Below are positions 1 through 64,000 of a stretch of DNA of 64,000 bases, piece after piece (within the stretch, counting starts at the first letter, position 1; every line of letters begins with the position of its first letter). This DNA comes from Catenulispora sp. MAP5-51 (lineage in GTDB: Bacteria; Actinomycetota; Actinomycetes; Streptomycetales; Catenulisporaceae), in assembly GCF_041261205.1 (NCBI RefSeq), contig NZ_JBGCCH010000007.1:248001-312000 (forward strand), read 5' to 3'. The translations under genes and the position numbers were made by a program. The notes under the pieces are model-generated. The model was not told the DNA's origin. It was given only the letters and a program-made list of their open reading frames with translations, and searched no databases.

Positions 1-1375
1 GCAGGTCCTGCTCAAGGGCCGGCAGGCCGCGCTGCCCCGGGAGTCGGTGGAGTACCTGCTGCTCATGCTCGCGGTGTCCAAGTCGGCCGAGCCGTACGCC
101 GGGATCGAGAAGGCGAAGGACATCTGCGACCCGGAGTCCCTGGCCGCTTTCGCGTGGGCCCTGTTCGAGAACTGGCGCGGCGTCGAGTACCCGGCGAAGG
201 AGAGCTGGGCCTTCGACGCGCTGCGGTGGTTCGGCGACGACGAGGCGGTGCGGCGCCTGTCCCCGCTGATCCGGCTGTGGCCCGGGGAGAACGGGCACCA
301 GCGCGCCGTCGCGGGTCTGGACGTCCTGGCCGACATCGGCGGCACCGTGGCGCTGATGCACCTCTACGGCATCTCGCAGAAGGTCAAGTTCAAGGCGCTG
401 AAGGAGCGGGCGACGCAGCGGGTCACCGAGATCGCCGACGACCTCGGTCTCACCGCGGAACAGCTGGGCGACCGTCTCGTCCCGGACCTCGGCTTGGCGT
501 CCTCCGGGACGCTGTCCCTGGACTATGGTCCGCGGCAGTTCACCGTCGGGTTCGACGAGCAGCTCAAGCCGTACGCCGCCGACCAGGCCGGCAAGCGTCT
601 CAAGGCCCTGCCGAAGCCGGGTGCCAAGGACGACGCCGAGCTCGCACCGGACGCCTACCAACGGTTCTCCGCCTTGAAGAAGGACGCGCGGACCCTCGCC
701 GCGGACCAGATCGCCCGCTTCGAACTGGCCATGGTGACGCAGCGCCGCTGGACGTCCCAGGAGTTCCGCGAGTTCTTCGTCGAGCATCCCCTGCTGCGCC
801 ACATCGTCCGACGCCTGGTCTGGGGTGTGTTCACGGACGACGGCTTCAGCGGCGCCTTCCGAGTCGCGGAGGACCTGAGTCTGGCCGACATCTCAGACGA
901 CGAATACGCCCTCGCCGACGACGCGATGATCGGCATCGTGCATCCCCTGCACCTCGGTGCGGACGTGGCCGCGTGGTCCGACGTGTTCGCCGACTACGAG
1001 ATCCTGCAGCCGTTCGCGCAGTTGGGCCGGACCGTGTTCGCGTTCACGGAGGAGGAGAAGGCCGCCAACAGCCTCACCAGGTTCGAGGGCATCGACATCC
1101 CGGTCGGCAAGGTCCTGGGCCTGGAGCGGCGCGGCTGGTACCGGGGTGCGCCGCAGGACGCCGGGATCCAGGGCTGGATCACGCGGGCGCTTCCCGGCGG
1201 CGGCGAGATCACCGCGACCCTCGACCCGGGTATCACCGTCGGCTACGTCGACGAGTGGGGCGCGACGCAGCGGTTCAAGGGGATCGTCATCGGCGCCCGC
1301 CCGGTCTTCGGGGACCTCGACGCGATCACGGCTTCCGAGATCCTGCGGGACCTGACCGAGGTAACGACGCAGTGA
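1..1375 (+). CDS. DUF4132 domain protein, C-terminal part (5' end outside window)
   Basis: The frame is open to the left edge and ends in TGA, so only the last ~457 codons are present. The first residues read LLKGRQAALP, a stretch I associate with DUF4132/MolR-like proteins, followed by a helical repeat-like region and a mixed alpha/beta C-terminal domain with the motif RFEGIDIPVGKVLGLERRGW. DUF4132 proteins are large, cytoplasmic and without established biochemistry; the related E. coli MolR/YehI names do not define a reaction. No signal peptide or membrane segment is visible in this part. The gene is followed within 70 bp by what looks like debris of another gene. Family assignment is by recalled motif similarity; function unknown. 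Confidence 0.75.
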   Translation, partial: QVLLKGRQAALPRESVEYLLLMLAVSKSAEPYAGIEKAKDICDPESLAAFAWALFENWRGVEYPAKESWAFDALRWFGDDEAVRRLSPLIRLWPGENGHQRAVAGLDVLADIGGTVALMHLYGISQKVKFKALKERATQRVTEIADDLGLTAEQLGDRLVPDLGLASSGTLSLDYGPRQFTVGFDEQLKPYAADQAGKRLKALPKPGAKDDAELAPDAYQRFSALKKDARTLAADQIARFELAMVTQRRWTSQEFREFFVEHPLLRHIVRRLVWGVFTDDGFSGAFRVAEDLSLADISDDEYALADDAMIGIVHPLHLGADVAAWSDVFADYEILQPFAQLGRTVFAFTEEEKAANSLTRFEGIDIPVGKVLGLERRGWYRGAPQDAGIQGWITRALPGGGEITATLDPGITVGYVDEWGATQRFKGIVIGARPVFGDLDAITASEILRDLTEVTTQ

Positions 1376-1439
1376 GCTGATCAGGCCCGCAGCGGGACGG
1401 TGAACCAGTTCCCTGAGACGTCCCGGCACCGCACTGTCG

Positions 1440-1535
1440 TACTCGGCGCCGTGGGCCGGCTCCCACTACGGCTACGGCCGCGACTTCTACACCGGCTCCG
1501 TCGCCTCGGTGGCGGCTCCGGCCTCGGCCTGGTAG
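1440..1535 (+). pseudogene. Orphan 3' tail of a peptidoglycan-binding hydrolase-like gene
   Basis: This short frame encodes SAPWAGSHYGYGRDFY, then SVASVAAP, then a Trp-stop end. It closely matches the last ~30 residues of the peptidoglycan-binding protein encoded at 46540-47334 (SSPWAASHYGWGRDFY, then VPTVAAP, then Trp-stop). No start codon, RBS or upstream body of the gene exists here, so it is a remnant, not a gene. The sequence immediately upstream (1381-1439) reads on the minus strand as a plausible C-terminus (DVSGNWFTVPLRA-stop), so two gene ends may have been joined at about position 1440. The homology is visible directly; the rearrangement history is inference. Confidence 0.75.
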
Positions 1536-1572
1536 CCCTCGCGTCCCGGCATCCCACCCCGGGCTGAACTGG

Positions 1573-1608
1573 CGTCCCGTGGATCTCGGCGCCGAGATCC
1601 ACGGGACG
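1573..1608. terminator. Perfect 36-bp palindrome, likely transcription terminator
   Basis: Two 18-base arms (left arm starts CGTCCCGTGGATC) are exact reverse complements with no spacer; the RNA would fold into a very stable hairpin with a loop of a few bases. There is no T-run, as is usual for actinomycete terminators. It lies between the DUF4132 gene end and the next plus-strand gene. A protein-binding palindrome cannot be excluded. Confidence 0.6.
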
Positions 1609-1729
1609 TCCGCCGTCCTGGCCCGGCTCGCGGCCGGACGGATCCGCCGTTCGGGCGATACGGAAATGCCCGCTATTCCACCGAATGGGAGAATGACGGG
1701 GACTCCATCACCGGTCCGAGGAGGCCGTC

Positions 1730-2410
1730 ATGAGGAACGACAAGTTGACCCGCCTGTTGGGGCCCCTCGGACTCGGCGCCGTGGTGGCCTTCGTGATCGG
1801 ATTCTTGATCCTCAACGACAACAACGTGCCTGGGAAGAACGCTTCGGCGGCTGCCGTCGTCTCCTATTACCAGACGCACTCCATGCGGGAGACGTGGTCC
1901 CTGTACATCATCGCCGCCGGCGTCATCCTGATGGCGTTCTTCATCGGCGGCATGAGGACCGTGCTGCGCAAGGCCAACGAGGCGCACAGCTGGCTCGCCG
2001 ACACCGCCCTGGTCGGCGGCATCCTGTTCATCGCGGGCTTCTCGACCACCGGGTTCCTCCAGTGGACGCTGATCAGCGCCGCCCACAACGGGCAGGCCCA
2101 GCTCGCCGGCAACCTCAACTTCCTGTCGCAGTCGATCCAGCTGCCGGCCCAGGCCGGGATCGTGGTCCTGGCCGCTGCGGCCGGTCTGGCGATCGTGCTG
2201 GGTTCGGACATCCCGGCCTGGCTGGGGTACGTCGCGCTGGCGATCGCCGTCGTGGCCGCGATCGGCCCGATCGGACTGATCGGCGTCCTGGTCATGCCGA
2301 TCTGGATGACGCTGTTCGGGTTCGTGGTCGGCGCCAGGACCGCGCCCCGCACCGTCGGCGGACAGCGTCCGGCGATGGGGCACCGCATGACGCTGAGGCA
2401 CCACCACTGA
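1730..2410 (+). CDS. Small polytopic membrane protein of unknown function
   Basis: 226-residue protein with a good ribosome site (GAGGAGG about 5 bases before ATG). It has about five hydrophobic segments: roughly residues 10-28, 55-75, 90-110, 135-157 and 163-200. The C-terminus is short, cytoplasmic and His-rich (RHHH). The second half is very rich in Ala, Ile and Val (AIAVVAAIGPIGLIGVLVM). It resembles small DUF4386-like or hypothetical integral membrane proteins of actinomycetes in size and topology, but I see no diagnostic motif. It appears to be a single-gene unit, with the strong palindrome at 1573 upstream and a convergent gene downstream. Function unknown. Confidence 0.8.
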   Translation: MRNDKLTRLLGPLGLGAVVAFVIGFLILNDNNVPGKNASAAAVVSYYQTHSMRETWSLYIIAAGVILMAFFIGGMRTVLRKANEAHSWLADTALVGGILFIAGFSTTGFLQWTLISAAHNGQAQLAGNLNFLSQSIQLPAQAGIVVLAAAAGLAIVLGSDIPAWLGYVALAIAVVAAIGPIGLIGVLVMPIWMTLFGFVVGARTAPRTVGGQRPAMGHRMTLRHHH

Positions 2411-2490
2411 TCGCTGAGCACGAGGAGCTGACGGAATCGGGGCCCGCATCAGTGATCTGATGCGGACCCCGATAGGGCTGTGTCAGCGCG

Positions 2491-3891
2491 TCAGCGCTTC
2501 CACACCGGGTGGTCCTCGCCGCCGTGTGAAGAACAAGCCCCGCTCCGGCCGCCCGACAGCGAGATGTCGCCGTCGTTGCAGACTTCCAGGTAGCCGACGC
2601 CGTTCCAGAAGCTTTCGTGGGACGGAGCCGAACCGATGCAGGAGAAGTAGGAGCAGATGTCCCCCGGGACCTGCGTCCTCGTGACCTCCGCGCCGGCTCC
2701 GCAGTAGTTGAACCCGTACGGGTTGTTCGGCGCGCCGCACAGGCCGTCGGACGGCAGGCCCTGGCCGCCGTTCGCGATGTCCTGCAACTGCCCGAACACG
2801 CCGTTGCCGACCGCGGTGGGCCCGCCGAAGACGACCGTCGCGTTCACACCGTTCTGGTGCGCGCCGACCAGCCACTGCCGCGGGTTGTCGCCCAGGACGG
2901 CCGAGGCCGTGAGCACCAGCGGGCGGCCGAGGGCGGCCATCGCCGCGCCGCCGGTGAGGGCGTCCGCGAAGCCGCCGCCGGTGGCGACGCCGACCGCCGG
3001 GCCCGCCGGGAACTGCTGCGCGACCGCGACGGCCGTGGCGTAGCGGTCCGCTCCCGCGAGCGGGTTGTCGCAGACCCCGGGCGGTGTGACGGAGTGAACC
3101 GCCGCTTGGGCCTGGCCGCCGACGGCGGTCACGGCGGCGCAGTCGCCGGGTCCCGCCGCCACGAGCTTGCCGGAGACGTAGGCCGCGGTGGCCGGGTCCA
3201 GGCTTTGGCCGTCGGACAGCACGATCGCGGCCGGCACGCCGTTGACCGCGTCCGGGCCCGCCGCGAACGGGCCCGCGGTGAGCGCGTCGGCGTAGCCGTC
3301 ACCGGTCGCGACGACGATGTGGGACGGGTCGCCGAGGCCTCGGCGTGCCACGTCCAGAGCAGTCTGGTAGCGGTTCGAGCCCTGATACCGGGTCACCGCG
3401 TAGCCGTCCCGCACCAGCTGGGCCTCGACGGCCGGCGAGACCGCCCCGGTCCCGCCGAGGATGTACACCGGCTGCCCGGCACCGGGGCCCAGGACGCGCT
3501 GGATCTCGGCGGCGGTGGCGCCGGTGAGCGCAGTCGGCTCGGTGAGCAGGAGCGGGCCGTGCACCTTGGCGGCCAGCGGAACGCCGGACAGGGCGTCCGG
3601 GAACGTGTCGCCGCGCGCGAGGACGACGGCCTGCGCCTTGGCACGCCCGGTGGAGTCGCCGGCGGCGTCGGCCCATTGCGACTGCGAGACCTGGACGCCG
3701 GTCAGGTAGCGGTCGCCGCCGTAGACCCGGCTGACGCCGGAGGCCGGTGCGGGCACGGTCGTCGTCGATGCAGCCGACAACGGCGCGGTGCCCGCGTGGG
3801 CGGCGGTGGCCATGGCGGCGGTGGCCGCCGCGATTCCGCACGCCGCCAGCAGGGCCGGGACGCGGGGTGGTCGGGATGTCCGTGACGCCAA
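2491..3891 (-). CDS. Secreted cell wall-binding repeat (CWB2) protein with Cys-rich C-terminal domain
   Basis: 466 residues. A signal peptide (RVPALLAACGIAAATAAMAT) ends near Ala-His-Ala. It is followed by three CWB2 (PF04122-type) repeats recognisable by RVYGGDRYLTGVQVSQ, the segment from GDTFPDALSGVPLAAK to VYILGGTGAVS, RYQGSNRYQTALDVA, and a third ADRYATAVAVAQQF...GGFADALTGG. The last ~80 residues form a separate Cys-rich module (LCGAPNNPYGFNYCGAG, then GDISLSGGRSGACSSHGG). It resembles the DUF3761 signature (DGTYS...G.CS.HGG) found in small secreted proteins. CWB2 domains attach proteins non-covalently to wall polymers, so this is likely a surface protein presenting the Cys-rich module. 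It is a distant paralogue of the CWB2 protein encoded at 55650-57659. Transcription is probably monocistronic. Confidence 0.85.
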   Translation of the reverse strand: MASRTSRPPRVPALLAACGIAAATAAMATAAHAGTAPLSAASTTTVPAPASGVSRVYGGDRYLTGVQVSQSQWADAAGDSTGRAKAQAVVLARGDTFPDALSGVPLAAKVHGPLLLTEPTALTGATAAEIQRVLGPGAGQPVYILGGTGAVSPAVEAQLVRDGYAVTRYQGSNRYQTALDVARRGLGDPSHIVVATGDGYADALTAGPFAAGPDAVNGVPAAIVLSDGQSLDPATAAYVSGKLVAAGPGDCAAVTAVGGQAQAAVHSVTPPGVCDNPLAGADRYATAVAVAQQFPAGPAVGVATGGGFADALTGGAAMAALGRPLVLTASAVLGDNPRQWLVGAHQNGVNATVVFGGPTAVGNGVFGQLQDIANGGQGLPSDGLCGAPNNPYGFNYCGAGAEVTRTQVPGDICSYFSCIGSAPSHESFWNGVGYLEVCNDGDISLSGGRSGACSSHGGEDHPVWKR

Positions 3892-4026
3892 GATCTGAAC
3901 CTCTCTGTGGCTTCCCCCGTGGCCGGTCGATCAGGTTGGCTCAGACTAAGTACGGGTTCTGCGTCGTGCCTCAGCTGTTCGGCGTAAGCGAAGCGGGGGC
4001 GGACCGGGGTGCGGAGCTGGACGGAT

Positions 4027-4452
4027 TCAGGTCTTGCTCGCATCGATCGCCGCCTGGAGCGAGGTCTTGTAGGCCTTGGAGGTGTAGGTCGCCCCGCTCA
4101 CCCCGTCGACGTTCGCGGACTGCGCGGCGAGGACCTCGCGGTCCAGGACGGAGGCGGCCACGATCGAGCGTCCCCAGGAGTCGTCGTTGTCGTGCGGCAG
4201 GCTGATCGTCCCGACCTCGGTGATGTGCCCGCCGGCCACGGTGATGCGGACCTGGACGATGCCGTGCGTGACCGGGATCGGGGGGCCGGTGACGGTCGTG
4301 ACCGCGGCGGCGCCGGTGCCGTGCACGGTCTTCGTGGCCGGGAGGGTCTCCGGCGCCAGGCCGTGGGCCGAGGTCTTGGCGGCGAGCAGGCCGCCCATCG
4401 TGCCGACGGTGCCGATGACGGACAGCAGGGTCTTGATGTGGGGGATTCGCAC
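4027..4452 (-). CDS. FMN-binding domain protein
   Basis: 141 residues with an N-terminal hydrophobic segment (LLSVIGTVGTMGGLLAA), then an FMN_bind (PF04205) domain. The domain ends in DGVSGATYTSKAYKTSLQAAI; the Thr in SGATYTS is the usual position for phosphoester-linked FMN in the NqrC/RnfG-like family. The frame begins with GTG; a GGAG lies about 12 bases upstream, so the exact start is uncertain. It lies 40 bp downstream of the flavocytochrome gene on the same strand. In actinomycetes FMN_bind proteins are often co-encoded with ferric-reductase-like flavocytochromes, giving a membrane-to-extracytoplasmic electron path. No ApbE flavin transferase gene is present in the window, so the flavin loading enzyme would be elsewhere. 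Confidence 0.85.
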   Translation of the reverse strand: MRIPHIKTLLSVIGTVGTMGGLLAAKTSAHGLAPETLPATKTVHGTGAAAVTTVTGPPIPVTHGIVQVRITVAGGHITEVGTISLPHDNDDSWGRSIVAASVLDREVLAAQSANVDGVSGATYTSKAYKTSLQAAIDASKT

Positions 4453-4492
4453 TGGGGGTACTCCGATGCCCGCAGAAAGGTGGCTGGAATTC

Positions 4493-5914
4493 TCAGAAGT
4501 CGAAGATCTCGGTGTGGATCCGTCCCCGCCGGACCCCCGCCCGCCGCAGGTTCCGCACCGCCGCGGCGGCCATCCCGACCGAGCCGCAGATGAACACCTC
4601 GCGGTCCTCCAGGTCCGGGATCAGGTCCAGGAGCCGGTCGGCGGACAGCGGGTCGTTCTTGCGGCTGCCGATGGCCGGGATGTAGATGAGGCGGCCGGCG
4701 GCGTTGAGAGCCTCGAGTTCGCGGGTGAGGATCAGGTCCCCGACCTTCGAGGCCCGTTGGATGAAGATGATGTCGTGGCGCCGGCCGTGCATGGTCTCCG
4801 CGATGGCCCGCAGCGGGGTGACGCCGATGCCGCCGCCGATCATCACCACGCCGTGCTGGCGGCGCAGGACTCCGGTGAACGCGCCGTACGGGCCGTCCAG
4901 GAACACCCTGACTCCGGGACGCAGCCGGCGCTTGAGCCGCCGGGTGTAGCCGCCGACGCACTTGAACGTCAGGCGCAGGGTGTCCGCGTGCGGCGCAGCG
5001 GACAGCGAGAACGGGTGCGCCTGGTACCACAGGCTCCGGCTCATGAACCGCCACCGGAAGTACTGGCCGGCCGCGGCCCCGAGGTCGGCGACCTGCCGTC
5101 CGGTGATGTAGACGCTCATCGCGTCGGGCCCGACCTCCTCCACGCGCGTCACACGGAAGCGGTGATGCCGGTTGTTCAGGAGCGGGATGACGATGCGGTT
5201 GCAGACGATCGCCGCCGCGACGACCGCGTGCATGCCCACCCAGATGTCGGCGGCCCAGGGATTGCGCGTGAACTGCGCGCCCAGGCTGATCTGGTGCCAG
5301 AACGCGGCAGCCGCCGCCGGGTACATCATCAGGTGGATCCCGTGCCAGCCCTCATAACCCAGCCGCCGCCGGATGCCCCGCGCCGAGGTGAACCCCGCGA
5401 GCAGCATCACCAGGAAGCCGATCGTGGCCGCGAGCACGCCCGGGTAGGTTCGCAGGATGCTGATCAGGACGGCCGGCGGCGAGGCGTGCACGCTGACCGA
5501 GTACGCGGCGATCACGAACCCGACGTGCGCGCACAGCAGGAGCACCAGGTACCCGCCGAGGCTGCGGTGCGCGGAGGCGAGCCACGATCCCAGCCGGTGC
5601 TCCAGCCAGGGCGAGCGCGCCATGAGCGCGATCTCGACGAGCAGCAGGTACGCCCCGACCAGCCCGGTGATCTGCGCCAGCATCACGAGGTAGTCCGGCA
5701 GCGACTGCATCCGGTCGGCCGGCGTCTGCCGCCACCACAAGGCCAGCAGCCCGGCGATCCCCGCACCGAGCACGGCCAACAACACCGCGGACAACGGCCG
5801 GCGCGGAAGGAGGGGCAGGCTGTGCCGCCAGTCCCGCCGGGGTACGACCCAGTCGGCGTCGTACGGCGCTTCGAACCCCGTTGACCAACCCTGGACCACC
5901 TGAATGCTCCTCAC
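4493..5914 (-). CDS. Ferric reductase-like flavocytochrome (oxidoreductase)
   Basis: 473 residues in two halves. Residues ~35-255 contain six hydrophobic helices with candidate haem-ligand His residues (SAHRSLGGYLVL, CAHVGF, EGWHGIHLMMYP, WVGMHAVV), as in ferric reductase-like transmembrane (FRD/YedZ-type) domains. Residues ~260-473 form a ferredoxin-reductase-type module with the FAD motif HPFSLSAAP, the NAD(P)H-binding GGGIGVTPLRA and a C-terminal VFICGSVGM. The family moves electrons from cytoplasmic NAD(P)H through FAD and two haems across the membrane. Its downstream partner is the FMN-binding protein. It starts with GTG. A short inverted repeat (GAACA-N4-TGTTC) lies 39 bp upstream. True electron acceptor unknown. 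Confidence 0.88.
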   Translation of the reverse strand: MRSIQVVQGWSTGFEAPYDADWVVPRRDWRHSLPLLPRRPLSAVLLAVLGAGIAGLLALWWRQTPADRMQSLPDYLVMLAQITGLVGAYLLLVEIALMARSPWLEHRLGSWLASAHRSLGGYLVLLLCAHVGFVIAAYSVSVHASPPAVLISILRTYPGVLAATIGFLVMLLAGFTSARGIRRRLGYEGWHGIHLMMYPAAAAAFWHQISLGAQFTRNPWAADIWVGMHAVVAAAIVCNRIVIPLLNNRHHRFRVTRVEEVGPDAMSVYITGRQVADLGAAAGQYFRWRFMSRSLWYQAHPFSLSAAPHADTLRLTFKCVGGYTRRLKRRLRPGVRVFLDGPYGAFTGVLRRQHGVVMIGGGIGVTPLRAIAETMHGRRHDIIFIQRASKVGDLILTRELEALNAAGRLIYIPAIGSRKNDPLSADRLLDLIPDLEDREVFICGSVGMAAAAVRNLRRAGVRRGRIHTEIFDF

Positions 5915-5952
5915 GCCGGGGGCATCAGATTCCTCCTGCGGGGGCGGCGCGG

Positions 5953-5966
5953 GAACACGTTTGTTC
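5953..5966. promoter_or_regulatory. Small inverted repeat upstream of flavocytochrome gene
   Basis: GAACA-CGTT-TGTTC is a perfect 5-4-5 inverted repeat in an AT-richer stretch (about 5960-6000) of the gap between the flavocytochrome start and the DUF4097-type gene end. It could be an operator. It does not fit the actinobacterial LexA box, whose GAAC and GTTC halves are four bases apart, not six. Apart from this I see nothing clear in 5915-6112. Confidence 0.3.
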
Positions 5967-6112
5967 TAGCTTTTCTCAACCCTTTTCTGAAGCTTTACGG
6001 TCGGTGCCGATGCTGTGGGCCGGGGCGGACAACGGCCGAGGCCGGGTCCGGGCATCGTCCGCCCAGACCCGGCCGCGTCCTGGAGTGCCGCTCCCCTCCT
6101 GCTCGCCGCACC

Positions 6113-6781
6113 TCAGAGGCTGGTGGCGATGATGTCGCCGTGCGAGGTGGTGGCCTTGATGTTCAGGCCGGCGCCGCTGCCGTCGGAGTTCTTCATCGCG
6201 TTGGTGATCCGGCCGTAGCCGCTGCGGGCGTCCAGGGTCCCGGAGACGCCGCGGGCGGCGGAGACCTTCAGGTCGCCCATGTCGGTGCGCAGGTCGAGCG
6301 CGCCGGTCACGGCCTCGGCGACGGTGATGTCCCCGCGGCCGTTGCGCAGCTGCGCCGGGCCGGTCAGCTTGGCGATGGAGACGTCGCCCATGTGCATCTT
6401 GATGCGCGCACCGCCGACCTCGTCCAGCTCGACCGAGCGGTAGCCGCCGTCGAACGCCACCTCGCCGAGCCGGCCGGTGCTGTGGAGCTCGGCGGCACCG
6501 GCCCGGCCCTCGATCCGCGAGCCGGCCGGCAGCGCGATGGTCACGTCCACCGAACCGGAGCTGCCCAGGATCTTGTTCGGGTCGGCCGTCGCGATCCGCA
6601 GCACCCCGTCGCTGAACTCCACGGTGGTCTGCGCCGCGGCCTTGGCGTCGCGCCGCTTCGAGGCCTCGGACGGCAGCACCTCGACGGTGGTGTCGGTGCG
6701 CTCGCCGGCCAGGAGCCGGATCTGGCCCGCCGGGATGTCCAGGACGACGGTGACGGGGGCGGGGGTCTGGAACTTCTGCAT
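6113..6781 (-). CDS. DUF4097-type beta-strand repeat protein
   Basis: 222 residues if the start is the ATG of MQKFQTPAPVTVV, which has AGGAGA 7 bases upstream. A longer in-frame reading exists but runs through a low-complexity TGT repeat and is unlikely. The protein has no signal peptide or membrane segment. It is made of short beta-strand repeats of the kind seen in DUF4097 'putative adhesin' proteins (VELDEVGGARIKMHMGDVSI, LDLRTDMGDLKVS, LDARSGYGRIT). In actinomycetes these proteins are usually cytoplasmic and small, and their role is unknown despite the adhesin label. It has no obvious operon partner. Confidence 0.85.
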   Translation of the reverse strand: MQKFQTPAPVTVVLDIPAGQIRLLAGERTDTTVEVLPSEASKRRDAKAAAQTTVEFSDGVLRIATADPNKILGSSGSVDVTIALPAGSRIEGRAGAAELHSTGRLGEVAFDGGYRSVELDEVGGARIKMHMGDVSIAKLTGPAQLRNGRGDITVAEAVTGALDLRTDMGDLKVSAARGVSGTLDARSGYGRITNAMKNSDGSGAGLNIKATTSHGDIIATSL

Positions 6782-6800
6782 GATGCTCTCCTGTGTCTGC

Positions 6801-6868
6801 GGGGCTGTGGCTGTGGCTGTGTCGGTGGCGATGTCGGTGTCGGTGTCTGTGTCTGTGTCTGTGTCTCG
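6801..6868. repeat. TGT-rich hexanucleotide microsatellite in the 5' leader of the DUF4097-type gene
   Basis: Reiterated GTGTCT/GTGGCT/GTCGGT units (for example four consecutive GTGTCT-like hexamers) lie just upstream of the chosen start codon. In the long reading they encode DTDTDTDTD. The position suggests a slippage-prone leader that could vary in length between strains. Confidence 0.7.
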
Positions 6869-6982
6869 CGGGCCCGTCCCGCTCGTTCTCACATCACCGA
6901 CTATCGGCGGGTGGCCTGACACGGGCCTGACGTCGTCCTGACAGCGCCGCTGACACGCCGGGAGAGCCGGCGGCAGTCGTGG

Positions 6983-7435
6983 CTAGGGCGCTGTGACCTG
7001 GGCTGTGACCTGGGTCGGGACCTGCGCCGGGACCTGCGCGGCAGCGGCGGCCGCGATCTCGTGGTCGACCGCCGAATCGGGCGCGCCGGAGACCCCGACC
7101 GCCCCGATCACCCGCTCGCCGTCCCGGATGACGACGCCCCCGCCATAGGGGACCAGCGACCGCGAGCCGGCCAGGACCAGACCGGTCCCGAACAGCGGGC
7201 CGCCGGGCTGGATGGCCGCCGTCAGGTTGACGCTGTCGGCGCCGATGCTGACAGCGGTGAACGCCTTCCCGATCGCGGTGTCGATGGTGATGAGGTTCGC
7301 ACCGTCGGCGCGGGCGAAGGCGACCAGGTTGCCGCCGGCGTCCACCACCCCGAGCGCGACGGCCACGCCGCGCTCGGCCGCCCGGGCCCGCGCGGCGGCG
7401 ATGACGGCTTCGGCCTGGACCAAGCTGATGCTCAC
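6983..7435 (-). CDS. GlcG/HbpS family haem-binding-like protein
   Basis: 150 residues from a GTG preceded by AGGGGGA. The body matches the GlcG/HbpS (PF03928) fold: SLVQAEAVIAAARARAAERG, then VALGVVDAGGNLVAFARADGA, IDTAIGKAFTAVSI and IRDGERVIGAVGVSGAP. The last 17 residues are an unusual tail of imperfect QVPA/QVTA repeats after the conserved domain. HbpS in Streptomyces is an extracellular haem-binding redox sensor accessory, but this copy has no signal peptide. It is therefore closer to the cytoplasmic GlcG-type proteins of unknown role. It is divergent from a TetR gene whose start is ~230 bp away, so regulation by that TetR is possible. Confidence 0.85.
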   Translation of the reverse strand: MSISLVQAEAVIAAARARAAERGVAVALGVVDAGGNLVAFARADGANLITIDTAIGKAFTAVSIGADSVNLTAAIQPGGPLFGTGLVLAGSRSLVPYGGGVVIRDGERVIGAVGVSGAPDSAVDHEIAAAAAAQVPAQVPTQVTAQVTAP

Positions 7436-7668
7436 GATGGGATTCCCCCTACTGCTCCGCGGGGTGCCGGACGGCGTTCCGCGTGATGGTTGTCTTTGTC
7501 TTTGTCTCAAGGCTGGTCCGTCGCGGCCGGACGTGGGGAGAGTGCGCTTGACCTGGTGTCACCGCCACCAGGCTGGGGCCGACCGGCGACACGCTGCGCC
7601 ACGAGCTCGGCCATCGCGGCGTGGGAGCATTACCGAGCCGGCAAGCAGCGGGAAAGGGATCGGCGGCA

Positions 7669-8313
7669 TTGGCACCTGACAGCAGACGGACAGGCGGCGG
7701 CGACGCCCCGGCAGCCCCCGACCGCCGCACCGACCTGCTCGACCGCCTCGCCGACCTGATCGCCGAGAGCGGCGTCGAAGGCGTCAGCATCCGCACACTC
7801 GCGACCCGCGCCGAGGTTTCCATCGGCACCGTCCAGTACTACTTCGCGACCAAGGACGAACTCCTCCGGGCGGTCTGGCTCCACGTCCGCGAACAGTCGG
7901 CACGACGCTTCCGCGACCCCGGCACAGCGCGCCTGTCCCCGACCGAGCACCTTGACCAATTGATCGGGCTGCTGCTGGCGCCCGACCCCGGCGACCGGCT
8001 CTCCCGGGTCTGGCTGGCGCTCGCCGCCCGCGCCGCGCACGATCCGGGGATAGCTGAGCTGCACCGGGATCAGTGGCGGGAGACTGAGGAACTGCTGGCG
8101 CGGGCGCTTGCCGCGGTGAAGGCGGAGAAGCTTGGGGTGGCGGGGGATGCAGTCGATGAGCCCGATCCAGCCGAAGCAGCCGATGCCGCCGCCGAACTCT
8201 TGGCCCTCCTCGACGGCCTGACCATCGCGGTCCTCACCGCGCCCGAGCGGATGCCGGCGACGCGTGCCCTTCGGATCGCTCGCACCTGGACCGCGTCGTG
8301 GTGTCAGCCCTGA
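7669..8313 (+). CDS. TetR/AcrR family transcriptional regulator
   Basis: About 214 residues from a TTG preceded 9 bases upstream by GGAAAGGGA; a GTG 16 codons earlier in frame is the alternative start. The N-terminal helix-turn-helix is typical: LLDRLADLIAESGVEGVSI, then TLATRAEVSIGTVQYYFATK. It is followed by an all-helical ligand domain with QSARRFRDPG and WLALAARAAHDPGIAELH. This helix-turn-helix and C-terminal architecture resembles BetI-like TetR repressors. It is transcribed divergently from the GlcG/HbpS-like gene, a common target arrangement. It ends inside a 22-bp sequence that recurs 41 bp further on and covers the end of the convergent XRE-TPR gene. Confidence 0.88.
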   Translation: MAPDSRRTGGGDAPAAPDRRTDLLDRLADLIAESGVEGVSIRTLATRAEVSIGTVQYYFATKDELLRAVWLHVREQSARRFRDPGTARLSPTEHLDQLIGLLLAPDPGDRLSRVWLALAARAAHDPGIAELHRDQWRETEELLARALAAVKAEKLGVAGDAVDEPDPAEAADAAAELLALLDGLTIAVLTAPERMPATRALRIARTWTASWCQP

Positions 8314-8362
8314 GAACCGCCGGCGGCCTGAGCCGTTTCCGGTGTCAGCCCTGAGAACCGCC
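8300..8362. repeat. 22-bp direct repeat covering the ends of two convergent genes
   Basis: The sequence beginning GGTGTCAGCCCTGAGAACC occurs exactly at 8300-8321 and 8341-8362. The first copy contains the TetR stop codon and the second contains the stop of the minus-strand XRE-TPR gene. The two 3' ends therefore share the same DNA in different roles, which points to a local duplication. Confidence 0.85.
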
Positions 8363-9766
8363 CTCGGTCGGCACGCCGGGCACAGTTCGATGCACCGGGT
8401 CCGCCGGGATGACCGGCGGCGGAAGTGGCGCGGCGCCGAGCGTCGTGGTGCCGGGTCGGGCCAGGCCGGTGAGCCCGTTGCGGTACGCCGCCACCGCCTC
8501 GCGGGTGCGGCCCTGGCGGTCGAGCAGGTCGCCGAGGAGCCGTGAGGTGTCGGCCAGGTCGCCGGTGACGTCGGAGTCCTGTTGGAGCTCGATCGCCATG
8601 CGGTAGTGGCGTTCGGCGGCTTCGGGGTCGTCGGCGCGCTCGTGGATCAAGCCCAGGAGGCGGTGCGCGGCGGCGGCGTGGACCGCGCCGTGGCCGGGGC
8701 CCAGGTCCGCGAGCAGCCGGGTGAGGAGTTCCTCGGCCTCGGCGGTGTGGCCCAGGCGCCAGCGGACGTCGGCCAGTTCGACCTCGACCTGCACCGCGTA
8801 GAACACGGAGTCGGCGGCGCGCAGCATGCGTGCGGCCGTGCGCAGTTCGGTCTCGGCGTCGGCGAGGCGTTCGTGTTGGGCGTAGAGGTAGCCGCGCATC
8901 CAGTGGCACTGCGCGAGTTCGGCCCGGATCTCCCATTGCTGGTAGACGTCCTGTGCCTTGACGAGTGCGGCCTCGGCCTCGTCGAACCGGCCGCCGGCGG
9001 CGAGGGTGCGGGCGACGGAGCGGTGCAGCGTGGCGACCGCGACCGGGTCGGCGACGCGGGCCGCCAGGTCCAGTGCGAGGGTCGCGGCCTTCGTGGCGCG
9101 CTCCAGCGCACCGAGTTCCAGGTACGGTCCGATGACCGCGGCGTACAACAGCACCAGCGACGCCGGATCCGGCAGGCCGCCGCCGTTCAGCTCGCTGATC
9201 GTGTTCTCGAGCAGGTAGCAGGAGTAGCGGACGTCGCCGGCCAGGTAGTACGCGGTCGCGCGGCCGCGGACGGCCCGCACCCGTGCCGGCAGCGGCCGAT
9301 CGGCCAGCAGCGCCTCGGCCTGCTCGAACTGTTCGCGGCCGGCGTCCAGGTCGCCGCGGCGCAGCAGGAACGATCCGCGCGTGACGTGGATGTCGGCGAC
9401 CAGGTCGGGCACGTCGGTGCCGGCGGCGCGGCCGAGCAGGGCGGCCAGCACGGCCTCGGCCTCGGTCGCGCGGCCGTCGTCCATGGCCGCGTTCGCCTCG
9501 GCCAGGCCCTCGCGGATCTCGGCGCGCAGGCCGGCCGGGACGCCGGTGGCCAGTTCCTCGTAGCTGATCGCGAGGCGCTCGGCGAAGTAGCGCAGTGCCG
9601 CTTCGGAGGCGCGGGCTTTGCCGGCTTCCAGGGTGGAGACGTAGGCCGCGGTGTATCCGGGTTCGGCCAAAGCGCGCTGGGTCAGGCCGCGACGCGTGCG
9701 CAACTCCTGGAGACGTGTCCCGATCTGGCCCTGCGTCTGCTGCTGGCCGTCGGCGGACAGGGGCAT
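8345..9766 (-). CDS. XRE-family helix-turn-helix regulator with TPR array
   Basis: 473 residues. Residues ~15-75 form an XRE helix-turn-helix (LQELRTRRGLTQRALAE, YVSTLEAGKARASEAALRYF). The rest is a long helical region of tetratricopeptide-like repeats (ADIHVTRGSFLLRRGDLDAG, ARTLAAGGRFDEAEAALVKA, LGLIHERADDPEAAERHY, LLGDLLDRQGRTREAVAAYR). This architecture is typical of actinobacterial regulators in which the TPR domain senses a peptide or partner protein (as in RRNPP-type systems). RBS AAGGAACG precedes the ATG. It is divergent from the S33 hydrolase/neprosin genes across a 150-bp gap containing an inverted repeat, so it is the obvious candidate regulator of that cluster. Confidence 0.85.
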   Translation of the reverse strand: MPLSADGQQQTQGQIGTRLQELRTRRGLTQRALAEPGYTAAYVSTLEAGKARASEAALRYFAERLAISYEELATGVPAGLRAEIREGLAEANAAMDDGRATEAEAVLAALLGRAAGTDVPDLVADIHVTRGSFLLRRGDLDAGREQFEQAEALLADRPLPARVRAVRGRATAYYLAGDVRYSCYLLENTISELNGGGLPDPASLVLLYAAVIGPYLELGALERATKAATLALDLAARVADPVAVATLHRSVARTLAAGGRFDEAEAALVKAQDVYQQWEIRAELAQCHWMRGYLYAQHERLADAETELRTAARMLRAADSVFYAVQVEVELADVRWRLGHTAEAEELLTRLLADLGPGHGAVHAAAAHRLLGLIHERADDPEAAERHYRMAIELQQDSDVTGDLADTSRLLGDLLDRQGRTREAVAAYRNGLTGLARPGTTTLGAAPLPPPVIPADPVHRTVPGVPTEGGSQG

Positions 9767-9876
9767 CGCGGCGTTCCTTCTCTATCCAGGTCCCGAGCTT
9801 CTAGTGCACTCCTACCACGGAGCCGACGCGGGGGTCTTGCCTGATCCGGTTCCGTGCCCTAGCTTAACCATCACTC

Positions 9877-9900
9877 TAAATGGAGTTACTGCTTCATTTA
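9877..9900. promoter_or_regulatory. AT-rich inverted repeat between XRE-TPR and S33 hydrolase genes
   Basis: TAAATG-N12-CATTTA sits in a locally AT-rich stretch 19 bp before the GTG of the hydrolase gene. Position and symmetry suit an operator or the -10 region of the divergent promoter pair. No other signal is clear in 9767-9918. Confidence 0.4.
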
Positions 9901-9918
9901 ACTTGGGGGTGAGGCGCT

Positions 9919-11214
9919 GTGCCATCGGGGATCCGGACGACCGACCACGTGTTCACGGTTCCGCTGCACCACGACCGGCCGGGCGGGGAGCAGATCGAGG
10001 TCTACGCCCGCGAGTTCACGGCCGACGAGTCGCGGCCGTGGCTGGTCTACCTGCAGGGCGGGCCCGGACACCGGTCGCCGCGTCCGCTGCCGGCGGCACT
10101 GGCCGGCGGCTGGCTCAGCCGCGCCGTGCAGGACTACCGGGTGCTGCTGCTCGATCAGCGCGGCACCGGTCGCTCGACCCCGGCCACGCGGCAGACCCTG
10201 CCGCGCCGGGGCGATGCCCGGCGGCAGGCCGAGTACCTCACAGCGTTTCGCGCGGACTCGATCGTCCGCGATGCCGAGATCATGCGGCGGCGGTTGACCG
10301 GCGGCGCGCCGTGGAGCGTGCTGGGGCAGAGCTTCGGCGGGTTCTGTGCGGTGCACTATCTGTCGGCCGCGCCGGAGGGGCTCGCAGAAGTCTTCATCAC
10401 CGGCGGCGTGCCGACGTTGGACGGCGATGCCGATGACGTCTACCGTGCCGCGTATCCGCGGATGGAGGACAAGAACGCGCTGTTCTACCACCGGTATCCC
10501 CAGGATGTGGATGCGGCGCGGGAGATCGCGGAGTTCCTCAGGGAGCACGAGACGGTGCTGCCCGACGGGACGCTGCTGACAGTCGAGGCGTTCCAGTCGC
10601 TGGGGATCGTGCTCGGCACGACCGATGGTGCGGATCGGTTGCACTATCTGCTGGAGGACGCGTTCAGCCAGACGGTCCATCGGCGGGAGTTGTCGGACCG
10701 GTTCCAGTGGCAGGTGCAGGCTGCGCTGTCTTTTGCTGAGCGGCCGCTATACGCGCTGCTGCACGAGGCTATATACGCGCAGGGTGCGGGGCCTACGGCG
10801 TGGGCTGCTAGCCGGGTTCGTAAAGAGTTCCCGCGGTTTGATGCCGAGAAGGTCCTGTCGGAGTCGGCAGCACCGGTGTTGTTCACCGGGGAGACGATTC
10901 ATCCCTGGCACTTCCGGACCGACCCGGCTTTGCGGCCGCTTCGCGCGGCGGGCGAGTTGCTTGCCGCGTATGAGGATTGGCGGCCTCTGTACGACGTTTC
11001 GGTTCTGGGCGCGAACGAGGTGCCGGCCTTCGCGACTGTGTATACGGACGACTTGTATGTCGATCTCAAGCAGTCGCTGGTCAGCGTCGAGGCGATTCGG
11101 GGCCTGACTGTCCATGTCACGGACGAGTACGAGCATGACGGGCTCAACGCGAGCGGTACCGATGTGATCGACCACCTGTTGGGGATGGCGCGCGAGGCGC
11201 GAGAGGTGCGCTAG
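9919..11214 (+). CDS. Alpha/beta hydrolase, prolyl aminopeptidase-like (S33)
   Basis: 431 residues from a GTG preceded by GGGGGTGAGG. Proline-iminopeptidase-type features are LVYLQGGPGHRSPRP (oxyanion HGGPG-like loop), LLDQRGTGRSTPAT, and the nucleophile elbow VLGQSFGGFCAVHYLS with the catalytic Ser in GQSFG. A C-terminal His is likely the one in DEYEHDGL. Length and motifs fit the S33 prolyl aminopeptidase group that removes N-terminal Pro from peptides. There is no signal peptide, so it should act in the cytoplasm. Two secreted neprosin genes follow 62 bp downstream on the same strand; since neprosins cut at proline, import and final trimming of Pro-peptides is a reasonable inference. Confidence 0.85.
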   Translation: MPSGIRTTDHVFTVPLHHDRPGGEQIEVYAREFTADESRPWLVYLQGGPGHRSPRPLPAALAGGWLSRAVQDYRVLLLDQRGTGRSTPATRQTLPRRGDARRQAEYLTAFRADSIVRDAEIMRRRLTGGAPWSVLGQSFGGFCAVHYLSAAPEGLAEVFITGGVPTLDGDADDVYRAAYPRMEDKNALFYHRYPQDVDAAREIAEFLREHETVLPDGTLLTVEAFQSLGIVLGTTDGADRLHYLLEDAFSQTVHRRELSDRFQWQVQAALSFAERPLYALLHEAIYAQGAGPTAWAASRVRKEFPRFDAEKVLSESAAPVLFTGETIHPWHFRTDPALRPLRAAGELLAAYEDWRPLYDVSVLGANEVPAFATVYTDDLYVDLKQSLVSVEAIRGLTVHVTDEYEHDGLNASGTDVIDHLLGMAREAREVR

Positions 11215-11275
11215 GCGCGCTCAGAGCTGGAGAGCTCCTTTTCGAAGTACACCTACTTCCATTCGAGGTACACCC

Positions 11276-12076
11276 ATGCCTGCTAAAGGTCTGCGCATAG
11301 ATCTGCGCGGAAAACTCAGAACCCGAATAACCGCGGCCGCCGTGTCCGCGGCAGCCGTCGGAGTGGTCGTCGTGCTTCCGGCCGGCACTGCGCAGGCGGC
11401 GCAGTGCTGGTACGGATCCTGCTTCAGCTACGTCACCGGGCGGCAGTTCACGAACACCACCGGGGCTTCGGTCACCATGGAGCAGGCCGCTCCGCGGAAC
11501 GTCGCGGCCGACGGGCATTCGCTGCAGGAGCTTTCGCTCCAGACGTCCGGCGGGACGACCGTCGCGGACACCATCGAGATCGGGTGGACGGTGGATCCCG
11601 AGCTCAACGGGGACTACCAGCCGCACCTGTTCGTCTTCCACTGGGTCAACGGGCAGCCGACCTGTTACAACGGCTGCGGGTTCGTGCAGGTGTCCTCGAC
11701 GGTGCGGGCCGGCATGGCCGTGACGCCCGGGACGACCGGCACCTTCGCGCTGCGGTTCTACCAGGGGAACTGGTGGACGTACTACAACAGCGTTCCCTTC
11801 GGGTACTTCCCCGGGTCGGAGTGGGGCGGCGCGTTCACGAGTGCGCAGATCGTGTCGGCGTTCGGTGAGGTGGCGGCGGACAAGGCGCCGAGCTGCACGC
11901 AGATGGGGGACGGGGTTTTCGGGAGTCAGAGCGGGGCTTCTTCGATCTCTGGCTATCAGCTGTGGGGGTCGGCTGATCAGCCGGCGTTCACGGTGACGGC
12001 TACGGATCCGGGGTCGTACAACTTCGGGGCGGTTACGGGGACTTCGTTCAAATTGGGAGGTCCTGGTGCTTGCTAA
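11276..12076 (+). CDS. Secreted neprosin-family (G3) glutamic peptidase, copy 1
   Basis: 266 residues. A signal peptide is followed by a cleavage site near AQAAQ. The mature part carries the neprosin (PF03080) signature: IEIGWTVDPELNGD, LFVFHWVNGQPTCYNGCGFV, GNWWTYYNSVPFGYFPGS, SAFGEV and SCTQMGDG. Glu109 (in PEL) and Glu198 (in FGEV) are the candidate catalytic pair by comparison with plant neprosin, which is a glutamic, proline-directed, acid-active endopeptidase. The long plant activation propeptide is absent. RBS is GAGG 8 bases before ATG. The stop overlaps the start of a second neprosin gene, so the two are probably translated in a coupled way. Confidence 0.85.
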   Translation: MPAKGLRIDLRGKLRTRITAAAVSAAAVGVVVVLPAGTAQAAQCWYGSCFSYVTGRQFTNTTGASVTMEQAAPRNVAADGHSLQELSLQTSGGTTVADTIEIGWTVDPELNGDYQPHLFVFHWVNGQPTCYNGCGFVQVSSTVRAGMAVTPGTTGTFALRFYQGNWWTYYNSVPFGYFPGSEWGGAFTSAQIVSAFGEVAADKAPSCTQMGDGVFGSQSGASSISGYQLWGSADQPAFTVTATDPGSYNFGAVTGTSFKLGGPGAC

Positions 12077-12947
12077 GGCGCGGGTTGGGGTTGGGGTTGT
12101 CGCGGGTCTCTTCTCGGTGAGTCTGGGGCTGGCGGGTTCGGCGGGGGCTGCGGCGGTTGTTCCTGCTGTCGCCGCTGCATCTGTACTGGCTCCGGTGGTG
12201 CCGTCGGTGGCTCCGGCTGCTGGGGCCGCTCCGGCTGCCGCGGCTGCTCCGACCGGTCCTATCTGCTGGTATGGCGCTTGCTACGACTACGTCAGCGGCC
12301 ACCAGTGGACCGACACGACGGGTGTGAGCGTCCTGATGAAGGTCGAGGCGCCGGTGGTCAACCCGGCCCAGACCGGGGAGCACAGCCTGCAGGAGATCGC
12401 GCTGCAGAACACCGCACGGACCTCGACCGTCGAGATCGGGTGGACCGTGGATCCCGAGCTCAACGGCGACGCGAAGCCGCACCTGTTCGTCTACCACTGG
12501 GTCGACGGGCAGGAGAGCTGCTACAACGGCTGCGGCTTCGTGCAGGTCGCGAGGGACATCAAGCCGGGCATGGCCCTGCACGCCAACGAGGCGGCGCACT
12601 TCGCCATCCAGAACATCGGCGGGAACTGGTGGGTCTTCTTCCGCGACGAGCCGGTCGGCTACTTCCCCGGCAGCCTCTGGAGCGGCACGTACAAGACGGC
12701 GCAGCTGGTGTCGGTGTTCGGCGAGGTCGCGGAGAACACCGTCGACACGCCGAGCTGCACGCAGATGGGCGACGGACGGTTCGGGTCGGCGCCGGCTGCT
12801 TCGTGGATTCGGGACTATCGCTTGGCGGGGACGAAAGACGTGCCGCAGCTGAGTGTCAGCGCCACCAGCCCGACGCGGTATGACGCGGGTGCGGTGACGG
12901 CTACTTCGTTCAAGCTCGGTGGGCCGGGGACGGGGGCTTGCAGCTGA
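12066..12947 (+). CDS. Secreted neprosin-family (G3) glutamic peptidase, copy 2
   Basis: 293 residues, GTG start with GGGAGG 8 bases upstream. The gene overlaps the preceding one by 11 bp in another frame. A signal peptide and an Ala/Pro/Val-rich linker (AAPAAAAAPTGP) precede a complete neprosin domain: VEIGWTVDPELNGD, CYNGCGFVQV, GNWWVFFRDEPVGYFPGS, VFGEV, SCTQMGDG. The candidate catalytic Glu131 and Glu220 are 89 residues apart, exactly as in copy 1. It is a tandem paralogue of that gene. The stop codon is followed by three further GCTGA units, a small tandem repetition. Confidence 0.85.
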   Translation: MLAKARVGVGVVAGLFSVSLGLAGSAGAAAVVPAVAAASVLAPVVPSVAPAAGAAPAAAAAPTGPICWYGACYDYVSGHQWTDTTGVSVLMKVEAPVVNPAQTGEHSLQEIALQNTARTSTVEIGWTVDPELNGDAKPHLFVYHWVDGQESCYNGCGFVQVARDIKPGMALHANEAAHFAIQNIGGNWWVFFRDEPVGYFPGSLWSGTYKTAQLVSVFGEVAENTVDTPSCTQMGDGRFGSAPAASWIRDYRLAGTKDVPQLSVSATSPTRYDAGAVTATSFKLGGPGTGACS

Positions 12948-12967
12948 GGCTGAAGGCTGAGGGCTGA
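12943..12967 (+). repeat. GCTGA repetition starting at the neprosin 2 stop codon
   Basis: Four GCTGA units separated by one to two bases; the first contains the stop codon of neprosin 2. One of several places in this window where the stop region is reiterated. Confidence 0.55.
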
Positions 12968-13054
12968 TCGGCATGCGGCCACCTCGCTCGGCGGGGTGGC
13001 CGTGGCCGGCGCAGTTCGACAGTGTCACTTATTTCGCGCTGGCGGCTGAGACGG

Positions 13055-13801
13055 TCAGGAGCGCTTGCGCGGAGTTTCCCGCGTGCCGTACTTCCACCCG
13101 GTCATGCACAGGTCGAGCTGCTCGTCGTCCAGCGGCTCCGGGGCGAGCACGGTCGTGGCGCCGGACGGCCGGGCGCGCAATCCGTCGACGAGGACGGCCA
13201 GATGGCGGCGCCAGACCTCCGGATCGGCCGGCGCGGTGAAGTCGACCACGCCGACGGCGGAGATCAGCAGTACGCCCACGTCGGTGGCGGCCACGTCGGG
13301 GCGCAGGTCGCCGTCGGCCTTGGCGCGGTCGATCAGGTCGTAGAGCGCGGGCTCCACGATGTCGCGGACGACTTCTTCCTTGTCCTGCTCGCACTGGTCG
13401 AGGTACTTCTGCCGGGAGAGCATCAGGTCCCGCAGCGCCTTGTCGCGGCCCTGGGACTCCAGCATCGCGGTCATGAAGTGGATCAGGCCGTCCCAGGCGC
13501 GCGGCAGGGCCAGCGACTCGGCGACGATGCGCTCGATCGAGGCCAGCATGTCGTCGAACAGGGCGTCGATCAGGGCGTCGCGGTTGGGGAAGCGGCGGTA
13601 GACGGTCCCGACGCCCAGGCCGGCCTCGTGCGCCACCTCGTCGAGGGAGGCGTCCAAGCCCCGGCGGCCGAAGACGATCTTGGCGGTGTCCAGGATCAGC
13701 TGCCGGTTGCGCTCGGCGTCCCGGCGCAGCGGACGGGCCGCGGCCGGGGTCGTCGCGGGGGTCTCTACCTGGGGTTTCTCCGCCTCGGTCCGGGCATTCA
13801 T
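13055..13801 (-). CDS. TetR/AcrR family transcriptional regulator
   Basis: About 248 residues from the ATG of MNARTEAEKP (AGGAG ~11 bases upstream); a GTG ten codons earlier is possible. The helix-turn-helix reads RDAERNRQLILDTAKIVFG, then LDEVAHEAGLGVGTVYRRFPN. The C-terminal domain contains LHFM/MLESQGRDKALRDLML and ends with a short basic tail. It is divergent from an MFS drug-exporter-like gene, the classic TetR-efflux arrangement, and an inverted repeat with 9-base arms lies between them. Expected role: repressor of the exporter, released by its substrate. Confidence 0.9.
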   Translation of the reverse strand: MNARTEAEKPQVETPATTPAAARPLRRDAERNRQLILDTAKIVFGRRGLDASLDEVAHEAGLGVGTVYRRFPNRDALIDALFDDMLASIERIVAESLALPRAWDGLIHFMTAMLESQGRDKALRDLMLSRQKYLDQCEQDKEEVVRDIVEPALYDLIDRAKADGDLRPDVAATDVGVLLISAVGVVDFTAPADPEVWRRHLAVLVDGLRARPSGATTVLAPEPLDDEQLDLCMTGWKYGTRETPRKRS

Positions 13802-13896
13802 CTCGACTCGCTCCTGCCTCGCGTCCGCCACCCGGACAGCCAGGGTGAATCTTAGACGCAGTTAAATGGAACACCTCTCTCCATGTGGAGGCAAGT

Positions 13897-13935
13897 CTTC
13901 CACTTCCCTGGTACAGTCGGTCCGGTAAGTGGAAG
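13897..13935. promoter_or_regulatory. Inverted repeat in TetR-MFS divergent promoter region
   Basis: CTTCCACTT and AAGTGGAAG are perfect 9-base arms separated by 21 bases. They end 29 bp before the exporter ATG and ~95 bp from the TetR start. This is a plausible paired operator for the TetR repressor. Confidence 0.5.
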
Positions 13936-13964
13936 AGGATCCTCCAGATCAGGGGACGTGAACG

Positions 13965-15485
13965 ATGGCAGATGTCCAGACGACCGGCGCGGGGGCTCAG
14001 ACCGCCGATGCCCCGCCCGCCGCACCCACCGACCCCCACCACGCCAGGCGCTGGTTCATCCTGGGGATCATCGGCCTGGCCCAGTTGATGATCGTGCTCG
14101 ACGTGACGATCGTGAACATCGCGCTGCCTGACGCCCAGAAGGCGCTGGGCTTCTCGAACGGCGACCGGCAGTGGATCGTCACCGCCTACTCTCTGGCCTT
14201 CGGCAGCCTCCTGTTGTTGTTCGGCCGGGTCTCCGACGTCATAGGCCGGCGCGCGATGTTCCTGATCGGCCTGGTCGGCTTCGCCGCGGCCTCCGCGCTG
14301 GGCGGCGCCGCGCCGAACTTCGAGATCCTGGTGCTGGCCCGCGCGCTGCAGGGCGTCGCCGGCGCGATGCTCGCCCCGGCCGCGCTGTCGCTGCTGTCCA
14401 CGACCTTCACCGAGGCCAAGGAGCGCGCCACCGCCTTCGCGGTGTTCGGCGGCATCGCCGGTTCCGGCGCCGCGATCGGCATGCTGCTCGGCGGGGTGCT
14501 GACCGAGTTCCTGAACTGGCGCTGGACCCTGTTCGTCAACGTCGGCATCAGCGTCGTCGCGATCGCCGGCGCCGCAATCCTGATCCCGCGCCACGCGCGC
14601 AGCGCCGACCGGCCCTCGCTCGACATCCCGGGCACGGTCCTGGTCTCGGCCGGTCTGTTCGGCATCGTCTACGGCTTCGCCAACGCCGAGTCGCACCCGT
14701 GGAGCGCGCCCGGAACCTGGGGCTTCCTGGCCGCCGGCGTGCTCCTGCTGGTCGCGTTCACCGTCTGGCAGACCCGCGCCAAGCACCCGCTGCTCCCGCT
14801 GCGCGTCATCCTGGAGCGCAACCGCGGCGGCTCCTACCTGGCGATGTTCCTCACCGGCATCGGCATGTTCGGCGTGTTCCTGTTCCTGAACTACTACCTG
14901 CAGGAGATCCTGCGCTACTCCCCGGTCATGACCGGTGTGGCGTTCCTGCCGATGGTCGCCGCCCTGATGATCACCGCGACGATCAGCACCACCGTGCTCT
15001 ACCCGCGGATCGGCGCGAAGATCCTGGTCTTCGTCGGCATGCTGCTGGCCGGCGGCGGCATGGTCTGGCTGACCGGCATCAGCCTGCACTCCAGCTACGC
15101 CACCAACATCCTGGGCCCGATCGTGCTCGTCGGCATCGGCATGGGCGCCATCTTCGCCCCGGCGATGAACGCCGCCACCTCCGGTGTCGAGGCCCACGAC
15201 GCCGGCGTCGCCTCGGCCATGGTGAACACCGCGCAGCAGATCGGCGGCTCGATCGGCACCGCGCTGCTGAACTCGCTGGCCGCCACAGCCCTGACGAACT
15301 ACCTGGTCGGCAAGAACCCCACCAACCCGGTCGTCCAGGCGAACGCGGCGATCCACAGCTACGTGGTCGCGTTCTGGTGGGCCGCCGCGATCTTCGGCGT
15401 CGGCGCGATCATCTGCGGCCTGATCCTGAAGGCGGGCAAGCCCGATCCGGCGGACCCGGACGCGGCTCCGGCGATCCACGCCTGA
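13965..15485 (+). CDS. MFS multidrug exporter, DHA2 (14-TM) type
   Basis: 506 residues, about 14 hydrophobic helices. DHA2/EmrB-QacA signatures include LDVTIVNIALPDAQKALGF (motif D1), LLLFGRVSDVIGRRAMFLIG (motif A) and the motif C region GVLTEFLNWRWTLFVNV. It couples proton influx to export of a hydrophobic or cationic drug or metabolite across the cell membrane. Start ATG lies within GACGTGAACGATGG; no strong RBS is visible, so start confidence is moderate. Divergent TetR gene and operator-like repeat upstream suggest substrate-induced expression. A strong terminator hairpin follows 27 bp after the stop. Confidence 0.92.
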   Translation: MADVQTTGAGAQTADAPPAAPTDPHHARRWFILGIIGLAQLMIVLDVTIVNIALPDAQKALGFSNGDRQWIVTAYSLAFGSLLLLFGRVSDVIGRRAMFLIGLVGFAAASALGGAAPNFEILVLARALQGVAGAMLAPAALSLLSTTFTEAKERATAFAVFGGIAGSGAAIGMLLGGVLTEFLNWRWTLFVNVGISVVAIAGAAILIPRHARSADRPSLDIPGTVLVSAGLFGIVYGFANAESHPWSAPGTWGFLAAGVLLLVAFTVWQTRAKHPLLPLRVILERNRGGSYLAMFLTGIGMFGVFLFLNYYLQEILRYSPVMTGVAFLPMVAALMITATISTTVLYPRIGAKILVFVGMLLAGGGMVWLTGISLHSSYATNILGPIVLVGIGMGAIFAPAMNAATSGVEAHDAGVASAMVNTAQQIGGSIGTALLNSLAATALTNYLVGKNPTNPVVQANAAIHSYVVAFWWAAAIFGVGAIICGLILKAGKPDPADPDAAPAIHA

Positions 15486-15511
15486 TCGCTGGTCCTCATC
15501 GCAGATTCCTG

Positions 15512-15551
15512 ACACTGACCCCCGACGCGTGTTCGCGCCGGGGGTCAGTGT
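15512..15551 (+). terminator. Terminator hairpin after MFS exporter gene
   Basis: Perfect 13-bp stem (ACACTGACCCCCG paired with its complement) with a 14-base loop, followed by TTTG. Confidence 0.8.
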
Positions 15552-15655
15552 TTGCCCGGCTTGGCCGTTCCGCGCCTGACCGGTAACGGCCAAGCACATC
15601 AGAGTCTTTACTCCAGCTTTGCCGACATGTCCGAATCCTGAGGAGCAGACTCCGG

Positions 15656-15683
15656 GAGGTACAGACCAATAGGTCTATACCTC
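15656..15683. promoter_or_regulatory. Interrupted palindrome upstream of eqolisin gene
   Basis: GAGGTACAGACC-AATA-GGTCTATACCTC: 12-base arms, 11 of 12 matching, 70 bp before the eqolisin start. It could be an operator or a leader hairpin. The rest of 15552-15752 holds no gene that I can see. Confidence 0.45.
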
Positions 15684-15752
15684 CCTCGGTCGTATCCCCG
15701 GCCGAGGTGAAACGCACCAAACCCCCAGCTCATCCATGGTTAGGGAGGATCA

Positions 15753-16577
15753 ATGCGTTCATCAAGACTTCTCGGCTTCCTCGTGGCGGCGGCTCTGGCT
15801 GTCGTGGCCGGTATCGGGAGCGCCCAGGCGGCGACGCCGTCCGCCGGGCCCGTGGCACCGCACGCGCACACACACCACATTCCGCGCGGTGCGGTCAGCG
15901 TGCCGGCCAAGGATCTCCAGCACTTCTCGCACCTGCTCCACTCCAAACGTCCCGGCTCCGGCGGCAAGACCGCGAACCAGACCAGCACCAACTGGGCCGG
16001 CTACGCGGCCAACGGCGGGACGTTCACCACTGTCACCTCCAGCTGGACCGAGCCTGATGTGTCCTGCAATTCCGACGGCATCGTGGCGTTCTGGATCGGC
16101 CTGGACGGCTGGGGCAGCGACTCGGTCGAGCAGGACGGCACCGGCGTGGACTGCTCCAGCGGCTACCCGCAGCAGTTCGCCTGGTGGGAGACCTACCCCG
16201 CGAACAGCATTCAGGAGTACGGCGACCCGGTCTCCGCGGGCGACTCCCTCACCTCGACCGTGACCGACGTCGGCGGCGGCCAGTACCAGATGGTCCTCAC
16301 CGACAACAGCCAGGGCTGGACCGAGAACCAGACGGTCGGCGCCTCCGGCTCCGACGCCAGCGCCGAGGTGATCGCCGAGGCGGTCACCTCCGGCAGCAGC
16401 GTGACGCAGCTCCCTGACTTCTCCTCCGTCGGCTTCACCGGGTCCACGTTCGACAACACCGAGATCGGCAGTGCCGGCGGCCAGGCCATCGACATGACGG
16501 ACAGCAGCGGGAACGTGATCGCCTCGACCGGCGCCGACGACGGCAGCGGCGACTTCACGGTGACCTACGGCGGTTAG
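15753..16577 (+). CDS. Secreted G1 (eqolisin) family glutamic endopeptidase
   Basis: 274 residues, RBS GGGAGG 6 bases before ATG. A signal peptide (LLGFLVAAALAVVAGIGSAQ) and a His-containing propeptide-like stretch precede the Peptidase_A4/G1 domain. Its motifs are TSTNWAGYAA, SSWTEPDVSC, AFWIGLDGWGSDSVEQDG, AWWETYP and SAEVIAEA. Gln127 (in VEQDG) and Glu205 (in AEVIAE) fit the Gln/Glu dyad of scytalidoglutamic peptidase, an enzyme family best known from fungi and active at very low pH. The protein should be exported and digest protein outside the cell. It is monocistronic, with an interrupted palindrome upstream and a perfect terminator hairpin downstream. Confidence 0.9.
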   Translation: MRSSRLLGFLVAAALAVVAGIGSAQAATPSAGPVAPHAHTHHIPRGAVSVPAKDLQHFSHLLHSKRPGSGGKTANQTSTNWAGYAANGGTFTTVTSSWTEPDVSCNSDGIVAFWIGLDGWGSDSVEQDGTGVDCSSGYPQQFAWWETYPANSIQEYGDPVSAGDSLTSTVTDVGGGQYQMVLTDNSQGWTENQTVGASGSDASAEVIAEAVTSGSSVTQLPDFSSVGFTGSTFDNTEIGSAGGQAIDMTDSSGNVIASTGADDGSGDFTVTYGG

Positions 16578-16618
16578 CGCGCAGTACCTCGCCCAGCGCG
16601 GACTCGCCTGATGAAAGG

Positions 16619-16656
16619 CCGCGGGTGGCGGACCAACGCCGGTCCGCCACCCGCGG
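16619..16656. terminator. Bidirectional terminator between eqolisin and phosphatase-like genes
   Basis: Perfect 16-bp stem (left arm CCGCGGGTGGCGGACC) with a 6-base loop, located between two convergent genes. Confidence 0.85.
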
Positions 16657-16694
16657 CATGCTGATCAGCCGGAGACGCCTCAGCAGGAAGCGCC

Positions 16695-17150
16695 TCAGCC
16701 GGAAACGCCGAACGCGGCGACGAACCGCCGCTGCCACGGAGTCTCCACAGCATGGGGAGAGTAGTGCTCCCGCACATAGGCGACCGCCGATTCCGGCGGC
16801 ACACCATCGAGCACTGCGATACAGGCCAACGCCGTCCCGGTCCGTCCGCGACCGCCGGCGCAGGCGACCTCGACACGTTCCGTCTCGCAGCGTCGCCAGG
16901 CCTCCACGAAGCCATCGCGCGCCGCCGCCGGGTCCGCCGGAAGCCGGAAATCGGGCCAGCGGATCCATCGGCTCTCCCACGCCACCGCCGGCGGCTCTTT
17001 GCCCAGGAGATACAAGGCGAACGCCGGTTCCGGGCCCTCGGGCGCCGGATTCCTCAAGCCACGGCCGCGGAGCAGCCGGCCGGAGGGGAGGCGCAGGAGG
17101 CCGTCGGTTGCCGGATCCCAAAGGTGTTCCATGCGTTCCATGCGTTCCAT
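16695..17150 (-). CDS. Protein-tyrosine-phosphatase-like protein
   Basis: About 151 residues. The signature VACAGGRGRTGTALACIAVL contains the Cys-X5-Arg phosphate loop (C-AGGRG-R-T), with a likely general acid Asp earlier (IRWPDFRLP). This matches small dual-specificity/tyrosine phosphatase-like proteins of actinomycetes. The fold predicts hydrolysis of a phosphate monoester on a protein or small molecule in the cytoplasm; the substrate is unknown. The N-terminus is MERMERMEH, encoded by a 9-base repeat (GCGTTCCAT on the plus strand) that offers three in-frame ATGs. No strong RBS separates them, so the exact start is unclear. Confidence 0.8.
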   Translation of the reverse strand: MERMERMEHLWDPATDGLLRLPSGRLLRGRGLRNPAPEGPEPAFALYLLGKEPPAVAWESRWIRWPDFRLPADPAAARDGFVEAWRRCETERVEVACAGGRGRTGTALACIAVLDGVPPESAVAYVREHYSPHAVETPWQRRFVAAFGVSG

Positions 17151-17159
17151 GCGGTGATG

Positions 17160-17908
17160 CTAGGAGTACTCATCGTCGTTGGCGTGGTCGTACGCGACGG
17201 TGACGATTCCCGGGGTCGCGACCAGGCGCTCGGTCAGGGCGTTGGCGTTCCCGCGTCCGGTCAGTGTGAGGTTGACCTCCACGGTGTGCGGCCCGCCGGC
17301 TTCGTGGGTCTCGCGCCGCTCTTCGTAGCCTCCGCCGCTGAACGAGGCGACGAAGAAGCCCGCGCTGGTGCAGACGTCGATCACTGTGCGGAGCAAGCCG
17401 CGGCCGTCCTCGTACTCGATGCGGTAGGTGATCGGCGGATTACGCAACGCAGGCATCCAGTGCGTCAGCGGGCGCAAGCCGTAGCACACCAGGAAGTACC
17501 CGATGGTCGTGAGCAGGCGAGCAGGCCCAGGCCGGCGCCCGCCGCGGCGCCGACGCCGGCGGTCAGCCACAGGGCGGCCGCGGTGGTCAGGCCGCGGACG
17601 CTGTCGCGGCGCATGAAGATCACGCCGGCGCCGATGAAGCCCAGGCCGGACACGATCTGCGCGGCGACGCGCGAGGGGTCCAGGACGACCAGGTCGCGAC
17701 GGAGCACGTCCGTGAAGCCGTACTTGCTGACCAGCACGAACAGGGCCGCTCCCAGGCCGACGATCGTATAGGTGCGCAGGCCCGCGGCCTTCTGCCGGAT
17801 CTCGCGTTCCAGTCCGATCGCCGAGGACAGCACGAAGGCCACCGCCAGCTCTCCGACCTGCTCCCACCCCTGTCCCGTCGGCTCCCCCCACAAGATCGAT
17901 GTACTCAT
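17160..17908 (-). pseudogene. MgtC/SapB family membrane protein, frameshifted by an 8-bp tandem duplication
   Basis: The 5' part encodes an MgtC-type membrane domain: GELAVAFVLSSAIGLEREI, GLRTYTIVGLGAALFVLVS, SGLGFIGAGVIFMRRD, RGLTTAAALWLTAGVGAAAG. After AGAGLGLL this frame soon ends. Another frame continues as LLTTIGYFLVCYGLRPL and a soluble ACT-like C-terminal domain (TYRIEYEDGRGLLRTVIDVC, ending in VAYDHANDDEYS). At the switch the DNA holds a perfect 8-bp tandem duplication (GAGCAGGC twice on the plus strand). Removing one copy restores GLGLLTTIGYFLV as a single frame of ~246 codons. MgtC proteins affect Mg2+/acid survival and ATP synthase activity in other bacteria. It is either a recent mutation, a reversible slippage switch, or a sequencing error. 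Confidence 0.85.
17511..17526. repeat. 8-bp tandem duplication causing the MgtC frameshift
   Basis: GAGCAGGC occurs twice head to tail. Eight bases are not a multiple of three, and deletion of one unit rejoins the two halves of the MgtC-family gene. Confidence 0.95.
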
Positions 17909-18036
17909 CCCGCCATCATGCCCGGTGTTATCCGGCTCACAAGAGAGCGTCAGTCCTCGAACATCGGCGCGTCTTAGTGCATACTGGATCCTTTGTGCGT
18001 CGCCGCCAGTCGGTGACGGTAGGGCCACGGGGAGGT

Positions 18037-18822
18037 GTGGCAAAACTGAAAGCCTTGAAAAAACCGGAGCGCCACGCTGCCAAGCAGGCCTGGCGCATGC
18101 CCGGTGCCGACCTGGACCGGATGTTCACCCTGGTCCGGGAAGTCGGGCAGGTGGAACTGAAGTTCACCGTCGCCGACGCCTCGTTCGAGGCCGTGCGCGA
18201 GCTGCTCGGCCTGGGTGCCGAGCGGGTCCGGAACGTCTACTACCTGGACACTCCGGACCTGACCCTGCGCCGGCACGGCGTGCTGGCCCGGGTGCGCGGC
18301 GGGGAGCGGCCCAACGACTCCGTGGTCAAGCTGCGGCCCATAGACCCCGACCGGGTGCCGTCCGCCATGCGCCGCTGCGACGACTTCACCGTCGAGGTGG
18401 ACGTGACGCCGGACAGCTTCATCTGCTCCGGCGCGCTCAAGCAGCGCCTGAGCCGCGACGCCGTCGAACGCGCCGTCCGCGGCCGCGCCCGCTTGCGCAC
18501 GCTGTTCTCCGACGAGCAGATCGCCCTGCTCGACAGCCGCCTGCGCGGCCTGCTGGAGGTGGACGACCTCGACGCGCTCGGCCCGGTCGAGGTGCACCGC
18601 ACCCGGCCCCGCGACGGGGAACCGGGCTGCGGGCTGGAACTCCAGGAGTGGACGTACCCCGACGGTTCGCAGCTGCTGGAGGTGTCGACCCGCTGCACCG
18701 CCGCGGATCTCCTCCAGACGGCGGTGCGGGCGAAGGCGTTGCTGGACCAGCACGGCATCAGGCAGGCGGGCCCGTGCCCGACCAAGGCCGACACGACGCT
18801 GGACTACTTCACGCGGCAGTGA
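18037..18822 (+). CDS. CYTH domain protein
   Basis: About 261 residues from a GTG. GGAGG sits only one base before this GTG, so an upstream GTG (near 17995 or 18013) or the downstream ATG of MPGADLDRMF may be used instead. The conserved core has VELKFTVADASFEAV, the region from NVYYLDTPDLTL to RRHGVLARVRGGE, VVKLRPID, FTVEVDVTP and a C-terminal LLEVSTRC. These acidic and basic strands form the CYTH tunnel that binds triphosphate in class IV adenylate cyclase, thiamine triphosphatase and inorganic triphosphatases. The N-terminal ExExK motif is reduced to VELKF, so catalysis is uncertain. The stop codon lies in a 10-bp tandem repeat, followed by a long perfect hairpin shared with the convergent MFS gene. 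Confidence 0.8.
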   Translation: MAKLKALKKPERHAAKQAWRMPGADLDRMFTLVREVGQVELKFTVADASFEAVRELLGLGAERVRNVYYLDTPDLTLRRHGVLARVRGGERPNDSVVKLRPIDPDRVPSAMRRCDDFTVEVDVTPDSFICSGALKQRLSRDAVERAVRGRARLRTLFSDEQIALLDSRLRGLLEVDDLDALGPVEVHRTRPRDGEPGCGLELQEWTYPDGSQLLEVSTRCTAADLLQTAVRAKALLDQHGIRQAGPCPTKADTTLDYFTRQ

Positions 18823-18840
18823 TCGGCAGTGATCGGCAGT
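18815..18840 (+). repeat. 10-bp tandem repeat reiterating the CYTH gene stop codon
   Basis: GGCAGTGATC occurs twice and GGCAGT a third time, head to tail. The first unit contains the actual TGA stop and the following units repeat it. Confidence 0.9.
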
Positions 18841-18873
18841 GAGGTGACGATCACCGATCGTCACCTCACTGCC
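18835..18873. terminator. Bidirectional terminator between CYTH and MFS genes
   Basis: Perfect 18-bp stem (left arm GGCAGTGAGGTGACGATC) with a 3-base loop, between two convergent genes. Confidence 0.9.
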
Positions 18874-18910
18874 GCTGTCCGAGCTGTCCGAGCTGCCGGA
18901 GCTGCCGGAG

Positions 18911-20380
18911 TCAGGCGCGCCCCGCCTTCGGCAGCGCCAGTGTCGCCAGGGTGGTGGCCGCCAGCAGCGCCACCGAGATCAGCAGGCTGACATGCAGCCC
19001 GGTCACGAACCCGCCGCGCTGCGCGACCAGCGCGCCGAAGCCGGCCACCGCGAGCGCTCCGCCGGTCTGCCGGAAAGAGTTCAGCACCCCTCCGGCCAGC
19101 CCGGCCCGCTCCGGCGCGATGCCGCCGAGCATCATCGCGGTCAGCGAGGGCACCGCGAAGCCGAGCCCGCCGGCCAGCGGCAGCAGCAACAGCGCCAGCC
19201 CCGGGGCGCTCGTGTGCCCGTTCACCAGCAACAGGACCAGCAGTCCGACGGCGCACGCGAGCTGCCCGACGAGCACCGGCATGCGCGCACCCCAGCGTGC
19301 GGCGGCGCGGGCCGAGAGCAGGTTCGTGATCGTGCACAGGATGGCAGTGGGCATGAAGACCAGCCCCGCGCCGACCGCGGAGCGGCCGAGGACGTCCTGC
19401 GCGAACAGGCCGAAGACGAAGATCAGGCCGTAGTACGCGGCGTTGACCACGAAGCCGACCGCCAGGCAGACCGCGACGACCCGGTCGCGCAGCAGCCCCA
19501 GCGGCAGCATCGGCTCCTTCGTCCGGTGCTCCACCACGCCGAACGCGGCGAACGACACCAGCGCCAGCAACACACTTCCCCAAGCCTGCGGCCGGCCGAA
19601 GCCGGAGGCGCCGCCGGAAATGACTCCGTACGTCAGGGCGGCCAGGCCGATGATCGCCGTGAGCTGGCCCGGCAGATCCAGCGGCGCGGGACGCTGAGCC
19701 GAACGCCCGGTGCGGCGCAGCGCCGCCAGCACGACCAAGCCCACCGGCAGGTTCAGGAAGAAGATCGAGCGCCAGCTCACCGAGCTGGTGAGCACGCCGC
19801 CCAGCACCGGGCCGACCGCCGTGGACGCGGCGCCGGCCATCGTCCACTGCGCGATCGCCGCGGCCCGGGCCCGCGCGTCCGGGAACGCCTGGCGCACCAA
19901 CGCCAGTGAGGACGGCAGCATCAGCGCCGCCGCGCTGCCCTGCACCAGCCGGGCCCCGACCAGGAAACCGAGCGAGGGGGCCAGGCCGCACGCGACCGAG
20001 GCCAGCGTGAAGGCCGCGGCCCCGCCCGCGTACAGACGGCCGGCGCCCAGCCGGTCGGAGAACGCGCCCGCCGAGAGCAGCAGTGCGGCGAACATCAGCG
20101 TGTAGGCGTCGACGATCCATTGCAGTCCGGCCGTGGATCCGCCGAGGCCGCGACCGACCGCCGGGAGCGCCACGTTCACCGCGGAGGCGTCCAGGGCGAT
20201 CATGACGAAGCCGAGCAGTGCGGCGAACAGGGTGAGTTTCGGCGAGCCGGCTGAACTGTTTGCTGCGGATGTGCGGAGTGCGGCGTCGCCGGGGTGTCCG
20301 GCTTCCCGGACGGCTTCCGGCTGCCCGCCGATCGATGCGTTGGCCGATGCGTTGGCCGATGTGGTGGTGGCGCTAGACAC
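18911..20380 (-). CDS. MFS transporter (drug exporter type)
   Basis: About 489 residues from a GTG with AAGGAGGGGA 6 bases upstream; an earlier in-frame start lacks such a site. A hydrophilic N-terminal tail with Ala/Asn/Ser repeats (encoded by a 12-bp tandem repeat GATGCGTTGGCC) precedes 12-14 helices. Signatures include ALDASAVNVALPAVGRGL, LLLSAGAFSDRLGAGRLYAG (motif A) and GPVLGGVLTSSVSWRSIFFL (motif C). Substrate unknown; DHA2-like antiporters export drugs or metabolites. It is divergent from an XRE/MmyB-type regulator gene, which probably controls it. Confidence 0.88.
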   Translation of the reverse strand: MSSATTTSANASANASIGGQPEAVREAGHPGDAALRTSAANSSAGSPKLTLFAALLGFVMIALDASAVNVALPAVGRGLGGSTAGLQWIVDAYTLMFAALLLSAGAFSDRLGAGRLYAGGAAAFTLASVACGLAPSLGFLVGARLVQGSAAALMLPSSLALVRQAFPDARARAAAIAQWTMAGAASTAVGPVLGGVLTSSVSWRSIFFLNLPVGLVVLAALRRTGRSAQRPAPLDLPGQLTAIIGLAALTYGVISGGASGFGRPQAWGSVLLALVSFAAFGVVEHRTKEPMLPLGLLRDRVVAVCLAVGFVVNAAYYGLIFVFGLFAQDVLGRSAVGAGLVFMPTAILCTITNLLSARAAARWGARMPVLVGQLACAVGLLVLLLVNGHTSAPGLALLLLPLAGGLGFAVPSLTAMMLGGIAPERAGLAGGVLNSFRQTGGALAVAGFGALVAQRGGFVTGLHVSLLISVALLAATTLATLALPKAGRA

Positions 20381-20550
20381 GGTGGTCCCCTCCTTCGCGG
20401 CCCGCGGTTCTCCAGGGCCGCCGGATCCACCGTCGCAGAGCCCGCCCACCGCAGGCAGACCGTGGTGTTAGGGGGAGCGGCAGCGGGGGGTGTGACAGGG
20501 CCCCTCTCGCGCCTTCCGCACGCGCGGCCCGCTTTGGCAGACTCGGGATC

Positions 20551-21441
20551 ATGACCGAGCAGCAGCCCGAACTCGGCAGATTCCTGCGGGCCCGAAGGGC
20601 CGGCGTCGCCCCGACCGACTTCGGCCTGCCCCTGGGCGCCGGCACCCGGCGCACGCCGGGGCTGCGCCGCGAAGAACTGGCGGCGCTGGCCGGCGTCAGC
20701 ATCGACTACTACATCCGGCTGGAGCGCGGCAAGGAAACGCGGCCGAGCCCCGCGGTCGTCGAGGCGCTCGGGCGCGCGCTGCGCCTGGACGCCGAGGAAC
20801 TGGGGTACCTGCGGGAACTGGCCGCGCAGGCCGCACGCGGGAGCGTGCAGCCGCCGCACCGTCCCGCGGCCTCGCGCCACGTCCGCCCGACGCTGCGGCG
20901 GCTGCTCGAAACCGTGCGCCCCTGCCCGGCCTACGTCCTGAGCCGTACCAACGACGTGCTCGCGTCGAACCCGAGCGGTCTGCACCTGACGCCCGGCATG
21001 GCGGACTGGCCCGAGAAGAAGCGCAACACCATCCGCTACACCTTCCTGCACCCCCAAGCCCGCTCCCTGTGGCCGGACTGGGAGACCAAGGCCCGCGCCT
21101 GCGTCGCGCACCTGCGCGCGGTCGCCGGCACCGACCCGGACGACCCGGAGCTGGCCGCCATCGTCGGCGAACTCGCCGTCAAAAGCCCGGAGTTCAGCCG
21201 CATGTGGGAGCGCTACGACGTCCGCCGCGTCGGCAACGGCCAGAAGACCTTCCTGCACCCGACCGTCGGCACGATGACCCTCAGCCACGAGGTGATGGAG
21301 ATCAACCACACCGGTGGCGGCCGCATCGTCGTCTACAGCGCCGAACCCGGCACTCCGGACTACGACGCGATGGTGCTGCTGGACATGGAGGGCGCCGCGG
21401 CGTTCGCCGACGGGTTTTCCCCACAACCGCACACAACCTAA
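20551..21441 (+). CDS. XRE family regulator with MmyB-like ligand-binding domain
   Basis: 296 residues. The N-terminal part has the conserved LGRFLRARRAGVAP, TPGLRREELAALAGVSIDYY and RLERGKETRPSPAVVEAL of the actinobacterial helix-turn-helix group. The C-terminal half matches the MmyB-like ligand-binding domain, a PAS-like fold (CPAYVLSRTNDVLASNPSG, WERYDVRRVGNGQKTFLHP, LSHEVMEIN). These proteins commonly sit divergent to an oxidoreductase or transporter gene that they regulate; here the partner is the MFS gene 170 bp away. The ligand is unknown; fatty acid-like ligands have been proposed for the family. Confidence 0.9.
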   Translation: MTEQQPELGRFLRARRAGVAPTDFGLPLGAGTRRTPGLRREELAALAGVSIDYYIRLERGKETRPSPAVVEALGRALRLDAEELGYLRELAAQAARGSVQPPHRPAASRHVRPTLRRLLETVRPCPAYVLSRTNDVLASNPSGLHLTPGMADWPEKKRNTIRYTFLHPQARSLWPDWETKARACVAHLRAVAGTDPDDPELAAIVGELAVKSPEFSRMWERYDVRRVGNGQKTFLHPTVGTMTLSHEVMEINHTGGGRIVVYSAEPGTPDYDAMVLLDMEGAAAFADGFSPQPHTT

Positions 21442-21531
21442 ACGCGTCGCCATGCCGTCAGAGGGATAAGAGGACGGCGAATCGCCGCCGCGCCTCACCA
21501 AGGATTGACGGGGCAGGGGTGTGGGCTTGAT

Positions 21532-23430
21532 ATGAGCGCGGGCACGGCAATACCCGACGCGCAGGAGCAGGACTCGGCGCTCAGACCCGGACACGCGGCG
21601 CGCCGCGGGGTTCCGGACGGGGTCTCGTCCCTGCTGAAGCGGGACGTATTCGGGGTACGCCTCGGCGTGCTGCTGTTGATCCTCCCGGTGATCCTGGCCG
21701 GGATCGGCATGCAGATCACCAGCCGCCAGTACTGGAACCACCCGCCGGACAGCCGCTACTACCTGACGATGATGGCGCGCGACATGGGCTCCGACTGGGG
21801 CCAGTCGGTCCGCGCCGAGCTGCGGGTCGCACCGGGCAACCACCTGGCGCCGTGGTACTTCGCGGACAACGACCCGACGTGGCAGATGGTGCGCATCCGC
21901 GTGCTGTACCCGGTGCTCTCGATCCCGTTCATCTGGCTGTGGGGCCTGTCCGGCGGCTCGCTGGCGGTCCCCGTGTTGGGCACGGTGCTGTTTCTCTGGG
22001 CGATCGCCCGGGTGCTCCAGCGGCTCTACGGCCCGGCGGTCGCGGTCATCGTCGCCGGCGGCTTCAGCCTCACGACTCCCGTCAACGTCTTCACCTGGGC
22101 GGGGACCGACACCCTCGCGATGGGGCTGGCCGGGGTCATCGTCCTGAACCTGCCGATCGAGCGCCGGATCGGCAAGGCGAATCTGGTGTGGCTCGGCGCG
22201 GCCTCGGTGTTCATCGCCATGACCCGGCAGGTCGGCGTGCTCGCCCCGGCGATGGCTGGGGCAGGCTGGCTGTGGCTGCTGGTCCGGGAACGCAGCTGGC
22301 GCAACCGCTGGCTGGGCTCGCTGATCGTGACGGCGGCGACCACGTTCGTGATCCAGGTCCTGGCGATGACGCTGGCGAACGCGAACACCGCCGGCGTCGT
22401 CGGGCACGGCAAGACCGGCGTCTGGAACATCGTCCGGCAGTTCGTCCACTACCTGAAGATCGTCACCGAGGAAGCCTGCACCTACATGTGGCACAGCGAC
22501 CGGATGCTGTACGCGCTGCTCATCGCGGCCGGCGTCTCGGTGCTCGCCCGGTTCGGCTCCGACGCCACCGCCGTCTTCGTCGGCGCGGTCGCCTCCACCT
22601 ACGTCATCACCGCGAGCGTCGGCTTCTCCAGCTTCATGCGGTACGAGATGGTCATGTTCCCGGCCGCCGCGGTCGCCGCCGGAGGGCTGGTCCAGCTCGC
22701 GCTCGGCGACCACCTGCGGCATCCGGCCGGCGACCCGGAGGTCATCGAGCCGGCGCCGACCCGGCTGCGCGGCTGGTTCTCCGACCGCCGGGCCGCCGCG
22801 GCGCTCACCAAGCCCGGCCGTCTCCTGGGCCTGGACCTGCCGAGCCGGGACCGCTGGAAGCCGCAGCTGGTCCTCAACTCGCTGGCCCTGGTGGTCGTTC
22901 TCGGCATCGCGGTGCAGGGCTCCTGGTCCTCCGCGGCCCCGGCTCCGACCTCGCCGTCCTTCGCCGCGGCCCAGGGCGCTTCCGGCTATGCGGTCACGCC
23001 GCTGGCCAAGCAGCCGGCCGACCAGACCCTGAAGGTCTTCTTCCGGCAGGCGATCGGCCTGGCGCACGACAGCGCGGACCTGCAGGACTCGCTCGACTGG
23101 ACGCACGCGATGCGCTACCGGCCCACCGCCTCGGACCAGCCGGGCTGGCCCCAGCGGGACAAGGACGGCACCGCCGTGATCAACCCCAACGCGATCTCCG
23201 CGAGCCGGGACCTGATGGAGGCCTACGGCCGTGGTCTGTCGCTGGACTCGACCGTGAAGCCGGAGACCGTCAAGATCCTGAGCCGCCAGGTGAGCGCGTA
23301 CGGCGAGGACGTCACGTTCACGGTCCAGGACACCTCCGGCGCGACCCATCAGGGGACCGCGACCACGCTCTACCCGATCTGGAGCAAGAAGGACGGATCC
23401 ACGGTGACGTCGATGGTCTTCGACTCCTGA
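21532..23430 (+). CDS. Large polytopic membrane protein of unknown function
   Basis: 632 residues from the ATG of MSAGTAIPDA. The N-terminus is soluble. About ten hydrophobic helices follow between residues ~50 and 400, with a loop rich in Trp and Asp after the first helix (RQYWNHPPDSRYYLTMMARD). After one more helix (LVLNSLALVVVLGIAVQGSW) there is an extracellular C-terminal domain of ~180 residues with a Thr/Asp-rich, beta-like sequence. The acidic HPPDSRYY loop after the first helix is reminiscent of GT-C fold glycosyltransferases, which carry catalytic Asp there, but I cannot confirm that. It stands alone between unrelated genes. Function unknown. Confidence 0.75.
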   Translation: MSAGTAIPDAQEQDSALRPGHAARRGVPDGVSSLLKRDVFGVRLGVLLLILPVILAGIGMQITSRQYWNHPPDSRYYLTMMARDMGSDWGQSVRAELRVAPGNHLAPWYFADNDPTWQMVRIRVLYPVLSIPFIWLWGLSGGSLAVPVLGTVLFLWAIARVLQRLYGPAVAVIVAGGFSLTTPVNVFTWAGTDTLAMGLAGVIVLNLPIERRIGKANLVWLGAASVFIAMTRQVGVLAPAMAGAGWLWLLVRERSWRNRWLGSLIVTAATTFVIQVLAMTLANANTAGVVGHGKTGVWNIVRQFVHYLKIVTEEACTYMWHSDRMLYALLIAAGVSVLARFGSDATAVFVGAVASTYVITASVGFSSFMRYEMVMFPAAAVAAGGLVQLALGDHLRHPAGDPEVIEPAPTRLRGWFSDRRAAAALTKPGRLLGLDLPSRDRWKPQLVLNSLALVVVLGIAVQGSWSSAAPAPTSPSFAAAQGASGYAVTPLAKQPADQTLKVFFRQAIGLAHDSADLQDSLDWTHAMRYRPTASDQPGWPQRDKDGTAVINPNAISASRDLMEAYGRGLSLDSTVKPETVKILSRQVSAYGEDVTFTVQDTSGATHQGTATTLYPIWSKKDGSTVTSMVFDS

Positions 23431-23448
23431 TGTCTTCCTGATCCGCTT

Positions 23449-23510
23449 CCGATCAGCTCAGCCGAAGGGATTGAGGACGAGATATCCGTCGATTCGGCTG
23501 AGCTGATCGG
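23449..23510. terminator. Terminator hairpin between membrane protein and DinB genes
   Basis: Perfect 18-bp arms (CCGATCAGCTCAGCCGAA and its complement) separated by 26 bases. The structure overlaps the 3' end of the DinB-family gene. Confidence 0.75.
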
Positions 23511-23991
23511 ACACCGGATCCGGCGGGAGCGCGTGCCCCAGGTTCTCGGCGCGGACCTCGCCGATCCACTGGTCGTGCTGGTACTCGTGGTTGATCAGCG
23601 CGACCAGCAGATGGCCGCCGACCACGGCCATCTGTCCGGGCGCACCGACCTCGCCGGCCGCGATGGCGCCGATCCGGGCGTGGACCCGCTCGGCGACGGT
23701 GCCCCGGAACGCGGACAGCCGCTCGACGGTCGGCAGCGCGCCGCGGAACTTCTCCGGGTTCGCCGAGTCCATGATCCCGTCCAGCTCCGGGTCGGGGCTC
23801 GGCTCGGCCGCGGTGAGGTTGCGGATCATGAAGTGCGCGACGTGCGCCTGATGGCCCAGATGCCAGCCGATGGCGCTGGAATCCTCGTGCGGTCGCCAGG
23901 TGACCTCGTCCGGGGTGAGGTCCCGCCAGAGCTCCTCGGTGTAGGCGCGGGCCCGGTCGTACTCGTGAAGCAGGGCTGTGAGCTCGTGCAT
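23458..23991 (-). CDS. DinB family protein
   Basis: 177 residues, AGGTGGAG before the ATG. It is a four-helix-bundle protein with the DinB/YfiT metal-site pattern: IGWHLGHQAHVAHFMI in helix 2 and INHEYQHDQWIGEV in helix 4, giving three His ligands. Actinobacterial members include mycothiol-dependent transferases and metal-dependent hydrolases, so a thiol or detoxification role is possible but not shown. It is monocistronic and convergent with the membrane protein gene. Confidence 0.88.
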   Translation of the reverse strand: MHELTALLHEYDRARAYTEELWRDLTPDEVTWRPHEDSSAIGWHLGHQAHVAHFMIRNLTAAEPSPDPELDGIMDSANPEKFRGALPTVERLSAFRGTVAERVHARIGAIAAGEVGAPGQMAVVGGHLLVALINHEYQHDQWIGEVRAENLGHALPPDPVSDQLSRIDGYLVLNPFG

Positions 23992-24095
23992 GACTCCACC
24001 TGTCGGTAGCTGTGATCCGGCCCGGCCGAACCTTCTGACACCCCTTGCCGCTACGCTGGCGCCGCTGTCGCGACAGCCGAGAGGGGGCGGTTCCC

Positions 24096-26285
24096 ATGCC
24101 CAGACGGCAGACGTTCACCAACTCGTCCGGTGTGAAGGCCGTACTCCACGCGGCTGCCGACGCCGAGACGGCGATCCGCGAGATGCACGACGGCGAGGAA
24201 CGCCGCCACCAGGCCGTGCGCGACGCTTATCAAGCGTCTCACGCGGTGGCGGTGATCGGCCGGCTCCGGGCCATCTCGATCGAGCGCCTCCGGGACGTGA
24301 CCGGCGCGCGATTGCCGGTCACGAAGCTGGAGGAGGCCGGCTACAAGTCCATCGCCGACCTGCTGGAGGCGACGCCGGAGCAGCTGCGGCAGGTGCCCGG
24401 GATCGGGGCCAAGGGCGCCGAGCGGACCGTGGAGGCGGCGCGCCACATCGCCGAGGCGGCCACGGCCGGCACCCACGTCACCGCCGACATGGACCTGCGG
24501 GTCGACGACGCCGCCACGCTGCTGGCCGCCCTCTACCGCGTCCAGACCGCGGACCGGGTGCTGCTGAAGGTCCGCGAGCCGGCCAAGCGGATCGGCGGGG
24601 CGCTGACCACCCTGGCCGGCGCCGCCAAGCCGCTGAGCAGCAGGATGCGGCGCGCGATCATCGGCCGCGCCCGCCGCGAGGAGGCGCAGGACGCGGTCGA
24701 CCGGCTGGACGGTCTGCTCACCGATCCCGAGACGGCCCGGGACCTGGACCGGATCAAGGCGGCGAACGAGAAGCTGCGCGGGGTGAAGCCGCCCCGGCGC
24801 CACACCGTCCGCACCGACTTCGAGAAGCGCTCCGCCGACTACTTCAGCACCCTGAGCCGCATCGCCGGCGCGCGGGCGAACGGCGAGGCGGCGCGCGGGT
24901 TCCTGCCGACCAGCCTGGCCGACCGCATCGCGATGCAGGATCTGGACCAGACCCATCTGCGCGTCTCCTTACGTGCCTACCAAGCGTTCGGGGTCCGGTT
25001 CGCGCTGGCCCAGAAGCGGGTCGTCATCGGCGACGAGATGGGCTGCGGCAAGACCGTCGAGGCGATAGCCACGCTGGCGCATCTGCGGGCCGAGGGCGCC
25101 AAGTACTTCCTGGTCGTCGTCCCCGCCAGCGTCCTGATCAACTGGCTGCGGGAAGTGCGCGCGCACAGCGCCCTGCGGCCGTACCGGCTGCACGGCCCGG
25201 AGGGGGAGGGCGCCCGCAAGGCCTGGCTCTCCGGCGGCGGCGTCGGCGTCACCACCTTCGAGGCCCTGCCGAACCTGGACCTGCCGCCGCGCACGGAGAT
25301 CGCGATGCTGGTCGTCGACGAGGCGCACTACGTGAAGAACCCCGGCACGCTGCGCTCCAAGGCGGTGCGCGAGTGGACCGACCGGGTGGAGCGCGTCATG
25401 TTCCTCACCGGCACCCCGATGGAGAACCGCGTCGAGGAGTTCCGGAACCTGGTCGACTACCTCCAGCCGGACCTGGTCGACTCGGTCGGCGAGATCGACG
25501 CGGTCGCCGGCTCGGAGGCGTTCCGCAAGGCCGTGGCCCCGGCCTACCTGCGCCGTAACCAGGAGGACGTGCTCTCCGAGCTGCCCGAGATGGTGCAGAT
25601 CGAGGAGTGGGAGGAGTTCGGGGCCGAGGAGGAGGCCACGTACCGGGACGCGGTCGCCGCCCGCAACTTCATGGCGATGCGCCGCGCGGCCTACGCCTCG
25701 GGCGACCCGGCCACCTCGGCGAAACTGCGCCGCCTGGTCGAGATCTGCGACGAAGCCGAGGCCAACGGCCGCAAGGTCGTCGTCTTCTCCTACTTCCGCG
25801 ACGTCCTGGAAACGGTGTGTCGCACCCTCGGCGAGCGCGCCACCGGCCCCCTGACCGGCTCCATGCAACCGCAGCACCGCCAGGAGCTGGTCGACGACTT
25901 CACCGCCTCGAAGAAGCCCGGCGTGCTGGTCAGCCAGATCCAGGCCGGCGGCGTGGGCCTGAACATGCAGGCGGCCTCCGTGGTCATCCTCTGCGAACCC
26001 CAGGTCAAGCCGACCCTGGAGACCCAGGCGATCGCCCGCGCCCACCGCATGGGCCAGATCCGCCGGGTCCAGGTCCACCGCCTGCTGGTCGCCGACAGCG
26101 TCGACCAGCGGATGCTGGAGATCCTCGACGCGAAATCAGGACTCTTCGACGCCTACGCCCGCCGCAGCGAGACCGCCGAGACGATGCCGGAAGCCAAGGA
26201 CTTGTCCGACGCCGCGGTGCGCAAGCACGTCATCGACGCGGAGCGGGAGCGGCTCGGGTTGGAGAAGTCCTCTACACCGCGTTAG
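24096..26285 (+). CDS. SNF2-family DEAD/DEAH-box helicase with N-terminal helix-hairpin-helix
   Basis: 729 residues from the ATG preceded by GAGAGGGGGCGG. Residues ~95-120 form a helix-hairpin-helix (LRQVPGIGAKGAERTVEAA), followed by a helical region. The SNF2 ATPase then runs from ~290: Walker A DEMGCGKT (313-320), DEAH (~408-411), TGTPMENR, then the helicase C domain with SQIQAGGVGLNMQAA and the arginine finger ARAHRMGQ. This is a double-stranded-DNA translocase core. Bacterial SNF2 proteins act in transcription recycling (RapA), defence (DISARM, BREX-like) or repair, but no such partner gene is adjacent. The only close plus-strand gene, 24 bp downstream, encodes an HTH protein of unknown role. 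Confidence 0.92.
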   Translation: MPRRQTFTNSSGVKAVLHAAADAETAIREMHDGEERRHQAVRDAYQASHAVAVIGRLRAISIERLRDVTGARLPVTKLEEAGYKSIADLLEATPEQLRQVPGIGAKGAERTVEAARHIAEAATAGTHVTADMDLRVDDAATLLAALYRVQTADRVLLKVREPAKRIGGALTTLAGAAKPLSSRMRRAIIGRARREEAQDAVDRLDGLLTDPETARDLDRIKAANEKLRGVKPPRRHTVRTDFEKRSADYFSTLSRIAGARANGEAARGFLPTSLADRIAMQDLDQTHLRVSLRAYQAFGVRFALAQKRVVIGDEMGCGKTVEAIATLAHLRAEGAKYFLVVVPASVLINWLREVRAHSALRPYRLHGPEGEGARKAWLSGGGVGVTTFEALPNLDLPPRTEIAMLVVDEAHYVKNPGTLRSKAVREWTDRVERVMFLTGTPMENRVEEFRNLVDYLQPDLVDSVGEIDAVAGSEAFRKAVAPAYLRRNQEDVLSELPEMVQIEEWEEFGAEEEATYRDAVAARNFMAMRRAAYASGDPATSAKLRRLVEICDEAEANGRKVVVFSYFRDVLETVCRTLGERATGPLTGSMQPQHRQELVDDFTASKKPGVLVSQIQAGGVGLNMQAASVVILCEPQVKPTLETQAIARAHRMGQIRRVQVHRLLVADSVDQRMLEILDAKSGLFDAYARRSETAETMPEAKDLSDAAVRKHVIDAERERLGLEKSSTPR

Positions 26286-26309
26286 CACTTCGGGGCCATA
26301 CTGCTACCC

Positions 26310-27311
26310 ATGGAGCCCGCTCGGTTGGGACCGTTACGTCGCGACCTGGCCCATGCCGTCCGCATGGGTCCGTTCTCCGCGACACTGCACCTGGCGATCG
26401 AGGCCAGCGGCCTGACGCTCGAACAGGTCCGGCTGGAACTGGCCGCCCGTGGCGCCTTCGTGTCGATGGCGACCTTGAGTTACTGGCGTCGGGGGCTGAG
26501 CCGTCCGGAGCGGCCGGAATCGTTGCTGGCGGTGGCGCTGCTGGAGGAGATTCTCGGGCTGTCCACGGGAGCCTTGAGCGGCCAGTTGGGGCCGCGGCGG
26601 CCGCGGGGGCGCACGGCGGTACGCCGGGAATCAGGGCTGGATGTCGTCGACGCGTGGGACGCCCGCGGCGAATACGAGGACCTGCTCCAGGGCCTGGATC
26701 CCGCCGGGCGGTTGGAGATCACGCGGGTGTCGACCCAAGACCGCTACAGTCTCGGCGCGGACCGGCGTGAGGTGGCGCTGACGACCAGCCAGGTCCTGCG
26801 GGCCGAGGCCGATGACCTGGGCCGCATGACGGTGCTCTACCGCACCTACGATCCGCCGTCGCCCTCGCCGGTCCTCACCGCGCTGCACGGCTGCCGGGTC
26901 GGGCGGGTGCGCATCGCCAAGGACAGCGGGTTCGTGGCCGCGGAGCTGCTGTTCGACCGGGTGCTGCGGCGCGGGGAGACGGCCGTCGTGGACTACGAGC
27001 TGACCGGCCTGTCTCCGTCCCCTCCGACGGAGACCGACTTCTATCAGCGCTTCTTTCCCTACGCCACCGCCTTGTACGTCCTGAGCGTCCAGTTCGATCC
27101 GGCGACCGTCCCGGCGCGGTGTGTCCGCTACGAGCGGCGCACGGAAACCGCGCCGGACCAAGGGGTTCGCGAGGTGTGGGTGGGGGCGACCGGCCAGGCC
27201 CATGTGATGGCCACGGACGTCCCGCCCGGAGTGGTCGGGCTGCGCTGGGACTGGGGGGCGGGCCTCCACGGCGCACCGTCGATACGCCGTGGAGACTCGC
27301 CCGAGCGGTGA
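26310..27311 (+). CDS. HTH protein with unknown C-terminal domain
   Basis: 333 residues, 24 bp downstream of the SNF2 gene. Residues ~20-95 read like an XRE-type DNA-binding region (LHLAIEASGLTLEQVRLELA, SMATLSYWRRGLSRPERPES). The remaining ~220 residues have a beta-rich pattern (GRLEITRVSTQDRYSLGADR, VAAELLFDRVLRRGETAVV, DFYQRFFPYATALYVLSVQF, REVWVGATGQAHVMA). I do not recognise that domain. Spacing suggests co-transcription with the helicase, although each could also have its own promoter. Function unknown. Confidence 0.75.
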   Translation: MEPARLGPLRRDLAHAVRMGPFSATLHLAIEASGLTLEQVRLELAARGAFVSMATLSYWRRGLSRPERPESLLAVALLEEILGLSTGALSGQLGPRRPRGRTAVRRESGLDVVDAWDARGEYEDLLQGLDPAGRLEITRVSTQDRYSLGADRREVALTTSQVLRAEADDLGRMTVLYRTYDPPSPSPVLTALHGCRVGRVRIAKDSGFVAAELLFDRVLRRGETAVVDYELTGLSPSPPTETDFYQRFFPYATALYVLSVQFDPATVPARCVRYERRTETAPDQGVREVWVGATGQAHVMATDVPPGVVGLRWDWGAGLHGAPSIRRGDSPER

Positions 27312-27320
27312 GAGCGCCGA

Positions 27321-27365
27321 TCAGAAACCGTATCCGTATCCGTACATAACTATCAGAATCCGTAT
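27321..27365. repeat. Duplication of the S53 gene 3' end
   Basis: TCAGAAACCGTAT (27321) and TCAGAATCCGTAT (27353) match at 12 of 13 bases, 32 bp apart, with extra CCGTAT units between them. The second copy is the true stop and last codons of the minus-strand S53 gene; the first copies the stop region beyond the gene. Confidence 0.75.
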
Positions 27366-29137
27366 ATCTGGTAGGAGAAGGCGGTCTTGGCCGAGCCGCC
27401 GCCGGAGTCCGTGGCCGTGACGGTCACCTGGTAGGTGCCCGCCGTGGTCGGGGTCCCGGAGATGACGCCGGACGAGCTGATGCTCAGGCCCGGGGGCAGG
27501 CCGGTGGCGCGGAAGGTCAGCGGCAGGTTCTTGCTGTCCGTGGCCTGGATCTGCAGACCCTGGGACTGGAAGCCGACGAACCAGATCTGGTTGCCGGGGT
27601 TCGACACCGTGACGGTCCCGCCGCCGGTGCTGCCGTTGACGGTGAGCGAGTAGGCCGCGGTGTGGGACGTGCTCCCCGCGGTCCCGGTGACGGTCACCGA
27701 GTACGTCCCGGCCGGTGTGGACGCCGAGGTGCTGATCGTCAGCGTCGAGCTGCTGCCGGCGCCGACCGAGGCCGGGCTGAAGCTCGCCGAGGCGCCGGAG
27801 GGCAGACCGGAGGCGGACAGCTGCACCGTCACCGCCGAGCCGGAGGTGACCTTGGTGCCGACGGTGGCCGTGGCCGAGGACCCGGGGTTCACCGAGCCGG
27901 AGGCCGGGCTCACCGACACCGAGAAGTCGTTGGCGGGCGGCGGCGGGGTGGTGCCCGAGGCGAAGCCGGAGACGCCGTTGGGCGTGCCGACGCCGGTCGG
28001 GCCGTCCCAGCCGGTGCCCGCGTTGCAGATCACCGTGCCGCACGAGCCGTTGCTGCCGCTGGTGACGTCGTTGAACTTGGCCTCGTTGGCGTAGAGATAG
28101 GACACGCCGTTGTCACCGGAGGCCGGGGCGCCGGCCTGGGCCCACATCGCCGAGATCAGCGGCGTGGCCAGCGAGGTGCCGCCGTACTCCAGCCAGCCGG
28201 ACTGGCCGTAGCTGTCGTAGACGGCCAGGCCGGTGTTCGGGTTGGCGTCGGCCGAGACGTCGGCGCTGGCCCGCTTCGAGCAGCCGGTCGTGACGTTCTG
28301 CTGGTAGGAGGGCTTGGCGAACAGCGAGGAGCAGCCGGAGCCGCCGCTGCTCCACACCGACTCCGACCAGCCGCGCGAGTTCGAGGCCTTGCTCAGCGAG
28401 GTGCCGCCGACCGCCACCACGCTCGGGAAGGTCGCCGGGAACTGGGCGTTCGAGCCGGACTGGGTGCCGTTGTCGCCGGTCGCCGCCGCGATCATCACGC
28501 CGGGGTGGTTGTAGTGCGTGTCCAGCCCGGTGCTGAAGTTGCTCTCGGCGTCGGAGTAGCTGTTGGACACGAACTTCGCGCCGAGCTTGACCGCCTCGTC
28601 GACGGCGGCGCCCAGATCGGTGTCGTTGTTGGTGTTCGCCTCCACCAGCATGATGTGGCACCCGGGACAGGCCGCGCTCACCGCGTCCAGGTCCAGCGTG
28701 ATCTCCACGCCCCAGCCGGAGTCGCCGCTGGGATAGGTGGTGCCGCCGCTCTGGTCCACCTTCGAGAAGCAGCCGTTCGACGTGGTGCACGCCGACAGGC
28801 CCCACTGCGAGCGGTAGGTGGCCAGGTCGCTCTCGGCGTTGGGATCGTCGTAGGCGTCCACGATGGCGACCGTCTGGCCGCTGCCGGGGTTGCCGCCCAG
28901 GTTGTAGGCGGACTGGATGTCGCTGGGGCCGAAGCCGGTCGGGGCCGCGGGGTTCGATCCGCCGCGCACCAGTTGGAGGGCGTCGCAGTGGGCCTGCCCG
29001 GCGGTTGCGGTGGCGGCGCAGCCGGCGGGGACGATCTGCGGGACCGAGGCCGCCTGCGCGGGCTGGGCCAAGGCCGCCAGAGCGGCGATGGTGGATACGG
29101 CCGACGCGACCGCGCCGGCCATGAGTATCCGCCTCAT
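27353..29137 (-). CDS. Secreted S53 (sedolisin) family serine-carboxyl protease with Ig-like C-terminal domains
   Basis: 594 residues, GAGGAGAA before ATG. A signal peptide ending AQAA and a short (~35 residue) pro-segment lead into the catalytic domain that starts PTGFGPSDIQSAYNL. The triad residues are visible: Glu145 and Asp149 (GWGVEITLDLD, E-x3-D spacing), Asp222 (ATGDNG) and Ser322 (YGGTSLATP). Residues ~400-594 carry two Ig-like/putative Ig domains (SVSPASGSVNPGSSATATV; GLPPGLSISSSGVISGTPTT) that could bind substrate or wall. Sedolisins act at acid pH; most have a ~180-residue propeptide, much longer than here. It is divergent from a second S53 gene. Confidence 0.92.
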   Translation of the reverse strand: MRRILMAGAVASAVSTIAALAALAQPAQAASVPQIVPAGCAATATAGQAHCDALQLVRGGSNPAAPTGFGPSDIQSAYNLGGNPGSGQTVAIVDAYDDPNAESDLATYRSQWGLSACTTSNGCFSKVDQSGGTTYPSGDSGWGVEITLDLDAVSAACPGCHIMLVEANTNNDTDLGAAVDEAVKLGAKFVSNSYSDAESNFSTGLDTHYNHPGVMIAAATGDNGTQSGSNAQFPATFPSVVAVGGTSLSKASNSRGWSESVWSSGGSGCSSLFAKPSYQQNVTTGCSKRASADVSADANPNTGLAVYDSYGQSGWLEYGGTSLATPLISAMWAQAGAPASGDNGVSYLYANEAKFNDVTSGSNGSCGTVICNAGTGWDGPTGVGTPNGVSGFASGTTPPPPANDFSVSVSPASGSVNPGSSATATVGTKVTSGSAVTVQLSASGLPSGASASFSPASVGAGSSSTLTISTSASTPAGTYSVTVTGTAGSTSHTAAYSLTVNGSTGGGTVTVSNPGNQIWFVGFQSQGLQIQATDSKNLPLTFRATGLPPGLSISSSGVISGTPTTAGTYQVTVTATDSGGGSAKTAFSYQIYGF

Positions 29138-29259
29138 GTGTTCTCCTCTCGCGCCCCGCGGCCGCGCTGTCCGCAGCCTGATTCCGGGGATCGAGTGGGA
29201 GTGTGGTGAACGGCGGGGGAACGCCGATAGGCCGCTTCACAGTGGCTCTCGCGGCCGGT

Positions 29260-29284
29260 TTCAAATCCTTGAATTGAACTTGAA
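29260..29284. promoter_or_regulatory. AT-rich TTGAA repeats in the S53 divergent region
   Basis: TTCAA-ATCC-TTGAA is a perfect 5-4-5 inverted repeat followed by two further TTGAA boxes. This lies 120-150 bp from the minus-strand S53 start within the 396-bp gap (29138-29533). The gap also holds the plus-strand promoter candidate but no gene. Confidence 0.35.
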
Positions 29285-29373
29285 AAAGTCCGGCCTCTGA
29301 TGCCGCTGACTCTGCGCTACCTAGAGTCCCGGCATGCTCACAGTCATGGATCGGCAAAGTTTCCCGGGTGCCC

Positions 29374-29402
29374 TTGTCAGCTCCTTAACTGCTCACTAGT
29401 TT
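29374..29402 (+). promoter_or_regulatory. Candidate sigma-70-type promoter for the second S53 gene
   Basis: TTGTCA, a 17-bp spacer, then TAGTTT. The predicted 5' leader would be about 125 bases. Confidence 0.45.
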
Positions 29403-29533
29403 CAATCGCGCTGCCACCGCGGGGCGGCGCCACCTCGAGTCTTCTCGCCCGGCCCGGGATTCCCACCTCTGATGTCCCGGACCGATCGCGCTTGCGCGCG
29501 GGGAGCCCACACCCCTCATCAGGAGGCAGTAGC

Positions 29534-30790
29534 TTGCGATCCATCCTGAGCCCGACCGGCCGCCGGACCGCGATATCCCTGGCCGCCGTGGCGGTCCTCG
29601 GCATCTCGGCGGCGGCCCTGGCCACCGCGGCGAACGCGACCGGCGCCCCCACCGCCAAGCCCGCCGCCAAGTCCGCCGCGGGACCCGCGTGGACCCGGGC
29701 CTGCGACGCGCCGGCCCCCGGCATGGCCGCCTGCGACGCGCTGCACGTGAACAACGTCCCGGAGCACATCCGGGCCCAGGGCGTGACCCCCAACGCCACG
29801 CCGTCCGGCTTCGGACCGGCGGACCTGCGCTCGGCCTACAACCTGCCGGCCAACGGCGGCGCCGGCCAGACGGTGGCGATCGTGGACGCCTACAACGACC
29901 CGAACGCAGCGGCCGACATGGCCACCTACCGCAGCCAGTTCGGCCTGCCCGCCTGCACCGTGGCCTCCGGCTGCTTCAAGCAGGTCGGCCAGACCGGCAC
30001 CAGCACCCTGCCGGCGAACAACACCGGCTGGGCCGGCGAGATCTCCCTGGACCTGGACATGGTCTCGGCGATCGCGCCGAACGCGCACATCATCCTGGTC
30101 GAGGCCAAGACCGCCTCGATGGCCAACCTCGGCATCTCGGTGAACGAGGCGGTGAAGCTCGGCGCCAAGTTCGTCTCGAACAGCTACGGCGGCGGCGAGT
30201 CCAGCGCGGACACCGGCTACGACACCAAGTACTTCAACCACCCGGGCGTCGCCATCACCGCCTCCTCCGGCGACGGCGGCTACGGCGTGGAGTACCCGGC
30301 GGCCTCGCCGAACGTCACCTCCGTCGGCGGCACCGCCCTGAAGAAGGCCTCGAACACCCGCGGCTGGACCGAGTCGGTCTGGTCCACCAGCTCCACCGAG
30401 GGCGCCGGCTCCGGCTGCTCGGCGTACGAGCCCAAGCCGAGCTGGCAGAAGGACACCGGCTGCAGCAAGCGCACCGTCGCCGACGTCTCCGCGGTCGCCG
30501 ACCCGGCCACCGGCGTCGCGGTGTACCAGACCTACGGCGGCTCCGGCTGGGCCGTCTACGGCGGCACCTCCGTCGCCTCCCCGCTGATCGCCGCCGTCTA
30601 CGCCGACGCCGGCACCCCGAAGGCCGCCATCCCGGCCGCGAACATCTACAGCCACACCTCGGCACTGAACGACGTCACCACCGGCGCCACCACCACCTGC
30701 ACCCCGAGCTATCTGTGCAAGGCGGGCACCGGCTACGACGGCCCGACCGGCTGGGGCACCCCGAACGGGCTGACCGCCTTCACCGGCTGA
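29534..30790 (+). CDS. Secreted S53 (sedolisin) family serine-carboxyl protease, single-domain
   Basis: 418 residues from a TTG placed 7 bases after a consensus AGGAGG; longer upstream readings lack an RBS. A signal/anchor segment (AISLAAVAVLGISAAALATA) precedes a Lys/Ala-rich pro-segment and the catalytic domain SGFGPADLRSAYNLPANGG. Catalytic residues are Glu169 and Asp173 (GWAGEISLDLD), Asp247 (SSGDGG) and Ser346 (YGGTSVASP). Unlike its divergent neighbour it has no C-terminal Ig-like domains. Sequence around the active site is close to that protein and to the truncated S53 stump at 54859-55249, so these are paralogues. Expected role: extracellular acid protease. Confidence 0.92.
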   Translation: MRSILSPTGRRTAISLAAVAVLGISAAALATAANATGAPTAKPAAKSAAGPAWTRACDAPAPGMAACDALHVNNVPEHIRAQGVTPNATPSGFGPADLRSAYNLPANGGAGQTVAIVDAYNDPNAAADMATYRSQFGLPACTVASGCFKQVGQTGTSTLPANNTGWAGEISLDLDMVSAIAPNAHIILVEAKTASMANLGISVNEAVKLGAKFVSNSYGGGESSADTGYDTKYFNHPGVAITASSGDGGYGVEYPAASPNVTSVGGTALKKASNTRGWTESVWSTSSTEGAGSGCSAYEPKPSWQKDTGCSKRTVADVSAVADPATGVAVYQTYGGSGWAVYGGTSVASPLIAAVYADAGTPKAAIPAANIYSHTSALNDVTTGATTTCTPSYLCKAGTGYDGPTGWGTPNGLTAFTG

Positions 30791-30797
30791 CGCCTGC

Positions 30798-30832
30798 CGC
30801 GGGGCCGGACCTCAGGGGAGCCCGGCCCCGCG
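30798..30832 (+). terminator. Terminator after plus-strand S53 gene
   Basis: Perfect 11-bp stem CGCGGGGCCGG with 13-base loop. The following stretch to 31040 contains no gene I can support. Confidence 0.7.
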
Positions 30833-31040
30833 TTCCGACGAACGGTTCGTGGCGACGCGGCATGGGGTCGCGCCGCCGCGGGCCGTTTTTTGGGCGTCTC
30901 GGACTTGTGGGTGGGCCGGTGTGGGTGGCTGCGGTTTGTTCGTGGGTTGACAGTCACAGGCATCTTTTGACGGCTTCGCGCATGGTTTGCGGGACCCGTT
31001 GGGGGGCGCCGGCGCCGTCCCGCTGAGCCCTGCGAAAACC

Positions 31041-31073
31041 GTCGTGCCGCCCCCGAGCCGGGAGCGGCACGAC
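31041..31073 (-). terminator. Terminator after Rieske gene
   Basis: GTCGTGCCGC and its complement form a perfect 10-bp stem with 13-base loop, just past the stop of the minus-strand Rieske gene. Confidence 0.65.
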
Positions 31074-31081
31074 GCCGTGCC

Positions 31082-31648
31082 TCACGCCTGCGTGATCTCC
31101 CCGCCGGCGACCTTGATGGCGATCGCCGCCAGGGGCTGGGACGCGGGGCCGTTGGCCACCGAGCCGTCGGCGATGTGGTAGCTGCTGCCGTGGCAGGGGC
31201 AGACGATCAGGCCGTTCTGGACGGTGCCGACGACGCAGCCCATGTGCGTGCAGACCGCGGTGAAGGCCTTGAACGTGCCGGCTGCGGGCTGGGTCAGGAC
31301 GATCTTCTGGTCGGTCAGGACGGTGCCGCCGCCGACCGGGACGGCCGAGGTGGCCGCGAGGGGTCCGGCCGCGCCGGAGGCCGAGGAGGACGTGGTGGAG
31401 CCGGTGGACCCGGTGTCGGAGCCCGAGGCGGACGAGGTTCCGGTGCTGCTCGCGCCGGACGGCGAGCCGGCGGCGTTCGACGGCGCGGCCGCGGCGCCGC
31501 TGCTTTTGGAGGACGAGCAGCCCGCGCAGACGGCGCCGGCCGCCACCGCGATGCCGAGCAGGGCGGTGCGGCGGCGGGTGCCTTCGGGGTGGGCGAGACA
31601 GGCTTGGTCGTCGGTGCTCTGGGCGGCGGCGAGATCAACGGTTGTCAT
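31082..31648 (-). CDS. Rieske [2Fe-2S] lipoprotein
   Basis: 188 residues. Residues 25-50 (RRRTALLGIAVAAGAVCAGC) combine an Arg-rich export signal, possibly Tat-type, with a lipobox (CAGC), so the protein is probably a membrane-anchored lipoprotein. A long Ser/Gly/Thr linker follows. The C-terminal Rieske domain has CTHMGC and CPCHGS, supplying the two Cys and two His of the cluster. It resembles QcrA-like small extracytoplasmic Rieske proteins of actinomycetes. No cytochrome bc1 subunit is nearby, so the electron partner is unknown; the b-type cytochrome at 34648 is the closest redox gene. Confidence 0.88.
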   Translation of the reverse strand: MTTVDLAAAQSTDDQACLAHPEGTRRRTALLGIAVAAGAVCAGCSSSKSSGAAAAPSNAAGSPSGASSTGTSSASGSDTGSTGSTTSSSASGAAGPLAATSAVPVGGGTVLTDQKIVLTQPAAGTFKAFTAVCTHMGCVVGTVQNGLIVCPCHGSSYHIADGSVANGPASQPLAAIAIKVAGGEITQA

Positions 31649-31732
31649 CGTCTGGTCCGTCTCCTGTGTCTGTGGCGTCGTGTGGGGGTTTTGCCAAGTG
31701 CTGTAGCGACACGTCCCCGGACACCGATCGGT

Positions 31733-32533
31733 TCAACAGGGGCGCCGCCCCCACGCGTAGACCGTGATCGTCCGCAGCTCCATGAAGGCCGGATCCTCCA
31801 ACTGCGCCAGCAGTTCCCGCATCTCGTCGGCGGTGAGCAGGCCGCGCTCGACGAGGTAGGCGCAGTGCTGCCGCGTGTTCACGACGGAGAAGCGGTCGTA
31901 GGCGCCGCCGTCGCCGAGGCTGTTGGCCAGCGCCCGCGTGCCGACGTCCCGCAGCCCTGCCTGCCCCATCCGGGCCGGGATCGTCGGCGCCCACGCCATG
32001 TCGGCACCCTGAGCCAGATACAGCTTCGCCATGCCGCCGAGGAAGCGCCGCCTGAGCTCGTACGTCGAGAAGTCCTCGGGCAGGGTGAACAGGTCGCCGA
32101 TCACCAGCCACCCGCCGGGCGCCAGCCACCGCGCCGCCTTCGCCAGCACCTCGTTGCGGTTCGGCAGGTGGCAGAAGGTCAGGCGCGCGTGGATCAGGTC
32201 GAAGGAGCCCGGCTCGTAATCCAGGGTGCTGATGTCGGCCTGCTCCACCCGGAGGTTGGGGCGCTCCATCCCGGCCAGGAAGCGGGTGTCGATGTCCACG
32301 GCCGTGACGGAGCCCAGATCGCACTGCTCGGCCAGCCAGGACGCGACCGACCCCGCCCCGGCGCCGATCTCCAGGCAGCGCCACCGCGAATCGACCCCGA
32401 GCTGGGAGATCACGGCCCGGGTCTCGGGGTCGATCCAGTCCTGGAGCAGGTGGATCCGCTCGAACTCGCTGGGGATGTCCTTGCTCAGGACACCGGTCGA
32501 GTAGTCGGAGGCCAGCGTGGCCTGATCCCCCAT
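31733..32533 (-). CDS. Class I SAM-dependent methyltransferase
   Basis: 266 residues, strong GGAGGGGAATT before ATG. The Rossmann methyltransferase motifs are CLEIGAGAGSVASWLAE (motif I), TAVDIDTRFL (motif II), SFDLIHARLTFCHLP and LAPGGWLVIGDLF. The C-terminal part contains GAYDRFSVVNTRQ. It is a cytoplasmic small-molecule methyltransferase; the substrate cannot be told from sequence. It stands 84 bp upstream of the Rieske gene on the same strand but no functional link is evident. Confidence 0.87.
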   Translation of the reverse strand: MGDQATLASDYSTGVLSKDIPSEFERIHLLQDWIDPETRAVISQLGVDSRWRCLEIGAGAGSVASWLAEQCDLGSVTAVDIDTRFLAGMERPNLRVEQADISTLDYEPGSFDLIHARLTFCHLPNRNEVLAKAARWLAPGGWLVIGDLFTLPEDFSTYELRRRFLGGMAKLYLAQGADMAWAPTIPARMGQAGLRDVGTRALANSLGDGGAYDRFSVVNTRQHCAYLVERGLLTADEMRELLAQLEDPAFMELRTITVYAWGRRPC

Positions 32534-32689
32534 AATTCCCCTCCATGCCGGGATGTTCGTGTACTGGCAAGGCGAGATGCTAAGAGGGTTGATTGACGTC
32601 GAACAAGCGATCGCCGAGGGCTGAGAAGGTCGAGAGTTCGGGCCAACTGCGAACGTGTCAGAGCTGGATGTTGAGGTTAGTCGGAGCGG

Positions 32690-34504
32690 CTAGGTGAGGC
32701 AGGTGATCTGCACTGGTACGAGAGGAGAGCTCCCGCTGGTCCCGGCGCCCGACCAGGTCACGTATACGTTGCCATCCGTGCTTCTACCTGGTCTTTCTGT
32801 GGTCGTGAAACTCTGGGAACCGTTCGCCTTCAGGGTCACCGGTCGTTCGGTGACGGTGCTGCCGCTCGACAGATGCCACGTGTAGTTGATGATTGCCGAA
32901 CCGTTTGGAAGGTAGCCGGTCGTGAACGCCACGCTGTAAGTGGCTATGCACTGCGCTGGTGGGTCGCTTGTCACCGAGACCGCCGCGTCGATGGAGACCT
33001 GCGGGCTCGAGGACGTGCTCGACGACGGCGTGCTCGGGATCGACGTGCTCGGCGGCGAGGACGGACTGTGGGACGTCGGCGTGGTCGGCCGTGAGGTCGG
33101 CGACGAGGGCTTGGTGGACGGCTTGCTCGACGGTGAGGAGCCGGACGAGCTGAACGGTGAGCCGGCGGAAGACGAGCTCGAACTCGAGGAACCCGATGAG
33201 CTGGACGAACTTGATGAGCTCGACGAGCTGGACGAACTCGAGGAACTGGACCCGATCGTCGGCGCGGCCCCGGAGTCGCTGTCGGTCGGCGTGCCGGTGG
33301 GGCTGCCGGCCGTCGGGGTGAACCCGCCGGACGTCGGGCTGGGCGGCGCGGCCCGGTGGGTCGGCTTGCTGTTGCCGGCTACGGCCACGGCCGTGACGGT
33401 GAGGATGACAGCGGCCACGATCGCCACCGCGGCGGCCAGTTTGGCCTTGCCGGGTATGCGGCGCAGCGAAGAGCGGCTCGCCCCGACACCGCCCGTGGGC
33501 CCGTTGCCCCCGCCGTTCGGCGCCTCGAGGTCCTCGGGGCCGTCCGGAGTCCGCGGGCCCAGCGCCAGCGTGTCCACCCCGCCCGCGGCGACGCCGCCCG
33601 GGCCGATGAACCCGAACAGCGGCAGCAGTACGGCGATCTCCTGGCGGCCGCGCTCCTCCCACTCGACGCCGTAGTTCTCCGTCGCGACGCGCTCGACCTC
33701 CGCGACGAACGCCGACACGTCCTGCGGCCGCTCGGCCGGGTCCTTCGCCAGGCCGTGGGCGATCAGCTGCTGCACGTCCTCCGGCACCTCGGCCAGCGGG
33801 ATCGGCGCGGTGCGGTGCTTCTCCTCGAGCTCGTAGACCGTTTCCGCCGAGTAGGGCACCTTGCCGGTCAGGCACTCGAAGAACGACGCGGTCACCGCGT
33901 AGATGTCCGTCACCGGCTGGGCCGGCGCCCCGTCCCACTGCTCCGGCGCCATGTACGCCGGGGTGCCGACGCCGCCGGGCATGGTGGCGTCCGGGTCGGT
34001 CTCGACGATCGGCGCGGCGCGCTCGGCGACGCCGAAGTCGGCGAGTTTGCTGACCCCGTAGGCGTTGAGCAGCACGTTCGACGGCTTGTAGTCGCGGTGC
34101 ACGATGCCCAGCTGGTGCGCCGCGCCCAGGCCCAGCAGCGAGCCGCGCATCACCGACAGCGCCGCCTCCGGCGCCATCCGGCCGTTCTCGTGCAGCATGC
34201 GGTGCAGGGTCGGCCCGGCGACCAGCTCCATGACCATCGCCGAGCCGGCCTCGGACTCCGACTCGGACTCGGACTCGACGTAGTCGAAGAGCTGGACCAC
34301 GTTCGGATGCCGGATCTCGGCCAGCAGCGCCGCCTCGGTGCGGAAGCGCTCGACGAAGTCCGGGTTGTTCACAAAGCGTGGACTCAGGTATTTAATCGCT
34401 ACTTCGGTGCCGGTCCCGTCTTGGACGGCCGCCACTACTCGCCCGGTCGCACCGGCGCCGAGGTTCTTGGTTTCCGTGTAGCCCGGAACACTCCAGCCAG
34501 ACAA
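32690..34504 (-). CDS. Membrane Ser/Thr protein kinase with poly-Ser linker and extracellular Ig-like domain
   Basis: 604 residues from a TTG preceded by AGGGGGA; a longer ATG start lacks a site. The kinase domain (~8-275) has GAGATGRVV, VAIK (Lys38), HRDYKPSN (136-143; Tyr replaces the usual Leu), DFG (156-158) and APEQW. An acidic insert ESESESESE lies in the hinge region before MVMEL. A single membrane helix (~356-377) is followed by an extracellular stalk with a run of about 25 Ser residues, then Ser/Pro/Thr repeats. A final ~100-residue beta domain contains two Cys (AQCIATYSV, VQITCLT). This PknB-like topology fits a receptor kinase. Cytoplasmic substrates and external ligand unknown. 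Confidence 0.92.
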   Translation of the reverse strand: MSGWSVPGYTETKNLGAGATGRVVAAVQDGTGTEVAIKYLSPRFVNNPDFVERFRTEAALLAEIRHPNVVQLFDYVESESESESEAGSAMVMELVAGPTLHRMLHENGRMAPEAALSVMRGSLLGLGAAHQLGIVHRDYKPSNVLLNAYGVSKLADFGVAERAAPIVETDPDATMPGGVGTPAYMAPEQWDGAPAQPVTDIYAVTASFFECLTGKVPYSAETVYELEEKHRTAPIPLAEVPEDVQQLIAHGLAKDPAERPQDVSAFVAEVERVATENYGVEWEERGRQEIAVLLPLFGFIGPGGVAAGGVDTLALGPRTPDGPEDLEAPNGGGNGPTGGVGASRSSLRRIPGKAKLAAAVAIVAAVILTVTAVAVAGNSKPTHRAAPPSPTSGGFTPTAGSPTGTPTDSDSGAAPTIGSSSSSSSSSSSSSSSSSSSGSSSSSSSSAGSPFSSSGSSPSSKPSTKPSSPTSRPTTPTSHSPSSPPSTSIPSTPSSSTSSSPQVSIDAAVSVTSDPPAQCIATYSVAFTTGYLPNGSAIINYTWHLSSGSTVTERPVTLKANGSQSFTTTERPGRSTDGNVYVTWSGAGTSGSSPLVPVQITCLT

Positions 34505-34647
34505 CGCTTTTCCCCCTGTTTGTTGCCTCGCGGCTGCCATTTACGCGCAGCGTACCAGGGGGAATAGAACATCTTGGCGACGTTCCCGGCAATCGGCTCT
34601 GTACCGGGATGCCGACCGGATGTCGAGGGGGGTGTCGAGCGCTCTGG

Positions 34648-35316
34648 TTAGGGTTTTTCCCGTACTTCGGGCCGGAGCCACTCGGAATGTTCTCGCCGCG
34701 CCCAGACCGGGCCGACGTATCCGGTCCGCATACCGCGGCGTGCCTCTGGGTCCTGATATGCCTTCCGCATATGTCCGACCAGTACGACGGCGATCGCCCA
34801 GGCCAGGATGTCGTGCACAAAGATGGCACTGGTCCGGGAGATACCCGGCAGGAAGTGCGTGATCCACATCAACAGTCCGGTGAACATCATCACCGATACC
34901 GCGCCGGCGATCCAGCCCGCGTAGAGCTTCTGGCCGGCGTTGAACTTCCCGGCGGGACGGTCCGCGGGTTCGTCGAGGCGCCGGCGGACCGCGTGGAGCC
35001 AGCGCCGGTCGTAGGAGGCGAACCGGTTCAGCCTGCGCAGGTCCGCGCGGAAGGCGGGGGAGAGCAGTCCCAGAAGGAACGGCGCCGGCAGCAGGATGCC
35101 TGACCACTCGTGCACGGTGACCATGAGGTGCCTGCGGCCCACGGCCTGGGCCAGCGGACCGATGTAGAGGCAGGCAGCGGTCACCACGCAGAGCAGCATC
35201 AGCGTGCCGGTGCCGCGGTGCACCATCCGCTCGGCGGCGGTGAACCGCCGGACCTTGCCGTTCTCAGGCCGTGCCGTCCTGCTTGTCGGCGCCGTCGAGC
35301 CAGCCGTCGACGTCAT
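34648..35316 (-). CDS. Cytochrome b561/b-type membrane subunit
   Basis: 222 residues, AGGAG 8 bases before ATG. Four hydrophobic helices carry likely haem-ligand His residues: AAERMVHRGTGTLM, MVTVHEWSGILLP, AIFVHDILAW and VLVGHMRKAY. It matches the Ni/Fe-hydrogenase/formate dehydrogenase-type b cytochrome fold. In actinomycetes such genes often sit next to a molybdopterin oxidoreductase. That partner gene is present here only as a 3' stump whose end overlaps this start by 53 bp. The cytochrome may therefore have lost its redox partner. Confidence 0.85.
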   Translation of the reverse strand: MTSTAGSTAPTSRTARPENGKVRRFTAAERMVHRGTGTLMLLCVVTAACLYIGPLAQAVGRRHLMVTVHEWSGILLPAPFLLGLLSPAFRADLRRLNRFASYDRRWLHAVRRRLDEPADRPAGKFNAGQKLYAGWIAGAVSVMMFTGLLMWITHFLPGISRTSAIFVHDILAWAIAVVLVGHMRKAYQDPEARRGMRTGYVGPVWARREHSEWLRPEVREKP

Positions 35317-35467
35317 AGCCGCGCTCCTCCCAGTAGCCGGGGATCACCTGGTCGGTGACCGATATGCCCGACAGCCATTTGGCGGACTTGTAGAAGTACA
35401 TCGGTGCCACGTACAGCCGAACCGGACCACCGTGGTCGTGGGTGATCGGCGCGTCCTGCATCTGCAG
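35264..35467 (-). pseudogene. 3' stump of a molybdopterin-dependent (sulfite oxidase-like) oxidoreductase
   Basis: The frame reads QLQMQDAPITHDHGGPVRLY, then VAPMYFYKSAKWLSGI, then PGYWEERGYDVDGWLDG. This is the C-terminal part of the oxidoreductase molybdopterin-binding domain (GGPVRL.V...Y..KS.KW is characteristic). The upstream ~150 residues, including the cofactor Cys, are missing. Instead the DNA switches at about 35467 into the start of an ohr-like gene in a different frame. This is a deletion remnant; it still overlaps the cytochrome b gene start as the intact operon would. Confidence 0.85.
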
Positions 35468-35604
35468 TTGGTGGCCTCACCCGCGCCGCCGAGCTCCTTG
35501 GGGATGGCCAGGCGGTGCTCGAGCAGGCCGTCGGCCGAGCGGGCGGTCCCGCCGTTGCGGCCCTCGCCGGTGACTTCGACGGTGGCGGTGTAGGTGACGG
35601 CCAT
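35467..35604 (-). pseudogene. 5' stump of an organic hydroperoxide resistance (OsmC/Ohr) gene
   Basis: A good RBS (AAAGGAAG) and ATG start MAVTYTATVEVTGEGRNGG, followed by SADGLLEHRLAIPKELGG and GEATN, matching the N-terminus of Ohr proteins (normally ~140 residues and continuing with PEQLFAAGYAACF). The similarity stops at residue 46. The frame then runs into out-of-frame molybdopterin oxidoreductase sequence. The catalytic Cys of Ohr would lie beyond the break, so the product cannot work as a peroxidase. Confidence 0.85.
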
Positions 35605-35860
35605 GGCGGGCTTCCTTTCACGCGGATCATCTGACGTGAGCCAGACTCCCCCGTGGCGCCGGTCCGTCGCGCCCGTGCCGGGCCCTGGTGGCCCTGGCCC
35701 GGATCCCTGGTGTCGCCCCAGGTGGTACTGGGGGTCGCGCGACTGGGCCGTGGAACGCGGGCATGGCCGACGTTCCCCGATAGACGCCATCCTCCCCGCG
35801 GAACCGAGAACTTTCGGCCGAACAGACTTCAGTGGGCGCGCGTGGGGTAGCTTCCTCCCC

Positions 35861-36733
35861 ATGAGTACCCTCCGCCTTGCAGACGGCCGGATCCTGGAGT
35901 ACCTGGTGGCCGGCCCGGCGAGCGGGACGCCGCTCGTGTTCCACCACGGCACGCCGTTCGCGGCCGCGCTGTTCGATCCCATGGTCCAGGTCGCCGAGCG
36001 GCATGGCTTGCGGTTCGTCATCCACAGCCGCCCCGGGTACGCCGGCTCGTCGCCGCAGCCCGGCCGGACGATCGCGTCGGTGGCCGAGGACGTCGCCGCG
36101 CTGCTGGCCGAGCTGGACGCCGATCGCTTCCTGACCGTCGGCTGGTCCGGCGGCGGCCCCCACGCGCTGGCGTGCGCCGCGCTGCTGCCGGGGCGCTGCG
36201 TGGCGGCGGCGACCATCGCCGGCGTCGCCCCGTACGTGGCCGAGGGCCTGGACTGGCTGGACGGCATGGGCGCGGAGAACATCGAGGAGTTCGCGGCGGC
36301 CACCTCCGGGGTCGGGCCGCTGTCCACCTACCTGGGCGCGCAGGCCGACGGGCTGGCGGGGGTACGCGGCGACCAGATCGCGGCCGCGCTGGGCGACCTG
36401 GTCTCCGACGTGGACGGCAGGGCCCTGACCGACGACTTCGCCGAGTACACCGCGGCGGCCTTCCGCAAGGCGGTGTCCGGCGGCATCGCCGGCTGGCGCG
36501 ACGACGATCTGGCCTTCATCGGCGACTGGGGCTTCAAGCCCGAGGAGATCCAGACTCCGGTCTCGGTCTGGCAGGGCGACCAGGACCGGATGGTCCCGCC
36601 GGGCCACGGCCGCTGGCTCGCGGGCCGCCTGCCCGGCGCGTCGGTGCGGCTGTTGCCGGACGAAGGGCACCTGTCCCTGGTGGTCGACCGGATCGACGAC
36701 GTCGTCGCCGACCTCGCCGCGCGCCTGGCCTGA
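35861..36733 (+). CDS. Alpha/beta hydrolase
   Basis: 290 residues from the ATG of MSTLRLADGRILEYL. Alpha/beta hydrolase features are VFHHGTPFAAALF (oxyanion loop), HSRPGYAGSSPQPGR, nucleophile elbow VGWSGGGPHALACA (Ser in GWSGG), the segment SVWQGDQDRMVPPGHG with the acid Asp, and DEGHLSL with the catalytic His. No signal peptide. Substrate unknown; the family includes esterases, peptidases and haloperoxidase-like enzymes. It is a single gene followed by a PNPOx-type gene 93 bp downstream. Confidence 0.9.
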   Translation: MSTLRLADGRILEYLVAGPASGTPLVFHHGTPFAAALFDPMVQVAERHGLRFVIHSRPGYAGSSPQPGRTIASVAEDVAALLAELDADRFLTVGWSGGGPHALACAALLPGRCVAAATIAGVAPYVAEGLDWLDGMGAENIEEFAAATSGVGPLSTYLGAQADGLAGVRGDQIAAALGDLVSDVDGRALTDDFAEYTAAAFRKAVSGGIAGWRDDDLAFIGDWGFKPEEIQTPVSVWQGDQDRMVPPGHGRWLAGRLPGASVRLLPDEGHLSLVVDRIDDVVADLAARLA

Positions 36734-36826
36734 TCGGGCTGTTTCACCCGATCCGGCTCTTTCGCACGATCTAAGACTCTTGACTGTTCCGCCGGTTTTG
36801 TGGGCGCCGTCTGGAATATTGGCCCC

Positions 36827-37339
36827 ATGCTCGAGACCCCCGAAGAACTGGCCGCCCTGCAGACCCTCCTCGACGACAGCGCCGCCAATGCCGGCCCGCA
36901 CATGCGCGGCATCATCACGGCCGAACGCCGCCTGGACGCCGCCGGGCTGGCCGAGCGCCTGCGGGGCATGTGCCTGATCACGGTGGCGAGCGTGACCGCC
37001 GACGGACGCCCGCTGACCGGGCCGTTCGACGGCTACTTCCTGCACGGCTCGTGGTGGTTCAGCTCCGGTCCGGAGTCCGTGCGGATCCGGCATCTGCGGG
37101 CCCGTCCGGCGGTGAGCGCGACCTACCTGCCGGGGGAGAAGATGGCGGTGACGGTCCATGGCAGGGCCGAGCTGTTCGCGTTGCAGGGTCCGGAGTGCGC
37201 GCCGATGCGGCAGGCGATGCTGGACCACTACCTGCCGAAGCAGGGTCCGGCCTTCCAGGAGTGGCTGGACGGGCTCACCGACGGGGTCGGAGTGCGCATC
37301 GACGCCCGGAAGTTTTTCACCTTCGCCGACGCTGCGTAA
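36827..37339 (+). CDS. Pyridoxamine 5'-phosphate oxidase-fold protein
   Basis: 170 residues. The split beta-barrel flavin-binding pattern is seen in MCLITVASVTADGRPLTG, FDGYFLHGSWWFSSGPES, HLRARPAVSATYLPG and KMAVTVHGRAELF. Actinobacterial members often bind F420, FMN or haem and reduce small molecules; which cofactor applies here is unknown. The start ATG has no clear RBS but lies close behind an AT-rich ATATT, so leaderless translation is possible. A perfect terminator hairpin follows. Confidence 0.85.
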   Translation: MLETPEELAALQTLLDDSAANAGPHMRGIITAERRLDAAGLAERLRGMCLITVASVTADGRPLTGPFDGYFLHGSWWFSSGPESVRIRHLRARPAVSATYLPGEKMAVTVHGRAELFALQGPECAPMRQAMLDHYLPKQGPAFQEWLDGLTDGVGVRIDARKFFTFADAA

Positions 37340-37384
37340 TCCCTTGAGAACGCTGTAGAGCGCTGGGGAACGCTGAGGAACACA

Positions 37385-37417
37385 GATCGCCCGCCGTGCT
37401 GCATACGGCGGGCGATC
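37385..37417 (+). terminator. Terminator after PNPOx-fold gene
   Basis: Perfect 13-bp stem (GATCGCCCGCCGT) with a 7-base loop followed by a T/C-rich run. The rest of 37340-37584 holds only the presumed promoter of the sortase operon. Confidence 0.85.
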
Positions 37418-37584
37418 GCCTCTCATTCTCCGCGCCCGGTGGCCGACGGCTCCGATTCCTTTACCAACGCTTTACAACCGACCCCCGGTCCCGGTCGTCT
37501 CTCCGCGTGATTCGCCCAACGGATCCGCCTCGGATCCGTCACAGACCACAGATCCCCCAGGGATCGATCGAGGAGACAGACCTC

Positions 37585-37989
37585 ATGCGTACTCGGAGTT
37601 TGCTCACCACCGTGGCCTCCACCATGCTGCTGGCCGGTGCCGGAGCGGGGACGGCGTTCGCCGACGGCACTTCCAGCCAGCCCTCCGCCGCGCCCACCAC
37701 CCCGTCGGCGTCCGCCAGTTCGGCGCCGGCTTCGGCGCCCTCCGCCGCGCCGACGACCGCGGCCCGCCCCGTCCCGTCGGCCTCCGCCGCGCCGAGCACG
37801 GCGCCCGCGTCGAGCCGGGGCGGCTCCGACCAGGTCGGCGCGGTGCCCTCGGGTGCGCCGAACACCGGCGTGCCGACGAACACGTCGAACGGCTACGGGG
37901 CGGTCGAGGCGGTCGGCGCCGGCCTGGTCCTGCTGCTGGGCGGCTCGGGCGGCGTGATGCTCCGCCGCCGGACCAAGGGTCAGGGCTGA
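37585..37989 (+). CDS. Small secreted surface protein with C-terminal sorting-like signal
   Basis: 134 residues, AGGAG before ATG. A signal peptide (TTVASTMLLAGAGAGTAFA) is followed by ~70 residues rich in Ala, Ser, Pro and Thr, a typical wall-spanning stalk. It ends with the motif PNTGVP, a hydrophobic helix (AVGAGLVLLLGGSGGVML) and the positive tail RRRTKG. This layout mimics an LPxTG-type sorting signal, though the LP is replaced (GAPNTG). The sortase gene begins 2 bp after its stop, so it is the likely substrate or partner of that sortase. First gene of a four-gene operon. Confidence 0.8.
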   Translation: MRTRSLLTTVASTMLLAGAGAGTAFADGTSSQPSAAPTTPSASASSAPASAPSAAPTTAARPVPSASAAPSTAPASSRGGSDQVGAVPSGAPNTGVPTNTSNGYGAVEAVGAGLVLLLGGSGGVMLRRRTKGQG

Positions 37990-37991
37990 TC

Positions 37992-38663
37992 TTGCGGCCG
38001 TCCTGGACGCGCGGGTGGCCGGCGCTGCTGGCCGTCCTGATGCTGGCTTCCGGCTGTGGCGCGTCGTCGGGAACGTCGGGAACGTCGGTCGGCGGTACTG
38101 GGAGGTCTGCCGGCGACACCACGACGAACTCGACGATGTCCTCCTCCACGGCCGGCGCGGGCACATCAGGGGGTGCGTCGGGCAACCCGGCGGGCCTCGC
38201 CGCGATGGCCCGCTCCGTCCCGGTACGGCTGCAGATCCCCGACATCGGCGTCGACACGCCGGTGATGTCGCTCGGCCTGGCCGCCGACCACACGGTCGCT
38301 GTCCCCCCGATCGAGGCGAACAGCCCCGCCGGCTGGTACAACGGCTCGCCGACGCCCGGGCAGACCGGGCCGTCGGTGATCCTCGGGCACGTGACGGTCG
38401 GCAAGTACGGGAACGGCGTCTTCCTCCAGTTGTCCCGGCTCAAGCCCGGCGCGCGGGTGGTCGTCCAACTGCAGGACGGCGCCTCGGCGGTGTTCACGGT
38501 GGACAGCGTGCGCACGGTCGCCAAGGACCAGTTCCCCACCCAAGAGGTCTACGGGAACGTGAACCGGCCGGAATTGCGTCTGATCACGTGTGGGGGAGCG
38601 CGGACCAGCGACGGCTACCTCGACAACGTGTTGGTGTTCGCGTCGCTGTCTGGAGAGAGTTGA
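37992..38663 (+). CDS. Class F sortase
   Basis: 223 residues from a TTG that starts two bases after the preceding stop. The N-terminal segment (ALLAVLMLASGCG) includes a possible lipobox, then a Ser/Thr/Gly linker. The sortase barrel has PVRLQIPDIGVDTPV, the His in SVILGHVTVGKYG (His133), the Cys in LRLITCGGAR (Cys200) with a nearby Arg204, and a final YLDNVLVFA. This matches class F sortases, which act on the outer face of the membrane by transpeptidation at a sorting motif. The stop codon overlaps the start of the sigma factor gene. The short surface protein upstream is its probable substrate. Confidence 0.9.
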   Translation: MRPSWTRGWPALLAVLMLASGCGASSGTSGTSVGGTGRSAGDTTTNSTMSSSTAGAGTSGGASGNPAGLAAMARSVPVRLQIPDIGVDTPVMSLGLAADHTVAVPPIEANSPAGWYNGSPTPGQTGPSVILGHVTVGKYGNGVFLQLSRLKPGARVVVQLQDGASAVFTVDSVRTVAKDQFPTQEVYGNVNRPELRLITCGGARTSDGYLDNVLVFASLSGES

Positions 38664-39172
38664 TCCGGTCCAAGGATTCCGGAGAGCAGAGTCGGGCGGC
38701 GTCCGACCTGTTCACCGATCTCTATCCCGGCCTGGCCGGCTGGTGCCGTCGTCTCGTCGACGACGACGGCACCGCCCACGACATCGCCTCGGAGGCGTTC
38801 ACGCGCCTGTGGGGACACTGGACCGCGGTGCGCGAGCCGCGCGGCTTCCTCTACGTGACCGCGGCCAACCTGGTCCGCGACCACTGGCGCAAGCTGGACC
38901 GCGAACGCCGGGCGCTGCGGCGGGCCACGACCGAGGCGGAGCTGGCGCGGCCGGCGGAGGGCGCCGACGCCTCGGTCTCGGTCCGGATGCTGGTGCGGTC
39001 GCTCCCGGAGCGGCTGCGCACGCCTGTGCTGCTGTACTACTACGCCGACCTCCCGGTCCGGGAGATCGCCCAGCTGACCAGGCGGAAAGAAGGAACGGTC
39101 AAATCCGATCTACACGCGGCACGGGAACTCCTGCGCGCCGGACTCGGAGGACATCTTGATCACACTCATTGA
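38660..39172 (+). CDS. ECF-type RNA polymerase sigma factor
   Basis: About 170 residues from a TTG that overlaps the sortase TGA; GGAGAGAG lies just upstream. Region 2 reads DLFTDLYPGLAGWCRRLVDD, then AHDIASEAFTRLWGHW and GFLYVTAANLVRDHWRK. Region 4 reads SLPERLRTPVLLYYYADLPV, then REIAQLTRRKEGTVKSDLHA. It should direct transcription of a small regulon, perhaps including its own operon. It overlaps by 17 bp with a downstream one-pass membrane protein gene, the usual place for an anti-sigma factor. Confidence 0.9.
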   Translation: MIRSKDSGEQSRAASDLFTDLYPGLAGWCRRLVDDDGTAHDIASEAFTRLWGHWTAVREPRGFLYVTAANLVRDHWRKLDRERRALRRATTEAELARPAEGADASVSVRMLVRSLPERLRTPVLLYYYADLPVREIAQLTRRKEGTVKSDLHAARELLRAGLGGHLDHTH

Positions 39173-39815
39173 GCCCCCGGACGACGACGGCGAAGACGAC
39201 CGTGCCCACGACGGCGAAGGCATCACCGATGACACCTCCGGCGCCATGACCGACGACGACCTGCTCGTGGTGCTGCGGCCCGGGATCTCGGTCCTCGCGC
39301 CGCCGCCGGGCACGTTCCAGCGGATCCGCCGCCGCGCGGCCCGCCGGCGCATGGTCCGTGCCGCGACCACCGCGGGCGCGGGGGCCGGGGCGGTGATGGC
39401 GGCTCTCGCGATCACCGTCGCCCTGTGGCCCTCCGGTCCCGCGCTCGGTCCCGCACCGGTGCGGCCGCTAGCCCCGGGGCCGCAGACGACCAGCGTGCCG
39501 GCCGCCCCCGTGCCGACTCCCACTCCCCACCCGGTCACGACGACGCCGGCCCAGTCCCAGTCCCCCCTTCCCAGCTTTCCCAGTACGCCCAGCTTTTCCA
39601 GTGCACCCAGCACTGCCGCGCGTCCCGGCCCCGGGGCGACCGACCGAGGACCGCTGCCGACCACCTCGGCGTCGAATGAGCCGTCGAACGCGGCGTCGAG
39701 CATGCCGTTGAACGAGCCGCCGAGCACACCGAACAGCCGGGGGGCGACCGCGCCGTCGGGTGCGCCGACCGCTCGGACCACGACCGCTCCGACACCCAGC
39801 GCTCTTCGGCGGTGA
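39156..39815 (+). CDS. One-pass membrane protein, candidate anti-sigma factor
   Basis: 219 residues from a TTG with GGAGG upstream, overlapping the sigma gene by 17 bp. An acidic cytoplasmic N-terminus (PPDDDGEDD; TDDDLLVVLRPG) leads to a basic segment (FQRIRRRAARRRMVR), a membrane helix (AGAGAVMAALAITVALWP) and a ~130-residue Pro/Ser/Thr/Ala-rich extracellular tail with repeats such as FPSTPSFSSAPST. No ZAS zinc motif (HxxxCxxC) is visible, so this is not a classical zinc anti-sigma. Gene order and topology still make it the best candidate for controlling the sigma factor in response to the wall. Confidence 0.7.
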   Translation: MITLIEPPDDDGEDDRAHDGEGITDDTSGAMTDDDLLVVLRPGISVLAPPPGTFQRIRRRAARRRMVRAATTAGAGAGAVMAALAITVALWPSGPALGPAPVRPLAPGPQTTSVPAAPVPTPTPHPVTTTPAQSQSPLPSFPSTPSFSSAPSTAARPGPGATDRGPLPTTSASNEPSNAASSMPLNEPPSTPNSRGATAPSGAPTARTTTAPTPSALRR

Positions 39816-39881
39816 ATCGCCGGGGCGAACCACCCCGCTCCCTTGCCCGACCCTTGTGACGCCGGTAGGGCCCTGATTCCC

Positions 39882-39910
39882 TTGACAGGCCTGTGGTCTA
39901 GTCCAATTAT
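39882..39910 (+). promoter_or_regulatory. Promoter with near-consensus DasR (dre) site before chitin operon
   Basis: TTGACA, 17-bp spacer and AATTAT form a sigma-70-like promoter. In the spacer lies TGGTCTAGTCCA, matching 11 of 12 bases of the dre core TGGTCTAGACCA known for the GntR-family repressor DasR of Streptomyces, which controls N-acetylglucosamine and chitin genes. The site would block the promoter when bound. Confidence 0.7.
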
Positions 39911-39962
39911 GTGCCCTGCGGCTCCGGAGCCACCCCTGTTCCGACGTCATTGGGAGCACACC

Positions 39963-41039
39963 ATGAGCCTGTTCCCCATCAGGCGACGAATACCCGAGCA
40001 CGCCCCGAGCCGCCGGCCGGGTCCCCGTCTGCGCGCGTTGCTGGGCGCCGTGGCACTGACCCTCACGGCTTTCGGCGCGGTCGGGGTGGTGGCCGCGCAG
40101 CAGGCCCGCGCCGACGGCACCTCCTCGCTGCCGACCTGTCCGTTCTGGACCAACGTCACCCCGCCCCCGCGCACCGACACCCCGTGGGTGCCGCCGTCGC
40201 AGACCGCTCAGCCCGTGGACTTCTCCGCGCGACTGGCCGCCCCCGGCGGCGTCACCGGCACCCTGACCGGCAGCCAGGTGAACATCACCTTCGACCGCGT
40301 GCCCGGGGCCCAGGCCTACCGGGTGTGGCGCAACGGCCAGGCCGTCGCCTGGGTCTCCGACTGGGGCCAGCCCGCCCTCACCGCGGTCGACACCGCGCCT
40401 TGTCAGAACGCTTACTACTCGTTCGAGGCGATGGCCGACCAGAGCGGGGCCGACTCCTCGCTGGGCCAGATGTCCGCGCCCTACCAGCTGGACTCCGACG
40501 GCGCGGTGGTGCCGTGGCAGACGCCGGTCGGCAGCACCATGACCATGATGGTGACGTCGTACAACGACGGCGGGGGCACGGCTTCGGGCTACAACGCGCA
40601 GCTCGGCGTGTGCGCGGTCGATCCGCGGGTGATCCCGTGGGGCACGTACTTCACGGTGCCCGGCTACGGCACCTGCTACGCCGCCGACATCGGCACCTGG
40701 ATCCAGAACAACACGGTCGACGTCTGGCTGCCCGGCTCGCAGGCGAACGGGTGGGGCGTGCAGCACCGCACGGTCACCATCCTCGCCAACCCGTTCAGCG
40801 GCCCGACGCCGCCGCCGTCCAGCTCGCCGCCATCGAGCTCGCCGCCGACCTCGCCGACGTCCCCGACCAGCTCCTCACCCGGCGCCTGCACCGCCGCGCC
40901 GTGGACCTCCGCCACGCCCTACAGCGGCGGCGCGACCGTCAGCTACGGCGGCCACACCTGGACCGCCAAGTGGTGGACCCAGGGCGACGTGCCCGGCGCC
41001 AACTCCCAGAACGTCTGGACGGATGACGGATCATGCTGA
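39963..41039 (+). CDS. Secreted 3D-domain protein with chitin-binding module
   Basis: 358 residues, GGGAG 7 bases before ATG. Signal peptide (ALLGAVALTLTAFGAVGVVA...ARA), then a fibronectin III-like region (GVTGTLTGSQVNITFDRVPG, RVWRNGQAV). Next comes a 3D domain (CAVDPRVIPWGTYFTVPGYG, YAADIGTWI, VDVWLP), whose conserved Asp residues are catalytic in MltA-type lytic transglycosylase folds. A Ser/Pro linker leads to a CBM5/12 chitin-binding module (WTSATPYSGGATVSYGGHTW, AKWWTQGDVPG). It may hydrolyse or loosen glycans on chitin or cell wall. It overlaps the chitinase gene by 7 bp (ATGCTGA), so the two are translationally coupled. Confidence 0.87.
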   Translation: MSLFPIRRRIPEHAPSRRPGPRLRALLGAVALTLTAFGAVGVVAAQQARADGTSSLPTCPFWTNVTPPPRTDTPWVPPSQTAQPVDFSARLAAPGGVTGTLTGSQVNITFDRVPGAQAYRVWRNGQAVAWVSDWGQPALTAVDTAPCQNAYYSFEAMADQSGADSSLGQMSAPYQLDSDGAVVPWQTPVGSTMTMMVTSYNDGGGTASGYNAQLGVCAVDPRVIPWGTYFTVPGYGTCYAADIGTWIQNNTVDVWLPGSQANGWGVQHRTVTILANPFSGPTPPPSSSPPSSSPPTSPTSPTSSSPGACTAAPWTSATPYSGGATVSYGGHTWTAKWWTQGDVPGANSQNVWTDDGSC

Positions 41040-42709
41040 GAACCCTGAGCGCCCTGAAAATCCTCCGCGGAAGTCTGATCGGCGCTCTCGGCGCCTGTGC
41101 CCTGCTGACCGGCAGCCTGACGCTCGCCGCCTCGCCGGCCGCCTCGGCGGCAGCTCCCACCGCAGCTCCCGCCGCCGCGACCCCGCTGCCCACCGCGGCC
41201 TACACCAAGATCTCCGACTGGGGCAGCGGCTTCCAGGCGCAGTACGTGATCACGAACCCGATGTCCGTCCCGCTGAACACCTGGTCGCTCCAGTTCAGCC
41301 TGCCGGCGACCGAGAAGATCACCAGCATGTGGGGCGGCACCGACACCGCGAGCGGCACCACGCACACCGTCGCCGCGCAGTCCTACGACACCACGATCGC
41401 CGCCGGGTCCTCGATCACCGTCGGCTTCGACGCGAGCTACTCGGGGACGTACGCGGACCCGTCCACCTGCAAGCTCAACTCAGACCCCTGTGACGGCAGC
41501 GCGGACGTCCAAGCCCCGTCCGCGCCGACCGGCCTGACCGCGCTGAGCACCACCTCGAGCGCGGCGTCCCTGTCCTGGACCGGATCCACCGACAACGTCT
41601 CGGTCGCCGGCTACAACGTGTATTCGGGGTCGGCGATCGTCGCCACCTCCCCGGGCACGGCGGCGACCGTCACGGGCCTGGCGCCCTCGACGTCCTACTC
41701 GTTCACCGTGCGCGCCTACGACGAGGCCGGGAACCTGTCGGCGCCCAGCGCCGCCGTCAGCGCCACCACCCTGCCGAACACCGGCGGCGGGCACCTGCCC
41801 GGCCTCGCGGCCCCGTTCGTCGACATCGGCGCCTGGCCCACCCCGAACCTGACGCAGATCGCCGAGACGACGGGCCTGCGCCAGTACTCCCTCGGCTTCA
41901 TCGTCAACGGCACCGCCGCCTGCACGCCGAGCTGGTTCAACGCCTACGCCATGAACGCCGGCTTCGAGCAGTCGGACATCGCGAGCCTGCGCGGCATCGG
42001 CGGCGACGTGAAGCCCTCCTTCGGCGGCGAGGCGGGCACCGAGCTGGCCCAGTCCTGCACGGACGTCCCGTCCCTGACCGCCGCCTACCAGTCGGCGATC
42101 ACGGCCTACAACCTGACCCAGATCGACTTCGACATCGAAGGCTCCGCGGTCGCCGACCCGGCCTCGATCGATCGCCGTTCCCAGGCCATCGCCGCCCTGC
42201 AGAGGACCGCGGCCGCGGCCGGCAAACCCCTCACCGTCACCCTGACCCTCCCGATCCTGCCCTCCGGCCTCACCTCCGACGGCCTCTCCGTGGTCCAGTC
42301 GGCCGTGAAGTACGGAGCCAAGATCACCCTGGTGAACGGCATGGCCATGGACTTCGGCGACATCGAGGCCCCCAACCCCAACGGCCAGATGGGCACCTAC
42401 GCCATCGACTCGGCGAAGTCCCTCTTCAACCAGCTGACACCCCTGTACCCGGCCCTCACCGCGGCGCAGGTCTGGAACATGGTCGGCGTCACCCCGATGA
42501 TCGGCCAGAACGACGACTCCTCGGAGGTCTTCTACCAGGCGGACATGCAGCAACTCCTCACCTTCGCCCAGCAGCAGCACCTCGGCGAGCTGGCGTTCTG
42601 GGACGTCACCCGCGACGGCAACGCCTGCACCGGCTCGCTGTCGAAGTGCACGGACATCACGCAGACGCCGTATGAGTTCTCGAAGATGATCGCGCCTTAC
42701 CAAGGCTGA
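41033..42709 (+). CDS. Secreted GH18 chitinase with CBM2 and fibronectin III
   Basis: 558 residues. Signal peptide, then a CBM2-type polysaccharide-binding module (KISDWGSGFQAQYVITNP, LNTWSLQFSLP, TCKLNSDPC). One fibronectin III domain follows (APTGLTALSTTSSAASLSW, SFTVRAYDEAGN). The C-terminal GH18 barrel contains VKPSFGGEAG and the catalytic DxxDxDxE-like strand NLTQIDFDIEGSA, with Glu as acid/base. Length and order match actinomycete endo-acting or exo-acting bacterial GH18 chitinases of the ChiC/ChiD-like group. Coupled to the upstream 3D/chitin-binding gene; control by chitin degradation products through DasR is likely from the dre site. Confidence 0.93.
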   Translation: MLRTLSALKILRGSLIGALGACALLTGSLTLAASPAASAAAPTAAPAAATPLPTAAYTKISDWGSGFQAQYVITNPMSVPLNTWSLQFSLPATEKITSMWGGTDTASGTTHTVAAQSYDTTIAAGSSITVGFDASYSGTYADPSTCKLNSDPCDGSADVQAPSAPTGLTALSTTSSAASLSWTGSTDNVSVAGYNVYSGSAIVATSPGTAATVTGLAPSTSYSFTVRAYDEAGNLSAPSAAVSATTLPNTGGGHLPGLAAPFVDIGAWPTPNLTQIAETTGLRQYSLGFIVNGTAACTPSWFNAYAMNAGFEQSDIASLRGIGGDVKPSFGGEAGTELAQSCTDVPSLTAAYQSAITAYNLTQIDFDIEGSAVADPASIDRRSQAIAALQRTAAAAGKPLTVTLTLPILPSGLTSDGLSVVQSAVKYGAKITLVNGMAMDFGDIEAPNPNGQMGTYAIDSAKSLFNQLTPLYPALTAAQVWNMVGVTPMIGQNDDSSEVFYQADMQQLLTFAQQQHLGELAFWDVTRDGNACTGSLSKCTDITQTPYEFSKMIAPYQG

Positions 42710-42738
42710 TCGCCGGACGCGCCCTCCGTCGAGGGCCG

Positions 42739-42776
42739 GTGGGGCGGGTGCGTATCAAGGCTCGTATCCGCCCCAC
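42739..42776 (+). terminator. Terminator after chitinase gene
   Basis: GTGGGGCGG and CCGCCCCAC form a perfect 9-bp stem with a 20-base loop. Confidence 0.6.
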
Positions 42777-42884
42777 AACGTAGCCCGTCTCCTCTTTCCA
42801 GCCGATACCCCGCCCGCGTCAGCCACACCAACCGGATCGTGCCGACGCTTCCGTAACGAACCTCCCCACGGGTAGACCTGTGGG

Positions 42885-43463
42885 GTGAGCGAGATTCCGA
42901 CCGAACCCGCATCCGAAAACCGTTCCGCTATCGAGACGTTCCTGCGCGACCGGGGTGCTGCCGCCATGGCGCACCCCGGTGGCACGTTGCTGGAGCACCT
43001 GATCCGCGTCAGCCGCCGACTCGCGGAATGGGGTGCCCGGCCCGAGGTGCAGATCGCAGCCCTCTGCCATGCGACCTATGGCACCGACGGCTTCGCCCCC
43101 TCCCTGCTGGACCTGACAGACCGCGCCGTCCTGACCGAGCTGGTCGGCGAGCGCACTGAAGCGCTGGTCTACCTTTACGCCAGCTGCGACCGGGCAGCCA
43201 CCTATCCGCGCCTTCGCGGCGGTGAGCGGCCTGTCTTCCGGGACCGGTTCACCGATGCCGATCTCCAGCCGGCCGCCGAGGACCTGCGCGCTTTCCTGGA
43301 GATCACCGCAGCGAACGAGCTCGATGTCTTCCGGCACAACGAGGAGCTGGCTACCCGCTACGGCCCGGCGATGTACCGGCTGCTGGAGCCGGTTCACTCG
43401 TTGCTGTCCGATGCCGCGTGGGACGCCGTGCGCCGTGATCTCGGGACGTCTTCCGAGGCCTGA
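42885..43463 (+). CDS. DUF6817-like (HD-type) protein
   Basis: 192 residues from a GTG. The pattern MAHPGGTLLEHLIRVSRRL, then IAALCHATYGTDGF, then YASCDRA recalls DUF6817/HD-like helical proteins with metal-binding His residues. The CHATYGT motif differs from a strict His-Asp pair, so phosphohydrolase activity is uncertain. An inverted repeat CCCCAC-N10-GTGGGG overlaps the bases just before and including the start codon, which could mask it in RNA. Monocistronic; the gap 42777-42884 shows nothing else. Confidence 0.7.
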   Translation: MSEIPTEPASENRSAIETFLRDRGAAAMAHPGGTLLEHLIRVSRRLAEWGARPEVQIAALCHATYGTDGFAPSLLDLTDRAVLTELVGERTEALVYLYASCDRAATYPRLRGGERPVFRDRFTDADLQPAAEDLRAFLEITAANELDVFRHNEELATRYGPAMYRLLEPVHSLLSDAAWDAVRRDLGTSSEA

Positions 43464-43482
43464 TACACCCGCCCGGCATCCC

Positions 43483-43540
43483 TTGACGGTCCCGGTGATG
43501 CTGCCTACTCTCCTAATTCAAGTTAGGAAAGGTTACTAAC
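43483..43540 (+). promoter_or_regulatory. Promoter and leader repeat for secreted lectin-domain gene
   Basis: TTGACG, 17-bp spacer, TACTCT, then GTTAG-GAAAGGTTA-CTAAC near the expected transcript start. I recall similar GTTAGGAAA...CTAAC leaders before secreted polysaccharide-degrading enzyme genes in actinomycetes. Confidence 0.55.
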
Positions 43541-43640
43541 GAAAAACGCGCGGCCCGGTTTTCCCCACCCGCACCTCCGCCCGGCCGCGCGGCTCTGGCG
43601 CATCCCGGCCCTGTCCTTCGGATGAAAGGGAAACCCCGCA

Positions 43641-45398
43641 ATGAAGATGTCCTGGCGACGCCTGGCCACCGGGCTCGCAGCCCTGTGCCTGGGCATCGGC
43701 GCGGCCCTCGGCCTGGTCGCCGCCCCGGCCCAGGCGGCGGCCTCGGCCACCACCCAGCAGACCTTCCTCACCTTCTACGGCTGGTGGGACAACACGCCGC
43801 CCGGCGGCGTCATCTCCTATCCGCAGATCCACCAGACCGCCGGCGGCACCGGCACCTACTCCGACCCGATCACCTTCGCCACCGACTCCAGCGAGCAGCC
43901 GCCCGGGACGATCGTCTACGTCCCGCGGGTCGGCAAGTACTTCATCATGGAGGACAGCTGCGAGGAGTGCAGCGCGGACTGGACAGGCCACGGGCCCAAC
44001 GGCGGTCCCAACCTGCGGCACCTGGACCTGTGGCTCGGCGGCCAGGGCGGCAGCGCCTTCTCGGCGATCGAGTGCGAGGACGCGCTGACCAACTACAACA
44101 ACGACGGCACGCCGAGCATGGAGCCGGTGATCGTGAACCCGCCGTCGAACGAGACGGTGACCTCCGAGCCGATCTTCAACACCGGCACAGGCGCGTGCTA
44201 CGGCGGCGCGAAGCCGACGATCACCGTCGGGCAGTACAAGAACGTCTCGACCGGCCTGTGCATGACCGACCCCAACGACAGCTCCACCGCCGGGGCGCTG
44301 CTGGTCACTTCCGCCTGTGACAGCTCGGCGGCCGGCCAGCGCTTCACGTTCGACGGCACGTTCCTGCAGATCAACAAGCTGTGCGCGGACTACTCGACGT
44401 CGCAGATCTCGATGCAGAAATGCACGGCGGGCCCGAGCCAGCAGTGGTCGTACAACACCGACCTGACGTTCACCGACATCCAATCCGGCAAGAAGTACAT
44501 CAACGACTCCTCGGGCAAGGTGAAGGCCGGCAGCAGCTCCAGCAGCACGAAGACCTGGACGTTCATCCCGGCCTCGACGACGGCGAACGACTTCTCCGTG
44601 GCGGCGAGCCCCGCGACGGCCTCGGTCACCGCCGGCGGCACCGCGACCGCCACCATCTCCACCGCCGTCACTGCGGGCAGCGCCGAGTCCGTCGCGCTGA
44701 GCGCCTCCGGCGGTCCGGCGGGCTCCACGGTCGGCTTCAGCCCGGCCTCGGTCACCTCCGGCGGCAGCTCGACCCTGAGTGTCGCGACGACCTCCACCAC
44801 CGCCGCCGGGACCTACACCATCACCGTCACCGGCACGGCCGCGTCGGGCACCCACACCGCCACCTACACGCTGACGGTGAACCCGACCTCCGGCGGTGGC
44901 GGCTGCACGGCGGCCCAGCTCCTGGTCAACCCCGGCTTCGAGAGCGGCGCGAGCACCGGCTGGACCGGCAGCTCGACCCTCGGCTTCAACCCGATCACCA
45001 ACAGCACGAGCGGCGAGCCCCCGCACGGCGGCTCCTGGGAGGCCTGGCTCAACGGCAACGGCAGCGCCGACACGGACACCGTCTCGCAGTCGGTGATCAT
45101 CCCCGCCGGCTGCACCGCCACCCTGTCGTACTGGCTGCACGTCGACACGACGGAGAGCACGACGACCGCGACGCCGGACACCTTCACCGTCCAGCTGATC
45201 GGCTCCTCCGGCAGTGTGCTGACGACGCTCGCGAGCTACAGCAACCTGAACAAGGCCAGCGGCTACACGCAGCACAGCAGCGACGTCTCGGCCTACGCCG
45301 GCCAGACCGTGACGCTGCGGTTCACGGGCAAGGAGACGGACACGAAGGGGGGAACCACGAGCTTCGTGCTGGACGACACGGCACTGAACACCAAGTAG
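43641..45398 (+). CDS. Secreted expansin/RlpA-like protein with ricin-type lectin and C-terminal binding domains
   Basis: 585 residues, signal peptide ending QAAASA. Residues ~40-190 have an RlpA/barwin-like double-psi barrel pattern (TFLTFYGWWDNTPPGGVISY, RVGKYFIMEDSCEECS). A ricin B-type trefoil follows (YKNVSTGLCMTDPNDSSTAG, SQQWSY). Next is an Ig-like domain (SVAASPATASVTAGGTATAT) and a C-terminal jelly-roll carbohydrate-binding domain (LLVNPGFESGASTGWTGSST, LRFTGKETDT). Such multi-domain secreted proteins bind plant or microbial polysaccharide. No clear catalytic residue set is visible. Its promoter carries a leader repeat. Confidence 0.75.
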   Translation: MKMSWRRLATGLAALCLGIGAALGLVAAPAQAAASATTQQTFLTFYGWWDNTPPGGVISYPQIHQTAGGTGTYSDPITFATDSSEQPPGTIVYVPRVGKYFIMEDSCEECSADWTGHGPNGGPNLRHLDLWLGGQGGSAFSAIECEDALTNYNNDGTPSMEPVIVNPPSNETVTSEPIFNTGTGACYGGAKPTITVGQYKNVSTGLCMTDPNDSSTAGALLVTSACDSSAAGQRFTFDGTFLQINKLCADYSTSQISMQKCTAGPSQQWSYNTDLTFTDIQSGKKYINDSSGKVKAGSSSSSTKTWTFIPASTTANDFSVAASPATASVTAGGTATATISTAVTAGSAESVALSASGGPAGSTVGFSPASVTSGGSSTLSVATTSTTAAGTYTITVTGTAASGTHTATYTLTVNPTSGGGGCTAAQLLVNPGFESGASTGWTGSSTLGFNPITNSTSGEPPHGGSWEAWLNGNGSADTDTVSQSVIIPAGCTATLSYWLHVDTTESTTTATPDTFTVQLIGSSGSVLTTLASYSNLNKASGYTQHSSDVSAYAGQTVTLRFTGKETDTKGGTTSFVLDDTALNTK

Positions 45399-45439
45399 GT
45401 CTCACGCATATCTGAGCCCTTTGATACCGGGGAACGAGA

Positions 45440-45467
45440 GCCCCGGGCCGGCTGACCGGCCCGGGGC
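45440..45467 (+). terminator. Terminator after lectin-domain gene
   Basis: Perfect 12-bp stem GCCCCGGGCCGG with loop CTGA. In the rest of 45399-45626 I see only the likely promoter of the next gene. Confidence 0.9.
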
Positions 45468-45626
45468 CTTCCGCTGTCCGGGCGCACTGTTGTGCGAGGT
45501 CGGAACACGGGAACGTTCCGAGTCGCCGTTCGGCCAGGCCAAAGCATTGTCTCGGGATCTGGCCCCCCGTGAGGATGTGGCCCGCCGGTTCGCCGGCGCC
45601 ATCGTCCCCACACGAAGGGCCAAGCT

Positions 45627-46493
45627 GTGAAACCGCGTAGCCGAATAACCCGCATCGAGATCGCCGCCGTGTCGGCCGTGGCGGTCGCGGGGGTCGCCCT
45701 CGCCGCCGGCACCGCGAACGCCGCGACCGCGAGCGCACCCGCGCCCATCAAGCTCACGTCGTCGGCCTGCCCGACCGACATCTCCTACGGCCAGCACTCC
45801 GGCTGCGTCACCGAGCTCCAGCAGCTGCTGAACAAGCACGGCGCCGGCCTGGCCGTCGACGGCGACTTCGGTCCGGCGACGCTGGCCGCGGTGAAGAGCT
45901 ACCAGGGCAGCCACGGCCTGTCCGTGGACGGCATCGTGGGCCCGAAGACCAAGGCCTCGCTCGAAGGCGGCGGCAGCACCCCGCCCCCGCCGCCCACCGG
46001 CGGCGGCGCGTCGAAGATCGTCTCCTTCGCGCAGGCCATCGAGGCCGGCAAGGCGGAGAAGGGCTGGGGCGGCGGCCGTGTGCCCTACGGCTGGGCCGGC
46101 GGCCACACCTCGACCCCGGGCCCGAGCCCGGCGGACTGCGGCGCCGCGGGGGGCGACCCGGCCTGCTGGACCGCCACCGCCAACCACACCCTGGGCCACA
46201 ACGGCCAGATCTCCGTGGACTGCTCCGGTTTCGTGCGCTGGGTCTACGACCTGGCCTACGGCCGCGACGTCCTCGGCTCCGACGCCACCTACGGCCAGAT
46301 CCGCGAGACCCACAAGGTCTCCAGCCCCGTGCCCGGCGACCTGGTCTTCTTCGGCAGCGGTCCGAGCAACCCGCACCACGTCGGCATCTACATCGGCGGC
46401 GGCAAGATGATCGACGCCCTGGAGACCGGCCGCTACATCGAGACCGACCCGGTCTCCGCCGGCGGCCAGCTCATCGGTTACTACCGCTTCTGA
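45627..46493 (+). CDS. Secreted peptidoglycan-binding NlpC/P60 endopeptidase
   Basis: 288 residues from a GTG. Signal peptide (SAVAVAGVALAAGTANA), then a PG_binding_1 module at ~45-113 (VTELQQLLNKHGAGLAVDGD, FGPATLAAVKSYQGSHGLSV), a Pro/Gly linker, and an NlpC/P60 domain with Cys199 in VDCSGFVRWVYD and His251 in HHVGIYIGGG. The enzyme should cleave stem peptides of peptidoglycan outside the cell. Its N-terminal ~80 residues differ at only four positions from those of the next gene's product, so the two arose by tandem duplication with replacement of the catalytic half. Confidence 0.9.
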   Translation: MKPRSRITRIEIAAVSAVAVAGVALAAGTANAATASAPAPIKLTSSACPTDISYGQHSGCVTELQQLLNKHGAGLAVDGDFGPATLAAVKSYQGSHGLSVDGIVGPKTKASLEGGGSTPPPPPTGGGASKIVSFAQAIEAGKAEKGWGGGRVPYGWAGGHTSTPGPSPADCGAAGGDPACWTATANHTLGHNGQISVDCSGFVRWVYDLAYGRDVLGSDATYGQIRETHKVSSPVPGDLVFFGSGPSNPHHVGIYIGGGKMIDALETGRYIETDPVSAGGQLIGYYRF

Positions 46494-46539
46494 TGTGGGC
46501 CCACCAGCTTCCCGCCGCGCAGCATTGAAAGGTTCTGAT

Positions 46540-47334
46540 ATGTACCTGGGCAACCACCGCGCGCCCCGCGTGCCCCGCGTCAGATTCGCCGTCGCCGCCT
46601 CGGTCGCGGCCGTCGCGGGGGTCGGCCTGGCCGCCGGAACCGCGACCGCCGCGACCGCCGCGAGCGCGCCGGCACCCATCAAGCTCACGTCGTCGGCCTG
46701 CCCGGCCGACATCTCCTACGGCCAGCACAGCGGCTGCGTCACCGAGCTGCAGGAACTGCTGAACAAGCACGGCGCCCATCTCGCTGTGGACGGCGACTTC
46801 GGCCCGGCCACGCTGGCTGCCGTGAAGAGCTACCAGTCCAGCCACGGCCTGTCCGTGGACGGCATAGTCGGCCCCAAGACCAAGGCCTCGCTGGAAGGCG
46901 GCAGCACTCCGCCCCCGCCGTCCGGCGGCCGGTCCACCAACTACGACTTCGCCCGCCTGGTCCTGGCCGACGGCGGCTGGGCGCAGAGCACGAACAACAT
47001 CACCACGATGGTGCAGTGGATGGCCAGCGAGGAGCCGCCGTCGCACTGGTGGGACCGCGACAACCCGCTGAACAACGGTTTCGGCTCCGGCGGCGGCGCG
47101 GGCCTGGGCTCGTACCCGAACCTGGTCGTGGCCGCGCACTACGTGGCCGCGAACCTGAACGGCGGCCCCGGCGACTACGGCCACATCACCGCCGACCTGC
47201 GGGCGTCCGCCTCCCCGGCGGTGACCGAGAAGGCGATCTGGAGCTCGCCGTGGGCCGCGTCCCACTACGGCTGGGGCCGTGACTTCTACCAGGGCCACGT
47301 GCCGACCGTCGCGGCTCCGTCGCAGGACTGGTAG
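46540..47334 (+). CDS. Secreted peptidoglycan-binding protein with lysozyme-like C-terminal domain
   Basis: 264 residues, GAAAGG 8 bases before ATG, 46 bp after the NlpC/P60 gene. Signal peptide and PG_binding_1 module nearly identical to that protein. The C-terminal half is different: NYDFARLVLADGGWAQSTNN, MASEEPPSHWWDRDNPLNNG, VVAAHYVAANL, SSPWAASHYGWGRDFY. The Glu-rich segment followed by NPLNN recalls lysozyme-fold muramidases or glucosaminidases, but catalytic residues are not proven. A remnant of a homologous 3' end lies at 1440-1535. Likely cleaves glycan strands while the neighbour cleaves peptides. Confidence 0.8.
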   Translation: MYLGNHRAPRVPRVRFAVAASVAAVAGVGLAAGTATAATAASAPAPIKLTSSACPADISYGQHSGCVTELQELLNKHGAHLAVDGDFGPATLAAVKSYQSSHGLSVDGIVGPKTKASLEGGSTPPPPSGGRSTNYDFARLVLADGGWAQSTNNITTMVQWMASEEPPSHWWDRDNPLNNGFGSGGGAGLGSYPNLVVAAHYVAANLNGGPGDYGHITADLRASASPAVTEKAIWSSPWAASHYGWGRDFYQGHVPTVAAPSQDW

Positions 47335-47354
47335 TCGCACGGCGAGTGGGAAGC

Positions 47355-47388
47355 GGGCTCCCGGTGCCGGAACAGGCATCGGGAGCCC
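47355..47388 (+). terminator. Terminator after the two peptidoglycan hydrolase genes
   Basis: 14-bp stem starting GGGCTCCCG with one G-T pair and a 6-base loop. Confidence 0.75.
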
Positions 47389-47432
47389 TGTGGTTTCGGG
47401 GATTGATCCTGGGATTGATCCATCTGTCAGTC

Positions 47433-47448
47433 TGACACATGTGTGTCA
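47433..47448. promoter_or_regulatory. Inverted repeat upstream of membrane HTH gene
   Basis: TGACACA-TG-TGTGTCA is a perfect 7-2-7 inverted repeat ~127 bp before the start of the HTH-membrane gene. A GACACA half-site recurs near 47522. It may be an autoregulatory operator. Confidence 0.4.
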
Positions 47449-47574
47449 TCCAAAGAGTTTGTAAACTGTTCCGCCAACATGGCGCTCCACAAGCAACCTG
47501 GGCCTTAGTGTGACTGACGGCCGACACATGGCTTTCTAGTAGCTGACGCGCATTGTTGATACGGGACGGGTGAC

Positions 47575-48624
47575 ATGGCCGCGCGCGCTTTGAAAGATCT
47601 TGATGATGCTGTGCCGCCCCTGACCCGGGCGTTGACCTTGATGATCCGGGCGGCGCACCAGAGTGCGGGTTCGCCGTCTTTCACGCTTCTGGACAGCCGC
47701 AATGCACGCGCCGGCCGGGGGACTTTGGCGAAGGCGACGCTTTCTCGCATTCTCACACCTGATCCCGCCGCAAAGGATCAAAGCCTGCCGGCGTGGTCCT
47801 ACTACGAGGGCCTGCTGGCCGCGGTGGATGTCGATCCGGCTCCGATTCATCCGCAATGGCAGGCCGCACAGGAGGAATGGCAGGCCAGGGCGCGGGGCGA
47901 GTCGCCGGAGTCCTCGGGGTCGCCGGAGTCATCGGGGCCAGAGGATCATTCGGGGTCGCAGGAGTCGCAGGACTCGCCAGAGCTGCCCGCTGTTCTTCAG
48001 CCGGTCTCGATGGGGCCCGCCCTCGTGGGGTCGGTGGTGGAACTGGAGCCCCGGCTGGAGCCCCGGATGGAGCCCGGCTACGCGGCGCAGCCCTCGCCCC
48101 GAACCGTGGCCACGCGTCGGCGGCGCTCGCTGCTGGTGCTGGCCTCGATCGTGGGTTCCGCCGCCGTGGTGGTGGCGGTCAGCGCGTTCGCCCTCATCGG
48201 CGGGTCCCAGTCCCAGTCTCCGTCTCCGTCCCAGTCGCGTCCCCAGCCGCAGGCCGCGCCCGCGTCGGCGCCGAAGGCGGCGCACCAGCCGACCGCCGTG
48301 CTGGTGACGGCGTCGCCGCCGACCACGGTCCTGGGCAAGATCGTGCGCACCTGGAACCAGGACGCGAACAACGGACGCGGCGGTTCGATCGGCGTCCTGG
48401 TGTTCCCGACGCCCTTCGCCCTCAACGGATCCAACGGACCGCGGCACGACGGCGACGTCGTCGAGGTCGTGTGCCACACCGCCCACGGCCGGATGATCCA
48501 CGAGCGGCTGGACGCCAAGCACGAGAACTCCACCGGGTGGTTCCAGATCTACTACGAGGACCGGCTGTGGTGGGTCCCCGATCACTACATCAGCGTTCCG
48601 GCCGGTGTGCCGTCTTGTTCGTGA
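47575..48624 (+). CDS. Membrane-anchored HTH protein with extracellular SH3-like domain
   Basis: 349 residues, ATG after GGGACGGGTGAC. The N-terminus resembles an actinobacterial XRE-type DNA-binding region (AHQSAGSPSFTLLDSRNARA, TLAKATLSRILTPDPA, WSYYEGLLAAVDVDPAPIHP). An acidic Ser/Glu/Gln linker follows (ESPESSGSPESSGPEDHSGS). A single membrane helix (LLVLASIVGSAAVVVAVSAF) and a Ser/Pro/Gln stalk lead to an external ~90-residue domain (VEVVCHTAHGRMIHERLDAK, WFQIYYEDRLWWVPDHYIS), typical of SH3-like wall-binding folds. This architecture suggests a one-protein sensor that reads the wall and acts on DNA. Confidence 0.72.
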   Translation: MAARALKDLDDAVPPLTRALTLMIRAAHQSAGSPSFTLLDSRNARAGRGTLAKATLSRILTPDPAAKDQSLPAWSYYEGLLAAVDVDPAPIHPQWQAAQEEWQARARGESPESSGSPESSGPEDHSGSQESQDSPELPAVLQPVSMGPALVGSVVELEPRLEPRMEPGYAAQPSPRTVATRRRRSLLVLASIVGSAAVVVAVSAFALIGGSQSQSPSPSQSRPQPQAAPASAPKAAHQPTAVLVTASPPTTVLGKIVRTWNQDANNGRGGSIGVLVFPTPFALNGSNGPRHDGDVVEVVCHTAHGRMIHERLDAKHENSTGWFQIYYEDRLWWVPDHYISVPAGVPSCS

Positions 48625-48707
48625 TCAGGTCTCTGACATGGTCTTAAGGCGACTCTCCGCAGATCGTTAGGACCGGTCCTCTCAGGGCCCTCATACGCTG
48701 ACGAGCC

Positions 48708-49460
48708 ATGAGCACTTTCGCACTGCGCCCCCGTCCGAAGCACGCCAGCGAGGGCACCAAGCGCCTGCGGCGCGCCCTGCCCCTCGTCACGTCCGCGGCG
48801 CTCAGCGCCTCACTGATCGCGTGCGCCGCCGGCACCGCGAACGCCGCTGTCCAGCCCGCCCAGCCCGGCCAGCCGGCGCAGAGCGCCCCGGGCTCGCTCG
48901 CCGCCGGCGACAGCGCCGCGGCCGTCGCGTCGCTGGTGACCGCGACGCACTACATCCACCTCAGCGACGGGCACTTCAGCCTCGACACCCTCGACGCCCG
49001 CAGGGCCGGCATCGACGCACAGTCCCTGGACGCCGCGAACGCCTTCGTCGCCAGCCTGAACAAGATCCCCGGCCACGCCGCCGCCCCGGCCGCCGGTGCG
49101 CACGGCACCGCGGTCGACTTCGCCGCGGCCGTCCCGGCCGCCGCCCAGAACACGACCATCACGGTCCTGCCCGGCATCACCCTCACGATCGGCAGCACCG
49201 GCGTCCAGCTGTCCATGACCAAGGAAGCGGTCGCCCAGGTCGAGAGCGTGGTCGGCTTCGGCCAGAACGTGGCCACCCTGGTCGGCGCCATCCTCACCGC
49301 CGCCCAGGTCCCGCTCGGCGGCCCGATAGCCACTATCGTCGCCGGTGCCCTGGGCCTGGGCAACGGCCTGCTGAAGATCTGCACGGCCGCCGACGGGAGC
49401 GCCACCTTCACCGTCCCGTGGCTCGGCATCCCCTCCTGCAGCGGGCTGACCATCTTCTAG
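48708..49460 (+). CDS. Secreted protein of unknown function
   Basis: 250 residues from the ATG of MSTFALRPRPK. A long signal region (PLVTSAALSASLIACAAGTA...ANA) is followed by an Ala/Gln/Pro stretch, then a body without recognisable family motifs. Hydrophobic segments near the C-terminus (VATLVGAILTAAQVPLGGPI, ATIVAGALGLGNGLLKICTA) and two Cys (CTAADGS, SCSGL) suggest an amphipathic or pore-like domain. It lies just upstream of the RHS toxin gene but is separated from it by a strong terminator. Function unknown. Confidence 0.7.
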   Translation: MSTFALRPRPKHASEGTKRLRRALPLVTSAALSASLIACAAGTANAAVQPAQPGQPAQSAPGSLAAGDSAAAVASLVTATHYIHLSDGHFSLDTLDARRAGIDAQSLDAANAFVASLNKIPGHAAAPAAGAHGTAVDFAAAVPAAAQNTTITVLPGITLTIGSTGVQLSMTKEAVAQVESVVGFGQNVATLVGAILTAAQVPLGGPIATIVAGALGLGNGLLKICTAADGSATFTVPWLGIPSCSGLTIF

Positions 49461-49489
49461 GGCGGGTGTTAGAACCAGCCGCGGGTACG

Positions 49490-49539
49490 CCGTGCGGGGT
49501 GGTGATTGCGCTTTCGGCGCGAGTCACCACCCCGTACGG
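49490..49539 (+). terminator. Terminator between secreted-protein and RHS genes
   Basis: 16-bp arms starting CCGTGCGGGGTGGTGA with one mismatch and an 18-base interior. Confidence 0.75.
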
Positions 49540-49592
49540 TGTATCAGAGGCCGTGGAAACGCGGTGAGGGCGTCCGGACAGGGGGATCGGGG

Positions 49593-52500
49593 ATGGCGCG
49601 TCCGACGGGGTGGGACATTCTGGGTTTGGATGGGGATCCGACTCCGGGCGTGGTGGAGTCGGTGCAGGCGTTGGCGAAGGAGTTCGGGGACTTCGCGCAT
49701 GACGTCGAGGCGGCGTACCACAATCTGAATTCGTTCGGGTCTGACGCGGCTGCGATGAAGTGGATCGGTCAGACCGCTGATGCGTTCAAGAATCAGTACG
49801 GTCCGCTGCCGGGGCGGCTTCAGAAGCTGTACACGTCCTACAGCGAAGCCTCCGATGCCTTGTCGGCGTATGCGCCGTTGCTTCAGGCCGCGCAGACCAA
49901 GGCCGACACAGCCCTGCGTCAGGCTCAGGACGCGCATGCCGATCTGCAACGTGCCACCACCACCGCGAACAACGCGGCGACAGATCTGAAGACGGCACAG
50001 CAGAACCAGGCCGCCAACCCCGATCAGAAGGCTGTCACCGATGCGCAGACCGCGCATGACACCGCCCAGACCAACCTGAACAACGCCAAGGCCAAGATGG
50101 CCGCTTTGACCAAGCTGGCCAACGACGCCTACAACGACCGCATCGAAGCGGCCAAGACCTGCGGCAGTGCCCTCGGACACGCGCAATCCGACGGCATCCA
50201 CAACAAGTCCTGGTGGGACCACGTCGGTGAGGACCTGTCCAAGTGGGGCGGGGAGATCGGGAAGATCGCCGGCGAACTCGCCCCGATCCTGGACATCATC
50301 GCCCTGGCCACCTCATGGATCCCCGGCGTGGACGTGGTCACGGCCGCGCTGGCCGAGATCGACAACATCGTCGCCATCGCCGGCACCGCGATGGCCACCA
50401 TCGGTGACGCGATGCAGGGCCACTGGGGCGACGCGCTGCTCGGTGCCGGCATGCTCGCGCTCACCTTCGTCGGCGGACGTGCGCTGGGCTCGGGTGCCGA
50501 AGACCTCGAAGGCGAAGCCGGGGCCCTGGAAGGGGAAGCGGGCGCGCTCGACGGCGAGGGCGGCGCGCTCGGCGACGACGCGCTCGAAGGCGACGGCGTC
50601 AGCAACTCCGACACCGGCGGCGACCCCGTGGACCTGGTCTCCGGCCGGATGGTGGCGTTGGAGACGGATCTGGAACTGCCCGGGGTGCTGCCGATCGTCC
50701 TGCGCCGCGCCTACGCCTCCGGCTACCGCACCGGGCGCCTGTTCGGCCCCGGGTGGTCCTCCACCCTCGATCAGCGGCTGTCGGTCAACGCCGCGGGCAT
50801 CCACCTCGCCGGCGACGACGGCCAGACGCTGCACTACCCCGTCCCGTCCGGCGACGAGGAGGTGCTCCCGGTCCGGGGCGCCCGCTGGCCGCTGGTGTGG
50901 GACCGCGCCGCCGACGAGATCCGCGTCACCGATCCGCGCGGCGGGCTGACCCGGCACTTCCCGCAGGTCCACTTCGAGGGCGAGAACGGCCAGATCCGCG
51001 ACCTCGCGCGCGTCACCGACCGCAACGGCAACCGCGTCGACATCGTGCGCGACGCGCAGGGTATGCCGACCGGCGTCGAGCACGACGGCTACCGGCTCGC
51101 CGTCGACTCCGCGGCGACCGCGAACGGTCCCCGCGTCGCCGCGATCCGGGTCCTGGACGGCAGCGAGCACGGCGTCGTCGTCAAGCGGTACGAGTACGAC
51201 GACCGCGGCCGCCTGACCGGGGTCGTCAACTCCTCCGGGCGGCCGTACACATACCACTGGGACGACGCCGACCGGATCACGGCGTGGGTGAACCGGGCCG
51301 GATTCCGTTACTCCTACGAGTACGACGACCGCGGCCGGGTGGTGCGCGGTACCGGCGCCGACGGCTACCTGTCGGGGGAGTTCTCCTACGATCCGGCGGC
51401 CAGGACGACTGTCTTCACGGACTCCCTCGGCCGCGCCAAGACGTATCACTATGACGTGCACGGCCATGTGGACCGCGTCATCGACGCGGACGGCGCCGCC
51501 CTCGTCTTCCACGACGACCTCTACGGCCGCCGGCTCCGGGGCACCGACCGGCGGGGGATGACCACCGTCTTCGACCGGGACGCGGCCGGGAACACGATCC
51601 GGGTCCGGCGGCCGGACGGCACGACGCTCAGCGCGGAATTCAACGCTCTGAACGCGCTGACCCTCCTGGTCCAGGCGGACGGGACGCGCTGGCGGCAGGA
51701 GCACGACGCCGCCGGGAACGTGGTCGCGCAGATCGACCCGCTCGAAGCCCGGACCGAGTTCGGCTACGACACCCGAGGCTCCCTGGTGTCGATCACCGAC
51801 GACGCCGGCGACCGCACCGTCTACGAGGCCGACGCGGCCGGCCAGACCGTGTCGGTGACCGGGCCCGACGGCGCGGTCCACCGGATCGCCCGGGACGCCT
51901 TCGGCCGGGCCGTCGCCGTGACCGGGCCGGACGGCGGCGTGACGCGCTATGAGTGGTCCGTCGAGGGCGGCCTCCGGTCCCGCGTCGGGCCCGACGGGGC
52001 GCGCGAGGAGTGGCAGACGGACGCCGACGGCGAACTCGTCGCGTACACGGACCAGCGCGGCGCCGTCACCCGCTACGAAGTCGGACCGTTCGGCACGGTG
52101 GCCGCACGGATCGAGGCCGACGCCGCGCGGTTCGAGTACCGGTACGACACCGAGATGCAGCTCGTGGCCGTCACCGGGCCGGGGCAGGTCCAGTGGGCCT
52201 ATACCTATGACCACAGCGGCAACCTGGTGCGGGAGACCGACTACAACGGCCGCAGCCTCCTCTACACCTACGACGCCGACGGCTGGCTCACGGAGTCGGT
52301 CGACGCTTTGGGCCACAGGACGGTCTTCAGCCGCGATCCGCTGGGGCGCGTCGTCGGCCGCCAGACCGTGGACGCCGAATTCGCCTACGGCTACGACCCG
52401 AACGGCCGGATGCTGTTCGCCTCGGGGGCCGGCTCGCGGCTCGACTACGCCTACGACGCCCGCGGCAGGGTCGTGGCGGAGACGGTCGACGGCCGGACGA

Positions 52501-54095
52501 CGCGGTCCGGATACGACGCCATGGGTCGGCGCGTCGCCCGCGTCACCCCGGCCGGTGCCGAGTCTTCCTGGCGGTATGACGCCAAGAGCCGGCCCGTCGT
52601 CTTCGCGGCGGGAGATGTCGAGCAGCACATCCGGTACGACATCAGCGGTCGTGAGACCAGCCGGCTGCTGGGAGCCGGGGGCGCGGTGCTGTCCCGGGAC
52701 TTCGACGCCGCCGGCCGGGTCGCCGTCGAGCAGATCAGCATGCTGGCTTCCCCGGGTTCTCCTGCTTCCCAGGCTTCTCCGGCTTCTCAGGCATCGCCGG
52801 GCTCTGGCCACACGTCCCTGAGCCGCTCCTACGCCTACCACGCGGACGGCATCCCGGCCGCCATGACCGACTCGCTGCGCGGGCGGCAGGAGTACGTGGC
52901 CGATCCGCGCGGCCGGATCTCCGAGGTCCGGAGCTCGCAGGGCGGCGGAGAGTCGTACTCGTACGACGGGTTCGGCACCGTGGTCCTGGCAGCCCACGAG
53001 ACGCAGGCGGACAGCGCCGGAGGCCGTGACGTGAGCGGCACCCGCGTGCTCCGCGCGGGGCGCGTCCACTACGACTACGACGCGGCCGGCCGCGTCGTCC
53101 GGATCCGCCGGCGGACGCTGTCCGGCCAGGTGCGGATCCAGACCTTCGTCTGGGACGCCGACGGCCGGCTGAAGCAGGCCGGCCTGCCCGACGGCTCGGC
53201 GTGGCACTACCGCTACGACCCGCTCGGCCGGCGGCTGGCCAAGCAGCACGTCCTGGCCGACGGTTCCGAGGCCGAGCGCGTCGAGTTCGCCTGGGACGGA
53301 CCGCGGCTGATCGAGCAGACCAGCGTCGACGCCGGCGGCCGGGCCACCGCGGTGACGTGGGACTACGACCCGGACAGCGGCCTGCCGGCGGCGCAGCGGC
53401 GGCGCTCCTGGGCCGCGGACGCCCCGCAGGAGCAGGTCGACGAGGTGTTCCACACGATCGTCACCGACCTGGCCGGCATGCCCACCGAACTCGTCACCCC
53501 CGACGGCCGGGTCGCCTGGTATCAGACCACCGACTTGTTCGGCCGGTCCACTTTCATCGCGACCGACACCGGCACCGAGACCGAATGCCCGCTCCGCTTC
53601 GCCGGCCAGTACTTCGACGACGAGACCGGCCTGCACTACAACGTGCAGCGGTACTACGACCCCTCCATCGCGGCCTACCTGAGCCCCGACCCGCTCGGCC
53701 TGGCGCCGGCCCTCAACGACCACGCCTACGTCGCGAACCCGCTGACCATGGTCGACCCGCTCGGTCTGGCCTCGGGCCCGCGCGTTCCGTCGCCCCCGTT
53801 CTCCGCCGGCGGCTACAGCACGCCGGGCAACAACCAAGAGCTGAACGTGGACGACATGCTCAAGGCCGGCGAGGACTGGCTCGGCCCGGGTTACACCGAG
53901 CCGAGGGCGGGCAGCGGCCGCTTCGTGTCGTCGGACGGCAGTCGCGTCTTCCGCATGGGCGACAGCGATATCCTCGGGCAGCACGGCGGCGGCCCGCACT
54001 GCAACTTCGAGTACTTGGAACCCGACCCCAGGACCGGTCGCATGGCGGTGACGCAGAACGACCACGTCTACTTCACAAACGGATGCATCCAATGA
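49593..54095 (+). CDS. RHS/YD-repeat polymorphic toxin with N-terminal secretion-type helical domain
   Basis: 1500 residues, GGGGGATCGGGG before ATG. Residues 1-200 are long helices with Ala/Gln/Asp heptads (VVESVQALAKEFGDFAHDVE, AMKWIGQTADAFKNQYGPLP), like the putative T7SS-secreted domains of Streptomyces RHS proteins. A hydrophobic segment follows (LDIIALATSWIPGVDVVTAA), then an Ala/Glu/Gly repeat linker and a DUF6531 start (GGDPVDLVSGRMV). About 900 residues of YD repeats (YEYDDRGRL, YTYDADGWL) follow, interrupted by a Ser/Pro/Gln insert. The RHS core box RFAGQYFDDETGLHYNVQRY, then DPLGL, ends the shell. The last ~105 residues are the variable toxin tip (RVFRMGDSDI, GQHGGGPHCNFEY, NDHVYFTN), which I cannot assign with confidence. 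Confidence 0.88.
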   Translation: MARPTGWDILGLDGDPTPGVVESVQALAKEFGDFAHDVEAAYHNLNSFGSDAAAMKWIGQTADAFKNQYGPLPGRLQKLYTSYSEASDALSAYAPLLQAAQTKADTALRQAQDAHADLQRATTTANNAATDLKTAQQNQAANPDQKAVTDAQTAHDTAQTNLNNAKAKMAALTKLANDAYNDRIEAAKTCGSALGHAQSDGIHNKSWWDHVGEDLSKWGGEIGKIAGELAPILDIIALATSWIPGVDVVTAALAEIDNIVAIAGTAMATIGDAMQGHWGDALLGAGMLALTFVGGRALGSGAEDLEGEAGALEGEAGALDGEGGALGDDALEGDGVSNSDTGGDPVDLVSGRMVALETDLELPGVLPIVLRRAYASGYRTGRLFGPGWSSTLDQRLSVNAAGIHLAGDDGQTLHYPVPSGDEEVLPVRGARWPLVWDRAADEIRVTDPRGGLTRHFPQVHFEGENGQIRDLARVTDRNGNRVDIVRDAQGMPTGVEHDGYRLAVDSAATANGPRVAAIRVLDGSEHGVVVKRYEYDDRGRLTGVVNSSGRPYTYHWDDADRITAWVNRAGFRYSYEYDDRGRVVRGTGADGYLSGEFSYDPAARTTVFTDSLGRAKTYHYDVHGHVDRVIDADGAALVFHDDLYGRRLRGTDRRGMTTVFDRDAAGNTIRVRRPDGTTLSAEFNALNALTLLVQADGTRWRQEHDAAGNVVAQIDPLEARTEFGYDTRGSLVSITDDAGDRTVYEADAAGQTVSVTGPDGAVHRIARDAFGRAVAVTGPDGGVTRYEWSVEGGLRSRVGPDGAREEWQTDADGELVAYTDQRGAVTRYEVGPFGTVAARIEADAARFEYRYDTEMQLVAVTGPGQVQWAYTYDHSGNLVRETDYNGRSLLYTYDADGWLTESVDALGHRTVFSRDPLGRVVGRQTVDAEFAYGYDPNGRMLFASGAGSRLDYAYDARGRVVAETVDGRTTRSGYDAMGRRVARVTPAGAESSWRYDAKSRPVVFAAGDVEQHIRYDISGRETSRLLGAGGAVLSRDFDAAGRVAVEQISMLASPGSPASQASPASQASPGSGHTSLSRSYAYHADGIPAAMTDSLRGRQEYVADPRGRISEVRSSQGGGESYSYDGFGTVVLAAHETQADSAGGRDVSGTRVLRAGRVHYDYDAAGRVVRIRRRTLSGQVRIQTFVWDADGRLKQAGLPDGSAWHYRYDPLGRRLAKQHVLADGSEAERVEFAWDGPRLIEQTSVDAGGRATAVTWDYDPDSGLPAAQRRRSWAADAPQEQVDEVFHTIVTDLAGMPTELVTPDGRVAWYQTTDLFGRSTFIATDTGTETECPLRFAGQYFDDETGLHYNVQRYYDPSIAAYLSPDPLGLAPALNDHAYVANPLTMVDPLGLASGPRVPSPPFSAGGYSTPGNNQELNVDDMLKAGEDWLGPGYTEPRAGSGRFVSSDGSRVFRMGDSDILGQHGGGPHCNFEYLEPDPRTGRMAVTQNDHVYFTNGCIQ

Positions 54096-54367
54096 CCGAA
54101 CGGCACGTCGAGGTACCGGACTACGAGCCGGGCGGACCCCTGCGCTTCGCCTGGGCGGAGGGATTCCGCATCGAGGTCGACGCCTCGGCCGGCGAGGTCG
54201 TCGTCCGGGCCAACAGCGCCGGCCTGGTGTCCCTCGCGCAGCACTGCCTGACCCTGGCCCAGGCGGCCGTGCCGGCCGGGAGCCATCTGCACCTGACCGA
54301 CTCGGTCGAGCTGGAGCCGGGGTCCGGGGACCTGATCATCGAGCGGGCGGCCGACGACGAGGACTGA
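54092..54367 (+). CDS. Candidate immunity protein for the RHS toxin (Imm32-like)
   Basis: 91 residues. Its ATG overlaps the toxin stop (ATGA), the standard toxin-immunity layout. The sequence is acidic (pattern FRIEVDASAGEVVVRANSA, QHCLTLAQAAVPAGSHLHLT, LEPGSGDLIIERAADDED) with a His-x-His segment. Size and the GS.LHL.......L.PGS..L.I pattern resemble the Imm32 family as I recall it; this should be treated as tentative. Expected role: cytoplasmic neutralisation of the C-terminal toxin domain. Its stop region is followed by a four-unit 15-bp tandem repeat. Confidence 0.75.
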   Translation: MTERHVEVPDYEPGGPLRFAWAEGFRIEVDASAGEVVVRANSAGLVSLAQHCLTLAQAAVPAGSHLHLTDSVELEPGSGDLIIERAADDED

Positions 54368-54418
54368 GTTGGCGAGGACTGAGCTGGCGAGGACTGACCG
54401 GCCGAGGACTGAGCTGGC
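54359..54418 (+). repeat. Four 15-bp tandem repeats starting at the immunity gene stop
   Basis: GAGGACTGAGTTGGC, GAGGACTGAGCTGGC, GAGGACTGACCGGCC, GAGGACTGAGCTGGC lie head to tail. The first unit holds the real TGA stop and each later unit repeats an in-frame TGA. Confidence 0.95.
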
Positions 54419-54490
54419 GCCCCGTCATTCCGTACCCGCCTACGTGGTTTCGCCGATGCGGGCCCGTGGAGGGGACGCGAAACTCGCAAG

Positions 54491-54787
54491 ATGCCAGAAC
54501 AGACCACCATCCGCGTCAATGGAAAGCACAGCCCGATGGCGTGGCTGCTCTACCTGACCAAGCTCACCATCGAAGTCGACGGCACGCCGCAGCCGGGCTC
54601 CTGGGGAGACCGCACCGTCTCGGTCGCGCCCGGGCGGCACGAGGTGAAGGTCTACTTCAAGTACCTCGCCAAGTCGCGCTGCTGCGAGGCCGGCGTCACG
54701 GTCGACACGACCACCGGCCCGGTCTCCATGCAGTACCGGACCCCGATGATGATGACCGCGCCCGGGCGCCTCACCGTCCTGGGCTGA
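54491..54787 (+). CDS. Small protein of unknown function in the toxin locus
   Basis: 98 residues. Beta-rich sequence (TTIRVNGKHSPM, LTIEVDGTPQPGSWGDRTVS, RHEVKVYFKYLAKSRCCEAG, GPVSMQYRTPMMM). The repeated strand-turn-strand pattern resembles PEGA-like or Ig-like small domains; there is no signal peptide. Its location just after the toxin and immunity genes suggests an accessory or second immunity factor, but this is only positional. The ATG has a weak upstream GGAGGGGACG, ~18 bases away. Confidence 0.65.
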   Translation: MPEQTTIRVNGKHSPMAWLLYLTKLTIEVDGTPQPGSWGDRTVSVAPGRHEVKVYFKYLAKSRCCEAGVTVDTTTGPVSMQYRTPMMMTAPGRLTVLG

Positions 54788-54815
54788 GGCCCGGGTCACT
54801 GAGGCACCGGAACGG

Positions 54816-54841
54816 AGCCCCAAGCCGGGGGGCTTGGGGCT
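54816..54841. terminator. Bidirectional terminator between small unknown gene and S53 stump
   Basis: Perfect 11-bp stem AGCCCCAAGCC with GGGG loop. Confidence 0.85.
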
Positions 54842-54858
54842 GGATCCGGGCCTGCCGC

Positions 54859-55249
54859 TCAGCGCTTGTACGGCACCGCCACCCGGTCCGCGGTGGACCG
54901 CTTGCCCTCGCCGAGCAGCTGGTCGGCGCGCGCTGCCGTTCGCCGGGAGTTTGTAGGCGCTGGTGAGGTCGCTCGGCGACAGGCCGGCGGGGGCCGCGGC
55001 GGCCATCAGGCCCTTGACACTCGCGGCGCCCTTGACCGAGTCGACACGCAGGGCGAAGCAGCGGTCGACGCCCTTGGCCGTCGGCGCCGAGCAGGCTTGG
55101 GTGACGGCAGGTGTGGAATCTGTGACGGGAGCCGCCGCGGCCGCCGGCGACGACACCGCGAAGGCGGGGACCTGTGCCGCGGCGAACACCCCCAGCGACG
55201 TCACGACGAGGAACGAAACAGGCGCGCGCAGACGCCCACGTCTCAGCAT
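54859..55249 (-). pseudogene. Truncated S53 protease gene (5' part only) fused to another gene end
   Basis: The frame starts with a signal peptide (FLVVTSLGVFAAAQVPAFAV) and a pro-segment with TAKGVDRCFALRVDS, then GLSPSDLTSAYKLPANG. The last motif matches the start of the S53 catalytic domain in the window's two intact proteases (GFGPADLRSAYNLPANGG). The similarity stops at about 54940. A different frame then reads ADQLLGEGKRSTADRVAVPY and a stop, which looks like the C-terminus of an unrelated protein. All catalytic residues are missing, so the gene is dead as a protease. Confidence 0.85.
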
Positions 55250-55458
55250 GGTCGAAACCCTTCGGTCGTAGGCGGAGAGCGCGTCGGGTAATCAAGGCCC
55301 GGACTCCAGCGGTCCTGGCAAACGCGGCCCTGCGGCTGAGTATGCGTCTAGTGAACAGAGCGCGGCGATTGGTCAGATGGGTGAATTAACACTGTGCGGA
55401 ATGGCACGATCGGCCCCCGAAGTACCGGAACGTCCCCGTCCGATTCGTCGAGCGTTTT

Positions 55459-55476
55459 ATATCAAAGCTTTGATAT
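55459..55476. promoter_or_regulatory. Perfect 18-bp AT-rich palindrome upstream of CWB2 gene
   Basis: ATATCAAAGCTTTGATAT is an exact palindrome about 170 bp before the CWB2 gene start, in a 400-bp gene-free gap (55250-55649) that is notably AT-richer than its surroundings. Likely an operator. Confidence 0.6.
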
Positions 55477-55593
55477 CTTTGGGCGCGGGGCGCTGGGCGT
55501 CGACGTCATAACGCCCGTGTTTCTCGTGACTATCTACGCCAGTTGTGTGATGCGGTATATCCGGGTGTGGACTGCCCCCGCCGGGGTTGTATT

Positions 55594-55619
55594 CTGCGTT
55601 TCTCTGGTGTCGAACGCAG
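55594..55619 (+). promoter_or_regulatory. Leader hairpin before CWB2 gene
   Basis: CTGCGTT and AACGCAG form a 7-bp stem with 12-base loop, 30 bp before the TTG start. It may influence translation or RNA stability. Confidence 0.4.
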
Positions 55620-55649
55620 TGTCGACATCCATTTCCGGGGAGGGAAATC

Positions 55650-57659
55650 TTGTCCAGCAAGTTCAATCGGAAGCCAGTGGCGGTCGCCGCTCTCGTCGCT
55701 TCCTCCATCGGCACCGTCCTCGCCGCCGGGGGCGCGGCGCACGCGACCACCTACGGTGGTAACGGGGCGAACCCGGTGACGATCACCGTCGGCGGCGCCA
55801 TCCACGTCGTCGGCGGCGGCACGGTCGCGCTGCCGGCCGGCGCCCACGACGTCTCGTGGGCCGGCCAGGGCGGCCGGTTCGCCTACATCGGTGCCGACAA
55901 CGGCGTCTACACCGCCGACTTCAACGGCGCCAACGTCATCAAGATCGCTCAGGCCACGGCGCCGTCGCACACGGTCTGGGACGTCAGCAGCGAGGCCGTG
56001 TACTGGACCGAGGGCACCGGTGCCGGCGCCAAGGTCGTCGGCGCGCTGGCCAACGGCAACTCGCTGGGCACCGAGCGTCCGACCTGGGACCTGATCTCGT
56101 CGGCGCCGGCGGGTCTGGGTCTGAGCAACGCCGACGTGGCCGGCGACCAGATCGGCAGCACCGTGGTGCAGACCACGGACCAGAGCGGCAACACCGGTAT
56201 CGGTCTGGCGACCTACAACTCCGCCGGGCAGCAGAGCTTCGCCACGGTCGTGGCTCCGGACGTCGCCACCAAGGGCGGCTCGGCGCCGACGATCTCGGCC
56301 GACGGCAAGACCATCGTCTTCGTCCGGACCGACGCCAACAACGACGCGCAGCTGTTCGCGACGTCCCTGCAGAACAACGCCTGGTCCGCGCCGAAGCAGA
56401 TCACCTGGAACACCGGCGCGCACGCCACGCCGATCTTCGAGGCCGCCACGCAGACCGACACCCAGGCCGTCTCCGACCAGACCGTCGCCTTCGAGTACAC
56501 CGCCCGCACCGGCACCGCGACCACCGGCACTTACTCGGTGGACGTGGCGGCGGCGCTGGCCGCCGCGACGCCGGCTCCGCAGCTGGAGAAGAGCGTCTCG
56601 GGAGACAGCGGCGGCCTGGCCGTGCGCACCGACAACCCGGGCCACGTCTTCCGGTTCGCCGGTTCCGACCGCATCGACACCGCGGTCCTGACCTCCCACG
56701 AGACCTGGCGGACGGTCAACGCGGGCGCCAGCGACACGCGCCAGCAGGCCCAGTCGGTCGTTCTGAGCCGTTCCGACGACTTCGCCGACGCCCTCGGCGG
56801 CTCGTCGCTGGCCGCGCACAAGGGCGGCCCGCTGCTGCTCACCCCCACCGCGTCGCTGAACACCGAGACGCTGAACGAGATCAAGCGGGTCCTGCCGGCC
56901 CACGGCACGGTCTACGTCCTCGGCGGCACCGCGGCCATCTCGCCGGCGGTCCAGACCGCGCTGACCCGGGCGGGCTACACCGTCAGCCGCATCGCCGGCG
57001 CGGACCGGTTCGAGACCGCGGTCAAGATCGCGAACGCGGTCTCCCCCAACGCCTCGGACGTGCTGCTCGCCACCGGCACGAACTTCGCGGACGCGCTGTC
57101 CGCGGGTGCGGCGGCCGGTTCCTACACCGGTATGACCGTGGTCCTGACCAACGGCAACACCATGCCGGCCTCGACCGAGTCCTACCTGGAGGGCAAGGCC
57201 AACAGCGGCCAGCTCCACTACCTGGCCGCCGTCGGCGGGGCGGCGAACAACGCCCTCAAGGCCGCCAAGTGGTCCGGCTACGACGCCCTGGTCGGCACCG
57301 ACCGGTACCAGACGTCCTACATGGTGGCCCACGAGATCTTCGGCGCCTTCGGCGCCGTCGGTGTCGCCACCGGTGTGACCTGGCCGGACTCGCTGTCCGG
57401 CGGCGCGCTGATGGGCAACCGCCAGGGCCCGCTGCTGCTGGTGAACCCGGTGACCGGCCTCAGCCCGGCCGACAACGCCCTGATCGACGCCAACCGCGGC
57501 GCCGCGAACTGGGCCTTCGTGTTCGGCGGGACCAAGGCCCTGCCGCTGCGCGTCGACCAGCAGCTGGCGGCGGACGTCGCCACCGCCTCGGGTTCCGGGG
57601 ACAGCGCCGGCCACCCGGCGGCTTCGCACCTGTCGACGCCGCACGTCGCGCGGGGCTGA
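55650..57659 (+). CDS. Secreted CWB2 (cell wall-binding) protein with propeller-like N-terminal region
   Basis: 669 residues from a TTG with GGGGAGGGAAATC upstream. Signal peptide (VAVAALVASSIGTVLAAGGA...HA). Residues ~35-330 contain repeated strands with Asp/Ser/Trp (DVSWAGQGGRFAYIGADNGV, WDLISSAPAGLGLSNADVAG, ISADGKTIVFVRTDANNDAQ), as in TolB-like beta-propellers. Three CWB2 repeats follow: FRFAGSDRIDTAVLTS through YVLGGTAAISPAVQ; RIAGADRFETAVKIANA; and LVGTDRYQTSYMVAHE through AFVFGGTKALPLRV. Probably a surface protein held to wall polymers by the CWB2 trimer; function of the propeller unknown. Followed by AACAAAG repeats and a strong TTCG-loop terminator. Confidence 0.87.
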   Translation: MSSKFNRKPVAVAALVASSIGTVLAAGGAAHATTYGGNGANPVTITVGGAIHVVGGGTVALPAGAHDVSWAGQGGRFAYIGADNGVYTADFNGANVIKIAQATAPSHTVWDVSSEAVYWTEGTGAGAKVVGALANGNSLGTERPTWDLISSAPAGLGLSNADVAGDQIGSTVVQTTDQSGNTGIGLATYNSAGQQSFATVVAPDVATKGGSAPTISADGKTIVFVRTDANNDAQLFATSLQNNAWSAPKQITWNTGAHATPIFEAATQTDTQAVSDQTVAFEYTARTGTATTGTYSVDVAAALAAATPAPQLEKSVSGDSGGLAVRTDNPGHVFRFAGSDRIDTAVLTSHETWRTVNAGASDTRQQAQSVVLSRSDDFADALGGSSLAAHKGGPLLLTPTASLNTETLNEIKRVLPAHGTVYVLGGTAAISPAVQTALTRAGYTVSRIAGADRFETAVKIANAVSPNASDVLLATGTNFADALSAGAAAGSYTGMTVVLTNGNTMPASTESYLEGKANSGQLHYLAAVGGAANNALKAAKWSGYDALVGTDRYQTSYMVAHEIFGAFGAVGVATGVTWPDSLSGGALMGNRQGPLLLVNPVTGLSPADNALIDANRGAANWAFVFGGTKALPLRVDQQLAADVATASGSGDSAGHPAASHLSTPHVARG

Positions 57660-57678
57660 GCTCTAAAGGGTTGAGCTG

Positions 57679-57706
57679 AACAAAGAACAAAGAACAAAGA
57701 ACAAAG
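57679..57706 (+). repeat. Four AACAAAG tandem repeats after the CWB2 gene
   Basis: Exact 7-bp unit repeated four times head to tail, 19 bp past the stop, in a high G+C genome. Another 3'-end micro-repeat. Confidence 0.95.
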
Positions 57707-57707
57707 C

Positions 57708-57745
57708 AGAGCCCGGCTCGCTCCTTCGGGAGCGGGCCGGGCTCT
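57708..57745. terminator. Terminator between CWB2 and beta-helix genes
   Basis: 17-bp stem (left arm AGAGCCCGGCTCGCTCC, one G-T pair) with a stable TTCG tetraloop. Confidence 0.9.
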
Positions 57746-57751
57746 CGCCTT

Positions 57752-57772
57752 TCAGGAGTCAGGAGTCAGGAG
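57752..57772 (-). repeat. Three TCAGGAG tandem repeats covering the beta-helix gene stop
   Basis: On the minus strand CTCCTGA is repeated three times; the first unit holds the gene's TGA stop. Confidence 0.95.
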
Positions 57773-60219
57773 TTCAGCGCCACCTTGTTCAGCGCCACCG
57801 CGCCCCACGACAGGTTCGCCGCGCGGATCACGATCCGGAACTGGGTCGCGGTGATCGCGGAGGGAAGAGTCAGGGTCCTGTTCTCCACCGTGCCGGTGTT
57901 GCTGCTCCAGCTGATCGCCGTGGGCGCCAGCACCTGCTGCCAGACGCCGCCGGGGTTCGCCTCGACGCTCACCGACGTCGGTCCCTGACCCTGGCCGTAC
58001 CAAGCGGAGAGCGTCACCGAGGAGACCGTCTGCGTCGCGCCCGGATCGATCTCCACCGCGTTCGGCAGCGTCGGCGAACTCGCCGAGGCCCACGTCTGCT
58101 GCATCGTCCCGCCGACCAGCCAGGCCGAGGACAGCCCGCTCCGGACCCCGAGACCGGACGAGGCCGAGGCGCCGAAGGTCGGTATCACCTCGTTCAGGGC
58201 TACGTCACCCCAGGTGTGGTTCGCCGCCCTGACGACGAGCTGTATCCCGGTCGTGGTCACCGCCGAGGGCAGGGCGATCCGCACGTATTCCGGGGACGCG
58301 GTGTTCTGCTTCCAGGCCAGTGCCGCGCCGGACACCTGGGTCACCCACGCGGAACCGTTCCACGTCTGGACGTCGACCGAGGTCGGACCCTGGCCCTGGC
58401 CGAAGGCCGCGGCGAGCGTGACGCCGTCGATCGTCCGCGCCTGGCTGTAGTTCAGCGCGACCGTGCCGGGGAACGACGGCGAGGCCGTCGAGGCCCACGA
58501 CGTGCCCGGGTCGCCGTCGGCGAGGTTCGCGATCGTCCCCTGGCCGGTGGCGAACGACGTCGACGCGGTCACCGAGACAGCGTGCTGCGAAGCGCCGAGG
58601 TCCACGGCGCCCGCCGGGATCGCGGTCCCGAACAGGTCCGTCTTCGGCGCGGTCGAGGTGGAGACGCCGGCGTCCCGCGCCGGGGACGAGCTCTGCGTCG
58701 CGTACCCGGCGAGGATCTGTCGCAGCTGGGCGGTGGTCACGACGCCGGTCGGCGGGACGGCCGCGCCGGGGTTCACGAACTCCGGGTCCGCGACGATCGC
58801 GGACGGGTCGTTCGCCGGGGTCACCGTCGAGGACGCCGAGCCGTCCCAGTACAGGTTGTGGCTGTAGTCCATCGAGTTGTCGCCGCTGTACGCGTACGTC
58901 GCGTGCTGCGGGTTGTAGAAGACGTTGTCGAACATCTCGTTGTTGTACTGGTCCTGGTCCCGGACGAACGCCTCGACGCCCTGCTGGAACGTGGACCCGT
59001 CGCTGTTGTGCCGGGTCTCGGTCGCCGAGGTGCCCCAGACCGTGTTGTTGTACACGCGCAGGTTCGAGCAGCCGGACCAGACGCTGAACTCGCGGTACCC
59101 GTCGTTCTGGCTCACGTTGTACCGGACGATGTTGTTGTCCGACGTGATCAGGCACATGAAGAACCCGCCGTTGTTCGAGTCGCTGTAGTTGTACTGCACG
59201 ACGCTGTTCTGCGAGCCCATGTCGGCGTCGAATCCCATGTCGTCGACCGGATCCGGGTTCCCGAAGTCGTCGACGGCCGTCCGGCGCACGGTGTTGTACT
59301 GCACCAGCAGGTTGTTCGTGCCCTGCCACCAGATGCCGACGTTGCCGCCGCCGAACACCAGCCGGTGCGAGGCCGCCTTGTCGACGGTGTTGCCCTGCAC
59401 CAGGCCGTTGTCGATGTACTGCGGGGTGATGCCGCCGCCGGCGACGTCGTGCACGTAGTTGTCCTGGAAGACCGAGCCGGTGAACGCCTGCCGGGTCGCG
59501 GAGACCTCGGACGTCGGGATGCCGGTCTCGGCGGTGTAGATGTCACAGGACGCGCACCAGGTGGTGAACGTCGAGATGCCGTAGGTGTTGGAGTCCGCCA
59601 CCTCGTTGCCGGTGATCCGCAGGTTCGAGAACCAGGTCGGGGTGGTGTTGCCGCGCACGCCCACGACGATGCCGCCCTCGCCGATGCGCGAGGTGCCCTT
59701 GCCGTCGACGTTGTGGACGTAGTTGTTCGCGATGACGATGCCGGGCATGTTCCCGGTGTCCTTGGCGACGACGTAGATGCCGCGGTAGTCGGTGCTGTTC
59801 GAGACCGCGAGGTTGACGCTGTTGGTGACCTCGAGATTGCTCACCTGGACGTCGTGCACGTTGGAGAGCGTGACCGTCGCCTGGACCGCGTCGTTGCCGG
59901 CCAGCAGCGCGCGTCCGGTGCCGTAGGACGTGACGGTGATCGGTGCCGACGCGGAGCCGGACGAGGTGATCGTCAGGCCCGCGCCGCTCCAGGCGTCGCC
60001 GCCCTTGAAAGCGATCGTGTCCCCGGGCTGGAACGCGGTGGCGTCCACCTTGGCCAGCGACTGCCAGGGCGAGGACGCCGAGGTGCCGGAGTTGGCGTCG
60101 CTGCCGCCGGCCGAGTCGACGTAGTACATGGTCCCGGAGGCGTGCGCCGCCGGCGCGGCCACCGCGACGGCGCCGCAGGCCCCGAGCGCGGTCGCGAGGA
60201 TGGTACGGAGGAGCTTCAT
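57766..60219 (-). CDS. Secreted right-handed beta-helix protein with two C-terminal discoidin-like domains
   Basis: 817 residues from an ATG with GGAAGGAAG upstream. Signal peptide (ILATALGACGAVAVAAPAAH). Residues ~30-490 form a parallel beta-helix with Asn-rich turns (YYVDSAGGSDANSGTSASSP, VHDVQVSNLEVTNSVNLAVS, NVGIWWQGTNNLLVQYNTVR, SDNNIVRYNVSQNDGYREFS). It is like pectate-lyase-superfamily or periplasmic glycan-lyase proteins. Two F5/8-type (CBM32-like) domains follow (TSFATGQGTIANLADGDPGT; the second has TWASASSPTLPNAVEIDPGA). It lies 44 bp downstream of the ABC permeases in the same direction, which suggests an extracellular enzyme that releases the transported sugar. Substrate unknown. 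Confidence 0.85.
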   Translation of the reverse strand: MKLLRTILATALGACGAVAVAAPAAHASGTMYYVDSAGGSDANSGTSASSPWQSLAKVDATAFQPGDTIAFKGGDAWSGAGLTITSSGSASAPITVTSYGTGRALLAGNDAVQATVTLSNVHDVQVSNLEVTNSVNLAVSNSTDYRGIYVVAKDTGNMPGIVIANNYVHNVDGKGTSRIGEGGIVVGVRGNTTPTWFSNLRITGNEVADSNTYGISTFTTWCASCDIYTAETGIPTSEVSATRQAFTGSVFQDNYVHDVAGGGITPQYIDNGLVQGNTVDKAASHRLVFGGGNVGIWWQGTNNLLVQYNTVRRTAVDDFGNPDPVDDMGFDADMGSQNSVVQYNYSDSNNGGFFMCLITSDNNIVRYNVSQNDGYREFSVWSGCSNLRVYNNTVWGTSATETRHNSDGSTFQQGVEAFVRDQDQYNNEMFDNVFYNPQHATYAYSGDNSMDYSHNLYWDGSASSTVTPANDPSAIVADPEFVNPGAAVPPTGVVTTAQLRQILAGYATQSSSPARDAGVSTSTAPKTDLFGTAIPAGAVDLGASQHAVSVTASTSFATGQGTIANLADGDPGTSWASTASPSFPGTVALNYSQARTIDGVTLAAAFGQGQGPTSVDVQTWNGSAWVTQVSGAALAWKQNTASPEYVRIALPSAVTTTGIQLVVRAANHTWGDVALNEVIPTFGASASSGLGVRSGLSSAWLVGGTMQQTWASASSPTLPNAVEIDPGATQTVSSVTLSAWYGQGQGPTSVSVEANPGGVWQQVLAPTAISWSSNTGTVENRTLTLPSAITATQFRIVIRAANLSWGAVALNKVALNS

Positions 60220-60263
60220 GGACTTCCTTCCGTTGATGGTTTCCCGAAATGAGGAGAGGTGCG

Positions 60264-61085
60264 CTATCCCTTCACGGCGCCCGAAAGGACGCCGCGCACG
60301 AAGTGCCGTTGGAAGACGAGGTAGACCACGACGATCGGGGCGATGATGATCAGCGTTCCGGCCGACAGGAGCGGGATGTTCTTCCCGTACTCCTGCACGA
60401 ACTTCCCGAGGCCGGCCGGGGCGGTCCGCTTGGCGGGGTCCTGGATGAGGATCAGCGCGAGCAGGAACTGGTTCCAGGCCCACATGAAGTACAGGAGGCC
60501 CAGCGTCGTCAGCGCCGGCCGCGCGGTCGGCAGCAGGACCTTGGTCAGGACCCGGAAGCTGCCGGCGCCGTCCATCTCGGCGGCCTCGATGACGGTGCGC
60601 GGCACGGACTCGAAGTGCGCCCGCATCCAGAACACGCCGAACGGCATGAACGCGCCGACCAGGGGCAGGATCACCGCCCAGTAGGTGTTCAGCAGCCCCA
60701 GGGGCTTCAGGTCGAAGTACAGCGGGATGACGATCGCCTCGTACGGCAGCGCGAGGCCGAGCATCAGGTACGGGCCCAGCGGCCGCTTGCCGAAGAACTC
60801 CATCGTCCCCAGCGCGTACCCGGCGAGCGTGGCGCAGGCCAGCGCGATCGGGACCACGACGAAGGCGATGATCGCGCTGGATTTCAGCAGCGAGCCGAAG
60901 CCAGCGACGCTCCAGGCGTCCGCGAAGTTGTGCCACTGCGGATGGCTCGGCCAGGCCAGGCCCGGCGACAGGTTCGTCTGCGGCTGGAGCGCGGCGCTGA
61001 CGATCGCCAGCAGGGGGAACAGCACCGTCGCCGCCGCGACGGCCAGTGCGAGGGTCGATCCGGACCGTCCCAGGCGCGCGATCAT
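60264..61085 (-). CDS. Carbohydrate ABC transporter permease (MalG-type)
   Basis: 273 residues. Six helices and the EAA loop EAAEMDGAGSFRVLTKVLLP, which docks the ATPase. The motif WPSHPQWHNFADAW in the first external loop is typical of CUT1 permeases. The start ATG overlaps the upstream permease stop by 4 bp (ATGA). The ATPase is not encoded here, as usual for CUT1 systems that share MsiK. Confidence 0.93.
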   Translation of the reverse strand: MIARLGRSGSTLALAVAAATVLFPLLAIVSAALQPQTNLSPGLAWPSHPQWHNFADAWSVAGFGSLLKSSAIIAFVVVPIALACATLAGYALGTMEFFGKRPLGPYLMLGLALPYEAIVIPLYFDLKPLGLLNTYWAVILPLVGAFMPFGVFWMRAHFESVPRTVIEAAEMDGAGSFRVLTKVLLPTARPALTTLGLLYFMWAWNQFLLALILIQDPAKRTAPAGLGKFVQEYGKNIPLLSAGTLIIIAPIVVVYLVFQRHFVRGVLSGAVKG

Positions 61086-62098
61086 GGCCGCTCCTTCGCG
61101 AGTCGGTTGAGCACCAGCACGACCGCGCACACCGCGACGGACAGCACCGTCGCCAGCGCGCAGGCCGTGCCGACGCGGTTCGCGGTGAAGGTGAGCTCGT
61201 ACACCTGCACACCGGGGACGGTCGTGGACGAGCCCGGACCGCCGCCGGTCATGACGTAGACGACGTCGAACGAGGCCAGCGCGGCGATGACGGTCACGTC
61301 GGCGGCGACGATGATCTCCTTGCGCAGGCTCGGCAGCGTCACCGCGAAGAACTCCCGGATCCGGCCCGCACCGTCCATCCGGGCCGCCTCGTAGAGCGAG
61401 CCGTCGATCTTCTGGATGCCGGCCAGCAGCAGGATGAAGCACAGACCGGTGCACACCCAGGTGCCGACCATGCCGACGGCCGGGTAGGCCCAGGTGAAGT
61501 CGCCGAGCCAGGCGCGCGTCATACCGCCGAGGCCGATCGCGCGCAGCAGCTGGTTCAGCGGGCCGTCCGCGCCGTAGATCCAGCTCCAGACGACGCCGAC
61601 CGCCACCAGGGGGAGGATCTGCGGCAGGAACAGGACGGTGCGCACGACCGCGAGTCCGCGGCGCTTGCGGGCGGCGACCGTCGCGGCGAGCACGAGGCCG
61701 ATGACGATCGGCAGGACGGTGTAGAAGGCGATGAAGCCGAGCGCGTGGACCATGGACGCCGTGAGTGCGGGCTCGGTGAACACCTCGCGGTAGTTCGCCA
61801 GGCCGATCCAGCGCGAGGCCCCGATGCCGTCCCAGTCGTAGAACGAGATCCAGACGCTGTGCAGCCAGGGGAGGATCACGAAGGCGGAGTAGGCGAGGAC
61901 GGCCGGTGCGAGGTAGAGGTACGCCACCTTCTTGCGGGACGAGCGGCGGCGGCGCCTGCGCGGGTCGGGGCGGCCGGCGTGGCCGGGGCGTCCAGGACGT
62001 CCAGGGCGCTCGGGGCGTTCGGCGGGTGCGCGGCCCTGTCCCGTGCCGGGAGACGGGACCGCGCCCGGCGTGTCCGTCACCAAGGCCTCAGGATCCAT
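61082..62098 (-). CDS. Carbohydrate ABC transporter permease (MalF-type)
   Basis: About 338 residues from the ATG of MDPEALVTDTPG. A hydrophilic, Arg/Pro-rich N-terminal tail (PERPGRPGRPGHAGRPDPRR) precedes six helices (KVAYLYLAPAVLAYSAFVIL) and the EAA loop YEAARMDGAGRIREFFAVTL. The start overlaps the solute-binding protein stop by 11 bp. The two permeases form the heterodimeric membrane pore of a CUT1 importer. Confidence 0.93.
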   Translation of the reverse strand: MDPEALVTDTPGAVPSPGTGQGRAPAERPERPGRPGRPGHAGRPDPRRRRRRSSRKKVAYLYLAPAVLAYSAFVILPWLHSVWISFYDWDGIGASRWIGLANYREVFTEPALTASMVHALGFIAFYTVLPIVIGLVLAATVAARKRRGLAVVRTVLFLPQILPLVAVGVVWSWIYGADGPLNQLLRAIGLGGMTRAWLGDFTWAYPAVGMVGTWVCTGLCFILLLAGIQKIDGSLYEAARMDGAGRIREFFAVTLPSLRKEIIVAADVTVIAALASFDVVYVMTGGGPGSSTTVPGVQVYELTFTANRVGTACALATVLSVAVCAVVLVLNRLAKERP

Positions 62099-63413
62099 GC
62101 ACCTTGCTCCAGTCACCCTGGATCGCGCTGACCAGTCCGGACGGATCGGTCTTCCCGGCGAGCAGCTCCTGCGTCGAGGACGTCAGTGTGTCGTTCATGG
62201 TCGCCGTTGCGTTGTTGTTGAAGCCGACCAGGCCGTTGGCCGTGTTGACCTTGCCCCAGGCCTCGACGATGTCGGCCATGACCCCGGTCGCGCCCTGCGG
62301 CGTGCCGCCGCCGGCCGGCATGAACCCCTGCGCGAACGCCTGGTTCTCGCCCTCGGCGGAGTGCAGGTAGTCCAGGAAGGCCGCCGCGGCGTCCGGATGC
62401 TTGGACTTGGTCGAGATCGCGTAGGCCACCGAGGTGCCGATCGCCGTGGTGTGCTGGCCGGGGAAGGAGAAGAAGCCGGCGTTCGCGCCGAGCGCGGTGT
62501 CGATCTTGCTGGCGTCCCAGTTGCCGTCCACGAAGAACAGGCCCTGCCCCTTGCCGAACGCGTCGACCGCGCCCTGCAGGTCGGTGCCGTTGGCGCCGGC
62601 CGGGAAGTAGCCCGCCTTCTGCCAGGCCACCAGCTTTGCGGCGGCGGCCTGGTCGCCGGCGGTGGCGAAGCTCGCCCCGGACTGGCCGAAGACCCACTTG
62701 GCCGCGCTGTCCGCGCCGTCGGCGCCCTGGCCGAGCAGCTGGAGCAGGAACGAGGCGTGGCCCTGCTTGTTGCCCAGCTGGATCGGCAGGTCCCCGGCGG
62801 CCTTGGCCTTGGCGAGGTCGGCCTCGAAGTCGGCGAGCGTGGCCGGCGGCGCGGTGATGCCGTCCTTGGCCGCGAGCGTCTTGTTGTAGTAGACGCCGAC
62901 GATCGAGAAGCCGGCCGGCGCCGCGTACAGCGGGCCGCTGCCCAGGGTCGTGCCGTCGGAGGTCTCCCACTGGGCGGTCTCGCTGCTCGGGTAGACGCCG
63001 GACCAGTTGTATGCCTTCTCATAGGCGGACAGGTCGAGGACCAGCTTGTCCTTGACCGTGTTGCCCACGGCGTTCAGCAGCACGACGTCCGGGGACTGGT
63101 CGGAGGCCAGGGCCAGGTTGATCGACTTGTCGTAGTCGTCGTAGTTGGTGTCCTGGTAGTCGATCGTGATGTTCGGGTGCGCCGCCTCGAACGAGGTGAT
63201 GATCTTCTTGACGAAGGCCCCGGACTCCGGCGTGGTCGCCAGCTTGAGGGCCGCCTTCTCAGTGCCCGCGCCGGTGGACACCGACGTCGGGTGGTTGTCC
63301 GCGGACGACGACGACCCGCCGGGGGAGCACGCGGCGGTCGCGAGCGCGAGGGCGGCGACGGAGGCGGCTATGGCGGCCGACGCTGAGGCCGGGCGGTGCT
63401 TTGAGCTCTTCAC
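62088..63413 (-). CDS. Extracellular solute-binding lipoprotein of a sugar ABC importer
   Basis: 441 residues. A signal with lipobox (ALALATAACSPGG) anchors it by a lipidated Cys. The body is a family 1-type solute-binding protein (KKIITSFEAAHPNITIDYQD, LLNAVGNTVKDKLVLDLSAY, VGVYYNKTLAAKDGITAP, AFGKGQGLFFVDGNWDASKI). It captures an oligosaccharide at the cell surface for the two permeases. Two 14-bp direct repeats lie in the gap before its start, in line with a local sugar-responsive regulator. Confidence 0.93.
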   Translation of the reverse strand: MKSSKHRPASASAAIAASVAALALATAACSPGGSSSSADNHPTSVSTGAGTEKAALKLATTPESGAFVKKIITSFEAAHPNITIDYQDTNYDDYDKSINLALASDQSPDVVLLNAVGNTVKDKLVLDLSAYEKAYNWSGVYPSSETAQWETSDGTTLGSGPLYAAPAGFSIVGVYYNKTLAAKDGITAPPATLADFEADLAKAKAAGDLPIQLGNKQGHASFLLQLLGQGADGADSAAKWVFGQSGASFATAGDQAAAAKLVAWQKAGYFPAGANGTDLQGAVDAFGKGQGLFFVDGNWDASKIDTALGANAGFFSFPGQHTTAIGTSVAYAISTKSKHPDAAAAFLDYLHSAEGENQAFAQGFMPAGGGTPQGATGVMADIVEAWGKVNTANGLVGFNNNATATMNDTLTSSTQELLAGKTDPSGLVSAIQGDWSKVHGS

Positions 63414-63479
63414 TGCCTACTCCTTGCTTGATCTGATCATGATGGGGCGGGAGGGTGCCGAACGGAAGATCTTGGTGTC

Positions 63480-63515
63480 ACGGAGATTTCGGTATGGAGA
63501 GACGGAGATTTCGGT
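63480..63515. promoter_or_regulatory. 14-bp direct repeats upstream of the solute-binding protein gene
   Basis: ACGGAGATTTCGGT occurs at 63480-63493 and 63502-63515, 22 bp apart (about two helical turns). A candidate dimer-binding site for the regulator of the sugar operon. Confidence 0.55.
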
Positions 63516-63516
63516 G

Positions 63517-64000
63517 TTAGAGGGCCGGCCGGATGTCCTGCACCGTGCCGGTGTGCCGGGCGCGTTCCGCAGCCCAGACCACCCGGTGGCCGGCCAGGCT
63601 CTCGCGCGGATCGGACAGGATGCGCGAGCCGTCGCCGGTCGCGACGGCCGTGACGAACGCCTCCACCAGCCGGGCGTCCGCGCCGCCGTGGCCGTCCGCC
63701 GCGGAGGCGTCGGGACCGGCCCCGGCCTCGGTGGCGTCGAGGTGTTCCCAGGTCTCGGTGGTGTAGTCCAGGACGGCCAGCGTCCGGCCGTCGCCCTCGA
63801 GGTAGCCGCGGGTGCCCATGATCCGCGTCTTGCGGAAGTCCAGCGGGGTGAACGCCGTCATGGTCAGCGTCGCGGTGCGGCCGCCGCCGAAGTCGAAGGC
63901 GACGACCTGGTTGTCGACCACGTCGTTGTCGCACTCGTAGACGCAGCGGCCGTAGGGGCCCTCGCGCAGCGCCCGCTCGATCCCGGCCGGGGTGTGGTCG
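63517..64000 (-). CDS. Gfo/Idh/MocA family oxidoreductase, C-terminal part (5' end outside window)
   Basis: The frame is open to the right edge. The visible C-terminal ~160 residues read GPYGRCVYECDNDVVDNQVV, FGGGRTATLTMTAFT, RIMGTRGYLEGDG, then a Gly/Asp-rich end, all typical of the C-terminal domain of Gfo/Idh/MocA dehydrogenases. The N-terminal NAD(P)-binding Rossmann fold lies beyond the window. Its place at the head of the sugar-import operon suggests oxidation or epimerisation of the imported sugar. Confidence 0.9.
   Translation of the reverse strand, partial: DHTPAGIERALREGPYGRCVYECDNDVVDNQVVAFDFGGGRTATLTMTAFTPLDFRKTRIMGTRGYLEGDGRTLAVLDYTTETWEHLDATEAGAGPDASAADGHGGADARLVEAFVTAVATGDGSRILSDPRESLAGHRVVWAAERARHTGTVQDIRPAL

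Follow-up and report, generated by a model that had tools for sequence, protein, structure and literature searches.

Gene organization and limits of the operon

Can an exported protein, a sortase, a sigma factor and a membrane protein whose genes run into one another be regarded as a single self-contained unit, and what would such a unit do? This question is raised by four consecutive genes in the 64,000-nucleotide stretch of Catenulispora sp. MAP5-51 DNA analyzed here (the window). Their products are, in order, a Pro/Ser/Thr-rich exported protein, a class F sortase, an ECF sigma factor and a one-pass membrane protein (Table 1). The four genes and their junctions (+2, -4 and -17 bp), read directly from the sequence, were the same as those given in a preliminary description of the locus. 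Start codons were inferred as ATG for the surface protein and TTG for each of the other three. In the RefSeq annotation of S. fungicidicus (NZ_CP023408), gene order and the 17-bp overlap between the sigma and membrane protein genes are identical, and the products are named hypothetical protein, class F sortase, RNA polymerase sigma factor and hypothetical protein.

Table 1. Features of the operon and its upstream region (positions in the window)
Feature	Position	Strand	Details or basis
Upstream near-copy CTTTACCAAC of CTTTACAACC, imperfect	37459..37468	+	11 bp before the promoter block
ECF-type promoter CTTTACAACC-N15-TCGTCTCT	37470..37502	+	Conserved in 79/80 relatives; sole match in own genome
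Promoter elements: -35 CAACC, 16-bp spacer, -10 CGTCTC	37475-37479 (-35); 37496-37501 (-10)	+	Alignment upstream of the surface gene
Surface protein	37585..37989	+	134 aa; signal peptide, P/S/T/A-rich stalk, sorting motif, C-terminal hydrophobic segment, RRRTK tail
APNTG sorting motif, residues 91-95	37855..37869	+	Consensus (V)P(S)GAP[DN]TGV
Class F sortase	37992..38663	+	NCBIfam NF033748; His133, Cys200, Asn212 replacing the usual Arg
Predicted lipobox LASG/C, sortase residues 18-22	38043..38057	+	Sequence rule
ECF sigma factor, regions 2 and 4	38660..39172	+	PF04542 and PF08281 above cut-off; TIGR02937 56.1 bits
One-pass membrane protein, putative minimal anti-sigma	39156..39815	+	Sequence, family HMM, AlphaFold
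Conserved cytoplasmic motif LAPPPGTFQRIRRRAARRRMVRAA, residues 47-70	39294..39365	+	32-aa HMM
Transmembrane helix, about residues 72-91	39369..39428	+	Hydropathy; AlphaFold helix 79-90
Outer P/S/T-rich tail	39429..39812	+	Composition matched to the surface-protein stalk

The gene that follows (39957) has a separate sigma-70-like promoter of its own (39882-39910), which makes 39815 the probable end of the operon. A terminator-like site was not detected. The downstream region (39957-42706) encodes a secreted 3D-domain protein with CBM5/12 and then a CBM2-fn3 protein. Elsewhere in the window, on the reverse strand (32690-34540), lies a gene for a Ser/Thr-kinase-like protein whose predicted external part holds a long poly-serine run.

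Conservation of the unit

As the relative set we took the sigma factor's 80 best named relatives, which come from Catenulispora, Streptomyces, Actinacidiphila and Streptacidiphilus. A class F sortase gene was immediately upstream of the sigma gene in all 80, and the 17-bp sigma/membrane gene overlap was kept in 67 of 73. The sigma clade occurred in 147 of 392 genomes of the order, in single copy except for one genome with two. For comparison, we assembled 32 loci of other class F sortases, of which a phylum-wide sample supplied 28 and the own genome four; a sigma-family profile, which may miss very divergent ECFs, detected no ECF gene at a distance of up to about 1.5 kb from any of them. The conserved linkage, the single conserved ECF-type promoter at the 5′ end (see below) and the lack of a detectable ECF gene at the 32 comparison loci strongly support the earlier proposal of a self-contained operon. 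No account of it was found in the open-licence literature; the unit is genuine and conserved and, as far as that literature shows, undescribed.

Membership of the sigma factor (170 aa) in the ECF group was clear, with scores of 43 bits for PF04542 and 48.1 bits for PF08281 and with sigma regions 2 and 4 only, whereas for the SigE family (TIGR02983) it scored 82 bits against a curated cut-off of 141.55. In a tree of 46 sigma proteins, the sortase-linked members fell on one side of a branch with support of 93/84, which is consistent with a single recruitment.

The unit has parts of known kinds. New are the way in which these are combined, the self-directed promoter, a minimal partner motif of wide occurrence and outer domains that mirror each other. 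It appears to be of the ECF sigma/anti-sigma kind, with putative anti-sigma action and an unusual output, surface display. In Streptomyces, the ECF sigma factor BldN and its membrane anti-sigma RsbN control the wall-associated chaplin and rodlin proteins, some of which are sortase substrates. The targets of that pair are encoded elsewhere and depend on class E sortases for anchoring, whereas here the substrate, a class F sortase, the sigma factor and its partner are encoded in one operon.

Proposed mechanism

We propose a single autoregulated circuit for surface display made up of the four genes, and put the probability of this reading at about 0.66; what goes beyond co-transcription in the following scheme is what we infer. 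The sigma factor would recognize CAACC-N16-CGTC, and its main or only target for transcription would be the operon that encodes it. The short cytoplasmic part of the membrane protein, with two short helices and a PPPG linker in a CnrY-like layout, would hold the sigma factor at the membrane, and the 17-bp overlap would keep synthesis of the membrane protein in step with that of the sigma factor. An outside event acting on the tail or outer domain would free the sigma factor, and more substrate, sortase and anti-sigma would then be made. The lipid-anchored sortase would use AP[DN]TG as the site for attaching the surface protein to the wall. Given that the membrane protein's outer part looks like the displayed protein, the putative anti-sigma would probably sense whatever ligand, layer or protease the displayed protein meets, giving feedback on display.

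A quadruple class F sortase deletion in Actinoplanes missouriensis had no phenotype (PMC13251363), which counts against reading the operon as a display circuit. For one class F sortase, a substrate motif and a promoter can be proposed from the operon, along with a switch, so that the enzyme could be turned on deliberately, by releasing the sigma factor and looking at the wall.

Resemblance between the displayed protein and the outer part of its partner

The analysis also points to a mirrored design of sensor and substrate. A DUF4232 domain is part of the membrane protein in three Actinacidiphila operons (L061, L089 and L115); exactly these three also have one in the substrate, 66-79% identical to the partner copy within the operon. 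None of the other substrate/partner pairs in the set gave a similar match. In a fourth genome (G534), which holds the two-copy set, a substrate/partner DUF4232 pair was found 2.5 kb apart. Between L061 and L089, substrate copies are most like substrate copies and partner copies most like partner copies, which implies that the pair has persisted for some time, and it probably had a single origin. A general DUF4232 mirror was considered and rejected, as the domain pair occurs only in the Actinacidiphila-type genus.

Stalk and outer tail are both of low complexity in the operons other than these. Their composition was closer within an operon than with the nearest relatives in 42 of 63 cases (p = 2.2e-5), and the sortase linker, used as a control, showed no composition matching to either stalk or tail (p = 0.65 and 0.40). 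Stalk and tail lengths were weakly correlated (rho 0.34). These patterns suggest that sensor and displayed protein may meet the same partner, layer or protease; the low-complexity case could reflect a shared physical role.

A close competitor, with a little under an even chance of being correct, holds that stalk and tail are alike because they span the same wall or are modified by the same glycosylation enzymes, with no shared ligand or feedback. Low complexity on both sides agrees with such an origin, as does the fact that related strains are also similar in composition. However, the sortase linker, which shares both compartment and operon, does not co-vary with stalk or tail, and the DUF4232 mirror demands more than a spacer.

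A single conserved promoter

Alignment of the regions 5′ of the surface gene across the relatives yielded a promoter block about 110 bp upstream of the start quoted in the preliminary description. Allowing up to three mismatches in 18 positions, it was present in 79 of the 80 relatives, with 52 exact matches; shuffled regions had 5-8 mismatches at best. In the remaining relative, L107, the region contains runs of N together with an inverted repeat and may be misassembled.

At the same threshold (three mismatches or fewer to the 18-base consensus), the operon promoter was the only site in the own genome. Among 60 relatives, all 25 genomes carrying the sigma factor had one site each, at the operon, and among the 35 that lack it, a stray site was found in one, before an unrelated gene. 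A good match to the operon promoter, before an unrelated gene, lies at 1501-1533 of locus L167 in a Streptomyces-family genome (G035) without the sigma factor; it probably reflects chance or another ECF. Upstream of distant sigma genes that have no sortase, [CG]AAC[CT]-N15/16-CGTC occurred in 18 of 21 cases, against a shuffling expectation of 0.59. Occurrence of the same bipartite motif at these genes implies that the promoter type tracks the sigma lineage and not the sortase. Since this is a hallmark of autoregulation, the sigma factor very probably transcribes its own operon.

Whether the operon is the sole target is a further point. A larger regulon, of which the sortase and surface genes would be only the nearest members, is a doubtful alternative. 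The search covered close matches to the full 18-base consensus only, and the bare CAACC-N16-CGTC core is expected many times by chance, which leaves room for such a regulon; but a single site at up to three mismatches in a genome of 10.9 Mb, and one site per genome in the sigma-bearing relatives, argue for the operon as the main or only target.

The near-copy of CTTTACAACC that precedes the promoter block contains TTTGCC or TTTACC, nearly invariant in 79 relatives, and resembles a direct repeat placed in helical register. This putative element may be a second regulator's site or an extended promoter element.

The membrane protein as a putative anti-sigma factor

The membrane protein has an acidic N terminus, a predicted helix at residues 34-39, a predicted basic helix at 53-72, a transmembrane segment and a disordered P/S/T-rich tail. 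It had no match in Pfam or NCBIfam, nor in a profile search of the PDB, and no known anti-sigma factor was detected by sequence. Because the protein has no cysteine, it lacks the HxxxCxxC zinc motif and does not belong to the ZAS group, in agreement with the preliminary description. That description had also suspected a new kind of wall-sensing anti-sigma factor. The missing zinc motif is no argument for a new kind, since about 44% of class I anti-sigmas lack it (PMC7406223). Wall sensing is hypothetical; the outer part varies from relative to relative and in one clade mirrors the sortase substrate.

The most conserved part is the cytoplasmic side, where DDPLxVxLRP is followed by LxPPPGxFExIRRRAARRRxLRAAAG and then by the transmembrane segment; the tail is less conserved. 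A 32-residue HMM of the second cytoplasmic segment was built from sortase operons only, and its best matches among 1442 ORFs were proteins encoded directly after distant, sortase-less sigma factors. A membrane partner gene followed the sigma gene in all 16 distant cases checked. Outer parts of these distant partners included DUF4232 (above the Pfam cut-off), BNR-type repeats (above the cut-off in one protein) and, below the cut-off, a carboxypeptidase-regulatory-like domain. The motif LxPPPGxFExIRRxAxRRR is covered by no Pfam model. Pairs of an ECF sigma factor and a one-pass protein with this motif and varied outer domains were seen at L026-L030 and L129-L145, across Actinomycetota.

AlphaFold predicted a short helix at 34-39, a helix at 53-72 (pLDDT about 82), the transmembrane helix and a disordered tail, with low overall confidence (mean pLDDT 59). 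Compared with the four-helix ASDI (more than 50 aa), the protein had no Pfam match and showed, in this low-confidence model, helices 34-39 and 53-72 before the membrane. The two predicted cytoplasmic helices may correspond in layout to the CnrY-type two-helix segment that wraps the sigma factor, with the same low confidence and with no PDB profile match. CnrH-CnrY, of the class II membrane-anchored ECF pairs, likewise involves a one-pass protein that is encoded with its sigma factor and has a short cytoplasmic part, of two helices as apparently in the operon protein. However, the operon protein has no detectable sequence similarity to CnrY, is actinobacterial, has other gene neighbors and carries a P/S/T-rich or DUF4232 tail.

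The anti-sigma role suggested earlier therefore gains genomic support in that the cytoplasmic motif tracks the sigma lineage also in the absence of a sortase, and the protein is most likely a minimal anti-sigma, predicted to have two helices, whose sensor part can be exchanged. It might instead be a positive partner of the sigma factor or its membrane tether, or else serve the surface protein as a structural partner, with sigma activity set only by transcription. We consider this improbable: the protein matches no known anti-sigma domain, its basic juxtamembrane helix could be a mere stop-transfer or topology element, and an anti-sigma is dispensable for some ECFs, but the cytoplasmic part is the conserved piece among relatives with differing outer domains, the gene always sits right after the sigma gene, the usual anti-sigma position, and a positive loop with no brake would lock on.

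With the membrane protein taken as a putative anti-sigma, the findings point to a widespread, unnamed sigma-partner family with interchangeable outer domains. A bolder proposal, which we offer tentatively and would not bet on, is a self-monitoring display circuit in which the outer part would be a copy or mimic of the displayed protein, so that the cell could gauge ligand bound, cleaved or missing and adjust substrate and sortase, and in which LxPPPGxFExIRRxAxRRR would be a widespread minimal anti-sigma module of Actinomycetota with varied grafted sensors.

Sorting signal and class F sortase

The surface protein has the layout of a sortase substrate, with a signal peptide (residues 1-26), the motif at 91-95, a hydrophobic segment and RRRTK; the motif is not a canonical LPxTG. 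APxTG was recognized in 74 of the 80 relatives, mostly as GAPDTGV or GAPNTGV, and AAxTG in four more. The signal had been reported as PNTGVP; a sorting motif is indeed present (GAPNTGVP) but is better written (G)AP[DN]TG(V). The NCBIfam GVDTG sorting domain (NF058571) is likewise a non-LPxTG signal ending in TG, whereas the surface protein scored 13.8 bits against its cut-off of 29 and has AP[DN]TG instead.

The sortase scored 190.6 bits for NF033748 (cut-off 166) and only 21.4 bits for class E; a single-sequence PDB search gave no match. Its catalytic signatures are GHV, ITCGG and DN, and among the 80 relatives TC was found in 80, GH in 73 and DN in 74. The Arg-to-Asn replacement has been reported for actinobacterial class F sortases (PMC6998099). 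Judging from adjacency and motif, the sortase is presumably specific for the surface protein. That another sortase anchors this protein, leaving the operon enzyme to processing, housekeeping or some other task, is the least probable alternative: class F sortases have no assigned function (PMC6998099) and SspA of A. missouriensis is anchored by SrtE, not by the four SrtF enzymes (PMC13251363), but in the genomes retrieved the motif and the sortase are co-inherited.

At the four other class F sortase loci of the own genome (L031, L032, L034 and L035), a small exported protein with a C-terminal transmembrane segment, an RRR tail and no PxTG is encoded upstream of the sortase, with possible unrecognized sorting signals. 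The srtF1 and srtF4 genes of Actinoplanes missouriensis have a similar neighbor with a C-terminal transmembrane segment and a basic tail (PMC13251363). Unlike the operon, these two and the four own-genome loci have neighbors with no recognized pentapeptide and no sigma gene nearby. Small exported neighbors at other class F sortases imply that a sortase with a private substrate may be a general design, in which case the sigma pair is what sets the operon apart.

The operon sortase is a predicted lipoprotein. A lipobox was found by rule in 73 of 79 operon sortases and by eye in the remaining six, and most Streptomyces operon sortases combine a twin-arginine signal with a lipobox (SRRAF...LLVGC). 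The other four class F sortases of the own genome, in contrast, are transmembrane-anchored and lack a lipobox. The idea that a lipoprotein sortase is unique to the operon was rejected, as 7 of 31 other class F sortases (L208, L210, L214, L217, L219, L231 and L232) also have a lipobox; lipid-anchored sortases may be a wider, overlooked class.
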